From Nitrospirota bacterium (GTDB taxonomy: Bacteria; Nitrospirota; Thermodesulfovibrionia; Thermodesulfovibrionales; JdFR-85), in NCBI GenBank assembly GCA_015492515.1, contig WGEZ01000017.1, positions 1-37,861 on the forward strand: a stretch of 37,861 nt of DNA, given 5' to 3'. Position 1 is the first letter of the stretch, and every line of letters starts with the position of its first letter. The notes beneath the pieces are model-generated. The model was not told where the DNA came from and ran no database searches. It saw only the letters and a list, made by a program, of their open reading frames with translations. Position numbers and translations under genes: made by a program. Shown here one piece after another: positions 1 through 37,861 of the stretch.

Positions 1-177
1 AAAAATTGAACATTCCGTCTCCACCAAGACTCTTCAAGGTAGATTTAAAGGGTTAATTCCATAGTAACACGCCAAAAATCCGACACTACGCTAACTCCTT
101 GGTTTTACATATAAAATCAGCTTTTGTTATCCTATGACTGTCGAACGTGGGTGTAAAGTCAAAGAATTAAGTTGTGA

Positions 178-183
178 TATAAT
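178..183 (+). promoter_or_regulatory. -10 box of HEPN/MNT pair (possible leaderless start)
   Basis: A perfect TATAAT lies six bases before the ATG at 190, so transcription would begin at or next to the start codon. No Shine-Dalgarno sequence is visible and no good -35 box is seen at 16-18 bp spacing. The call rests on the -10 alone. The rest of 1-177 is AT-rich and shows no gene I can support. Confidence 0.4.
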
Positions 184-189
184 TTGATA

Positions 190-588
190 ATGAGAAGGAT
201 AACTGAAAAGTGGCTAAAACAGGGAGAGGCAGATTATAAAGCCGCCAGGGACAGTCTTAAAGCTGAGCACTATGAGTGGTGTTGTTTTCAAGCCCAACAG
301 GCTGCAGAAAAGGCATTAAAGGCCTTTTTGTATGAGCATGGATATACCTCTATAATCACTCACTCTCTAAAAGAACTGATTAAGGAATGCTCTAAAATAA
401 ATGAAGATTTCTCTTCCCTTATCCGTCACGCAAAAAAACTCGATATGTACTACATACCAACCCGATATCCAAATGGTCTTGGAGGGGACCTGGCTCCTGT
501 AGAATTTTATGATGAGGAGGATGCAAAGGAGTGCTTAGACTCTGCAGAGTTGATATTCAAAGAAGTAAAGAGATATTTAAAGAATTAA
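190..588 (+). CDS. HEPN domain protein of a HEPN/MNT pair
   Basis: A small all-helical HEPN protein of 132 residues, usually the effector half of a two-gene HEPN/MNT toxin-antitoxin module. The family signature is visible: a YEWCCFQAQQAAEKALKA helix in the first third, then a YYIPTRYPN segment near residue 95. It belongs to the YIPTRYPN branch and has no obvious R-X4-6-H ribonuclease motif, so RNase activity cannot be assumed. I chose the ATG at 190; a TTG at 184 is in frame, but it directly abuts the TATAAT box. The nucleotidyltransferase gene overlaps its 3' end. The region is AT-richer than the rest of the window, which suggests accessory DNA. Confidence 0.85.
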   Translation: MRRITEKWLKQGEADYKAARDSLKAEHYEWCCFQAQQAAEKALKAFLYEHGYTSIITHSLKELIKECSKINEDFSSLIRHAKKLDMYYIPTRYPNGLGGDLAPVEFYDEEDAKECLDSAELIFKEVKRYLKN

Positions 589-866
589 AAGAGTTCATAG
601 AGACACTTCGGCAGACGCTACCAGTGAAGGAGGTGTATCTTTACGGGTCTTTTGCAAAGGGTGAGATTCATGAAGGAAGTGATATTGACCTGATAATCGT
701 AGGAGACTTCAAAGAACGGTTTTTTGACAGGATAGGAAAAGTGCTTGACCTTACAGATCTGCCCATTGAACCCCTTGTGTATACTGAAGAAGAGTTTAAA
801 CAGATGAAAAATGAAGGCAATCCTTTTATTGCCGAGATAATGAAGGATGCAAAGAGGTTATTGTAA
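531..866 (+). CDS. Minimal nucleotidyltransferase (MNT), antitoxin-type
   Basis: A 111-residue minimal nucleotidyltransferase of the DNA polymerase beta fold, the usual partner of HEPN proteins; in studied modules it neutralises the toxin by adding nucleotides to it. The catalytic signature is intact: YGSFAKG at about residues 37-43, followed by GSDIDLIIVG with the paired aspartates. The only conventional start that I see is the GTG at 531, inside the HEPN gene, giving a 58-bp overlap. An AAGGA abuts the GTG too closely for ideal spacing, so translation is probably coupled, and the first 12 or so residues may not be part of the native protein. Confidence 0.85.
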   Translation: MLRLCRVDIQRSKEIFKELKEFIETLRQTLPVKEVYLYGSFAKGEIHEGSDIDLIIVGDFKERFFDRIGKVLDLTDLPIEPLVYTEEEFKQMKNEGNPFIAEIMKDAKRLL

Positions 867-965
867 ATGCACCGTGAGGGAAAATACTATCCCGAGACCA
901 AGCCTGAGAAAAGGCATCCCGGAACGTCATCTGTTCTTAAAATCCTCTGCCACATGGGTGCCTCC

Positions 966-1216
966 TTACTTTTTCCCCTTCAAAAACTGAAGGGTTATCT
1001 CGGCCATCCTCTTGCCATAATGCTCGGCGGTCTTAAGGTCACCTTCTGCTGGGCCTGTTTCAACCTGAAAACTTGCGCCCATTGGGCCGATGAAAGAACC
1101 CGATCTGTTCAGGGCATCAGGCCCTGGACCTTCTATCCTGTCCATCTGTTCCGGATGGTTTTCAGAAGGAAGCAGTCCGTTGCCCACCCATATCATCCCG
1201 TGCTGCATGGGGGGAC
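966..1216 (-). pseudogene. 3' remnant of a WrbA-like flavodoxin/NAD(P)H:quinone oxidoreductase gene
   Basis: About 80 residues in the minus frame ending at 966 match the C-terminal third of the WrbA/flavodoxin-like NAD(P)H dehydrogenase family: HGMIWVG, then SGSFIGPMGAS, then GDLKTAEHYGKRMAEITLQF just before the stop. The N-terminal two thirds, including the FMN phosphate-binding loop, are missing. Upstream of about 1216 the same frame turns into nonsense opposite the helicase reading frame. No start codon or ribosome site precedes the conserved part. It is therefore a truncated gene joined to the 3' end of the helicase. The 99 bp between the MNT stop and 966 hold nothing I recognise. Confidence 0.7.
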
Positions 1217-4200
1217 TCCGTGACCCTCTGGAGGACCACCCGGTCCTCTCCGGCGAAGACGAGATAGCCCTCCACCCGGGGGAATCGGTCTCCGAAGCAT
1301 CGTCTCGCAATCCAGAGGTAGCGTCTCAGCTGGTTTACGTATCCTTCCATGAGGGGGGTGTCGCTGCTGGTCTTGAAGTCCATCACCCTCACCGTGCCGC
1401 CGTCGAAGACGAGGCAGTCGATCCTGTGCCGGGCGGATCCGTCCACAAAGGATGCCTCGTGGAGCCTCTGCTGCCCCTTGAGGAGCCTCTGAAAGTCAGG
1501 GTCAGCCGCAAGGAGGGATAGCCTCCTCTCGATGGACCTCAGTTCTTCTTCACCGAGTGACACGTACCGTTCCCTCACCTTCCTGACCGCCTCCTCCGTC
1601 GAATCCAGGCAGAAGCCCCAGAAGAGCTCCACAGCGTGATGAAACGCCCTGCCGAAGAGCCTCTCCCTGTACCCCTCGGTCCCTTCGACCTCTTCACCCT
1701 CCGCTTCCGTGAGTGGCGCCTCATGCCTGGAGGAGGCCCACCGGCGAAGACCCTCCAGGAACACCGGGCCCGGAGGGGCCGGACGGCCGTGCGCCGGCCC
1801 TTCCCCTTCAGGGGCGCCCTCGCGGGGGATGATCGAGCCGGTGCGGAAGAGCTCGACCACTCCGGTGTCTTCCCTCTTTCCGTCGGTGAACCCCTCGGAG
1901 AGGAACTCGTAGAGGATCTCCGAGGTCCGGAGGGTCCCCGCCGTCCGTTCGGCTACCACCATCAGGCCCTCCATCGCCCTCGTCAGCGCCACATAGAGAT
2001 GGTTCAGACAGTCCGTCATGATCCGCTCCTCTTCCCGGCTTCTGGCTTCCGCGAGCTCCGGGACGAGGGAGGCGATCTCTCTGCTCTCGCTCAGGTATAT
2101 CCCCCTTATCGCCATCTCATCGTCGAGGTCCAGGATGAGGGGGGTGTTCCTGGAGTCGAAACCCATCGAGGTCTCCAGCTCCGGGAGGATCACGTAGGGG
2201 AACTCCAGCCCCTTCGCCTTATGGACGGTCATGACCCGTACCGACCTCTCCGACAGCCCTGCAGGGATGTGGGCCTTAAGCGAGGAGCGGCTGTTCAGAA
2301 AGCCGATGAACTCGTCTATGCTCAGCGGGTCTGAGATCTCTTCCGAGGCCGCCATCCCGATGATGCGGAGGATGTTGGGGTCGTAGCCGAAGGCCCTCTG
2401 GAGGTCGAACTCCTCGACCGCCCTCTCGATGAGCCTGTACACCGGTATCAGGCCTGCGAGGGAGAGGAGCCTCTCAAGCTTCCCCTGGAGATCGGGAAGG
2501 GCTGCGGTGAGATCGCTCCAGTGAGGACATCGGTAGAAGAGGCGGCGGACCGCCTCGACGTCGAGGAGGCCCTGGACGGAGGCGAGGAAGCCGAGGAGGT
2601 CGACCGTCTGCCGGGGGTCTGCAAGCCATCCGAGGAGGTTCATCATCGCCCTCACCGAGGGCCTTGCTGTGAGGGCCTCCGTCGTCTCGGTCAGGACGGA
2701 GTATCCGTGGCTGCGGAGGAGTTCGGAGTACTCCTCGCAGGTCCTGTTCTTCTGACACAGCAGGGCTATATCACCTGGTGGAACACCCCTGGAAAGGAGG
2801 TCCTCGATGAAGGAGAGCACCGTCTCCCTCTTCAGCTCCGCAACGGCCCCCCTCTGGTCACCGGACAGCTCCCCTCTGTTGATGAACCTGATCTCCACAA
2901 GGCCCTCCTCGGTGAGGGTTGGTTCCTGCTCCTCGTAGTCGTATCCGTAGCGGGATGAGATATGGGAGAAGAGCCTGTTGACGAAGTCGACGATGGCCCT
3001 GCCGCTCCGGTAGTTCCTCTTCAGGCTCAGCGCCTTCAGTCGTCCCGGATAGAGGGAGAGGACGGTGTCAAAGAGCCTGCTCTCACCGCCGCGGAACCTG
3101 TAGATGGACTGTTTCGGGTCCCCCACATAGAAGAAGGACCCCTGCCTCTCCTTCTGTCCGACCCCCGCCGTCAGCTCATCCGTTATGGGCCTCAGTATCT
3201 TCCACTGGACAACGCTCGTGTCCTGGAACTCGTCGATCAGGAGGTGCTCGATCCTGCTGTCGAGGCGGAAGTAGAAGTAATCGGGGTTTTCCTTCATCAG
3301 GCCCCTGCCGATGAGGAGGTTGTGGCAGAGCCTGGTGACGTCGTTGAACCCGAGGACGTTGAGGGCGTGTTTCGCCCTGTCGGAGTAATCGAGGAAACCG
3401 CCGAAGAGCAGGAGGGTCGTCCTCTGGAAGAGCTCGCCCTTCTGCCTGAGGTAACCCTTCAACAGCTCCTTTAGCCTGAGGAAGGCCTCCTGCACCCCTT
3501 GAAGATATTCGAGGGAGGAGAAGGGCCTGTACTCGGTGTACCTCTCCTTCCGGAGGCTGGTGAGGCGTGCAAGGGAGTTCGGCCTTGCCTCTTCGTACCT
3601 CTTCAGTTCCGCGAGGGCCTGCCCGTTCAGCTCCGGATAGGTCTCCTTCATCCCGGCGGCGAAGGCCCTTGCCTCGGCCCTGAGCCCCTGGTCGAGGTCC
3701 CTCAGCCGGCCGAACTCATCGAGCAGCTCCCTCACCGATCCATGATCCAGGCCCTGGCTCCAGCCGCCGGTCCCTTCGAGCTCCGTCCTCACGGCAAGGA
3801 GTCTTCTGAAGCAGCCGTCAAGGAGCCTGAGGGGCGAGAGCTCGGCGGAGCCGCTCAGCAGGACCAGGTTTGTCAGAAGCTGCCTTACGGAGTCGTTGGA
3901 GTGGACCTCGCTGCTGAACTGGTCGTAGGCCTCCCTGTAGAGGTCCTCCTCTTCCGATTCGGTGATCATCCTGAAATCGGGCAGCACCCCGGCCTCGAAG
4001 GGAAAGAGCCTGAGGATGGAGTTGAAGAAGCTGTCGATCGTGGAGACCCTGAGCCTTGAGATCTCCCTCACGATCCTCCCCTGCACCTCTGCCGCCTTGC
4101 TCCTCAGGTGGTCCAGGACCTCGTGGCGGTCCCTGAAGCCGCCCTTCCTCAACCAGTACTCCACGAGCATGAGGAGCTCCTCCCTCTCCTCCGGTGCATC

Positions 4201-4419
4201 TCCGCCGGCAAGGTGTGCGAGGGTGTCGATGATCCTCTCGTACATCTCGTTGGTCGCCTTGTTCGTGAAGGTGAGGCAGAGTATGCCGTCGGGCTCGACA
4301 CCCTCGAGGAGGAGGTTCACCACCCTGAGGCTGAGGTTTGAGGTCTTTCCGCTGCCGGCGGATGCCTTGAGGGCGATGCTCTCTTCAGGAGAGAGGATCT
4401 CCAGTACAGCGGGCCTCAT
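1162..4419 (-). CDS. UvrD/AddA-like ATP-dependent helicase-nuclease
   Basis: A 1085-residue RecB/AddA-type superfamily 1A helicase fused to a PD-(D/E)XK nuclease, expected to process double-strand breaks. Visible motifs are Walker A ASAGSGKT (19-26), LIDEFQDT (about 394), TVHKAKGLEF (about 728) and YVALTRAMEG (about 806). The C-terminal nuclease has HRIDCLVFDGG, MDFKTS (about 1010) and QLRRYLW, so it looks active. It overlaps hisC by four bases (ATGA), so the two are co-translated. No addB-like partner is in the window. The last 19 residues, after VVLQRV, look foreign: the same DNA encodes a WrbA-like remnant in another frame, so the native 3' end was probably lost near 1220. Confidence 0.88.
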   Translation of the reverse strand: MRPAVLEILSPEESIALKASAGSGKTSNLSLRVVNLLLEGVEPDGILCLTFTNKATNEMYERIIDTLAHLAGGDAPEEREELLMLVEYWLRKGGFRDRHEVLDHLRSKAAEVQGRIVREISRLRVSTIDSFFNSILRLFPFEAGVLPDFRMITESEEEDLYREAYDQFSSEVHSNDSVRQLLTNLVLLSGSAELSPLRLLDGCFRRLLAVRTELEGTGGWSQGLDHGSVRELLDEFGRLRDLDQGLRAEARAFAAGMKETYPELNGQALAELKRYEEARPNSLARLTSLRKERYTEYRPFSSLEYLQGVQEAFLRLKELLKGYLRQKGELFQRTTLLLFGGFLDYSDRAKHALNVLGFNDVTRLCHNLLIGRGLMKENPDYFYFRLDSRIEHLLIDEFQDTSVVQWKILRPITDELTAGVGQKERQGSFFYVGDPKQSIYRFRGGESRLFDTVLSLYPGRLKALSLKRNYRSGRAIVDFVNRLFSHISSRYGYDYEEQEPTLTEEGLVEIRFINRGELSGDQRGAVAELKRETVLSFIEDLLSRGVPPGDIALLCQKNRTCEEYSELLRSHGYSVLTETTEALTARPSVRAMMNLLGWLADPRQTVDLLGFLASVQGLLDVEAVRRLFYRCPHWSDLTAALPDLQGKLERLLSLAGLIPVYRLIERAVEEFDLQRAFGYDPNILRIIGMAASEEISDPLSIDEFIGFLNSRSSLKAHIPAGLSERSVRVMTVHKAKGLEFPYVILPELETSMGFDSRNTPLILDLDDEMAIRGIYLSESREIASLVPELAEARSREEERIMTDCLNHLYVALTRAMEGLMVVAERTAGTLRTSEILYEFLSEGFTDGKREDTGVVELFRTGSIIPREGAPEGEGPAHGRPAPPGPVFLEGLRRWASSRHEAPLTEAEGEEVEGTEGYRERLFGRAFHHAVELFWGFCLDSTEEAVRKVRERYVSLGEEELRSIERRLSLLAADPDFQRLLKGQQRLHEASFVDGSARHRIDCLVFDGGTVRVMDFKTSSDTPLMEGYVNQLRRYLWIARRCFGDRFPRVEGYLVFAGEDRVVLQRVTESPHAARDDMGGQRTASF

Positions 4420-5465
4420 CGTCTGCGGTCCCGGCTGAGGACCTCCCTCAGGGAGTCCAAGAAGAGCCTGTTCTCCTCAGGTGTTCCCACCGTCACCCTG
4501 AGGCAGTCCCTGACAGAGCCCCTCATATCCCTCACGAGCACACCCCTTGAGAGGAGTCCCTCGTGTACATCGGAGGCCCCCCTCACCTTGAAGAGTATGA
4601 AGTTCGCCTCCGAGGGATAGGGGGTCACGCCGTCGATCCTCTCCAGCTCCCTGTACAGCCTCTCCCTCTCCCTGCTTATCACCCTCAGGGCCTTCTCGAT
4701 CTCTCCATACCGCTTCATCACCTCCACGGCCACGGCCTGAGAGAGCGCATTGACGTTGAAGGGAAGGCGGACCCTATCGACCGCGTCTATCAGCTCCTTC
4801 CTTGCAAGGAGGAACCCCACCCTCAGGGATGCAAAACCGATCTTGCTCAGGGTGCGCATTATGGCGAGGTTGTCGAACTCCTCAAGGAGCCTGAGCATCC
4901 CCCACCTGCTCGAGAAGGGCTGGTAGGCCTCATCGACGACGACGATGCCCCTTGAGGCCTTGATGATCCGGAATATCCTCTCCGATGAGAAGCAGTTGCC
5001 CGTGGGGTTGTTGGGTGAGCTGAGGAAGATCAGTTTGGGTCTGGCTTCCCTGATCACCTCCGTCATCCCTTCCGTGTCGAGGTCGAAGCTCCTGTCAAGG
5101 GGCACGCCGATCCCCTCTTCGCCGAGGATCCGCGAGATTATGCCGTACATCGAGAAGGTGGGGGTCGGGTACAGGACAGGGCCGCCGAAGGCGGTTATGA
5201 GGTAGTAGATTATCTCGTCAGAGCCGTTCCCTATCAGGATGTTTCCGGGCCTGAGCCTCCATCTCCTCGCCGCGGCGCGTTTCAGCTCCCTCCCCTCGGG
5301 GTCGGGATACCTGTTCGTGGAGACGGTCTTCTCCAGGCCCTCAAGCAGGTAGGGGAAGCCGTAGGGGCTCTCGTTCGCATCGAGCTTCACCCTGCAGGGG
5401 ATCTCCTCGGCGCTGTAGCCCTTCAGTCTCCTTATGTTCTTCCGCAGCAGCCGGTTGAGGTTCAT
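4416..5465 (-). CDS. hisC: Histidinol-phosphate aminotransferase
   Basis: A fold-type I PLP aminotransferase converting imidazole-acetol phosphate and glutamate to histidinol phosphate in histidine biosynthesis. Family features include KLDANESPYGFP near the N-terminus, NRYPDPEG, IGNGSDEII, SSPNNPTGNCF, VVDEAY and the PLP lysine in RTLSKIGFASLRVGF (about 206). I chose ATG 5465, which has AAGGGT seven bases upstream; a GTG at 5480 is also in frame. The length of 349 residues is normal. No other his gene is adjacent; it is wedged between a regulator and a helicase. A broader-specificity aromatic aminotransferase role is possible. Confidence 0.92.
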   Translation of the reverse strand: MNLNRLLRKNIRRLKGYSAEEIPCRVKLDANESPYGFPYLLEGLEKTVSTNRYPDPEGRELKRAAARRWRLRPGNILIGNGSDEIIYYLITAFGGPVLYPTPTFSMYGIISRILGEEGIGVPLDRSFDLDTEGMTEVIREARPKLIFLSSPNNPTGNCFSSERIFRIIKASRGIVVVDEAYQPFSSRWGMLRLLEEFDNLAIMRTLSKIGFASLRVGFLLARKELIDAVDRVRLPFNVNALSQAVAVEVMKRYGEIEKALRVISRERERLYRELERIDGVTPYPSEANFILFKVRGASDVHEGLLSRGVLVRDMRGSVRDCLRVTVGTPEENRLFLDSLREVLSRDRRR

Positions 5466-5493
5466 CGCATGACCCTTCACGAAGCAGGTGAAT

Positions 5494-5512
5494 GGTTACG
5501 ACGGACGTAACC
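5494..5512. repeat. 7-bp perfect inverted repeat between regulator and hisC
   Basis: GGTTACG and CGTAACC are separated by five bases, in the 90-bp gap between the regulator stop (5556) and the hisC start (5465). There is no T-run on the minus-strand downstream side, so it is a poor intrinsic terminator. It could be an operator or a processing hairpin. Confidence 0.4.
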
Positions 5513-5555
5513 CCCGGGTCAGACCTGATGGACGCAACCAGGGGATCGGCCCGGT

Positions 5556-6893
5556 TCAGAGGAGGTTGTATTTTAACATTTTCGTCCTCAGCTGTCTCCT
5601 CGTTATCCCCAGGCGCGCGGACGCCCTCGTCTGGTTCCAGTTCTCGGCCTCCAGGGCCCTCAGCACGGCCGCACGCTCGAGCTCCGAGAGGGTCAGGTCT
5701 CCCAGTGACTCCATCATGTCCTCCGCCTCCCTCAGTGGTTTCTGGATCAGCTTCTTCGGGAGGTCGTCGAGCACGATGGTCTCGTACTTGGTCAGCACGA
5801 CCGCCCTCTCCATGACGTTCTGGAGCTCCCTCACGTTCCCCGGCCAGTCGTAGTTTATGAGTGCGTCGAGGGCCATGGGGTCTATCCCCTTGATGAACTT
5901 CTGGTTCTCCTCGGCATACCTCCTCATGAAGTGGTGGATGAGCAGGGGGATGTCCTCACGCCGTTCCCTCAACGCCGGCACCCTGATGGGGATGACGTTC
6001 AGACGGTAATAGAGGTCCTCCCTGAACCTGCCTGAACGGAGATCGTCCTCGAGGTTGCGGTTCGTGGCTGCGATTATCCGGCAGTCCGACCTTATCGGCC
6101 TCGTGCCCCCGATCCTGTAGAACTCCTTCTCCTGGATGAACCTCAGGAGCTTCACCTGCATGGGAAGGGGCATCTCCCCGATCTCGTCGAGGAAGAGGGT
6201 CCCCCTGTTCGCGATCTCCACCTTGCCGGCCTCCCTGGAGACCGCTCCGGTGTAGGCGCCTGCCTCGTGGCCGAAGAGCTCGTTCTCTATCAGTTCCGCC
6301 GGGATCGCGGCACAGTTGATCGCCACGAAGGGGGCCTCCCTCCTGCTGGAGATCTCGTGGATGGCCCTTGCAACAAGCTCCTTTCCGGTTCCCGACTCAC
6401 CGGTGATGAGCACGTTCGAGCGGCTTCCGCTGATTATCCTTATGGTCGCCAGGATCTCCTGCACGGCCCTGCTTCTGCCGATGATCCCGTACTGTTCGTC
6501 CTGCTGGACGGTGCTTTCACCGGCCGCAGGCTTCCGGTGCAGCAGGGCATGCCTGATTACGGCGAGCATCTCATCCAGCTCTACGGGCTTGGTCAGGTAG
6601 TTCGCCGCACCCGCCTTCATCGCCTCCACGGCGTTCTCTATGCTTCCGTAGGCGGTTATCATTATCACCGGCAGCTCCGGGTTCTTCTCCTTTATCAGCC
6701 TCAGGAGGTCTATCCCGGACCTGCCGGGAAGGCGCATGTCCGTCAGGACGAGGTCGAACTCCGCGTCATTGAGGCGCGAGAGAGCCTCCTCGAAGTTCCT
6801 CGCCGTCTCGACCTCGAAGTCCTCCTGTTTCAGGCTCTTTGCCAGGACACGCCTTATGTTCTTTTCATCGTCAACGACCAGGATCCGCGGCAT
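5556..6893 (-). CDS. NtrC-family sigma-54-dependent response regulator
   Basis: A cytoplasmic two-component activator of sigma-54 promoters, 445 residues. The receiver domain (1-120) has acidic residues VVDDE and phospho-acceptor D52 in VLTDMRLPG. The AAA+ domain follows with Walker A GESGTGKE (165-172), the sigma-54 contact loop as GAYTGA (212-217, Tyr in place of the usual Phe), GTLFLDEIGE and the R-finger region. A Fis-type helix-turn-helix ends the protein (NQTRASARLGITRRQLRTK). The ATG at 6893 has GGAGGG six bases upstream; the frame stays open 29 codons further but without family similarity. It is the partner of the sensor kinase upstream and, by position, probably regulates the adjacent sox genes. 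Confidence 0.93.
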   Translation of the reverse strand: MPRILVVDDEKNIRRVLAKSLKQEDFEVETARNFEEALSRLNDAEFDLVLTDMRLPGRSGIDLLRLIKEKNPELPVIMITAYGSIENAVEAMKAGAANYLTKPVELDEMLAVIRHALLHRKPAAGESTVQQDEQYGIIGRSRAVQEILATIRIISGSRSNVLITGESGTGKELVARAIHEISSRREAPFVAINCAAIPAELIENELFGHEAGAYTGAVSREAGKVEIANRGTLFLDEIGEMPLPMQVKLLRFIQEKEFYRIGGTRPIRSDCRIIAATNRNLEDDLRSGRFREDLYYRLNVIPIRVPALRERREDIPLLIHHFMRRYAEENQKFIKGIDPMALDALINYDWPGNVRELQNVMERAVVLTKYETIVLDDLPKKLIQKPLREAEDMMESLGDLTLSELERAAVLRALEAENWNQTRASARLGITRRQLRTKMLKYNLL

Positions 6894-7086
6894 CTTCGCC
6901 CTCCCCGGGGCAATGATTCCTTCCTTCCACGTCTCTTGCCCGAGGCCTTCCCGACGGGGGCACCGAGACGATCGAACCACCCCGTGCAGCCTCGGTGTGA
7001 CCCCCGTATTCTCCGGAGTTTGCTGTAGGTGGCTTCACTGTGATTTCAACCTCCCTGCCTTGGCTCCCGCCCTTCTGTCCGCAGCA

Positions 7087-8577
7087 TCACTTGCCCGTCT
7101 TCAGAAGCCCTTCACCGGATTCCCTCCGCAGACGTCCGGCCTCCGCAAGGGGGAGGGTGATCAGAAAACGCGCCCCTCTCTCGGAGTCGAGGATCCTTAT
7201 GTCTCCGTGATGGGCCACTATTATCTTGTAAACAGTCGCAAGGCCGAGGCCGCTGCCCTCGGCCTTGGTGGTGAAGAAGGGCTGGAATATCCTCGGGGCC
7301 ATCTCCCCCGGGATGCCAGGACCGGTGTCCTCCACGAGGACCTCCAGGGCGTCCCCGCTCCTCCTGTACTCGACGTAGATACGTCCGCCTCCCTCCATGG
7401 CCTGGACGGCGTTTATGAAGAGGTTCATGAAGGCCTGTTTCAGGAGGGTGGGATCACCCATCACCTCGGCGGCGTCGCCGCCCCTTCTCACCACCGTTAC
7501 CTTCCCTTCCTCGAAGTCAGGCTCCAGGAGCTCGATCACCTTGTTTATTATATCATCAATGTTGCAGGGGACGGGTGAAGGTGAGGGTATCCTCGCAAAC
7601 CGCAGGAATTCGTCGGCCATCATGGTCATCTCCACCGTCTCGTCCTTGATTATCTCTATGTACTCCTGCACCTCCGAGAGGTCCCCGGAGCGTTTGATGC
7701 CCGAGATGGCCCCCCTTATGGCATAGAGGCTGTTTCTTATCTCATGGGCGATCTGTGCCGACATCTGTCCCACCGTGGCCATGCAGGTGAGCCTCTCACG
7801 GTCTTCGGACATCTTCTTGAACTCCCTCAGATAGTTCCTCAGGTTCTCCGTCATGCAGTGAAAGGCATGCCTCAGCTGGACCGTTTCGTCACGGTCGGAG
7901 GGGTCGCTCAGCTCACCGCTTCCGGACTGTATCTCCCTCTCGAACTCCTCTATCTCCCTCAAGAGGTTCCTGATGGGCCGCGTCAGCACCATGGAGACGA
8001 CGAAGGCACCGCTGACGCCCACGGCGAATATGATCACTGCGATATACACGAGCTGGATGATCGTCTTCCTGAATTCGAGGTCGAGCGCCCTGTTCTCCGC
8101 CTCCCAGTCGAACTCCACCTCGACGGCGCCGAGCAGGTCTCCGTCGATCTCCACCGGGACGACGACGTCCGCCTCCGGTGAGGCCGGAGGGATGGGGTCC
8201 TTCCCGATGGTGGTCTTCATCTTCTCCAGCAGCCCCTTGTCCAGCCCGCCTATCATCTGGAGGTCGTCGGAGGAGATGACTATACCGCGCCTGTCCACGA
8301 TCTTCGCATGCTTTATCTGCCCGGCCGACTTGAGTCGACGTATCTGCTCCATCAGGAAGCCGTAGTCGTCGGAGACGATCGAGTCCGACGCGGTGACGGC
8401 CAGCTTCCTGGCGATGCTCAGGTGGAACTGGTTGAGCTGGGCATTGAGGTTCTTCCGGGCGGACGAAAGGACGACGATGCTCACCGAGAGATAGATCACC
8501 AGGATCAACGCCACGACGTAGACCACGCCCTTTGTCTTGATGCTCGTCCGTCTGTGTATCTCCTTCAGGATCCTCAT
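7087..8577 (-). CDS. Membrane sensor histidine kinase
   Basis: A transmembrane histidine kinase of 496 residues. A first membrane helix spans about residues 17-40 and a second about 175-200. The roughly 135-residue periplasmic segment between them has no family I can name with confidence. A HAMP linker (about 200-250) leads to HisKA with phospho-acceptor His about 278 in [13 protein letters not shown], and then a HATPase domain with DTGPGIP and GSGLGLA. The start overlaps the stop of the PhnD-like gene by four bases (ATGA), so sensor and binding protein are translationally coupled. The regulator gene follows after 193 bp. The close coupling suggests that the binding protein supplies the ligand signal. 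Confidence 0.93.
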
Positions 8578-10142
8578 CGTCTTCCTCGAGGTGCTGTTTC
8601 GCCTCCTCGGCCGTCCGTTTCCATGAAATCCAGCAGGCCGGCCCTGATCCTCTCCAGGAGACCGCTGTCCATCCCCTTCTTCGCTGCGATGACAGGGGGC
8701 GGTAGGGGTGCCGTCTCGGCGAGGACCCGCAGGCGGGCCCTTTCGATGTCATCCTCCATGGACCTCAGCGATGAGAGGCTCACAAAGCCGGCGTCCACTG
8801 CGCCGCGGTACACCTGCATGATCACCTCTTCGAAGGTCCCGAGGGGTACGAAGCCGACCCGCTCGGCCCCGACGCCCAGCTTCTGCAACAGCGCCCTCTG
8901 GGCGAGGTAGCCGGCATCGGAGTAGAAGGAGGTTATACCGACCCTCCTGCCCCTGAGATCACGGGGTGTCCTTACATCCCCCTCGGAGTGGGTGATGATC
9001 AACCCCCTCTCTCCTCCGGGGAGGTCGTACCGGAGGGTCCCGACGAACTCCAGTCCGGAGTCCTTCGCGGCCCCGGCGTATAGGTGCCGGTTCTGGAGGA
9101 ATAGGTCCCCCCTTCCGGTCTTCTGCATCTCCCTGAACTCCTTCAGGCTTTCAGGGATGAGGAGCTGGAAGTGGACGCCCGTCACCCTCGAGAGATGGGA
9201 CATCAGGGGGGTCAGCCGCCTGAAGACGTCGGGTTCAAAGGATACGGGCTCGACAACGAACTTGATGCTCCGCCGCCTCTCGGGGATGACCGCCTTCTCA
9301 CCGGTCACGTTCTTCATCAGGACCCTCACGATGTCGTAGTCCATGTCCCTTGCCTCGGAGAGACCGTCAGCCCCTTCTATGCCGCCGAGGATGGCAGACC
9401 GGTCCTCCCGTCCGTTTACAGAGAGGAGGGCCTGCTTCAGCCTCTCTATGAACTCGCTGCCCAGGGAGGCCCTTGCAACGAAGAGGTACTGGGGGATCGG
9501 GTTCGAGTATCTGAGCACCCTCAGCCCCTTCCCTATGTAGGGCCTGGCGGCCATCTCGGGCACGCCGGTGGCGTCGAACATCCGGGCCATCACCGCTGTA
9601 ATGGCGCTCTCGTCGGAACCGAGCCTCACGACCTCAAGGAAGTCCTCGTCCGTGAGGCCCACCCTCTGGAGCATGATCCTGGGCAGGAGGCCTGAGCCCG
9701 GGCAGTGGTACCTGCCGTAGACGAAGGTCCTGTCCAGGAGGTCGGCTGTCTTGTTGACCGGTGAATCCTCACGCACAAGGAGTACACTCCGGTATTCAGA
9801 GACGCCGTTGATGCTCAGCCTGGCGAGGGGGACGATCGGAACCCGGCTGAAGGCGACACAGTAGAGGGTGGGGCATACGAAGGCGAGATCGGCGTCTCCC
9901 CTCTCGAGGTGCTTGACTATGTCGCTGCTCTTCCTGGCCACCTTCATCTCGATGGAGGTCTCCAGCCTCTCCTCCAGATACCTCTTCAGGGGCAGGAAGT
10001 TCCTGTACATCGTGGAGGGCGATTTCAGGGGGATGAGCATCATCGTCAGCTGATCCCCGGCCCGGGAGGAGACGGCAGGCAGTGTGAGGGAGAGGGAGAC
10101 CACACAGAGGAAGGCGAGCGCTTGCAGGAGACCTCTTCTCAT
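8574..10142 (-). CDS. Tandem PhnD-like periplasmic binding protein (sensory)
   Basis: A secreted protein of 522 residues: a signal peptide (about 1-28, ending near SSRAG) followed by two successive PhnD-type periplasmic binding domains. The first spans roughly 30-290 (DQLTMMLIPL, then DADLAFVCPTLY) and the second roughly 290-510 (IKFVVEPVSFEP, RVGITSFYSD, VDAGFVSLSSL). No ABC permease or ATPase lies next to it, so import is unlikely. The four-base overlap with the sensor kinase instead suggests a ligand-presenting accessory protein, as in AioX/AioS or the PhnD-like domain of TtrS. The ligand is unknown; a sulfur oxyanion is inferred from the neighbouring sox genes. Confidence 0.85.
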   Translation of the reverse strand: MRRGLLQALAFLCVVSLSLTLPAVSSRAGDQLTMMLIPLKSPSTMYRNFLPLKRYLEERLETSIEMKVARKSSDIVKHLERGDADLAFVCPTLYCVAFSRVPIVPLARLSINGVSEYRSVLLVREDSPVNKTADLLDRTFVYGRYHCPGSGLLPRIMLQRVGLTDEDFLEVVRLGSDESAITAVMARMFDATGVPEMAARPYIGKGLRVLRYSNPIPQYLFVARASLGSEFIERLKQALLSVNGREDRSAILGGIEGADGLSEARDMDYDIVRVLMKNVTGEKAVIPERRRSIKFVVEPVSFEPDVFRRLTPLMSHLSRVTGVHFQLLIPESLKEFREMQKTGRGDLFLQNRHLYAGAAKDSGLEFVGTLRYDLPGGERGLIITHSEGDVRTPRDLRGRRVGITSFYSDAGYLAQRALLQKLGVGAERVGFVPLGTFEEVIMQVYRGAVDAGFVSLSSLRSMEDDIERARLRVLAETAPLPPPVIAAKKGMDSGLLERIRAGLLDFMETDGRGGETAPRGRR

Positions 10143-10196
10143 CCAACCTATTTTAGAAAAAAGGCGGCCCCGTTGTGAAGCTGCAGCCCAACGGCG

Positions 10197-11858
10197 TCAG
10201 AGGACGAGGCGGGGTTTCTCATGCCTCACCTTGATCCTCTTCTTCTCCCTGATGTGGTCGAGGACGACCCTGTAGACCTCCGGGCCGCTCTGTTCTGCCA
10301 TGGAGGCCCAGCCGGCCACCGTGTAGTCCTTCTCCGGTTCCACCGGCCTTCCGCGGACCTTCAGGTCCTCTATCCTCCTGCCTGCACCTCCGTTCACCCG
10401 GATGGTGTAGCTCAGCCCCGCCGACCTCACCATGTCCCCGCCCTGCTGTCTGTAAGGGTCGGGGTTGAAGAGGTTATCCGCTATGTCTTCGAGGATGGTC
10501 TTGATCATGCTCCCCTTCAAGGTGGCCTTGTAGGTGTTCGGGTAGGTGATGGCGGTCTGGGAATAGACGTCATCAGCGGTGACAGGGCCGGGCAGCACGG
10601 TCCTGCCCCACCTGAACCCGGGGGAGAAGGCGAAGTCCGTGTCGTAATGCTCAAGCAGCGCCTCGCATATCAGCTCATCGAAGGTGCCGTCCAGGTTTCC
10701 CCGCCTGTAGAGGAGGTCCTCCGTGATCCCCACCACCTCGTCAAGCTCCTTCCTCCGGGGCCCCCGTATCTGCTCGATCAGCCTCGACATATCAGGGTCA
10801 GGCTCTATCATCGCCGAGACGACCGGTATCAGTCTGTAGGAGTACCCCCTCACCCTCCTGTCCTTGACGTCGAGGTCGAGCCTGGAGAGGAACTTCCCGT
10901 AGCAACCTGAGGCTATCACCAGGGTCCTGCCCACCTCCATCGGTCTCGGCACCGCGTCATGGGTGTGGCCGCCCATGATCACGTCTATCCCCTTGACCCT
11001 CCGCGCCATCTTCTTGTCCACGTCCGTCCCGTTATGGGAGATCACCACCACGAGGTCCACCTTCTTGGCCCTCACCTCGTCCACCACCGCCTGCAAGTTC
11101 TCTTCCTTTATCCCGAAGGACCAATCGGGGATGAACCTCCGGGGGTTTGCAATGGGCGTATAGGGGAAGGCCTGACCGATGATGGCGACCGAGAGGCCTG
11201 CTAGGGACTTTATCACATAGGGCCTGAAGATCGGATCTCCCCAGGTGGCGTCATGGACGTTCTGGGCGACGAAGGGGAAGTTCATCTTCTTCAGCAGCTC
11301 CAGGAAACGCGACTCGCCGTAGGTGAACTCCCAGTGGCCGGTCATGGCGTCACAGCCGAGGTGGTTAAGCACCCTCACCATGTCCTCACCACCCGTCCAG
11401 AGGCTTGTTGCTGAGCCCTGCAGCGTGTCACCCGTGTCCAGATACAGCACCTTCCCGTTCCTCTCGGCCCTGATCATCTTGATGAGCGTCGCCAGGTGCG
11501 AGAACCCTCCCATCTTCCCGTACTCCTTTGCGAGGGCGAGGAAGTCCTCACTCGTGTATGCGTATGCCTCGAGGGAGCGGGGCCTGAATCCATAGTACCG
11601 CAGGAAGTCTCGGCCTGTGAGATGGGGGGGCTGTGCCTCGTTCTCACCGACGCCTATGTTGGTGTCGGGTTCCCTGTAGTAGATGGGGACGAGCTGGGCA
11701 TGGGTGTCCGTGGTATGCAGGAGGGTTATGTTGCCCCTGGCGTCGAACCTGAAGAGGCTTTCAGGTCCCAGGGCCTTTGCAAGGGCCGATGGTGACGCGG
11801 CGGCGGCCCCTGCGGCAAGGGTGATCAGCTGAATGAACTCGCGCCTGGTGATACTCAT
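10197..11858 (-). CDS. soxB: Thiosulfohydrolase SoxB
   Basis: A periplasmic dimanganese hydrolase that releases sulfate from the SoxY-bound thiosulfonate intermediate. The 553-residue length is typical. It has a Tat-type leader (TRREFIQLI plus an alanine-rich stretch). Metal-ligand motifs are present: LLHTTDTHAQ, LYLDTGDTLQGS, GHWEFTYG (about 172-179, the SoxB form of the 5'-nucleotidase GNHE motif), VVISHNGTD and IMGGHTHD. A strong ribosome site (GGGAGGAG) precedes ATG 11858. It follows soxZ by 25 bases in the order soxY-soxZ-soxB. SoxXA and SoxCD are not in the window. Confidence 0.95.
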   Translation of the reverse strand: MSITRREFIQLITLAAGAAAASPSALAKALGPESLFRFDARGNITLLHTTDTHAQLVPIYYREPDTNIGVGENEAQPPHLTGRDFLRYYGFRPRSLEAYAYTSEDFLALAKEYGKMGGFSHLATLIKMIRAERNGKVLYLDTGDTLQGSATSLWTGGEDMVRVLNHLGCDAMTGHWEFTYGESRFLELLKKMNFPFVAQNVHDATWGDPIFRPYVIKSLAGLSVAIIGQAFPYTPIANPRRFIPDWSFGIKEENLQAVVDEVRAKKVDLVVVISHNGTDVDKKMARRVKGIDVIMGGHTHDAVPRPMEVGRTLVIASGCYGKFLSRLDLDVKDRRVRGYSYRLIPVVSAMIEPDPDMSRLIEQIRGPRRKELDEVVGITEDLLYRRGNLDGTFDELICEALLEHYDTDFAFSPGFRWGRTVLPGPVTADDVYSQTAITYPNTYKATLKGSMIKTILEDIADNLFNPDPYRQQGGDMVRSAGLSYTIRVNGGAGRRIEDLKVRGRPVEPEKDYTVAGWASMAEQSGPEVYRVVLDHIREKKRIKVRHEKPRLVL

Positions 11859-11883
11859 AAAATGCTCCTCCCTCGGCAGGGCT

Positions 11884-12219
11884 TCAATCGGGCTTTATCT
11901 GGACCGTCTTTTCATAGACCCCGCCGCGGTTGTCCTTCCAGATGATCCTGAGGGGGGCGGCCTTGTCGACCTTCAGGTGGAAGGTTATGAGGGGGTTGGC
12001 ACTGACGGCGAAGGACCAGTCGAAGCGCGTCACCAGGGTGTCACCGTAGAAGACGGTGACCTCGTTTATGTAATGGGCCGGGATCCTTTCGCCCGTGTTC
12101 TTGTCCTTCCTCAGCCCCGTCTCCATCGGGTGTATGATCAAGGCCTTCACCGGTATTACATCGCCCTTCTTTACGACCCGCGGTATTCTAATCTTGATGG
12201 TTCCGATCTTTCCTGGCAT
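11884..12219 (-). CDS. soxZ: Sulfur-carrier subunit SoxZ
   Basis: A 111-residue immunoglobulin-fold partner of SoxY in the SoxYZ carrier. It has the SoxZ pattern: IGTIKIRIP at the start, PVKALIIHPMETG, HYINEVTVFYG, then the SANPLITFHLKV strand. There is no signal peptide, as is usual, because SoxZ is exported with Tat-targeted SoxY. AAGGAGG stands nine bases before ATG 12219. It lies 42 bases after soxY and 25 before soxB, so the three are one operon. Confidence 0.95.
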   Translation of the reverse strand: MPGKIGTIKIRIPRVVKKGDVIPVKALIIHPMETGLRKDKNTGERIPAHYINEVTVFYGDTLVTRFDWSFAVSANPLITFHLKVDKAAPLRIIWKDNRGGVYEKTVQIKPD

Positions 12220-12261
12220 TTTCGAGAGCCTCCTTGTAGGGACGGTTTTGGGTCGGCGGCG

Positions 12262-12783
12262 TCATCCTCCGCAGCCTCCGATGGTCACCTTCACGGATTT
12301 GATGTCACCGTAGAGCCTTCCGTCGTTCATCTCGGCGACGGCCCGGACGTTCGAGGTCTGCCGCATCTTGATCCTTATGGAGAGCGATGCCTTGCCGTTT
12401 GCCGGTGAGAGCTCCGCACTGGCGATGTAGGGGTTGAAGTTTCCGTCCACGAAGATGTATATCCTCTTGACGTAGCTGTCCTTCTCCATCGGGAGGTCAG
12501 AGGTTACCGTCACGGGGACCACGGCGCCGTTCTCCGCGATTATGGGCACCTTCAGCTTCACATGCGCCATCTCTATCTTCCGGTCACCGAAGTGTTTCCT
12601 CAGGACCTCCTTGATGTTCTTGATCTCGATGACGTCGGCGCCCTTGCCGTCCTTCCCTGTGGCAGCGGATGCCCCGTGGTGCGGCAGCGGAAGCGTCCCT
12701 GTCATCAGGAGGGCGGCGCAGGCAGCAGAGGTCGTCTTTATGAACTGCCGTCTTGAAATCCTGTCTCTCTGCATCTCTTTCAT
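12262..12783 (-). CDS. soxY: Sulfur-carrier protein SoxY
   Basis: A periplasmic carrier to which sulfur intermediates are covalently bound. It has a Tat leader (ISRRQFIKTTSAACAALL) and ends in the diagnostic mobile arm GGCGG, whose cysteine carries the substrate. The middle shows the SoxY core (VKLKVPIIAENGAVVPVTV, then KRIYIFVDGNFNPYIAS). Length is 173 residues. Start ATG 12783 has AGAGGT about seven bases upstream; a second in-frame ATG at 12774 keeps the Tat motif and is possible. It opens the soxYZB block after a 243-bp gap that contains a long perfect palindrome. Confidence 0.95.
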   Translation of the reverse strand: MKEMQRDRISRRQFIKTTSAACAALLMTGTLPLPHHGASAATGKDGKGADVIEIKNIKEVLRKHFGDRKIEMAHVKLKVPIIAENGAVVPVTVTSDLPMEKDSYVKRIYIFVDGNFNPYIASAELSPANGKASLSIRIKMRQTSNVRAVAEMNDGRLYGDIKSVKVTIGGCGG

Positions 12784-12988
12784 GCTTCTACCTCTCGGAG
12801 CTTTTTACAATATCGGCCCTTGCCGAAGACCTGCGAAGCGTTTTCAATACCCCGCCCCCTGTCTTAAGCCGGACCACAAATGTACTGGTTCCCGTCGCCA
12901 CCCACCTTCCGGCCGGATATGGCATGTCCTGGAGTCAACCGAGACCCCTGCACCGGCGGGCCCGATGAGGCGGGGATGCCTGAGGCCT

Positions 12989-13018
12989 CACCCCCCTTCC
13001 TTTCAAGGAAGGGGGGTG
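12989..13018. repeat. 14-bp perfect inverted repeat, likely terminator or dispersed palindrome
   Basis: CACCCCCCTTCCTT is followed after two bases by its exact reverse complement, just beyond the DsrE-like stop (13027) in the 12784-13026 gap. No T-run follows, so it is either a Rho-independent-like stall hairpin or a copy of a dispersed palindrome. The sequence just outside (CCTGAGGCCTCAC) resembles the edge of the hairpin at 29431-29474. Confidence 0.6.
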
Positions 13019-13026
13019 CTTGAGCG

Positions 13027-13521
13027 CTATTTGACCTTTATGTAGGCGAACCCCTGATCCTGGAGCTCGACGACCCTCACCTGACCCGAAGAGATCATGC
13101 CCACGAAGGGCTTCAGCTTCTTCTTCGGTGTGTTCGTCCTCTGGAGGGTTATGCTGCACTGCTCGACCTTGATGCCGTAGCCGTCCACCAGGCTCGTCAA
13201 CCTCTCCTCGATCCCCTTGGCGAGTTTCGGCGGGATCTTGTCCTTCTCCCACTTCGTACCCTTCCGGTCTTTGAGCAGGAACTTCACACAGGCCGAGTTG
13301 GCGACCAACCTCACGTCGTAGGGGATGTTGTTGGTGGTGTAGTAGTTGACGAGGTTGTAGATGTTCCGGAGTGTGGCGTTGAACCTCTTCGCATTACCGT
13401 AGTCGCAGTGATAGACCGCCTTTCTGACCTTCTCCTCCGCCCTGCTCCAGGAAGGCGTAAGGAGCAGCCCCGCCAGAGCGAGTCCCAGAATGGTGACACT
13501 CAGAAACCTTCCCAATACCAT
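13027..13521 (-). CDS. Periplasmic DsrE-like sulfur-relay protein
   Basis: A 164-residue secreted protein with a clear signal peptide (hydrophobic 5-22, cleavage near SWSRAEE). The mature part has the DsrE/DsrF-like pattern: KAVYHCDYG, then RFNATLRNIYNLVNYY and VRLVANSACVKFLL. Two cysteines are positioned where DsrE-fold proteins keep conserved residues; the one in NSACVKF is the likely sulfur or redox site. Cytoplasmic DsrEFH relay sulfur to DsrC; a periplasmic version beside soxYZB suggests handling of Sox-derived sulfur, which is inference. A consensus AAGGAGG stands seven bases before ATG 13521. Confidence 0.8.
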   Translation of the reverse strand: MVLGRFLSVTILGLALAGLLLTPSWSRAEEKVRKAVYHCDYGNAKRFNATLRNIYNLVNYYTTNNIPYDVRLVANSACVKFLLKDRKGTKWEKDKIPPKLAKGIEERLTSLVDGYGIKVEQCSITLQRTNTPKKKLKPFVGMISSGQVRVVELQDQGFAYIKVK

Positions 13522-13608
13522 ACCGTTACCTCCTTGTCCTTTTCCGTCCGTGCTTCTGACAGACGGTGTTTTTTTCTCCTTCCACCGGGAATCGGTGAGA
13601 AGGTACCG

Positions 13609-14028
13609 CTATCTCGCCTCTTTCACGCAGTCGCCCTCCTCTTCACCCCCTACCACGATGCAGAGCAGATCCTTGAAGTCCTCCCTCGTCACGGCCCCCG
13701 GGATCCTCAGAAGCTCCTCCCCCTCGGGGGAGAGGAATATGAACGTGGGGGCACCCTTTACCCCGTGTTTGGTCACGAGCTCCTTCCCCGTCAACCCCTC
13801 GCCTTCCACCACGCTCCTGCTGTGTACGTCCACCCTTATGATGTCGGTGTTCCTTTCAAGGATGCCCCTTATGGAGGGGTCCTTCAGGACCTCGTCCATG
13901 AGACGGCACCAGTGACACCCCCTGTCGTAGAAGTAGATCAGCTTCACCTCAGCCGCACCGGTTGCTGTCGCTGCAGGGACTGCCCAGAGGGCGATGATGA
14001 TCGTTACGAGTAGATGCCTCATGGTCAT
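13609..14028 (-). CDS. SoxW-like periplasmic thioredoxin
   Basis: A 139-residue secreted thioredoxin-fold protein. The leader is hydrophobic (about 4-22). The redox motif is CHWC in YFYDRGCHWCRLMDEV (about 38-41), and the cis-proline loop is GVKGAPTFIFLS. CxWC thioredoxins of the SoxW/DsbE-like group keep the SoxYZ cysteine reduced, and the position upstream of soxY fits that. A third cysteine pair candidate (LCIVVGG, GDCVKEAR) sits at the C-terminus. The start may be ATG 14028 or ATG 14022; neither has a strong ribosome site. The gene lies 87 bases before the DsrE-like gene. Confidence 0.82.
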   Translation of the reverse strand: MTMRHLLVTIIIALWAVPAATATGAAEVKLIYFYDRGCHWCRLMDEVLKDPSIRGILERNTDIIRVDVHSRSVVEGEGLTGKELVTKHGVKGAPTFIFLSPEGEELLRIPGAVTREDFKDLLCIVVGGEEEGDCVKEAR

Positions 14029-14156
14029 AAAGGATTGCTTATCCTGCCATTAATATACAAAATACATGCCTGAAAAACCGGGGGGCCTGAGATCTCCGCT
14101 GTTCATTTTGGTACACTTTCCACGGAGGGGATGTTCAATTATGTCCCCGCGCCGAT

Positions 14157-14531
14157 TCATCCCGTAAAGGACCGGATCAGGGGGATGGCCGTAAGGGTCA
14201 GGAAGGCCGCGAGGAGCAGCAGCGCCACGAGGAGGGCCTTCCTTCCGCCCCGGTCGAGCCAGGGAAGATACAGCAGGAGCAGCACCGCCGCGAGGGGCAG
14301 GACCACCGTGCCGATGAAGGCCCAGCTGCCCGGAAAGTACCTGACGAGCTGGTAGAGCCAGAGGAAGTACCATTCAGGCATGGGCTGGTACGGTGAGGTG
14401 AAGTCGATGGGTCTGCCTATCCTCCGGGGGAAGAGCAACGCCAGGGCGAGGAGCAGCTCGATGGTGAGGAAGACCACCAGGAGGACCTCGCTCAGGTAGT
14501 CCGGGTAGAACCTCTTCTTATCGTTCTCCAT
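14157..14531 (-). CDS. Orphan cytochrome b C-terminal (subunit IV-like) membrane protein
   Basis: A 124-residue membrane protein matching the C-terminal half of cytochrome b, i.e. subunit IV of b6f-type complexes. It shows the quinol-site motif PEWY in MPEWYFLWLYQLVRYFPGS, a preceding helix with FYPDYLSEVLLVVF, and two further helices. Start ATG 14531 lies inside the end of the M16 gene (14-bp overlap). The haem-bearing N-terminal half and the Rieske protein are absent from the window, so on its own it cannot form a bc complex. It may serve a complex encoded elsewhere, or have a new partner. A further 25 or so residues could be read upstream but do not look native. Confidence 0.78.
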   Translation of the reverse strand: MENDKKRFYPDYLSEVLLVVFLTIELLLALALLFPRRIGRPIDFTSPYQPMPEWYFLWLYQLVRYFPGSWAFIGTVVLPLAAVLLLLYLPWLDRGGRKALLVALLLLAAFLTLTAIPLIRSFTG

Positions 14532-15888
14532 CCCCTCTTGCCGCCTGGATCCCCGTCTTCTCGATATCCGCCACCACGACGAGGACGTGATCATCCGGAT
14601 GGAGATACTCTCCTGCCACCCGGAGGACGTCCTCCCTGGTGACGGAGTTTATGAATCCCGGATACCTCCGGTCGTAGTCGATCCCCAGGCCGTAGAACTC
14701 GGTGAGCGCAAGGAAGTCGGCGATCTTCCCCATTGTATCGAGCCTCCTCGGGAAGCTTCCCGTCAGATAGGCCTTGGCGTCCTTCAACTCCTCCTCGGAG
14801 ACGGGCTCCTTCCGGATCCTCCTCATCTCCTCGATTATGACCTCTATTACCGTCTTTGCCGAGGCGTTCTTCGTCTGGACGCCGACCTTGAATACGCCCC
14901 TGTCCTGGTCAGAGGTGAAGTAGCTGTGTACGTCATAGGCCAGTCCCATGTCGTCCCTTATCCGGCTCATCAGCCTCGAGGCGAAGCCGCCGCCGCCGAA
15001 TATGTAGTTCATCACCGAGACGGCGTAGTAGTCCGGGTTTGCCCTCCTTATCCCGATGTGGCCGAGGGCGATGTTCGCCTGTGTGAGGTCCCTGTCCAGG
15101 GTGATCACCTTCCGGCCCTTGAGCTCCGGCACAGGGGGCATCCTCCGCTCGGGCACCTCCTTCCTCTCCCAGCCGGAGAGGTATCGCCTGAGGAGTGCCT
15201 CCAGCTCCTCGCGGCTGAGGTCTCCCACCACCGAGAGGATGGAGTTGTTCGGTCTGTAGAAGGCCCTGTAGAACCGGATGATGTCCTCCCTGCCGATCCG
15301 GTCGATGCTCTCAGGCGTGCCTTCGACCAGCCTGCCATAGGGGTGATCGCCGTAGAGGGCCTCCCTGAAGAGCCTGGCGGCGACGAAACCGGGGTCTTCC
15401 TCGCGCTGTTTCAGCGCCCCCTTTATCAGCTCCTTCTTCCTCCTGATCTCCTCCTCGGGAAACGTCGGGTTCAGGAGGATGTCGGAGAGGAGATCGAACC
15501 CCTTCTCGACGTCCTTCTTCAGTACCGAGAGGGTGACGGTGGTGTAGTCCCTGTCCGTCGATGTGGAGAGTTCGGCGCCGATGAACTCCGTCTCCTCGCT
15601 TATCTGCTCCGAGGTCCTCTCAGCCGTCCCCTCTGTCAGGAGCTCCGCCACGAGGTTGGCAAGACCCGCCAGCCGGACAGGCTCGTCAGAGGGGGAGGCC
15701 TTTACCAGCAGGGTGACCTTCACTATCGGGAGGTGGTGTTTCTCTGCATGAAGCACCACCAGGCCGTTCGGCCTCACCACCCTCTCGGCCTCGATGGCCC
15801 ACAACAAGCCGGGGTTGAGGAGTACAAGGAACAGGGCCGCCGCGAGCAACCACGGCTGTAGTCTCACCCCTGCTGTCTTCCCCGTCAC
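14518..15888 (-). CDS. M16 peptidase homologue without catalytic motif (pseudo-subunit)
   Basis: A 456-residue secreted M16-family protein (signal peptide about 8-32). The zinc motif HXXEH is missing: the equivalent helix reads AGLANLVAELLTEGT. The family fold is otherwise recognisable (PNGLVVLHAEKHHLP, GGGGFASRLMSRIRDDMGLAYDVHS). In two-subunit M16 enzymes the inactive partner binds substrate, so this should pair with the catalytic protein encoded 16 bases upstream. GTG 15888 is preceded by GGAGG five bases away. Its 3' end overlaps the cytochrome b-like gene. Confidence 0.9.
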   Translation of the reverse strand: MTGKTAGVRLQPWLLAAALFLVLLNPGLLWAIEAERVVRPNGLVVLHAEKHHLPIVKVTLLVKASPSDEPVRLAGLANLVAELLTEGTAERTSEQISEETEFIGAELSTSTDRDYTTVTLSVLKKDVEKGFDLLSDILLNPTFPEEEIRRKKELIKGALKQREEDPGFVAARLFREALYGDHPYGRLVEGTPESIDRIGREDIIRFYRAFYRPNNSILSVVGDLSREELEALLRRYLSGWERKEVPERRMPPVPELKGRKVITLDRDLTQANIALGHIGIRRANPDYYAVSVMNYIFGGGGFASRLMSRIRDDMGLAYDVHSYFTSDQDRGVFKVGVQTKNASAKTVIEVIIEEMRRIRKEPVSEEELKDAKAYLTGSFPRRLDTMGKIADFLALTEFYGLGIDYDRRYPGFINSVTREDVLRVAGEYLHPDDHVLVVVADIEKTGIQAARGDGER

Positions 15889-15904
15889 CTTCGCCTCCCC
15901 CTCT

Positions 15905-17230
15905 TCACCGCCCCTCGGGGATCAGTATCCCGACGGTCCGGTTTTCCCTGCTGAAGTACCGCCCGGCAACCCTCTGGACGTCCTCAGGGCTCACGGCCCT
16001 TATCATCTCCAGGTATCTGTCCTTCATCCTCCAGTCGCCGAGCATCTCGAACATCCCGAGCAGCTCGGCCTGAAAGAATATGGAGTCCTGCCCCATGACG
16101 AACGACGCCTCCACCTGATTTTTGGCCTTCTGCACCTCCCTTTCCGTCGGAGGCGAGGCCTTTATCCGCTCAACCTCCCTGTAGAGGGCCTTCTCCAGCG
16201 CCTCGACAGAACCCTCGGTCGTTCCGCCCAGGAAGAAGAGGAAGGGGTCTCTCCGGAGGCTGCTGTAGGAGGCGAAGGCATCGAGGGCTACCTCTTCATC
16301 CCGCACGAGGGTCCTGTGGAGCCTTCCGCTCTTTCCGGAGAGTATGGAGCCGAGCACCTCGAGCGCGGCACTGTCCGGGTGGGGGAAGTTCGGCACATGG
16401 TAGGCTATCAGTACATAGGGGAGCCTTGCCTCCCTCTCGAGGTAGACCCTCTTCTCACCCCGCTGCGGAGGCTCTTCCGAGGCGACGAAGGCCGTACCCC
16501 TTCCAGCCGGGATCTCCCCGAACCACCTCGCTATCTTCCGGTATATCTCCTCGGCCTCGACGTCTCCGGCTACCACAATGACGGCGTTGTCCGGGGAATA
16601 GTACCTCTTGTAATAGGCGAGCAGGTCCCCGCGCTCGATGGATGAGATGTCGGACATCCAGCCGATCACGGGATTGTGGTAGGGGTGAACCTTGAAGGCC
16701 GTCGCCACCACCTCCTCGTAGAGGGAGCTCTGCGGATCGTCCTCATACCGCATGCGCCGCTCCTCCATGACCACGCTCCTCTCATACCTTACATCCTCGG
16801 GAAGGAGGAGGAGGTTCTGCATCCTGTCGGCCTCGAGCTCGATCGAGAGGTCGATACGGTCCGAGGCGAGGGTCTGGTAGTACATGGTGTAGTCCCTCGT
16901 GGTGAAGGCGTTGTCGACGCCTCCGTTCTTCTGCACCAGGCGGGAGAAGACCTTTGAACCGTAACTCGGAGTACCCCTGAACATCATGTGTTCAAGGAGG
17001 TGGCTTATGCCCGTCTTGCCCGATGGTTCGTTCCTCGCCCCCACCCTGTACCAGACCTGGAAGGTCGCTATGGGCGCCTTGTGGTCCTCTGTCACCAGGA
17101 CCTTCAGACCGTTGTCGAGGACAAACTCCCTGACAGCCGCCGACGAGGGAGCGGAAAGGGCGAGCTGCAGGAGGAGGATGAGCAGGAGGGGCGTCCGCTT
17201 CAGGCGCCCCCGCTTCCCCTTCTCAGGCAT
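15905..17230 (-). CDS. M16 zinc peptidase, catalytic subunit
   Basis: A 442-residue secreted pitrilysin-type zinc metallopeptidase. The inverted zinc motif is intact: SHLLEHMMFRG (about 75-85), with the downstream glutamate in SVVMEERRMRYEDDPQ (about 153). A signal peptide (TPLLLILLLQLALSAPSSA) directs it to the periplasm. Start: ATG 17230 precedes the signal peptide directly; an in-frame TTG at 17254 follows a TATACT-like -10 sequence and is the alternative. With the inactive paralogue downstream it probably forms a heterodimeric processing or degradative peptidase. Whether it serves the Sox proteins is unknown. Confidence 0.92.
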   Translation of the reverse strand: MPEKGKRGRLKRTPLLLILLLQLALSAPSSAAVREFVLDNGLKVLVTEDHKAPIATFQVWYRVGARNEPSGKTGISHLLEHMMFRGTPSYGSKVFSRLVQKNGGVDNAFTTRDYTMYYQTLASDRIDLSIELEADRMQNLLLLPEDVRYERSVVMEERRMRYEDDPQSSLYEEVVATAFKVHPYHNPVIGWMSDISSIERGDLLAYYKRYYSPDNAVIVVAGDVEAEEIYRKIARWFGEIPAGRGTAFVASEEPPQRGEKRVYLEREARLPYVLIAYHVPNFPHPDSAALEVLGSILSGKSGRLHRTLVRDEEVALDAFASYSSLRRDPFLFFLGGTTEGSVEALEKALYREVERIKASPPTEREVQKAKNQVEASFVMGQDSIFFQAELLGMFEMLGDWRMKDRYLEMIRAVSPEDVQRVAGRYFSRENRTVGILIPEGR

Positions 17231-17499
17231 CCTCTGTCTCGGGTCATCGAACAAAGCAGTATATGATAACCTAATCCGTCAGATTTTGGAACCTCGCCGT
17301 CCGAGGAGGTGAGAGGCCTGGAGGGACCGGGCAGGCGGGACGGGCTGTTAACGATCTTCCTTATCCACAGGTGCCTGTATCGACGCCCCTCACACTGAAC
17401 ATATGCTGGGAGATAAATACAGCCCCGATGTTCAGGACGTCGCAGGTTAACGGCATTTCCTTTTATAATAGAGAACCCGGGAACCGTCAACGAGGTGTC

Positions 17500-18267
17500 A
17501 TGGTGAAACCGGACGTGCAGAAGAACGACGTGGTGGTCGAGGTGGAAGGGCTCAGCAAGACCTTCAACGGCGTGGCGGCCGTGGAGGGGGTGTCCTTCCG
17601 CATCCACCGGGGCGAGATCGTGGGGCTCCTGGGCCCCAACGGCGCGGGCAAGACCACCATCATCCAGATGCTCCTGGGGGTGCTCACGCCCACCGCCGGC
17701 ACGGTCCGCCTGTTCGGGCTGGACGTGCACCGGCACCGGGAATCCGTGCTGGGGCGGGTCAATTTCTCCTCCACCTACGTCTCCCTTCCCTATTCCCTGA
17801 CCGTGACGGAGAACCTCCGGGTCTTCGCGCGCCTCTACCGGCTCCCCCATCCCGAGGCACGCATCCGGGAGCTGCTGCAGCGCTTCGAGCTGGAACCCAC
17901 GGCGCACCAGCTGGTCCGGGGGCTTTCCTCGGGCCAACTGACCCGGCTGTGCCTGGCCAAGGCGCTGCTGAACCGTCCCGAGGTGCTCTTCCTGGACGAA
18001 CCCACGGCCAGCCTGGACCCGGACATGGCGGAGAAGACCCGCCGCCTGCTGCGGGACGTCCGGGCGCAGGAGCACACCGCCATTCTGTACACCTCCCACA
18101 ACATGCGGGAGATGGAGCAGATGTGCGACCGCATCCTCTTCCTGCACCGGGGCCGGATCATCGCGGCCGGGACGCCCCGTGAGGTGCTCAGCGCCTACGG
18201 GGAGGAGGACCTGGAGGCCCTGTTCCTGCGCATCGCCCGCGGCGGCTCCAGGGTCGAGGCGTCATGA
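17500..18267 (+). CDS. ABC transporter ATP-binding protein (ABC-2 exporter)
   Basis: A 255-residue ATPase of the ABC-2 export type. It has Walker A GPNGAGKT (45-52), Q-loop, signature LSSGQLTR (about 145), Walker B VLFLDEPTASLDP (about 165) and the H-loop in YTSHNMREMEQMCDR. ATG 17500 follows GAGG; GTG 17503 is nearly as good. TATAAT at 17464-17469 may be its -10, without a clear -35. Its stop overlaps the permease start (ATGA). Codon use is foreign to the window: I count one AGG among 27 arginine codons, against frequent AGG in neighbours. It was probably acquired laterally. Substrate is not predictable. Confidence 0.93.
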   Translation: MVKPDVQKNDVVVEVEGLSKTFNGVAAVEGVSFRIHRGEIVGLLGPNGAGKTTIIQMLLGVLTPTAGTVRLFGLDVHRHRESVLGRVNFSSTYVSLPYSLTVTENLRVFARLYRLPHPEARIRELLQRFELEPTAHQLVRGLSSGQLTRLCLAKALLNRPEVLFLDEPTASLDPDMAEKTRRLLRDVRAQEHTAILYTSHNMREMEQMCDRILFLHRGRIIAAGTPREVLSAYGEEDLEALFLRIARGGSRVEAS

Positions 18268-19055
18268 AGGCCCACCGCGTGCTGGCCGTCACGCTCCGGC
18301 ATCTTTACCTCTACAAGCGTTCCCTCTCGCGGATGCTGGAGGTCTTCTACTTCCCCCTCCTGGACATCCTGGTGTGGGGGTTCATCACCGTGTACCTGCA
18401 GCAGTTCCAGAAGGCCCTGCCCCACTTCCTGGTCTTCCTGCTGGGCGCCCTGATCCTCTGGGACATCCTGTACCGGACCCAGCAGGGCATCTCCATCTCC
18501 TTCCTGGAGGAGATGTGGTCCCGCAACCTGCTGAACCTGTTCGCCTCCCCCCTGACGCCGGGCGAGTTCCTGGCCGCCACCATGATCATCAGCCTGGTGA
18601 AGCTCACCCTCTCGGCCACGGTGGCGGTGTTCCTGGCCTGGCTCCTGTACGGGTTCAACCTCTTCCGGATCGGGATCTCCCTGGTCCCGTTCGTGCTGAA
18701 CCTGATTCTTATGGGATGGGCCGTGGGCATCCTCACCACCGCCGTGATCCTCCGCTACGGCCAGAAGGCCGAGGTCCTGGCCTGGGGCCTGGCGTTCCTG
18801 TTCCAGCCGCTCTCGGCGGTCTTCTATCCGGTGGCCGTGTTCCCCAGGCCCCTGGCCGTGGTGGCCCTGGCGGTTCCGGCCACCCACGTCTTCGAGGGCA
18901 TGCGCGCGGTGATCCAGACCCACCGGTTCCCCGTGGAGCACCTGGCCTGGGCCTTCGGGCTGAACGCCGTCTACCTCGCCGTGAGCCTGGCCTTCTTCTA
19001 CCGGATCTTCCGCGTGGTCCGGGAGAAGGGGCTTCTGCTGAAGATCGGGGAATAG
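18264..19055 (+). CDS. ABC-2 type permease
   Basis: A 263-residue ABC-2 membrane subunit with about six hydrophobic helices. Landmarks are an amphipathic N-terminus (HRVLAVTLRHLYLYKRSLS), VFYFPLLDILVWGF and the C-terminal LSAVFYPVAVFPRPL followed by PATHVFEGMR, which is typical of drug, lipid or polysaccharide export permeases. It overlaps the ATPase by four bases, so the two form one exporter. Like the ATPase it uses CGN arginine and CTG leucine codons almost exclusively. The pair stands alone between divergent native genes, without a substrate-specific partner. Confidence 0.9.
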   Translation: MKAHRVLAVTLRHLYLYKRSLSRMLEVFYFPLLDILVWGFITVYLQQFQKALPHFLVFLLGALILWDILYRTQQGISISFLEEMWSRNLLNLFASPLTPGEFLAATMIISLVKLTLSATVAVFLAWLLYGFNLFRIGISLVPFVLNLILMGWAVGILTTAVILRYGQKAEVLAWGLAFLFQPLSAVFYPVAVFPRPLAVVALAVPATHVFEGMRAVIQTHRFPVEHLAWAFGLNAVYLAVSLAFFYRIFRVVREKGLLLKIGE

Positions 19056-19086
19056 CGCCGCGGCCTCAGGGGTTCCCGGGGGCACC

Positions 19087-19100
19087 GCTGCCGCGGCAGC
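19087..19100. terminator. GC palindrome between convergent genes
   Basis: A 14-bp perfect palindrome GCTGCCGCGGCAGC, flanked by CACCGC and GCGGTG arms, lies in the 135-bp gap between the permease stop and the J-domain gene stop, where transcripts converge. There is no T-run, so termination is inferred only from position. Confidence 0.35.
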
Positions 19101-19190
19101 GTCCGCGGTGGGTGGGGCATTTCCTGGCCATGGGGATCAGGTCGGGATCGGGCTCCACACCGATGGTCCCCTCCGAGGGCCGCACCTGGA

Positions 19191-19634
19191 TCAGTTCATC
19201 CTGCTCTTCTTGATGACCTCGAAGACGTTGTTGAGCCTCAGGGTCAACTCCCTGGCCTTCTCCTGTAGCTCCTCGCTCAGGTGGCTCACCTTGTCAGGAT
19301 GGCACCTGGCGATCTTCTCCTTGTATGCCTTCTTCACCTCCTCCCATGGGGCGTCGGGGGATACACCGAGGGTCCTGTACGCCTCCTCGAGGGTCGTCTC
19401 CGTTCCCGGGGCTGCATGGTGAGACCGGCCGCCTGCATCGGAACGGCCGTCCCGGGTGTAGCTTCCACTGTATGAGTAGCCTCCCCGGGGCCTCTGCTTC
19501 GTCCCCCTCAGATACAGGTACAGCAGCACACCGAAGGCGACGAGGTCGTCGAAGAAGGCGGGGAAGAGGTCGTAGGGGCTGATGATGTAAAGGAGCAGAA
19601 GCGCCATCCATATGTAGTGTGCGATGTTGCTCAT
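19191..19634 (-). CDS. DUF1232-like membrane segment fused to a C-terminal J domain
   Basis: A 147-residue membrane-anchored co-chaperone-like protein. The N-terminus has a hydrophobic segment with LLYIISPYDLFPAFFDD, resembling the DUF1232 (YkvA) signature, then a Gly/Ser/Arg-rich linker. The J domain is C-terminal (about 80-147), with the HPD motif in IARCHPDKVSHL. J domains stimulate Hsp70 ATPase, so this would recruit DnaK to the membrane. ATG 19634 has GGAGG upstream; ATG 19667 is in frame but lies in the predicted promoter region. It is not in an operon with the dnaJ at 33-34 kb. Confidence 0.85.
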   Translation of the reverse strand: MSNIAHYIWMALLLLYIISPYDLFPAFFDDLVAFGVLLYLYLRGTKQRPRGGYSYSGSYTRDGRSDAGGRSHHAAPGTETTLEEAYRTLGVSPDAPWEEVKKAYKEKIARCHPDKVSHLSEELQEKARELTLRLNNVFEVIKKSRMN

Positions 19635-19657
19635 GATCTCTTCCCTCCGCTTACTGA

Positions 19658-19687
19658 ATACTATCACACGGAAAGGGGCTGTATCAA
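19658..19687 (-). promoter_or_regulatory. Predicted sigma-70 promoter of the J-domain membrane gene
   Basis: On the minus strand TTGATA (19682-19687) and TAGTAT (19658-19663) are 18 bases apart, 24 bases before the chosen ATG. The match is moderate. Confidence 0.4.
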
Positions 19688-19753
19688 TACTGGATTCAGC
19701 CCGATACCGGGCCCACGGTGGACGGCGCTTGGGCGGTACGGTCCGTGATGTGA

Positions 19754-19759
19754 TATAAT
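19754..19759 (+). promoter_or_regulatory. -10 box ahead of the UGA-containing small ORF
   Basis: A perfect TATAAT ends ten bases before the ATG at 19770, so the mRNA would have almost no leader. A TTGGGC 19 bp upstream is a weak -35. The same promoter would also read the PsiE-like gene at 19908. Confidence 0.45.
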
Positions 19760-19769
19760 CTCAGACGTG

Positions 19770-19895
19770 ATGGATCTATGCCCTGTCTGCCGGGAGCCTG
19801 TGGAGGAATGTCTCTGCTGTCCAGAGTGAGGACATGTATGCCCCCTGGATCTGGGGGAGCCCTACTGTCCTGTATGCAGACCCGGACCGGAGTGA
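19770..19895 (+). CDS. Candidate 41-residue Cys-rich selenoprotein with in-frame UGA
   Basis: The frame from ATG 19770 reads C4-P-V-C7, C14-L-C-C17-P-E, then UGA (19827-19829), and continues open as G-H-V-C24 and C33-P-V-C36 to a second UGA at 19893-19895. The UGA falls exactly where a third CxxC knuckle needs its second cysteine (C17-P-E-x20, followed by GH as in zinc ribbons). Read as selenocysteine it gives a CxxU motif. A five-pair GC hairpin starts 11 bases downstream. If the UGA stops translation, the product is only 19 residues. Alternatives are a nonsense mutation of TGC/TGT in a small zinc-ribbon gene, or chance. No Sec machinery is in the window. Confidence 0.5.
19841..19857 (+). 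promoter_or_regulatory. Candidate bacterial SECIS hairpin
   Basis: CCCCC (19841-19845) pairs with GGGGG (19853-19857) around a seven-base loop TGGATCT. Sixteen bases separate the UGA from the loop, and a G lies within the first two loop bases. Both fit the usual description of bacterial SECIS elements, at the short end of the distance range. Confidence 0.4.
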
Positions 19896-19907
19896 TCTGC
19901 CAGACCC

Positions 19908-20345
19908 ATGGAGGAACGTAAGCCAGACCTGACGGAGAGGTTCAGGAGACTGCTCGTGAAGGCGGATATCGTACTCCACGTGCTCGCCGCTGTACTGCTG
20001 CTCATCGCCTGCGCCTTCATATTCTACTATGCACTGATGAACGTGATCCATCCGTCCCGGGACGCCATAATACACCTGGTGAACGACGTGCTCCTGGCGT
20101 TGATAATCCTTGAGCTCCTCTGGACGGTGGTGAGGTTCCTGAAGAAGCAGAAGTTCCTCCTGGGACCCTTCCTCGCCATAGGGATGATAGCCGCTGTAAG
20201 GAGGCTGCTCCTGATAGAGGCACAGACCTCCACCCTGGAGCACGTGCCTGTTGAAAAGCTCTACGAGATCGGCGTGGTCGCCCTGGTGATCCTCGTCCTG
20301 ATGATCGCCTACTACCTCTCCGTCAAGGCGCAGAAGCTCGAATAG
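19908..20345 (+). CDS. PsiE-like small membrane protein
   Basis: A 145-residue protein with four predicted membrane helices. Hydrophobic runs are about 20-45 (IVLHVLAAVLLLIACAFIFYY), 60-78 (VLLALIILELLWTVVRFL), 87-100 and 120-140, ending in YYLSVKAQKLE. The spacing and the LIILELLWTVVRF segment resemble the phosphate-starvation-inducible PsiE family, whose function is not known. It starts 12 bases after the UGA-containing ORF and probably shares its transcript. Nothing here shows Pho control. Confidence 0.72.
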   Translation: MEERKPDLTERFRRLLVKADIVLHVLAAVLLLIACAFIFYYALMNVIHPSRDAIIHLVNDVLLALIILELLWTVVRFLKKQKFLLGPFLAIGMIAAVRRLLLIEAQTSTLEHVPVEKLYEIGVVALVILVLMIAYYLSVKAQKLE

Positions 20346-20353
20346 GTTGTCCC

Positions 20354-20581
20354 CTATACACTTCTGTGGAGGGTGGAGCTGTCGGGGATCGCCTCTGTGC
20401 AGCTGTGCAGGAGACGCCTGATCAGACCGTAACGTTCCTTCAGGTCCAGATCGAGGTAGAAGTTGCTCTCCAGCAGTATCCCCACGATCTCCCTCACCCG
20501 TTCCCGGTTCAGACCGCCGTCTTCGAGCTTGAGCATCATGTCAATAATTTTAGCACATTTCATGCCAGAGATGTAAGACAT
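20354..20581 (-). CDS. Small uncharacterised protein (75 aa)
   Basis: I do not recognise the family. The 75-residue product is acidic and basic in alternation and looks helical throughout (KIIDMMLKLEDGG, RVREIVGILLESNFYLDLDLKERYGLIRRLL), with single cysteines at both ends. The start is ATG 20581 or ATG 20563; neither has a clear ribosome site. It is convergent with the PsiE-like gene, nine bases away. Coding status rests on amino-acid composition and the absence of any competing gene. Confidence 0.55.
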   Translation of the reverse strand: MSYISGMKCAKIIDMMLKLEDGGLNRERVREIVGILLESNFYLDLDLKERYGLIRRLLHSCTEAIPDSSTLHRSV

Positions 20582-20665
20582 TGAAATAAAAGGACAATCT
20601 CCAAGGTGTGGTTCCCGAAAAGGGAAATATCATCCCCCACTGTGGCACTTGAACCACAGGGCGGG

Positions 20666-22168
20666 TCAGGCCTTCAGGATCATCTGGTTCGTACTGGAAC
20701 GGGTCTCACCGATGGATGTGACACGAATGGCGGGCCGGTCGCGTACGGGGCACTTGTTCTCACAGATGCCGCAGCCTATGCAGAGTGAGGTGTCCAGGTA
20801 GGGGAACCTGAGGGGCCGTGTCCTGCCGTTTCTGAGCCTCACCTGATGGGTCCGGAGCCAGATCGCCTTCGGCGACGTGGGGCAGACCTCCTCACAGACG
20901 ATACACTCTATGTTCATGGCCCAGGGGAGGCACCGTCCCCGGTCGTAGAAGGCGGTGCCTATCTTGACGGGCTTCTCAAAGGGGGGTGCACCGATCTTCT
21001 CTTCCACGCTGAGGGGGAGGATCGCTCCCGTCGGGCAGACCTGGCCGCAGAGGACGCAGTTGTACTCGCAGTAACCGATCCTGTTGATCAGTATGGGGGT
21101 CCAGAGCCCCTCGAACCCGGCCTCGAGCAGGGCGGGCTGGATCGCGTTCGTGGGGCATACCCTCATGCACTCCCCGCACTTTATGCAGCGCCGAAGGAAC
21201 CCCTCCTCAGGGATGGAGCCGGGCGGCCGGATGACCTGATCCCGCGGGACGGTCCGTGCGGCGGCAGCGCTCCGCATCATCGGAAAGAGGACGGCGCCGG
21301 CGACAGCCGTCTCTATCAACCTCCTGCGGCTCACGTCGACGGGGACGTGAACCGAACTCCCGGCCCTCGGCAGCCCGTAATGGATCGCCTCCTCAGGGCA
21401 GTGCTCGATGCAGTTCATGCAGAGGTGACACTCGCTGAACCTCAGGGCAGCGTGGGGGTCGCATCCGCCGTGGCAGTACCGGAGGCACTTCTGGCAGTCC
21501 GTGCATTTCTCGACGTCCCGCCAGATCCTGAGCACGGCCCTTCCCGAAAGCAGCCCCAGCAGCGCCCCGAGGGGGCAGAGCAGGCGACACCAGAACCTCG
21601 TCAGGAACCTGTTGGCAAAGAGGATCGCCAGGAAGACGAGGGCTATCAACACCCCACCGTGAAACAGGGGCTGCCTGAGGTAGAGCCCCCCTCCGAGGAG
21701 GTTCACCGCCGGGTAGACGGAGAGGACGAAGGAACGGCTGATCAGGGCTATGGGGTCGAAGAGGCCGGTCTGGAGCGAGCCGAGGAGGGCGAGCACCAGA
21801 AGCGCGGTGAGTATGTAGTACTTCAGCCTGTAGACGGAGCGGTAGGCGTTCACCCTGTAATCATCCGCAGGCCTCCGCCTGTTGAAGAGGTGGCTCACCC
21901 ACTGGTTGAGCGTCCCCAGGGGGCAGATCCAGGAGCAGAAGAACCGCCCCAGGAGGATGGTGCCCACGATTATCAGGACCGCGAGGATCAGGCCCTTGTA
22001 CAGGGTCCAGCTGGTGAGAAAAGAGGTGACGGCCACAAGGGGGTCGAGCTCGAGGAAGAGGGCCACCTCGTAGCCCTTGATGTTCCTGAAGTCCGTGATC
22101 CCCACGAGGACGAGGAAGAGGACGAAGAAGAAGACCGAATAAACCCTCCTTATGTCACGGAGCGTCAT
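20666..22168 (-). CDS. NapH/NapG-like membrane polyferredoxin
   Basis: A 500-residue iron-sulfur protein that combines an N-terminal NapH-like membrane part with a C-terminal NapG-like ferredoxin part. The first about 200 residues hold several helices and CSWICPLGTLNQW and CRLLCPLGALLGL motifs. Cluster motifs follow: CTDCQKCLRYC, CHLCMNCIEHCP, CIKCGECMRVCP, CVLCGQVCPTG, CIVCEEVCP and CIGCGICENKCP. A SRRRLIETAVAGA stretch between the halves looks like a former Tat leader, consistent with a fusion. It should pass electrons between quinol and periplasmic redox partners. AGAGGG precedes ATG 22168. It is the last gene of the 25318-20666 operon. Confidence 0.88.
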   Translation of the reverse strand: MTLRDIRRVYSVFFFVLFLVLVGITDFRNIKGYEVALFLELDPLVAVTSFLTSWTLYKGLILAVLIIVGTILLGRFFCSWICPLGTLNQWVSHLFNRRRPADDYRVNAYRSVYRLKYYILTALLVLALLGSLQTGLFDPIALISRSFVLSVYPAVNLLGGGLYLRQPLFHGGVLIALVFLAILFANRFLTRFWCRLLCPLGALLGLLSGRAVLRIWRDVEKCTDCQKCLRYCHGGCDPHAALRFSECHLCMNCIEHCPEEAIHYGLPRAGSSVHVPVDVSRRRLIETAVAGAVLFPMMRSAAAARTVPRDQVIRPPGSIPEEGFLRRCIKCGECMRVCPTNAIQPALLEAGFEGLWTPILINRIGYCEYNCVLCGQVCPTGAILPLSVEEKIGAPPFEKPVKIGTAFYDRGRCLPWAMNIECIVCEEVCPTSPKAIWLRTHQVRLRNGRTRPLRFPYLDTSLCIGCGICENKCPVRDRPAIRVTSIGETRSSTNQMILKA

Positions 22169-22212
22169 GTATACCCTCTGAAGACCTCACAGCGGCTCCC
22201 TCCCGCGCGTGG

Positions 22213-23172
22213 TCAGACGGTGATTTCCACATGGTTCAGCCTCCTCCAGTCCGATACCCCGAGACCACGCTCCTCGGCGGCCCTGATGAAGGGGACCTCC
22301 TCCACCTTCAGCTCAAGGAACCTGAGGCTGTAGGAGTCCAGGGCAACCTCGTCCAGTCCGGCTACTATGGTATCCTCGCGGGAGACGTCGGAGGGGCTGC
22401 CGCCCGTGGGGCCGTTGCGTTTCAGCACCCGGGTAGCATCGACGATCGTCAGCGTCGGACGGATGGCGGCGGCCAGGTCGGCGATGGAGACGTCGATCTC
22501 CTGGTGGAGGCGGTTCCGCCTGCCGCCGAGCACGCCGTACCAGTTCTTCATGGCTATGGTGCACCTGCTGAGGGAGTGGTGCTTCACGACGGGGACGTTG
22601 ATCACCCTGTCCACCTCGTGGTAGAACCTGCTCACAGGCCAGACCCTGAGGACCTCCCCTCCCAGGTCGGTGAGGAGGAAGTCGCCCTCGGTGGTGAACT
22701 TCACCTCACCGCCGGCCTTCCTCACGGCGGACTCTATGCCCGATCTCGCAAAACACCGGTAGGGGTCGTTTATGGTGACGTCGGTGACCCAGACCTCCGC
22801 TGCCCCTGCCTCGAGGCACAGCCGCACAACGGCCTGAACCAGTGCAGGGTTGGTGTTCGCCGCCAGCTCGGGCTGCCGGTCCCATCCTGCGTTCGGCTTT
22901 ATCAGGACCCTCTCTCCAGGTGAGACGAAGCGGGAGATGCCCCCGAGGCGCTCCACTGCGGCGCGGGCCATCTTCTCCACGTCCCTTCCGTGGACCACGA
23001 CGAGCCCCGGATAGGCCGCGGCATCGGCCACGCGGTAGTCCTTGAAGGTGAAGACCCGTTCGGCCCTCCTCCTGAGGGGCTCCCTGCTGTAAGAGAGGAA
23101 CCCCCAGAGGCCGGCCCCTGCCGCAAGGGCGCAGGTCGTGGCGGTCCTGATCAGGAAACCCCGCCTGTCCAT
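22213..23172 (-). CDS. DUF362 family Tat-exported protein
   Basis: A 319-residue protein with a Tat-type leader (MDRRGFLIRTATTCALAAGAG) followed by a DUF362 domain: ERVLIKPNAGWD, TNPALVQAVVRLCLEAGA, VINVPVVKHHSLSRCTIAMKN and LTIVDATRVLKRNGPTGG. DUF362 has no settled biochemical role. This copy lacks the ferredoxin extension that some have. ATG 23172 has AGGAGAG nine bases upstream; a start 11 codons earlier would bury the Tat motif. It lies 34 bases after the DUF6599-like gene and 44 before the polyferredoxin. Confidence 0.85.
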   Translation of the reverse strand: MDRRGFLIRTATTCALAAGAGLWGFLSYSREPLRRRAERVFTFKDYRVADAAAYPGLVVVHGRDVEKMARAAVERLGGISRFVSPGERVLIKPNAGWDRQPELAANTNPALVQAVVRLCLEAGAAEVWVTDVTINDPYRCFARSGIESAVRKAGGEVKFTTEGDFLLTDLGGEVLRVWPVSRFYHEVDRVINVPVVKHHSLSRCTIAMKNWYGVLGGRRNRLHQEIDVSIADLAAAIRPTLTIVDATRVLKRNGPTGGSPSDVSREDTIVAGLDEVALDSYSLRFLELKVEEVPFIRAAEERGLGVSDWRRLNHVEITV

Positions 23173-23206
23173 GACCGGTTCTCTCCTGTCGTGCCTGGAG
23201 GGCACC

Positions 23207-24130
23207 TCAACCTCCTCCCCTCTGTCTGGTGAGCTCCTTCACCATATCCCGGGCAGCGTCTCCGAAGACACCGAAGAGCAGATCACCAGAGGGCAGCAGG
23301 TACCACTCGCCCTCGTAGGGGTCCTTCACCTTGTAGAGGCTTCCGTCCTCCGCAGTAACGTATTCGATCCCTGAGCGGCGGAAGAACTCGAGGAAGGATG
23401 CAGTGAGCCCCCTTATCTCCTCCTCCCCTCCGGCAACGAGGAAGACCTGGGCCCTGCCGCCGTCGAGAAGGTACTCCCGCTCGAGCACGTCGTGCAGGAA
23501 GCCCAGCCCCCTGTACCCCTCCTTCACGAACCTGGTGGCCACGACCTCTCCCGCGTCGGGGAACCTGGAGAAGAGCTCGAGCCCTTCCGTTCCGCCGCCG
23601 ATACTCCTTTCGACCGCCTCGGCGAGACCCTCGACGGGGACACCCTCGCCGTAGGCGTTCACCTTCACATAATACCTTCCCGTGATGAAGCTGATCCCCC
23701 CGGAGGTCCTGAACCTCGTCATCCCCGGCCCTGCAGCAGCGGCCTCTCCGGCCTCATCGGCCAGCACGCCGAAGGCCTGCATACCCCTTCCCATGTCGTA
23801 GACCTCCACCACCGCATCGGGCCCTCTCCGCCCCGCGCCTCCCCTGCCGTACTCGGCGACGGCGAGGCTCACGAACCCGGCGTCGATGAAGTACTCGGCA
23901 TGACCGTCGATGTATTCGTAGAGGTTGTCCCTGGTGTAGAGCCGCACCCTGCCGAGGAGGCTTAAGCCGCCGATCTCCCGGGGGAGGGCGGGGATGCGGC
24001 TGCCGCCTCCCTGGAAGGACCTGAAGTCGATCAGGGCGGGATCGTACCTCTGCCCCTCAACGTAGATCAGCACCGCTACGAGGGGCAGCAGCGCCAGGAG
24101 CAGAGACCTGTATATACCTGAAGCTGCCAT
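23207..24130 (-). CDS. DUF6599-like membrane-anchored protein
   Basis: A 307-residue protein with an N-terminal anchor or uncleaved signal (SLLLALLPLVAVLIYV). The body has VRLYTRDNLYEYIDGHAEYFIDAGF and VEVYDMGRGMQAFGVLADE, a pattern I associate with the DUF6599 family of exported proteins of unknown function. It starts directly after the stop of the aldo/keto reductase (stop and ATG abut), with AGGGTG as ribosome site, so the two are co-translated. There are no cysteine clusters. A role in the redox operon is inferred from position only. Confidence 0.75.
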   Translation of the reverse strand: MAASGIYRSLLLALLPLVAVLIYVEGQRYDPALIDFRSFQGGGSRIPALPREIGGLSLLGRVRLYTRDNLYEYIDGHAEYFIDAGFVSLAVAEYGRGGAGRRGPDAVVEVYDMGRGMQAFGVLADEAGEAAAAGPGMTRFRTSGGISFITGRYYVKVNAYGEGVPVEGLAEAVERSIGGGTEGLELFSRFPDAGEVVATRFVKEGYRGLGFLHDVLEREYLLDGGRAQVFLVAGGEEEIRGLTASFLEFFRRSGIEYVTAEDGSLYKVKDPYEGEWYLLPSGDLLFGVFGDAARDMVKELTRQRGGG

Positions 24131-25318
24131 CTACACCCTGAACGAGAGGGTCTCATGGGCGTCGCGGAGCAGCTCCCTCACGGGCAGTCCATAGGGACAG
24201 GCACCGGCGCAGGAGGGGCTTCTGCAGGTGAGGCAGTCCTCAGCACCCCTCCCGAGGTCTGCATAGGACTCCATCGCCCTCTTCTCCATCCCGTAGTCCT
24301 TGAAATACATCCGGTATCTGAGCACTGTGGCGACCTCGACACCCTTCGGGCAGTCCGCCTCGCAGTCGTTGCATCCGGTCCTGCAGTACTGTCTCCCGTA
24401 GATCCGGGCGTAGCGGTCGAGCACCTCCTGGTCCGCGGCGGTGAACCCCTTCCCGGAGGCCCTGAGGTAGAGGTCGAGGTCGGAGACGGTCTTTATGGTC
24501 ACAACCAGCCCGCTCACCTCGGGATGCTTGAGCACCCACTTCAGGGCCGCCGTCTCGAAGGGCTCATCACCCGCCTCCAGGTTCATCTCCTTTGCTCCAG
24601 CCAGCGTCTTCATGGCCACCACACCTATGCCCCTCTTCTTCGCCTCCTTCATCACCTCCGGCACCCTCGGGAACTTCATGAAGTTGAAGGCGGGCATTAT
24701 CAGGTCGAAATGGCCCGACCTCACCGCGGTCATAAGGAGGTCCTCCATATGGTTCGGCCCGTGGGAGGAGACGCCGAGGAACCTCACCTTCCCCGCCCTC
24801 TTCAGGGAATCGACTGCAGAGAGCATCTCCTCGTCAAGGAGGCGCTTCTCCTCGTCACCCCGGTTCTTGCTCAGCGAGCCGATAGCGTGGACGAAGCATA
24901 TGTCGAGGTACTCGGTCTTGAGCCTCGAGAGGCTCCCTTCGACAGCGGCTATGTAGTCCTTCCTGCTGCTGCCGTATCGGATATGGCCCCGCCGGATCGG
25001 CCTGCAGAGCTTCGAGGCGAGTATTATCCTCTCCCGCCGGATGCCCTTCATCGCCTCGCCGATATGCCTCTCCGACGGACCGTAATCCGGTGAGGTGTCG
25101 AAGTAGTTGATCCCCCTCTCGACCGCCCTGAGTATCATGGAGGCCGAGGGGAGCTTTCCACAGCCGAAGGAGATGTCGCTCATCCTGAGCCCCGTACTGC
25201 CGATCTCCCTGTAGCTGCGGACGACGGGTCTCTCCGTGCCGGCGTCGACACGGAGCGGGGAACAGGCGACGGCAGCGGTCGCCAGCGCCGTGCCCTTCAA
25301 AAAGTCCCTGCGGTTCAT
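24131..25318 (-). CDS. Tat-exported aldo/keto reductase with C-terminal Fe-S domain
   Basis: A 395-residue oxidoreductase: Tat leader (MNRRDFLKGTALATAAVACS), TIM-barrel aldo/keto reductase (about 40-310) and a cysteine-rich tail. Catalytic-type residues are present in NYFDTSPDYGPSERHIGEAM (Asp, Tyr), ILASKL (Lys) and CFVHAIGS (His). The tail has CRTGCNDCEADCP and CLTCRSPSCAGACP, suited to iron-sulfur clusters. ATG 25318 has GGGGGTGG just upstream; an 18-codon extension to 25372 would precede the Tat motif. It is the first gene of the operon leading to DUF6599, DUF362 and the polyferredoxin, so electrons may pass among them. Substrate unknown. Confidence 0.9.
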   Translation of the reverse strand: MNRRDFLKGTALATAAVACSPLRVDAGTERPVVRSYREIGSTGLRMSDISFGCGKLPSASMILRAVERGINYFDTSPDYGPSERHIGEAMKGIRRERIILASKLCRPIRRGHIRYGSSRKDYIAAVEGSLSRLKTEYLDICFVHAIGSLSKNRGDEEKRLLDEEMLSAVDSLKRAGKVRFLGVSSHGPNHMEDLLMTAVRSGHFDLIMPAFNFMKFPRVPEVMKEAKKRGIGVVAMKTLAGAKEMNLEAGDEPFETAALKWVLKHPEVSGLVVTIKTVSDLDLYLRASGKGFTAADQEVLDRYARIYGRQYCRTGCNDCEADCPKGVEVATVLRYRMYFKDYGMEKRAMESYADLGRGAEDCLTCRSPSCAGACPYGLPVRELLRDAHETLSFRV

Positions 25319-25455
25319 CTCCACCCCCTTTCGGGTCTTCCCATGAAGGTCTCTGCCCGACGAAACCTCCATACATTCATCCCTTTTGGCCCATCCTCAT
25401 GATATAATAACTCCAACTGAAGGATTAGTCAATTTCTGACCAAGGCCCTGAATCC

Positions 25456-26841
25456 ATGCTCTACGATGCATCACGCCGACTGCGGTCCGGAGAGTCCCGC
25501 TCCCCTCAGGTAGTGGCTTCCCGGTGGAAGAGCCGGTTGATGGGAGGGCTCCCCCTCTCTCTGCTGGTGCTGCTCGTCATCCACCAGGGAGCCTCGGCGA
25601 TCAGCCTTGCGGAGGGGCTCAGGATCGTCACCTCCTCCGGGAGGGACGTGATGATCTCCAGGGCGGAGGAGGCTGCGGCCGAGGGGGGTGTATCACTGGC
25701 CAGGGCGCCGCTCCTGCCCTCCCTTGATCTCTATGCATATCAGAGCTGGCTCAGGCACCAGCCAGAGGCGGCATACGGGCAGATCGGCACGGTACCGCTG
25801 TCGGAGAGGGTCTTTCTGACCTACGGGTTCAGGCTGGAGCAGCTCCTGTACGACTTCGGCAGGACCCGCTCCACCCTCAGGGCTGCACGGATCGGTCTGA
25901 AGGCCGAGCGGCTCGGCACGGAGAGGGTGAGGAACCTCGTCGCCCTCGAGTTCGTGCTCGCCTACCTCGACCTCCTCGAGGCGGAGAGGCTTCTGAGGGT
26001 GGCCCGGAACGAGGTCCGTCGCCTCGAGGCCCACTTCAGCGACGTCGATGCGATGTACGGAGAGGGGCTCCTCACGAGGAACGACCTCCTTGAGGCTGAG
26101 GTGGTCCTCTCCGATGCAAGGCAGAGGCTCCTCACCGTGGAGAACCGGAGGGACCTCAGGGCCTCGAGGGTGAACAGCCTCCTCCTCAGGCCCCTCGACG
26201 AGGAGGTCGGTGCAGAGGAGCCGGAGGCGAACCCGGTCCTCGATCTGACCCTCGAGGAGGCATGGGAGATCGCCGGGAGGGAGAGGGTGGAGCTGAAGAT
26301 CGCCGATGCCGGGATCGAGGCGAAGACCGCGGAGCTCGCCTCCCTGAGGGCCGAGTACCTGCCCCGCCTCTACCTCTCAGGTGGCTACGAGTTCGCGGAG
26401 AACCGCTACATGGTCCATGAGGGCAACTGGTCCCTGGTGGCGGGCATCACCCTGAACCTCCTCTCAGGCGGTGCCACCGGGTCGAAGGTGGAGAGGGCCG
26501 AGGCGGAGCTGAGGAGGCTCGGGCTGGAGAGGGAGAAGCTCCTCGACCTCGTGAGGCTCGAGGTGAAGGCCGCCTATCTCGAGCTCGGGAGTTCGAGACA
26601 GAAGGTGAAGGTGACGGAGAAGGCCGTCGAGCAGGCGGAGGAGAACCTGAGGCTCCAGAGGCTCAGGTTCAGGGAGGGGGTGGCGACGGCGACGGATGTG
26701 ATCGATGCGGTGACCCTGCTGACCAGGGCGGAGACGAACTACTGGATGGCCCGATACGACCTGAGGAGGGCCGAGGCGAGGCTCCTCCACTCCATGGGCC
26801 GGCGGCTCCTTGAGGCCTACGGAGCCCCCGGCCGGGATTGA
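25456..26841 (+). CDS. TolC-family outer-membrane efflux protein
   Basis: A 461-residue outer-membrane channel protein. A signal peptide is visible (GGLPLSLLVLLVIHQGASA, residues 30-48), followed by the TolC duplicated helical and strand pattern: ISLAEGLRIV, RARLEQLLYDFG-like segment, LDLTLEEAWEIA and the C-terminal VEQAEENLRLQRLRFREGVATATDVIDA. ATG 25540 would start within the signal peptide but would lose its positive charges (KSR), so the longer form is preferred. TATAAT at 25403-25408 may be its -10. No inner-membrane pump or adaptor is adjacent. Confidence 0.88.
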   Translation: MLYDASRRLRSGESRSPQVVASRWKSRLMGGLPLSLLVLLVIHQGASAISLAEGLRIVTSSGRDVMISRAEEAAAEGGVSLARAPLLPSLDLYAYQSWLRHQPEAAYGQIGTVPLSERVFLTYGFRLEQLLYDFGRTRSTLRAARIGLKAERLGTERVRNLVALEFVLAYLDLLEAERLLRVARNEVRRLEAHFSDVDAMYGEGLLTRNDLLEAEVVLSDARQRLLTVENRRDLRASRVNSLLLRPLDEEVGAEEPEANPVLDLTLEEAWEIAGRERVELKIADAGIEAKTAELASLRAEYLPRLYLSGGYEFAENRYMVHEGNWSLVAGITLNLLSGGATGSKVERAEAELRRLGLEREKLLDLVRLEVKAAYLELGSSRQKVKVTEKAVEQAEENLRLQRLRFREGVATATDVIDAVTLLTRAETNYWMARYDLRRAEARLLHSMGRRLLEAYGAPGRD

Positions 26842-26854
26842 ACAGGCCCTTCCG

Positions 26855-27781
26855 ATGGAGAGGGTCTGCTCCGCGGTGGATGTGGGCTCCAACACGGTGA
26901 GGATGCTCATCCAGCGAATCACCTCAGAGGGTGCGGAGGAGCTGCTCCGCACCCAGAGGATAACCAGACTCGCAGGGGGGATGATGAGGACCGGCCTGCT
27001 GAGGAGGGAAGGGATGGAGGAGACCTTGAGGGTGCTGAAGGAGTACGCCTCGCTCATGAGGCTCCACCGCGCGGAGGGCCGTATCATCTTCGGCACAAGC
27101 GCGCTGAGGGAGGCCCGGAACAGCCGTGAGCTCATCAATAGGGTCTACGAAGAGACGGGCCTCACGGTGAGGGTCCTCTCGGAGGAAGAGGAGGGGGTCT
27201 TCACCTTCAGGGGAGTGACCCGCTCCATGGATGTGCCCACCTGTCTGATCATCGACGTCGGAGGCGGCAGCACCGAGTTCATCCTCTCCGTGGAGGGTGA
27301 GGTCCGCTGCCTGAGGAGCATACCCCTCGGCGTCGTGAAGCTTGCCGAGGAGTTCATCCCCTCGGATCCGCCCTCACCGTGGGAGCTGGAGGCGCTGCAG
27401 AAGGAGCTGGAATCGATCCTCAGGCCCCTTCTGAGGGACCTCCTCCGGGACTGTCCCGAAGAAGGCCCCCTCCTTGTGGGCACGGGCGGTACGGCGACCA
27501 CCCTTGCAGCGATCGATCTCGGCCTCGAGGCGTACCGGAGGGAGAGGGTGCACCGCCACACCCTCTCCCTGGAGCGGCTCAGGGAGATCTTCAACCGTCT
27601 GAGCCGGTTCCCCCTGGCCGAGAGGGAGGGGATCAGGGGGCTCGAAAGGAAGAGGGCCGATGTGATAGTGCCCGGTGCGGCCCTCACCATCGCGGTGATG
27701 GAGGCCTCGGCCGCCGACACCCTGACGGTGAGTGATGCAGGCATCCTCGAGGGTGCGCTGATCAGCCTGGCGGAGTCCTGA
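26855..27781 (+). CDS. Ppx/GppA-family phosphatase
   Basis: A 308-residue short-form exopolyphosphatase/guanosine pentaphosphatase of the ASKHA fold. Motifs: SAVDVGSNTVRML at the start (phosphate 1 loop), IIFGTSALREARN, LIIDVGGGSTEFI, and VGTGGTATTLAAIDL. The family hydrolyses polyphosphate or pppGpp; which one cannot be told here. ATG 26855 aligns with the family start; an in-frame TTG at 26810 lies inside the TolC gene. It starts 13 bases after the TolC stop, so co-transcription is likely. Confidence 0.92.
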   Translation: MERVCSAVDVGSNTVRMLIQRITSEGAEELLRTQRITRLAGGMMRTGLLRREGMEETLRVLKEYASLMRLHRAEGRIIFGTSALREARNSRELINRVYEETGLTVRVLSEEEEGVFTFRGVTRSMDVPTCLIIDVGGGSTEFILSVEGEVRCLRSIPLGVVKLAEEFIPSDPPSPWELEALQKELESILRPLLRDLLRDCPEEGPLLVGTGGTATTLAAIDLGLEAYRRERVHRHTLSLERLREIFNRLSRFPLAEREGIRGLERKRADVIVPGAALTIAVMEASAADTLTVSDAGILEGALISLAES

Positions 27782-27796
27782 GGAAGGGGAGAGGAT

Positions 27797-28168
27797 TTGG
27801 AGCTGGTGCGAATGATCGCCGAGTACATGGCGAGGGGCTACCTGGACAATATCGTCGATATGTTCAAGTACGACACCTCGCTGTACTCTCTGGTGGGTGA
27901 GCTCCTGAGGGACGAGAGGCTCAGGGTGAGGCTCGGTGTCTCGGCGCTGCTGGAAGAGCTCCACCAGAGGAGGCCCGATGAGGCGAGGCTTGCGGTGGCG
28001 TCGCTTCAGCCGCTGCTGAAGGACCCCGACCCGACCCTCCGGGGAGACGCCGCATACCTGATAGGAATCGTCGCCGGAGAGGAAAGGGAGGGGCTGCTGC
28101 AGCCCCTCCTCCAGGACCCCGACCCCAGGGTGGTAGAGGTGGTGAGGGAGATCCTCGCCGGTGACTGA
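27797..28168 (+). CDS. HEAT-repeat protein
   Basis: A 123-residue all-helical protein with HEAT-like repeats (LLKDPDPTLRGDAAYLIGIVA and LLQDPDPRVVEVVREILAG, with a looser copy at LLRDERLRVRLGVSALL). Such repeats mediate protein binding; no partner can be named. It starts with TTG at 27797 after a purine-rich GGGGAGAGG. It is the third gene of the TolC-Ppx run and ends 45 bases before hxlA. Confidence 0.75.
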   Translation: MELVRMIAEYMARGYLDNIVDMFKYDTSLYSLVGELLRDERLRVRLGVSALLEELHQRRPDEARLAVASLQPLLKDPDPTLRGDAAYLIGIVAGEEREGLLQPLLQDPDPRVVEVVREILAGD

Positions 28169-28178
28169 GAGCCCTGTC

Positions 28179-28207
28179 TTGACAACAGGCCTTGAAAGCA
28201 CTATGCT
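28179..28207 (+). promoter_or_regulatory. Sigma-70 promoter of hxlAB (leaderless)
   Basis: A perfect TTGACA (28179-28184), 17-base spacer and TATGCT (28202-28207). The ATG of hxlA begins seven bases after the -10, so the transcript should start at or next to the initiation codon. There is no Shine-Dalgarno sequence before that ATG. Confidence 0.7.
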
Positions 28208-28213
28208 TTTACT

Positions 28214-28870
28214 ATGAAGGCCCTCCTTCAGGTGGCGCTCGACTTCCAGGACCTCGGCAGGGCCCTCGAGGTGGCCAGGGCCGTCCATTTCCATGCAGAC
28301 ATCCTCGAGGCCGGCACACCGCTCATCAAATCAGAGGGGATGAGGGTCGTGAGGGCCCTGAAGGAGGGCTTCCCCGAAAGGGTCATCTTTGCAGACCTGA
28401 AGATAATGGATGCCGGCACCCTCGAGGCCTCTATGGCCTTCGACGCCGGGGCCGAGATGGTAAGCGTCTGCGCCCAGGCACCGGTGGAGACCGTTGCAGA
28501 GGCCGTGGAGGAGGCGAGGAGGCGGGGCGGGAAGGTGATGGTCGACCTGATCGGCTCAAGGGACTGGCTGGCGAGGGCTGTGGAGCTGAGCCGTCTCCGG
28601 CCCGACTACTTCTGCATCCATACCGGGCTGGATGAGCAGGCGAGGGGGAGGAGGCCCTTCGAGGGGCTGGGAGAGTTCGTCAGGACGGTGGCCCTCCCCT
28701 ACGGGATAGCGGGTGGGATAAGGCCCGAGGATATCCCGCTCATCGCACCCTACAACCCCTCGATCATCATAGTGGGAGGGTATATCACGGGGAGTGAGGA
28801 CCCCGGGGAGGCCGCCAGGAGGGTCAGAGAGGCGATGGTGGCCCTGGTGAGACAGGGGGAGGGATCGTGA
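28214..28870 (+). CDS. hxlA: 3-hexulose-6-phosphate synthase
   Basis: A 218-residue TIM barrel of the OMP-decarboxylase suprafamily that condenses formaldehyde with ribulose 5-phosphate (or runs in reverse). The signature is intact: LQVALDF at the start, ILEAGTPLIKSEGM and the DxKxxD motif in FADLKIMDAG, then FDAGAEMVSVCAQA and YGIAGGIRPEDI. Neither OMP decarboxylase nor keto-gulonate decarboxylase matches the EAGTPLIKSEG stretch as well. The next gene is the isomerase, overlapping by four bases, which supports the assignment. Role: formaldehyde fixation or ribulose-5-phosphate supply from hexose phosphate. Confidence 0.9.
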   Translation: MKALLQVALDFQDLGRALEVARAVHFHADILEAGTPLIKSEGMRVVRALKEGFPERVIFADLKIMDAGTLEASMAFDAGAEMVSVCAQAPVETVAEAVEEARRRGGKVMVDLIGSRDWLARAVELSRLRPDYFCIHTGLDEQARGRRPFEGLGEFVRTVALPYGIAGGIRPEDIPLIAPYNPSIIIVGGYITGSEDPGEAARRVREAMVALVRQGEGS

Positions 28871-29433
28871 GCTACTACTCCTTCATCCTGGGGAAGGTGA
28901 GGGAGGTGACGGAGAAGATATCCGAGGAGGAGTTCAACAGCTTCATCGAGCTCCTGATCAGGGTGCCCAGGATATACTTGATCGGCGCAGGCCGCTCAGG
29001 CCTTGTGGCGAAGGCCTTCGGGATGAGGCTGGTCCATCTGAGGAGGAAGGTCTTCATCGTGGGTGAGACGATCACGCCTGCCATGCGGAAGGGCGACGCC
29101 CTGGTGGCCGTCTCCGGCTCGGGGAAGACCACCTGGGTGGTGGAGACGGCCAGGGTGTCACGCTCACTGGGAGGGAAGGTGGCCGCCGTCACGTGGGACA
29201 GGGAGTCAGAGCTCGCAAGGCTCGCCGACGTGGTGGTCAACATAAAGTCAGAGGCCGTACCGAGAGAGGTGAAGGGCTATACGACGAGGGAGTTGATGGG
29301 GATACCCCTGCCGCCGCTCGGGTCGCTCTTCGAGATCTCCACCCTCATCTTCTTCGAGGCCTGTGTGCTTGAGCTGATGAACCGACTCGGCATAGAGGAG
29401 GAGGAGATGAGAAAGATCCATGCAAACCTCTGA
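28867..29433 (+). CDS. hxlB: 6-phospho-3-hexuloisomerase
   Basis: A 188-residue SIS-domain isomerase interconverting hexulose 6-phosphate and fructose 6-phosphate. Motifs: LIGAGRSGLVAKAFGMRLVHL, FIVGETITPAMRKGDALVAVSGSG and the closing segment GSLFEISTLIFFEACV. The GTG start overlaps the hxlA stop (GTGA), so translation is coupled. The ATG-free start and family alignment at MSYYSFILG agree. With hxlA it completes the two-step fixation arm of the ribulose monophosphate pathway. Confidence 0.92.
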   Translation: MSYYSFILGKVREVTEKISEEEFNSFIELLIRVPRIYLIGAGRSGLVAKAFGMRLVHLRRKVFIVGETITPAMRKGDALVAVSGSGKTTWVVETARVSRSLGGKVAAVTWDRESELARLADVVVNIKSEAVPREVKGYTTRELMGIPLPPLGSLFEISTLIFFEACVLELMNRLGIEEEEMRKIHANL

Positions 29434-29474
29434 CCCCCCTCACCCTCCGGGGGCAAGGGGGGCGTGAGGTGTCA
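29431..29474. terminator. Bidirectional hairpin between hxlB and hsp20
   Basis: Nested inverted repeats: TGAC/GTCA at the ends and CCTCAC (29438-29443) with GTGAGG (29464-29469), around a GC-rich core. It fills the gap between convergent genes and overlaps both stop codons. No T-run is present. Its outer part resembles the palindrome at 12978-13018. Confidence 0.5.
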
Positions 29475-29936
29475 GGCCACCTCCACCTTTATCTCCTGCG
29501 GCTTCGCCTCCTCCTTCTTCGGGAGGACGATCTCGAGGATGCCGTTCCGGTAGGTGGCCTTGGCCCTTGAGCTGTCCACCTCGGCGGGCAAGGATATGGT
29601 CCTTGCAAAGTTGCCGTAGGTCAGCTCTGTGATGTAGAAGTCCTCCTCGGGCACCTCCTCGGCCCTCCGGACTTCGCCCTTTATCGTGAGGTTGTTCTCC
29701 GTGATGGTGAGGTCTATGTCCTTCTTCTCGACGCCTGGAAGCTCCACCCTCACCACTACCTCATCCTTCCTGTCGAACATCTCGATGTTGGGCACTATCA
29801 CCCCGCCTTCCACGGGCTTGCCCCACCATCTGCGGCGTCTGCGGGGAAGGGGCTCGAAGAACTCTCCGAAGAGCCTCTCCATGTCCCTCCTCATCTCTTC
29901 GATCTCCTTCATCGGTGACCATTTGGCGATGGACAT
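29472..29936 (-). CDS. Small heat-shock protein (Hsp20)
   Basis: A 154-residue alpha-crystallin-type holdase. The crystallin domain (about 45-140) shows VVVRVELPGVEKKDIDLTI, NNLTIKGE and the family signature YRNGILEIVLPK. The N-terminus has the usual MKEIEEMRRDMERLFGEFF helix, followed by an arginine run (PRRRRRW). It is the last gene of the dnaJ-hspR-clpB run, 75 bases after clpB, so it is probably heat-inducible through the same promoter or read-through. Confidence 0.93.
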   Translation of the reverse strand: MSIAKWSPMKEIEEMRRDMERLFGEFFEPLPRRRRRWWGKPVEGGVIVPNIEMFDRKDEVVVRVELPGVEKKDIDLTITENNLTIKGEVRRAEEVPEEDFYITELTYGNFARTISLPAEVDSSRAKATYRNGILEIVLPKKEEAKPQEIKVEVA

Positions 29937-30011
29937 AACACCACCTCCTCATTCAAGAGAGTCTCCCGGGGTCAAGGACCCCTTTAACAGAGAGAAGACC
30001 GGAAACCGACC

Positions 30012-32657
30012 TTAAACCGCGACTTCAGCCTCGACGGCCTTGGTGAAGACCATCTCGCCGTCCCTGAAGTCGACCTCAACGGTGTCACCGTCGCTGAACC
30101 TCCCCTCGAGCAGCATCTTTGCAAGGGGGTTCAGCACCTCTTTCTGGATCGCCCTCTTCAGCGGCCTCGCACCATACACCGGGTCGTACCCCACCTCTGC
30201 CAGGTGCTCCTTCGCCGCCTCGGTGAGGACGATCTCTATCCTCCTCTCCTTCAGGTACTTCTTCATCCGCTCTATCTGGATATCGACGATCTGCTTAAGG
30301 AGCTCCCTGCTGAGGGGGTTGAAGATGATGATCTCATCCACCCTGTTGAGGAACTCGGGCCTGAAGAAGGCCTTCAGATCCTCCATCACCTTCTCCTTAA
30401 GCACCTTCTCGCTGTCCGGGACCCAGTAGGCCCGGGGCGTCTTTTCCCTCTCCTCGAGGAGCTCCTGAATGTGGACGCTCCCGATGTTGGAGGTCATGAT
30501 CACGACCGTGTTTCTGAAGTCCACGGTCCTGCCGTGGCCGTCGGTGAGCCTTCCGTCGTCAAGGAGCTGCAGGAGGATGTTGAAGACCTCTGGATGGGCC
30601 TTCTCCACCTCGTCGAAGAGTATCACCGAGTAGGGCCTCCTCCTGACGGCCTCGGTGAGCTGTCCTCCCTCTTCATAGCCCACATACCCGGGCGGTGCAC
30701 CGATCAACCGCGATACGGTGTGCCTCTCCTGATACTCCGACATGTCTATCCTCACCAGTGCGTTTTCGTCGTCGAAGAGGAACTCGGCGAGGGCCCTTGC
30801 AAGTTCCGTCTTCCCCACACCGGTGGGTCCGAGGAAGATGAAGGAACCTATCGGCCTGTTGGGGTCCTGTATGCCCGCCCTCGCCCTTCTCACCGCATCA
30901 GCCACGGCACTGATCGCCTCGTCCTGGCCCACGACCCTCTTTTTCAGCCTCTCTTCCATCCTGAGGAGCTTCTGGGTCTCGCCCTCGAGCATCCTGCTCA
31001 CGGGGATGCCGGTCCACTTGGAGACGACCTCTGCTATGTCCTCCTCGTCGACCTCCTCCTTCAGCATCCTCCTCCGTGTCTGAAACTCCTGGAGCCTCCT
31101 GTTCTCCTGCTCAAGGGCCTTCTGGAGCTCCATCAGCCTGCCGTACCTCAGTTCGGCGGCCTTCGTAAGGTCACCCTCGCGCTCGGCCTTCTGTGACTCG
31201 AGCCTGGTCTTCTCTATCTGCTCCTTCAGCTCCCTGATCCTCTGTATGATCCCCTTTTCCGCCATCCACTGGGCCTTGAGGCTGTTCCGCTTCTCCTCAA
31301 GCTCGGCGATCTCACGCTGGAGCTTCTCGAGCTTCTCCTTTGCGTCCTCCGAGTCGTCCTTCATCACCGCCTGCTTCTCGATCTCGAGCTGCCTCAGCCT
31401 CCTCTCGATCTCATCGAGCTCCGTGGGCATGCTGTCAATCTCCATCCTCAGCCTCGCCGCTGCCTCATCGATCAGGTCTATCGCCTTGTCCGGGAGGAAC
31501 CTGTCGGATATGTACCTGTTGGACAGCACCGCAGCGGCCACGAGGGCGGAGTCCTTTATCTTCACGCCGTGATGCACCTCGTAGCGTTCCTTCAGCCCCC
31601 TCAGTATGGAGATCGTATCCTCCACCGAGGGCTCTCCCACATACACGGGCTGGAACCTCCTCTCCAGGGCGGGGTCCTTCTCGATATGCTTGCGGTACTC
31701 ATCCACGGTCGTTGCACCGACACACCTCAGCTCCCCCCTGGCGAGGGCGGGTTTCAGCATGTTCGAGGCGTCTATGGCGCCTTCGGCGGCTCCGGCACCG
31801 ACGAGGGTGTGGAGCTCGTCGATGAAGAGGATTATCCTGCCCTCCGCCTGCTCTATCTCCTTCAGGACGGCCTTCAGCCTCTCCTCGAACTCGCCCCTGT
31901 ATTTGGAGCCCGCCACGAGTGCACCCATGTCGAGGGCGACCACCCTCTTGTCCTTCAGCGACTCCGGCACGTCGCCGGCCACGATCCTCTGGGCAAGACC
32001 CTCGACTATCGCCGTCTTGCCCACACCGGGGTCACCTATGAGGACCGGATTGTTCTTGGTCCTCCTTGCAAGCACCTGCATCACACGCCTTATCTCCTCG
32101 TCCCTGCCGATGACGGGGTCCAGCTTGCCCTTCCTGGCAAGCTCCGTGAGGTCCCTTGCATAGCGCTTGAGGGCCTGGTACTTGTCCTCGGGGTTCGGGT
32201 CCGTGACCCTCTGCCCTCCCCTCACGTCCTTCATCACCTCGAGCAGCCTCTCCTCGGTGGCGTTGTACCTCTTGAGGAGCTCTGAGGCCGGTCCACCCTC
32301 GGCCACGATGCCGAGGAGGAGGTGCTCTGTACTCACGTACTCGTCGGTGAGGTGTCCTGCCTGCCGCCACGCCTCCTCGAGGACCTTCTTCAGCCTCGGT
32401 GAGATGTAGATCTGACCCATGGGGGTCGCGCCTGAGACCTTGGGGAACTTGTCCACTTCAGCCTCTATGTCCTTCCTCAGCAGCCCTGTATCCACGCCTG
32501 CTCCCTTCAGGAGCTGCACAGCTATCCCCTCCTCGTCGGAGAGCAGCGCCAGGAGGAGATGCTCGGGCTGGAGCTCCTGATTCCCCTTAGCCTCGGCTAT
32601 CCTCTGGGCCTCCTGAAGGGCCTCTTGGGACCTGATCGTGAATTTATCCATCCTCAT
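30012..32657 (-). CDS. clpB: ClpB disaggregase
   Basis: An 881-residue Hsp100 that, with DnaK/DnaJ, rescues aggregated proteins. Order: N-terminal repeat domain ([13 protein letters not shown] and [12 protein letters not shown]), first AAA+ with [21 protein letters not shown], a coiled-coil middle domain (about 410-525), second AAA+ with [14 protein letters not shown] and [15 protein letters not shown], and C-terminal sensor 2 [10 protein letters not shown]. The middle domain marks it as ClpB rather than ClpA/C. GGAGG seven bases before ATG 32657 decides the start over ATG 32651. It follows hspR by 16 bases. Confidence 0.97.
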
Positions 32658-32673
32658 GATCGCACCTCCTTGT

Positions 32674-33018
32674 TTACTCTACAAAGATCCTTCTTATCCT
32701 CTTTTCAAACTCCCTCCTCACATCCCCCTCCAGATACCTGAGCATCGCGTCCACCTCCCGCTGGAGGGCCATGAGCCTCTTCCGCATCCTGAGGATGATG
32801 TCCACTCCGGCCTTGTTCACACCGAGGTCCCTGGTCAGCTCTATTATCAGTGCCAGCCGCTCGATGTCCTCGTCGGAGTAGAGGCGCTGCCTCTTCACCC
32901 TCCTGGGCGTGATGAGGCCCTCCCTCTCGTAGAGGCGGAGCGTCTGGGGGTGGACATCCAGCATCTTGGCCACCACGCTTATCATGTAGAGTGGCTGTTT
33001 CCTGTCCTTCTTCACCAT
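32674..33018 (-). CDS. hspR: MerR-family heat-shock repressor HspR
   Basis: A 114-residue repressor that binds HAIR operators and releases chaperone genes on heat shock, in known cases with DnaK as co-repressor. The winged helix has [24 protein letters not shown] and [14 protein letters not shown], followed by a helical region. It overlaps the dnaJ 3' end by seven bases. A HAIR-like site overlaps the operon promoter, so autoregulation is expected. Confidence 0.93.
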
Positions 33019-34103
33019 TGTCTGTTCACCATCCTCTTCCTTGGACTCTCCTTGTACAGCCTCTCCAGCCCCTTTATCAGCTCCTGATCAGAGGGTGAGA
33101 GGTCCTTCGGGATCACGATCTTCACATCCACGTACTGGTCTCCCCTCCTCCCTGTCTTAGGGGATGGAAAGCCCTTCCCCTTCAGCCTGAACCTCTGCCC
33201 TCCCTGAGTCCCTGGAGGGAGGGTCATCTTGGCCATGCCGTCAATGGTGGGCACCTCGATCTTGGCACCGAGGGCCGCCTCGGTGACCGTCACCGGCACC
33301 TCCACATAGACGTCGTCGCCCTCCCTCTTGAATACGGGATGGGGCAGGACCTCGATCTCTATATGGAGGTCTCCGGGAGGACCGCCGGCCCTGCCGGCCT
33401 CACCCATACCCTTGAGCTTCACCCTCGAGCCCGTGTCCACACCGGCCGGTATCTTCACCTTCACCGTCTCGGTCTTCAGGATCGTCCCCTTGCCCCTGCA
33501 GTCAGGACATATCCTCATCGCCTTCCTGCCGGTGCCGCCGCACTCCGGACAGGTCTGGCTTATGCTGAAGAACCCCTTCCTCGTCTTCAGCTTGCCCGTG
33601 CCCTTGCAGTTCGCACAGGCGGTGAAGTCCTCGGCACCCCTGCCGCCGCACCTCTGGCACGGGACCTCCCGGCTTATCGTCACCGGCCTCGTAACCCCGG
33701 AGAAGGCCTCTTCGAGGGTAAGGGTCATCCTCGTGACAAGGTCGGCACCCTTGAGGGGTGCCTCCCTGAAGGTGGCCCCAGCACCGAAGAGGTCGGAGAA
33801 GATGTCGCCGAAACCGAACTCAAAGCCCTCGGTGAACTCCCTCGCCCTGAACCCCTCGAAGGGACCGCCGGCCTCGAAGGCTGCATGGCCGTAGCGGTCG
33901 TATTCAGCCCTCTTTTTCGGGTCACCGAGGATGTCGTAGGCCTCGTTTATCTCCTTGAAGCGCCTCTCCGCCTCTTTGTCGCCCGGGTTGAGGTCAGGAT
34001 GGTATTTGCGGGCAAGACGCCTGAAGGCCTTCTTTATCTCCTCCTGAGAGGCGTCCCTGCTTACACCGAGTATCTCGTAGTAGTCCTTCAGATCCGCTAC
34101 CAT
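33012..34103 (-). CDS. dnaJ: Chaperone DnaJ
   Basis: A 363-residue type I Hsp40. The J domain is at 1-72 ([15 protein letters not shown] in [11 protein letters not shown]). A G/F-rich part follows, then the zinc domain with four knuckles: [24 protein letters not shown] and CPDCRGKG. The C-terminal substrate domains have [13 protein letters not shown] and [11 protein letters not shown]. It is the first gene of the dnaJ-hspR-clpB operon; dnaK and grpE are not in the window. AGGAGG precedes ATG 34103 and the predicted leader is about 17 bases. Confidence 0.97.
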
Positions 34104-34126
34104 CCTTTCCTCCTGCGTCTAAAAAT

Positions 34127-34155
34127 ATTATAATACTTGATAAAGTCTTTGTCAA
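34127..34155 (-). promoter_or_regulatory. Consensus sigma-70 promoter of the dnaJ-hspR-clpB operon
   Basis: On the minus strand a perfect TTGACA (34150-34155) and a perfect TATAAT (34127-34132) are exactly 17 bases apart. Start of transcription would be near 34120. Confidence 0.9.
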
Positions 34156-34156
34156 G
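34136..34156. promoter_or_regulatory. HAIR-like operator for HspR
   Basis: CTTGA (34136-34140) and TCAAG (34152-34156) flank 11 bases. This is the spacing of the HspR inverted repeat CTTGAGT-N7-ACTCAAG, although the inner GT/AC pairs are not conserved. It covers the -35 and spacer of the dnaJ promoter, so binding would block transcription. Confidence 0.75.
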
Positions 34157-34219
34157 TCCCTTGACCATATTAATTAAAGGTTTTTAATAAAAAGCGGATC
34201 ATGATCGGTGGGCCGGCAC

Positions 34220-34247
34220 TTGACACAGGGGCCCTTAAAACTATTAT
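34220..34247 (+). promoter_or_regulatory. Predicted tRNA-Pro promoter
   Basis: TTGACA (34220-34225), 16 bases, then TATTAT (34242-34247). It implies a start near 34254 and a 5' leader of about 97 bases before the tRNA. Confidence 0.6.
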
Positions 34248-34350
34248 TATTGTCAGACGGGCCGATCAGCCGCGGTCCTCTCCGGCTACCGAGGAGAGCG
34301 ACTCATCCCGGGTACGGACCGGGAGGGACCGTGCACGGCTGCTCAATCAA

Positions 34351-34427
34351 CGGGGCGTGGCGCAGTCTGGTAGCGCACACGGTTCGGGACCGTGCGGTCG
34401 CTGGTTCAAATCCAGTCGCCCCGACCA
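34351..34427 (+). tRNA. tRNA-Pro (anticodon CGG)
   Basis: A 77-base cloverleaf. Acceptor arm CGGGGCG pairs with CGCCCCG, then A and an encoded CCA. The D arm is GCGC/GCGC, the anticodon stem CACGG/CCGTG with loop TTCGGGA (anticodon CGG), and the T arm CTGG/CCAG with TTCAAAT. It decodes CCG. It stands alone between the chaperone operon and accessory DNA to the right. Confidence 0.97.
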
Positions 34428-34545
34428 TCCATCCCCTTTCTCCGTCACTTCCCAGGGCCTGTAGCCCATCCTGAACCCAGCACAGCCTCCCCGGCCTTCA
34501 CGTATACTTGTATAATAAATGAAGGGCTCAGACATCAGTGTCCTG

Positions 34546-34554
34546 TGGTATAAT
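34546..34554 (+). promoter_or_regulatory. Extended -10 promoter of the 6S-like RNA
   Basis: TGG-TATAAT is an extended -10 (TGnTATAAT). No -35 is evident. Transcription would start about 34561, just at the 5' strand of the closing stem described next. Confidence 0.45.
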
Positions 34555-34560
34555 AGAGTG

Positions 34561-34726
34561 TTCCGATCCTTACCGAGGAGTGAAACAGGGGGTATGCTTC
34601 TTCTTGTCACCGACATCCATCTCACCGACAAAACCGCCTTCCCATCCCACCGGGGACCGTCGGGAAGGTCTTTCCAAAGAGGACGGGAGGTCGACCCCCG
34701 CTGACGTGGGGTATACGGGATCGGAC
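34561..34726 (+). ncRNA. Candidate structured RNA, 6S-like
   Basis: The ends pair: TCCGATCC (34562-34569) with GGATCGGA (34718-34725), extended by TACC/GGTA. After an internal bubble (about 13 bases on the left, 10 on the right), GGGGGT (34588-34593) pairs with ACCCCC (34694-34699). A terminal hairpin CCTTCCC/GGGAAGG encloses TCCC-ACCG-GGGA. A long hairpin of about 165 bases with a closing stem, central bubble and apical stem matches the architecture of 6S RNA, which mimics an open promoter. The closing stem is short for 6S. The remainder of 34428-34942 has no supported gene; it includes an inverted repeat at 34790-34841. Confidence 0.5.
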
Positions 34727-34789
34727 TGAGGATGTGCTCCTGCCGGGGAAGAAGTGTCAAATGTTGAGACCCCGGAGAGTAGAACGGAA

Positions 34790-34841
34790 GATTCAAGGAG
34801 GAAAATCGCCTTCTCTTTTGGGAGCGGGAAGACCTTGAATC
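34790..34841. repeat. 9-bp perfect inverted repeat with 34-base spacer
   Basis: GATTCAAGG (34790-34798) and CCTTGAATC (34833-34841) lie between the 6S-like RNA and the restriction gene. The GGTACAAAAATGGGGTCAGATC stretch that follows near 34885-34907 has the look of a dispersed repeat remnant. The function is unknown; it may mark an old element end. Confidence 0.4.
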
Positions 34842-34942
34842 ACTCAGAAAGAGTCATTTGTTAGCGAATTTTAGCCCTCAAAGTGGTACAAAAATGGGGT
34901 CAGATCCGATAGTATGCAACAACGTCCCTAAAGTCAACTGAA

Positions 34943-37861
34943 ATGGATACAAAAAAATACGTCCAAGAATTTATACCAGCGATGGATTCCCCTGATATGG
35001 TCTACGAGCTTTTTCGGGGACTTGATTATCCGGAGAACAAGGTTCTCGATCCTTCATACAAACGAAAGATAGACGCGTTCGAGTTTGCCAGGGATGAAAA
35101 GGAGAAGGTCAAAGACATCTATACCGTTTTTAATTACGACGGAAAGCTTCAGGTCTTCCTCATCGAGGCCAAATCCCTTACGGTTCCCCTCGTCAGATAC
35201 CTCACAAAACGCCTTTCAGACAGATACCTCAGGTTCCTCCTCATATTGACCACCGATTACAAGGAATACACTTTTGTCTTTCCGGAATTCGAGCGCATCG
35301 AGGAAGGCAAGCACAAGCTCAAGCTCACGAGGCTCATCTTTGACAGGGAGAACCCTTATCATACCGACCTGCTTACCATCTCGAACATCGCCCTTACCGG
35401 CGAGGAAGAGAACTGGCGGGACGTCTGGAGGAGATGGAAGGATGCCTTCAGCGTAAAGAAGGTCACCGATGAGTTCTTCGAGGACTATAAGAACGCATTC
35501 TTCGAGCTCCGCAAGACCTTTGAGAAGCAGAAAATCCCTGTCAAGCAGGCCCATGAGCTTTCCCAGCAGTTCCTCAACAGGCTGATGTTTTTATATTTCC
35601 TTTCCAAGAAAAGATGGCTTGATAACAACCCGAAGTTCATAAAATGGTACTGGGAAAGATATAAGGAGGAAAAAAGGAAGGGCAATGCCAGGGATGATAC
35701 CTTCTATGAAAACTGGCTGAGGATACTCTTTCTTGAGGCATTCAACAATAAATACAGCCATCCCGCCTATCATCCCCAGGACATCAAGAGGATTCTTGCC
35801 GAAGCCCCGTATCTCAATGGCGGACTCTTTCAAAGAAACGAGCTGGACGACCTGAAGTTTCATATAAGCGATAAGCTCTGCGGGCAGGTCCTCGGCTTCT
35901 TTGAGAAGTACAACTTTACTATCCGAGAAGAACTCCCCCTCGATGTCGAGGTGGCCGTCGACCCCCAGATGATAGGTTATGTCTACGAGTCCCTCTCCAA
36001 TGTGGCGGAGGAGATATACGAGAGGCAGGACCTCGGCATCTTCTATACCCCGGCCGTAGAGGTCGACTTCATGTGCCGGAGGTCTCTGGTCGAGTATCTT
36101 ACCAACCATCTTACAGAGCTTCCAAAAGAACAGGTTTTCAGGCTTCTTTTTGATGAAGACAAAAGGGAAGTCGAGGGATACATTACAAAGAAGGGCCTCT
36201 GGTATCGCCTGGAAGAGGTGCTCGATAACCTTGCCGTCGTTGATCCCGCCTGCGGCAGCGGTGCCTTTCTTGTGGGGATGCTCCATGTGTTAGCGGAGCT
36301 CTACAGGATCACGTACCGCCATATAAAAAGGGAGATCACGGAGTTCAACCTCAAAAAGAAGATAATCGGGACATCCCTTTACGGCGTTGACGTCATGCCC
36401 TGGGCCGTGCACTCGGCCGAGCTCAGGCTCTGGCTACAGCTTATTATCGAGGAAGACATCCCGTATGAGCAGAGAAAGCTCTTTCCCCTTCTTCCAAACC
36501 TCAACCTGAGGCTCCGGGTGGGGGATTCCCTGGTGCAGGAGATTGGCGGCATAAGTCTCCATATAAGGGACAGCAAGCTCTCCCCATCCATCAAGAGAAA
36601 ACTCACAGCCCTTAAGACCGAGAAGGAGAAATACTACAATAACGACCCCTCCGCCAAGTTCAAGAGCCAGGATACCCTTCTTAATGAGGAACTGAGGATA
36701 TTCGGGGAGCTGCTCGATAACAAGGTTTTTTCTCTTAAAAAAGAGATACAGACCCTCGAGAGCAGGAAGCGTGAGGAGCAACTCGAGCTGTTAAGCAGCG
36801 CAAGCAAAAAAGGCCCTGAACAGAAGGTCATCTTCGAGCAGCAGATAAGGGACAAGAAGAAAGAGATAGAGCATATAAGGGAGATAAAGCGACAGATTCA
36901 GGCCCCGGGCAAAAAGCCTTTTGTATGGGACATTGACTTTGCGGAAATTTTCGGGGACAAGGGCGGCTTTGATATTGTCATCGGCAATCCTCCCTATGTG
37001 AGGCAGGAAAAGATAGCCCCGCCCAATAAATTAAAAGCAGAAGTAACCCTTGAGGACAAAAAGGAATACAAGGATAAGCTCCTGCGTTCCATTCAGGTAC
37101 ATTTCCCCTTTATAAAGAAGATAGACAGAAAGAGCGATTATTATATCTACTTCTATTTCCACGGGCTGTCGCTACTGAATGAAAAGGGTACCTTCTGCTT
37201 CATCACCTCCAATTCGTGGCTTGATGTGGGGTATGGCAAAGACCTGCAGGAATTTCTTCTTAAATACTGTTATGTGAAGGCAATATACGACAACGAGGCA
37301 AAGCGGAGCTTCGAGCATGCGGATGTAAATACCATAATCGCCGTATTCGGGCCGCCTGGTGTGGAGAAGCCGTCAACTTGGCCTGCCCTTCGGGAGACGG
37401 CACGTTTTGTGATGTTTAAAAGGCCCTTTGAGGAAGTTATAAATACAAAAACCCTTCTTGCCATAGAGGAGGCCGAATCCATCCAGAAGACAGAGTCATA
37501 CAGGGTGTTTCCGATAAAGCAGGAGACACTGCTGGAAGAAGGATGGGAACAGCCGGACAATGAAGAATTAAGAATGAGGAATGAGGAATTAGGAATTAAA
37601 AAGACAATAGAAACACAAAGTTGTCATTCCGCACTTGATGCGGAATCCAGTACCGGCATCATTGCGAGGAGGTCGAAACGACCGACAAAGCAATCTCAAG
37701 CTCTCCTGAAAGAAAAGTTTGCTACGGGCAGATACGAGGGCAACAAATGGGGAGGAAAGTACCTCCGGGCACCGGATATATTCTTTACCATACTTGAGAA
37801 GGCAGAGCGGTATAGATTTTTTGAGTATGAGGGGGAGAGTGTGATTGTTGAGGATGTGACA
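34943..37861 (+). CDS. Type IIG restriction-modification enzyme, 3' end cut by window edge
   Basis: An open frame of 973 codons without a stop. The N-terminus has a nuclease-like segment with VFLIEAKSL (E75, K77). A helical region follows, then GIFYTPAVEVDFM, SAM-binding motif DPACGSGAFL (from D434) and the catalytic NPPY (682-685), which marks an N6-adenine methyltransferase; ITSNSW follows. Nuclease plus methylase plus target domain in one chain fits Eco57I-like type IIG enzymes. The start is ATG 34943; an upstream in-frame TAG excludes longer forms. AT-richer than the core genes, so probably acquired. Residues about 873-918 are repeat-derived (see 37559-37697). Absent from any complete-ORF view because it is open-ended. 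Confidence 0.85.
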   Translation, partial: MDTKKYVQEFIPAMDSPDMVYELFRGLDYPENKVLDPSYKRKIDAFEFARDEKEKVKDIYTVFNYDGKLQVFLIEAKSLTVPLVRYLTKRLSDRYLRFLLILTTDYKEYTFVFPEFERIEEGKHKLKLTRLIFDRENPYHTDLLTISNIALTGEEENWRDVWRRWKDAFSVKKVTDEFFEDYKNAFFELRKTFEKQKIPVKQAHELSQQFLNRLMFLYFLSKKRWLDNNPKFIKWYWERYKEEKRKGNARDDTFYENWLRILFLEAFNNKYSHPAYHPQDIKRILAEAPYLNGGLFQRNELDDLKFHISDKLCGQVLGFFEKYNFTIREELPLDVEVAVDPQMIGYVYESLSNVAEEIYERQDLGIFYTPAVEVDFMCRRSLVEYLTNHLTELPKEQVFRLLFDEDKREVEGYITKKGLWYRLEEVLDNLAVVDPACGSGAFLVGMLHVLAELYRITYRHIKREITEFNLKKKIIGTSLYGVDVMPWAVHSAELRLWLQLIIEEDIPYEQRKLFPLLPNLNLRLRVGDSLVQEIGGISLHIRDSKLSPSIKRKLTALKTEKEKYYNNDPSAKFKSQDTLLNEELRIFGELLDNKVFSLKKEIQTLESRKREEQLELLSSASKKGPEQKVIFEQQIRDKKKEIEHIREIKRQIQAPGKKPFVWDIDFAEIFGDKGGFDIVIGNPPYVRQEKIAPPNKLKAEVTLEDKKEYKDKLLRSIQVHFPFIKKIDRKSDYYIYFYFHGLSLLNEKGTFCFITSNSWLDVGYGKDLQEFLLKYCYVKAIYDNEAKRSFEHADVNTIIAVFGPPGVEKPSTWPALRETARFVMFKRPFEEVINTKTLLAIEEAESIQKTESYRVFPIKQETLLEEGWEQPDNEELRMRNEELGIKKTIETQSCHSALDAESSTGIIARRSKRPTKQSQALLKEKFATGRYEGNKWGGKYLRAPDIFFTILEKAERYRFFEYEGESVIVEDVT
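37559..37697 (+). repeat. Composite palindromic-repeat block inside the restriction gene
   Basis: Three adjacent elements: an AATGAGGAATTA-type tandem stretch (37559-37600); a palindrome ATTCCGCA-CTTGA-TGCGGAAT (37626-37646) in a TGTCATTCC...GGAATCCAG context; and a hairpin element ATTGC...GCAAT (37661-37694) with an inner GGTCG-AAA-CGACC. These resemble dispersed intergenic repeats common in bacterial genomes, yet the reading frame stays open through all three, adding about 46 residues (containing CHSALDAESS). Confidence 0.75.

Follow-up and report, generated by a model that had tools for sequence, protein, structure and literature searches.

An Apparently Undescribed Family of Cysteine-Rich Mini-Proteins in Nitrospirota, Very Probably Selenoproteins

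In the window analysed here, that is, the whole stretch of 37,861 nucleotides of a Nitrospirota genome, we found that a mini-gene of 41 codons plus a TGA stop (19770–19895, plus strand, with its ATG at 19770), defined by its translation and its family of homologues, very probably encodes a real selenoprotein of 41 Cys-rich residues. The support is strong and comes from comparison of genomes, no protein or selenium having been measured; what this comparison shows is coding through an in-frame UGA, exchange of selenocysteine (Sec) and Cys at one and the same codon, a conserved hairpin, and the presence of the decoding machinery. The family is apparently undescribed in the sources that we checked, and a prior mention cannot be excluded. 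Taken as a whole, selenoprotein decoding that yields a metal or redox product is the explanation that we prefer with considerable confidence.

In the scheme that we propose, a dedicated sigma-70-type promoter, with its −10 box a few bases before the start, would give a leaderless mRNA, as inferred below, on which a hairpin that begins 11 nt past the UGA would recruit SelB:Sec-tRNA(Sec), the binding of SelB to the GGAUCU loop being itself an inference. Selenocysteine would then be inserted at codon 20, as the conserved signals and the complete machinery lead us to infer, giving a product with nine near-invariant ligand-type residues (C4, C7, C14, C16, U/C20, H22, C24, C33, and C36). This product would presumably bind one or two ions of Zn or Fe, Sec standing at a place that can also be taken by Cys, and would work as a cytosolic metal-thiolate/selenolate protein, serving either as a small electron or thiol carrier or as a metal site sensitive to redox state or electrophiles.

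The Read-Through Frame and Its Homologues

Read from 19770 to 19895, the mini-gene translates as MDLCPVCREPVEECLCCPE*GHVCPLDLGEPYCPVCRPGPE*, the predicted product being MDLCPVCREPVEECLCCPE-U-GHVCPLDLGEPYCPVCRPGPE, with Cys at positions 4, 7, 14, 16, 17, 24, 33, and 36. The translation bears out the initial annotation in that the frame stays open through an in-phase UGA with Cys pairs on either side. This UGA is codon 20 (19827–19829, plus strand), where homologues carry only TGA, TGC, or TGT, and the terminating UGA lies at 19893–19895 (plus strand), near which the homologues stop with TAA, TAG, or TGA. A gene this short, with a UGA interrupting it, should escape gene callers.

When the read-through protein was used as the query against 60 related genomes, about 20 of them proved to contain this frame, interrupted only by the same in-frame TGA (E 1e-18 to 1e-9), and five more contained it without a stop. 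An alignment-based search of genome contigs added 64 further loci, nearly all from Nitrospirota metagenome-assembled genomes (MAGs), together with about 10 titled Deltaproteobacteria or Proteobacteria, and in a phylum-wide sample a member in the Sec or Cys form was present in 92 of 396 genomes. The family thus consists of proteins of 40–76 residues from Nitrospirota, mainly Thermodesulfovibrionia and relatives, with Cys-only forms also in MAGs labelled Deltaproteobacteria. It had no match in phage and plasmid collections, and therefore there is no sign of a mobile-element gene.

For a closer comparison, 71 distinct homologues (duplicates removed) were collected by a motif in which the codon-20 position was left open to any residue, and that codon turned out to be TGA in 46, TGC in 21, TGT in 4, and nothing else. 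Residues C4, C7, C14, H22, C24, C33, P34, and C36 are invariant, H22, C24, C33, P34, and C36 among them lying downstream of the UGA, and C16 is near-invariant; this invariance is partly built into the collecting motif, and looser alignment searches agree with it. The recurrence of the same in-frame TGA across the order, together with the restriction of codon 20 to TGA, TGC, and TGT, is far beyond chance. An in-frame UGA aligned with Cys in homologues and followed by conserved sequence is what is required of a selenoprotein gene, and it is also one of the points on which the initial annotation had staked its claim: the lack of any relative with Cys or UGA at this codon, together with a lack of conservation after it, would have refuted it, and this was not the case. 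A chance frame or pseudogene, in which the UGA is a true stop and the conservation coincidental, is practically untenable, being already refuted by the homologue set, whose 71 sequences are strongly conserved before as well as after the UGA, even if pseudogenes of this family do exist. One homologous locus (L027, genome G045) looks like a recent pseudogene: its codon 20 is GGA, ligand Cys residues are lost, and a TAA follows residue 24, with the upstream gatataat box still there.

On a weakly resolved protein tree, the Sec or Cys label requires at least 12 changes, one of them within a genus, where L046/L122 (TGT) stand against L036 and L108 (TGA).

Selenocysteine Machinery in the Host and Its Relatives

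The initial annotation would also have failed had the genome lacked selenocysteine machinery, another element required of a selenoprotein host; the genome has selA (606 bits), selB (315 bits, the gene being cut by a contig end), selD (345 bits), and a tRNA-Sec (72 bits) with anticodon UCA. PF05889 (SepSecS), of the archaeal/eukaryotic route, is absent from the host, as expected for a bacterium. Both selD and a formate dehydrogenase (FDH)-like gene of the host carry an in-frame UGA, and in the FDH-like gene a hairpin comes after it whose GGUCU loop is similar to the GGAUCU of the mini-gene. With its own in-frame TGA, the host selD (L129, G000:C131:33185-34096) would probably make the selenophosphate synthetase a selenoprotein as well.

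Among relatives, SelB was over the cut-off in 20 of 21 genomes with a Sec form and in 15 of 16 further ones (some being the same assemblies under another handle), and was missing from 5 of 23 Cys-form genomes. Full-length SelB was not found in two Sec-form draft genomes (G046 and G434), probably because of assembly gaps. This correlation is only partly informative because Sec decoding is almost universal in the order (58 of 61 over the cut-off).

The SECIS-Like Hairpin

A G in a small apical loop is a feature of bacterial SECIS elements (PMC1088965), and the mini-gene meets this criterion with a hairpin just downstream of its UGA, CCCCC-UGGAUCU-GGGGG (19841–19857, plus strand), recognised by its pairing, its retention in Sec forms, and a freeze of third positions. 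It begins 11 nt after the UGA, with the seven-base loop 16 nt from it, as the initial annotation had described; for the exact register of the stem, the alignment prefers a pairing one base off. The RNAalifold register pairs 19842–19846 with 19853–19857 and adds G19847–U19852, which in alignment columns means 16–21 with 26–31 (19842–19847 with 19852–19857). In this consensus register, 93.7% of the cells are paired, and covariation is slight, with one truly compensatory pair, whose changes occur in four sequences. Rfam gave no match at 19650–20000.

Our case for the hairpin rests on conservation and on the contrast between Sec and Cys forms, not on covariation. The segment from +9 to +33 folds with a mean energy of −9.1 kcal/mol in Sec forms vs. 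−6.1 kcal/mol in Cys forms (Mann–Whitney p 9e-5, uncorrected for relatedness). Compared with its synonymous recodings, the segment reaches a mean z of −2.5 in Sec forms and −0.6 in Cys forms, with 41 of 46 and 4 of 25 sequences, respectively, in the lowest 5%. Third-position identity at codons 25, 26, 28, and 29 is 0.76, 0.96, 0.80, and 0.72 in Sec forms vs. 0.28, 0.32, 0.27, and 0.33 in Cys forms, i.e., the freeze of synonymous sites coincides exactly with the hairpin codons and is seen in Sec forms only, and in Cys forms the hairpin and the freeze are mostly both gone.

Two Cys forms, L042 and L046, still have an intact hairpin. The TGT form L046/L122 retains it fully and is very similar to its Sec-form kin of the same genus, and its genome (G403) has no SelB over the cut-off, as expected after a recent Sec-to-Cys change; its hairpin is likely a fossil SECIS.

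These data also bear on whether the UGA could be read as some other amino acid (Cys via a tRNA with a UCA anticodon, or Trp) or merely be leaky. Readthrough alone would also yield the full-length product, and yet we consider this highly improbable, given that Cys is the sole substitute among homologues, that the hairpin is as a rule kept only with UGA, that the host has a complete Sec pathway, and that TGA still terminates the same open reading frame. After this terminating UGA, no strong hairpin is found (−6.8 vs. −19.8 kcal/mol over 45 nt).

Promoter and Leaderless mRNA

Just upstream of the mini-gene, an extended −10 element, TGA-TATAAT (19751–19759, plus strand), can be read directly, the perfect TATAAT that the initial annotation had pointed out being present at 19754–19759. 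In the window, the box ends 10 nt before the ATG, or 7 nt before an in-frame GTG (19767–19769, plus strand) that may serve as the start codon in place of the ATG at 19770, judging from the commonest box-to-start gaps in the family, 5–7 nt. A perfect TATAAT ends 4–12 nt before the start, mostly 5–7 nt, in 38 of 45 Sec-form homologues, and a comparable box precedes only 9 of 297 other open reading frames of the same loci, these being mechanical calls of which some are not genes. In the majority of members of the family, the distance from box to start is 5–10 nt. A −35-like hexamer accompanies 21 of 54 box-bearing members vs. a background of 3.5%. A promoter scan that required a −35 hexamer did not list the TATAAT of the window, and the support for the promoter is the extended −10 element and the family comparison. 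Of the 46 Sec forms, 39 lack a Shine–Dalgarno-like tetramer; several Cys forms from Deltaproteobacteria carry an ordinary AGGAGG-type site instead.

Transcription is known to start about 6–7 nt from a −10 box. Since the box-to-start gap is close to this distance and Shine–Dalgarno sequences are mostly absent, we infer that the mRNA of the mini-gene is probably leaderless. The NfeD-type protease gene downstream of some family members likewise shows a TATAAT a few bases ahead of its start codon in L052 (235–1534), L059 (170–1481), and L064 (coordinates relative to the mini-gene start), and leaderless genes may thus be commoner in this lineage.

Genomic Neighbourhood

The downstream neighbour (19908–20345, plus strand) is indeed a PsiE-family membrane protein, as the initial annotation had proposed (PF06146, 47.4 bits, E 2.6e-12), and psiE is probably co-transcribed with the mini-gene; the association is incidental, however, given that psiE flanks the mini-gene in only five loci, the window included. 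Immediate neighbours vary, being YajQ-type in 24 loci, an NfeD-type protease plus slipin in about 11, and a RarA-type ATPase in about 9, and in 9 Cys-form loci a YhaM-type exonuclease is encoded on the other strand; all of these names except PsiE were given by eye from sequence, without a library search. In L039, L061, and L083, both psiE and yajQ lie downstream. On this comparison, the conserved unit is the mini-gene with its promoter, of which psiE is not part. Read-through into PsiE via the second UGA was considered and rejected: tails and stops differ among homologues, there is no strong hairpin, and psiE is in frame only in the window among the five loci.

The same layout has to be weighed against a selenium-responsive leader peptide, in which decoding of the codon-20 UGA would control the downstream gene and the peptide itself would do little. 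The short frame does have its own promoter and does stand directly before psiE, yajQ, the NfeD-type protease gene, or rarA, often within about 60 nt. We nevertheless find this very unlikely, because the downstream genes vary by lineage, because Cys forms, unable to sense selenium in this manner, keep all the ligand residues, and because the conserved gene downstream is encoded on the opposite strand in nine Cys-form loci.

Elsewhere in the window, a thiosulfohydrolase SoxB is encoded at 10197–11858 (minus strand; TIGR04486, 815 bits), so the host probably oxidises thiosulfate, and a NapH/NapG-like fused ferredoxin membrane protein stands beside a DUF362 protein (20666–22168 and 22213–23205, both on the minus strand), a putative electron-transfer module.

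Possible Metal or Redox Role

A metal and redox role is inference only, towards which we lean without much assurance. The layout is CxxC-x6-CxC, (C)xxU-x-H-x-C ... CPxC, and the second half looks like the knuckle of a zinc ribbon or of rubredoxin, with weak similarity to the RNA polymerase B zinc ribbon (E 0.0028) and rubredoxin (E 0.02) and weak RUBY_RBDX and Zn_ribbon_3 matches among members. No known metal-binding family was matched over its curated cut-off, and the AlphaFold model is mediocre (pLDDT 71.5, pTM 0.33), without a fold match in the PDB, and is not used as an argument. The CxxC/CxC pattern and the weak similarity to zinc ribbons, rubredoxin, and rubrerythrin speak for one or two sites occupied by Zn or Fe.

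The knuckle-pair pattern C17xxU20...C33xxC36 is present in 64 of 71 members, with library matches only weak (E 0.003–0.02). The CxxU knuckle of the initial annotation accordingly stands for the window and most members, and fails in the 7 of 71, 4 of them Sec forms, that lack its first Cys, C17, whereas H22 and C24 are never lost. This observation weighs against a different reading of the same selenoprotein, with Sec as a redox-active selenol in a C17-x-x-U20 selenosulfide, working by thioredoxin-like chemistry without the fold, and not as a metal ligand. Most members do have C17, and CxxU or UxxC redox motifs occur in the majority of known selenoproteins (PMC13188914); against this, C17 is dispensable and the CxxC/CxC pairs and weak library matches suggest metal sites, and we regard the selenol reading as rather doubtful. 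A site made of U20, H22, C24, C33, and C36, be it a metal site or a reactive selenolate, is a better guess than the C17–U20 pair, given that C17 can be lost and H22 and C24 cannot. Our tentative idea, possible but far from secured, is that these are widespread leaderless mini-selenoproteins in which a Zn or Fe ribbon has Sec as a native ligand, structural or redox (an M-S3Se-type site). If true, the part played by selenium would be that of tuning a small electron carrier or metal-thiolate switch, and the protein would not be a classical thiol oxidoreductase.

Significance and Comparison with Known Systems

With this family, the bacterial selenoproteome gains an apparently undescribed and fairly widespread member, and selenium use at a metal-ribbon site in Nitrospirota is suggested. 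The close Sec/Cys sister pairs offer a natural experiment on the contribution of selenium and on the decay of SECIS hairpins once Cys has returned, and a protein this small lends itself to synthesis, spectroscopy, and structural work.

The family shares with the selenoproteins made by SelA, SelB, and tRNA-Sec, such as formate dehydrogenase and SelD, the in-frame UGA, the hairpin just downstream, the Cys homologues, and the machinery. It differs from known bacterial selenoproteins in being tiny, Cys-rich, and probably leaderless, and in lying outside the 119 prokaryotic families tabulated in PMC13188914 (2026), none of which fits, an earlier mention elsewhere not being excluded; the deep-Sep paper (PMC12013277) reports nine new selenoprotein families, none similar by name. 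Pfam and NCBIfam 20 gave no convincing model match, the best E over 67 members being about 0.003, and none at E ≤ 0.1 for the window protein.

It is not a new category, because Sec in a small CxxC protein has a precedent by name in the Sec form of the FmdB-type putative regulatory protein (TIGR02605, UxxU; PMC13188914), likewise small, with CxxC pairs and Sec replacing a knuckle Cys. FmdB differs in its pattern and has two Sec vs. one in the mini-protein, and TIGR02605 had no match at E ≤ 0.1 in the 67 members. The same holds for the models NF041197 (dual CXXC motif small protein, OS_HP3 / hypothetical protein DW) and NF041239 (CC/Se motif), which are also short, Cys-rich predicted selenoproteins of unknown function, and whose Sec context is listed as RxU/GxU and CxxU.

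Finally, the rubredoxin-like domain of rubrerythrin (PF21349) and zinc ribbons (PF13248, RNA polymerase subunit B) appear to share the CxxC-GH...CPxC knuckle with the second half of the mini-protein, at E values of only about 0.003–0.02 and with no Pfam match at E ≤ 0.1 for the window protein. In contrast to rubredoxin and zinc ribbons, the mini-protein has an extra invariant CxxC, a CxC, H22, and C24, and it carries Sec at a ligand position.
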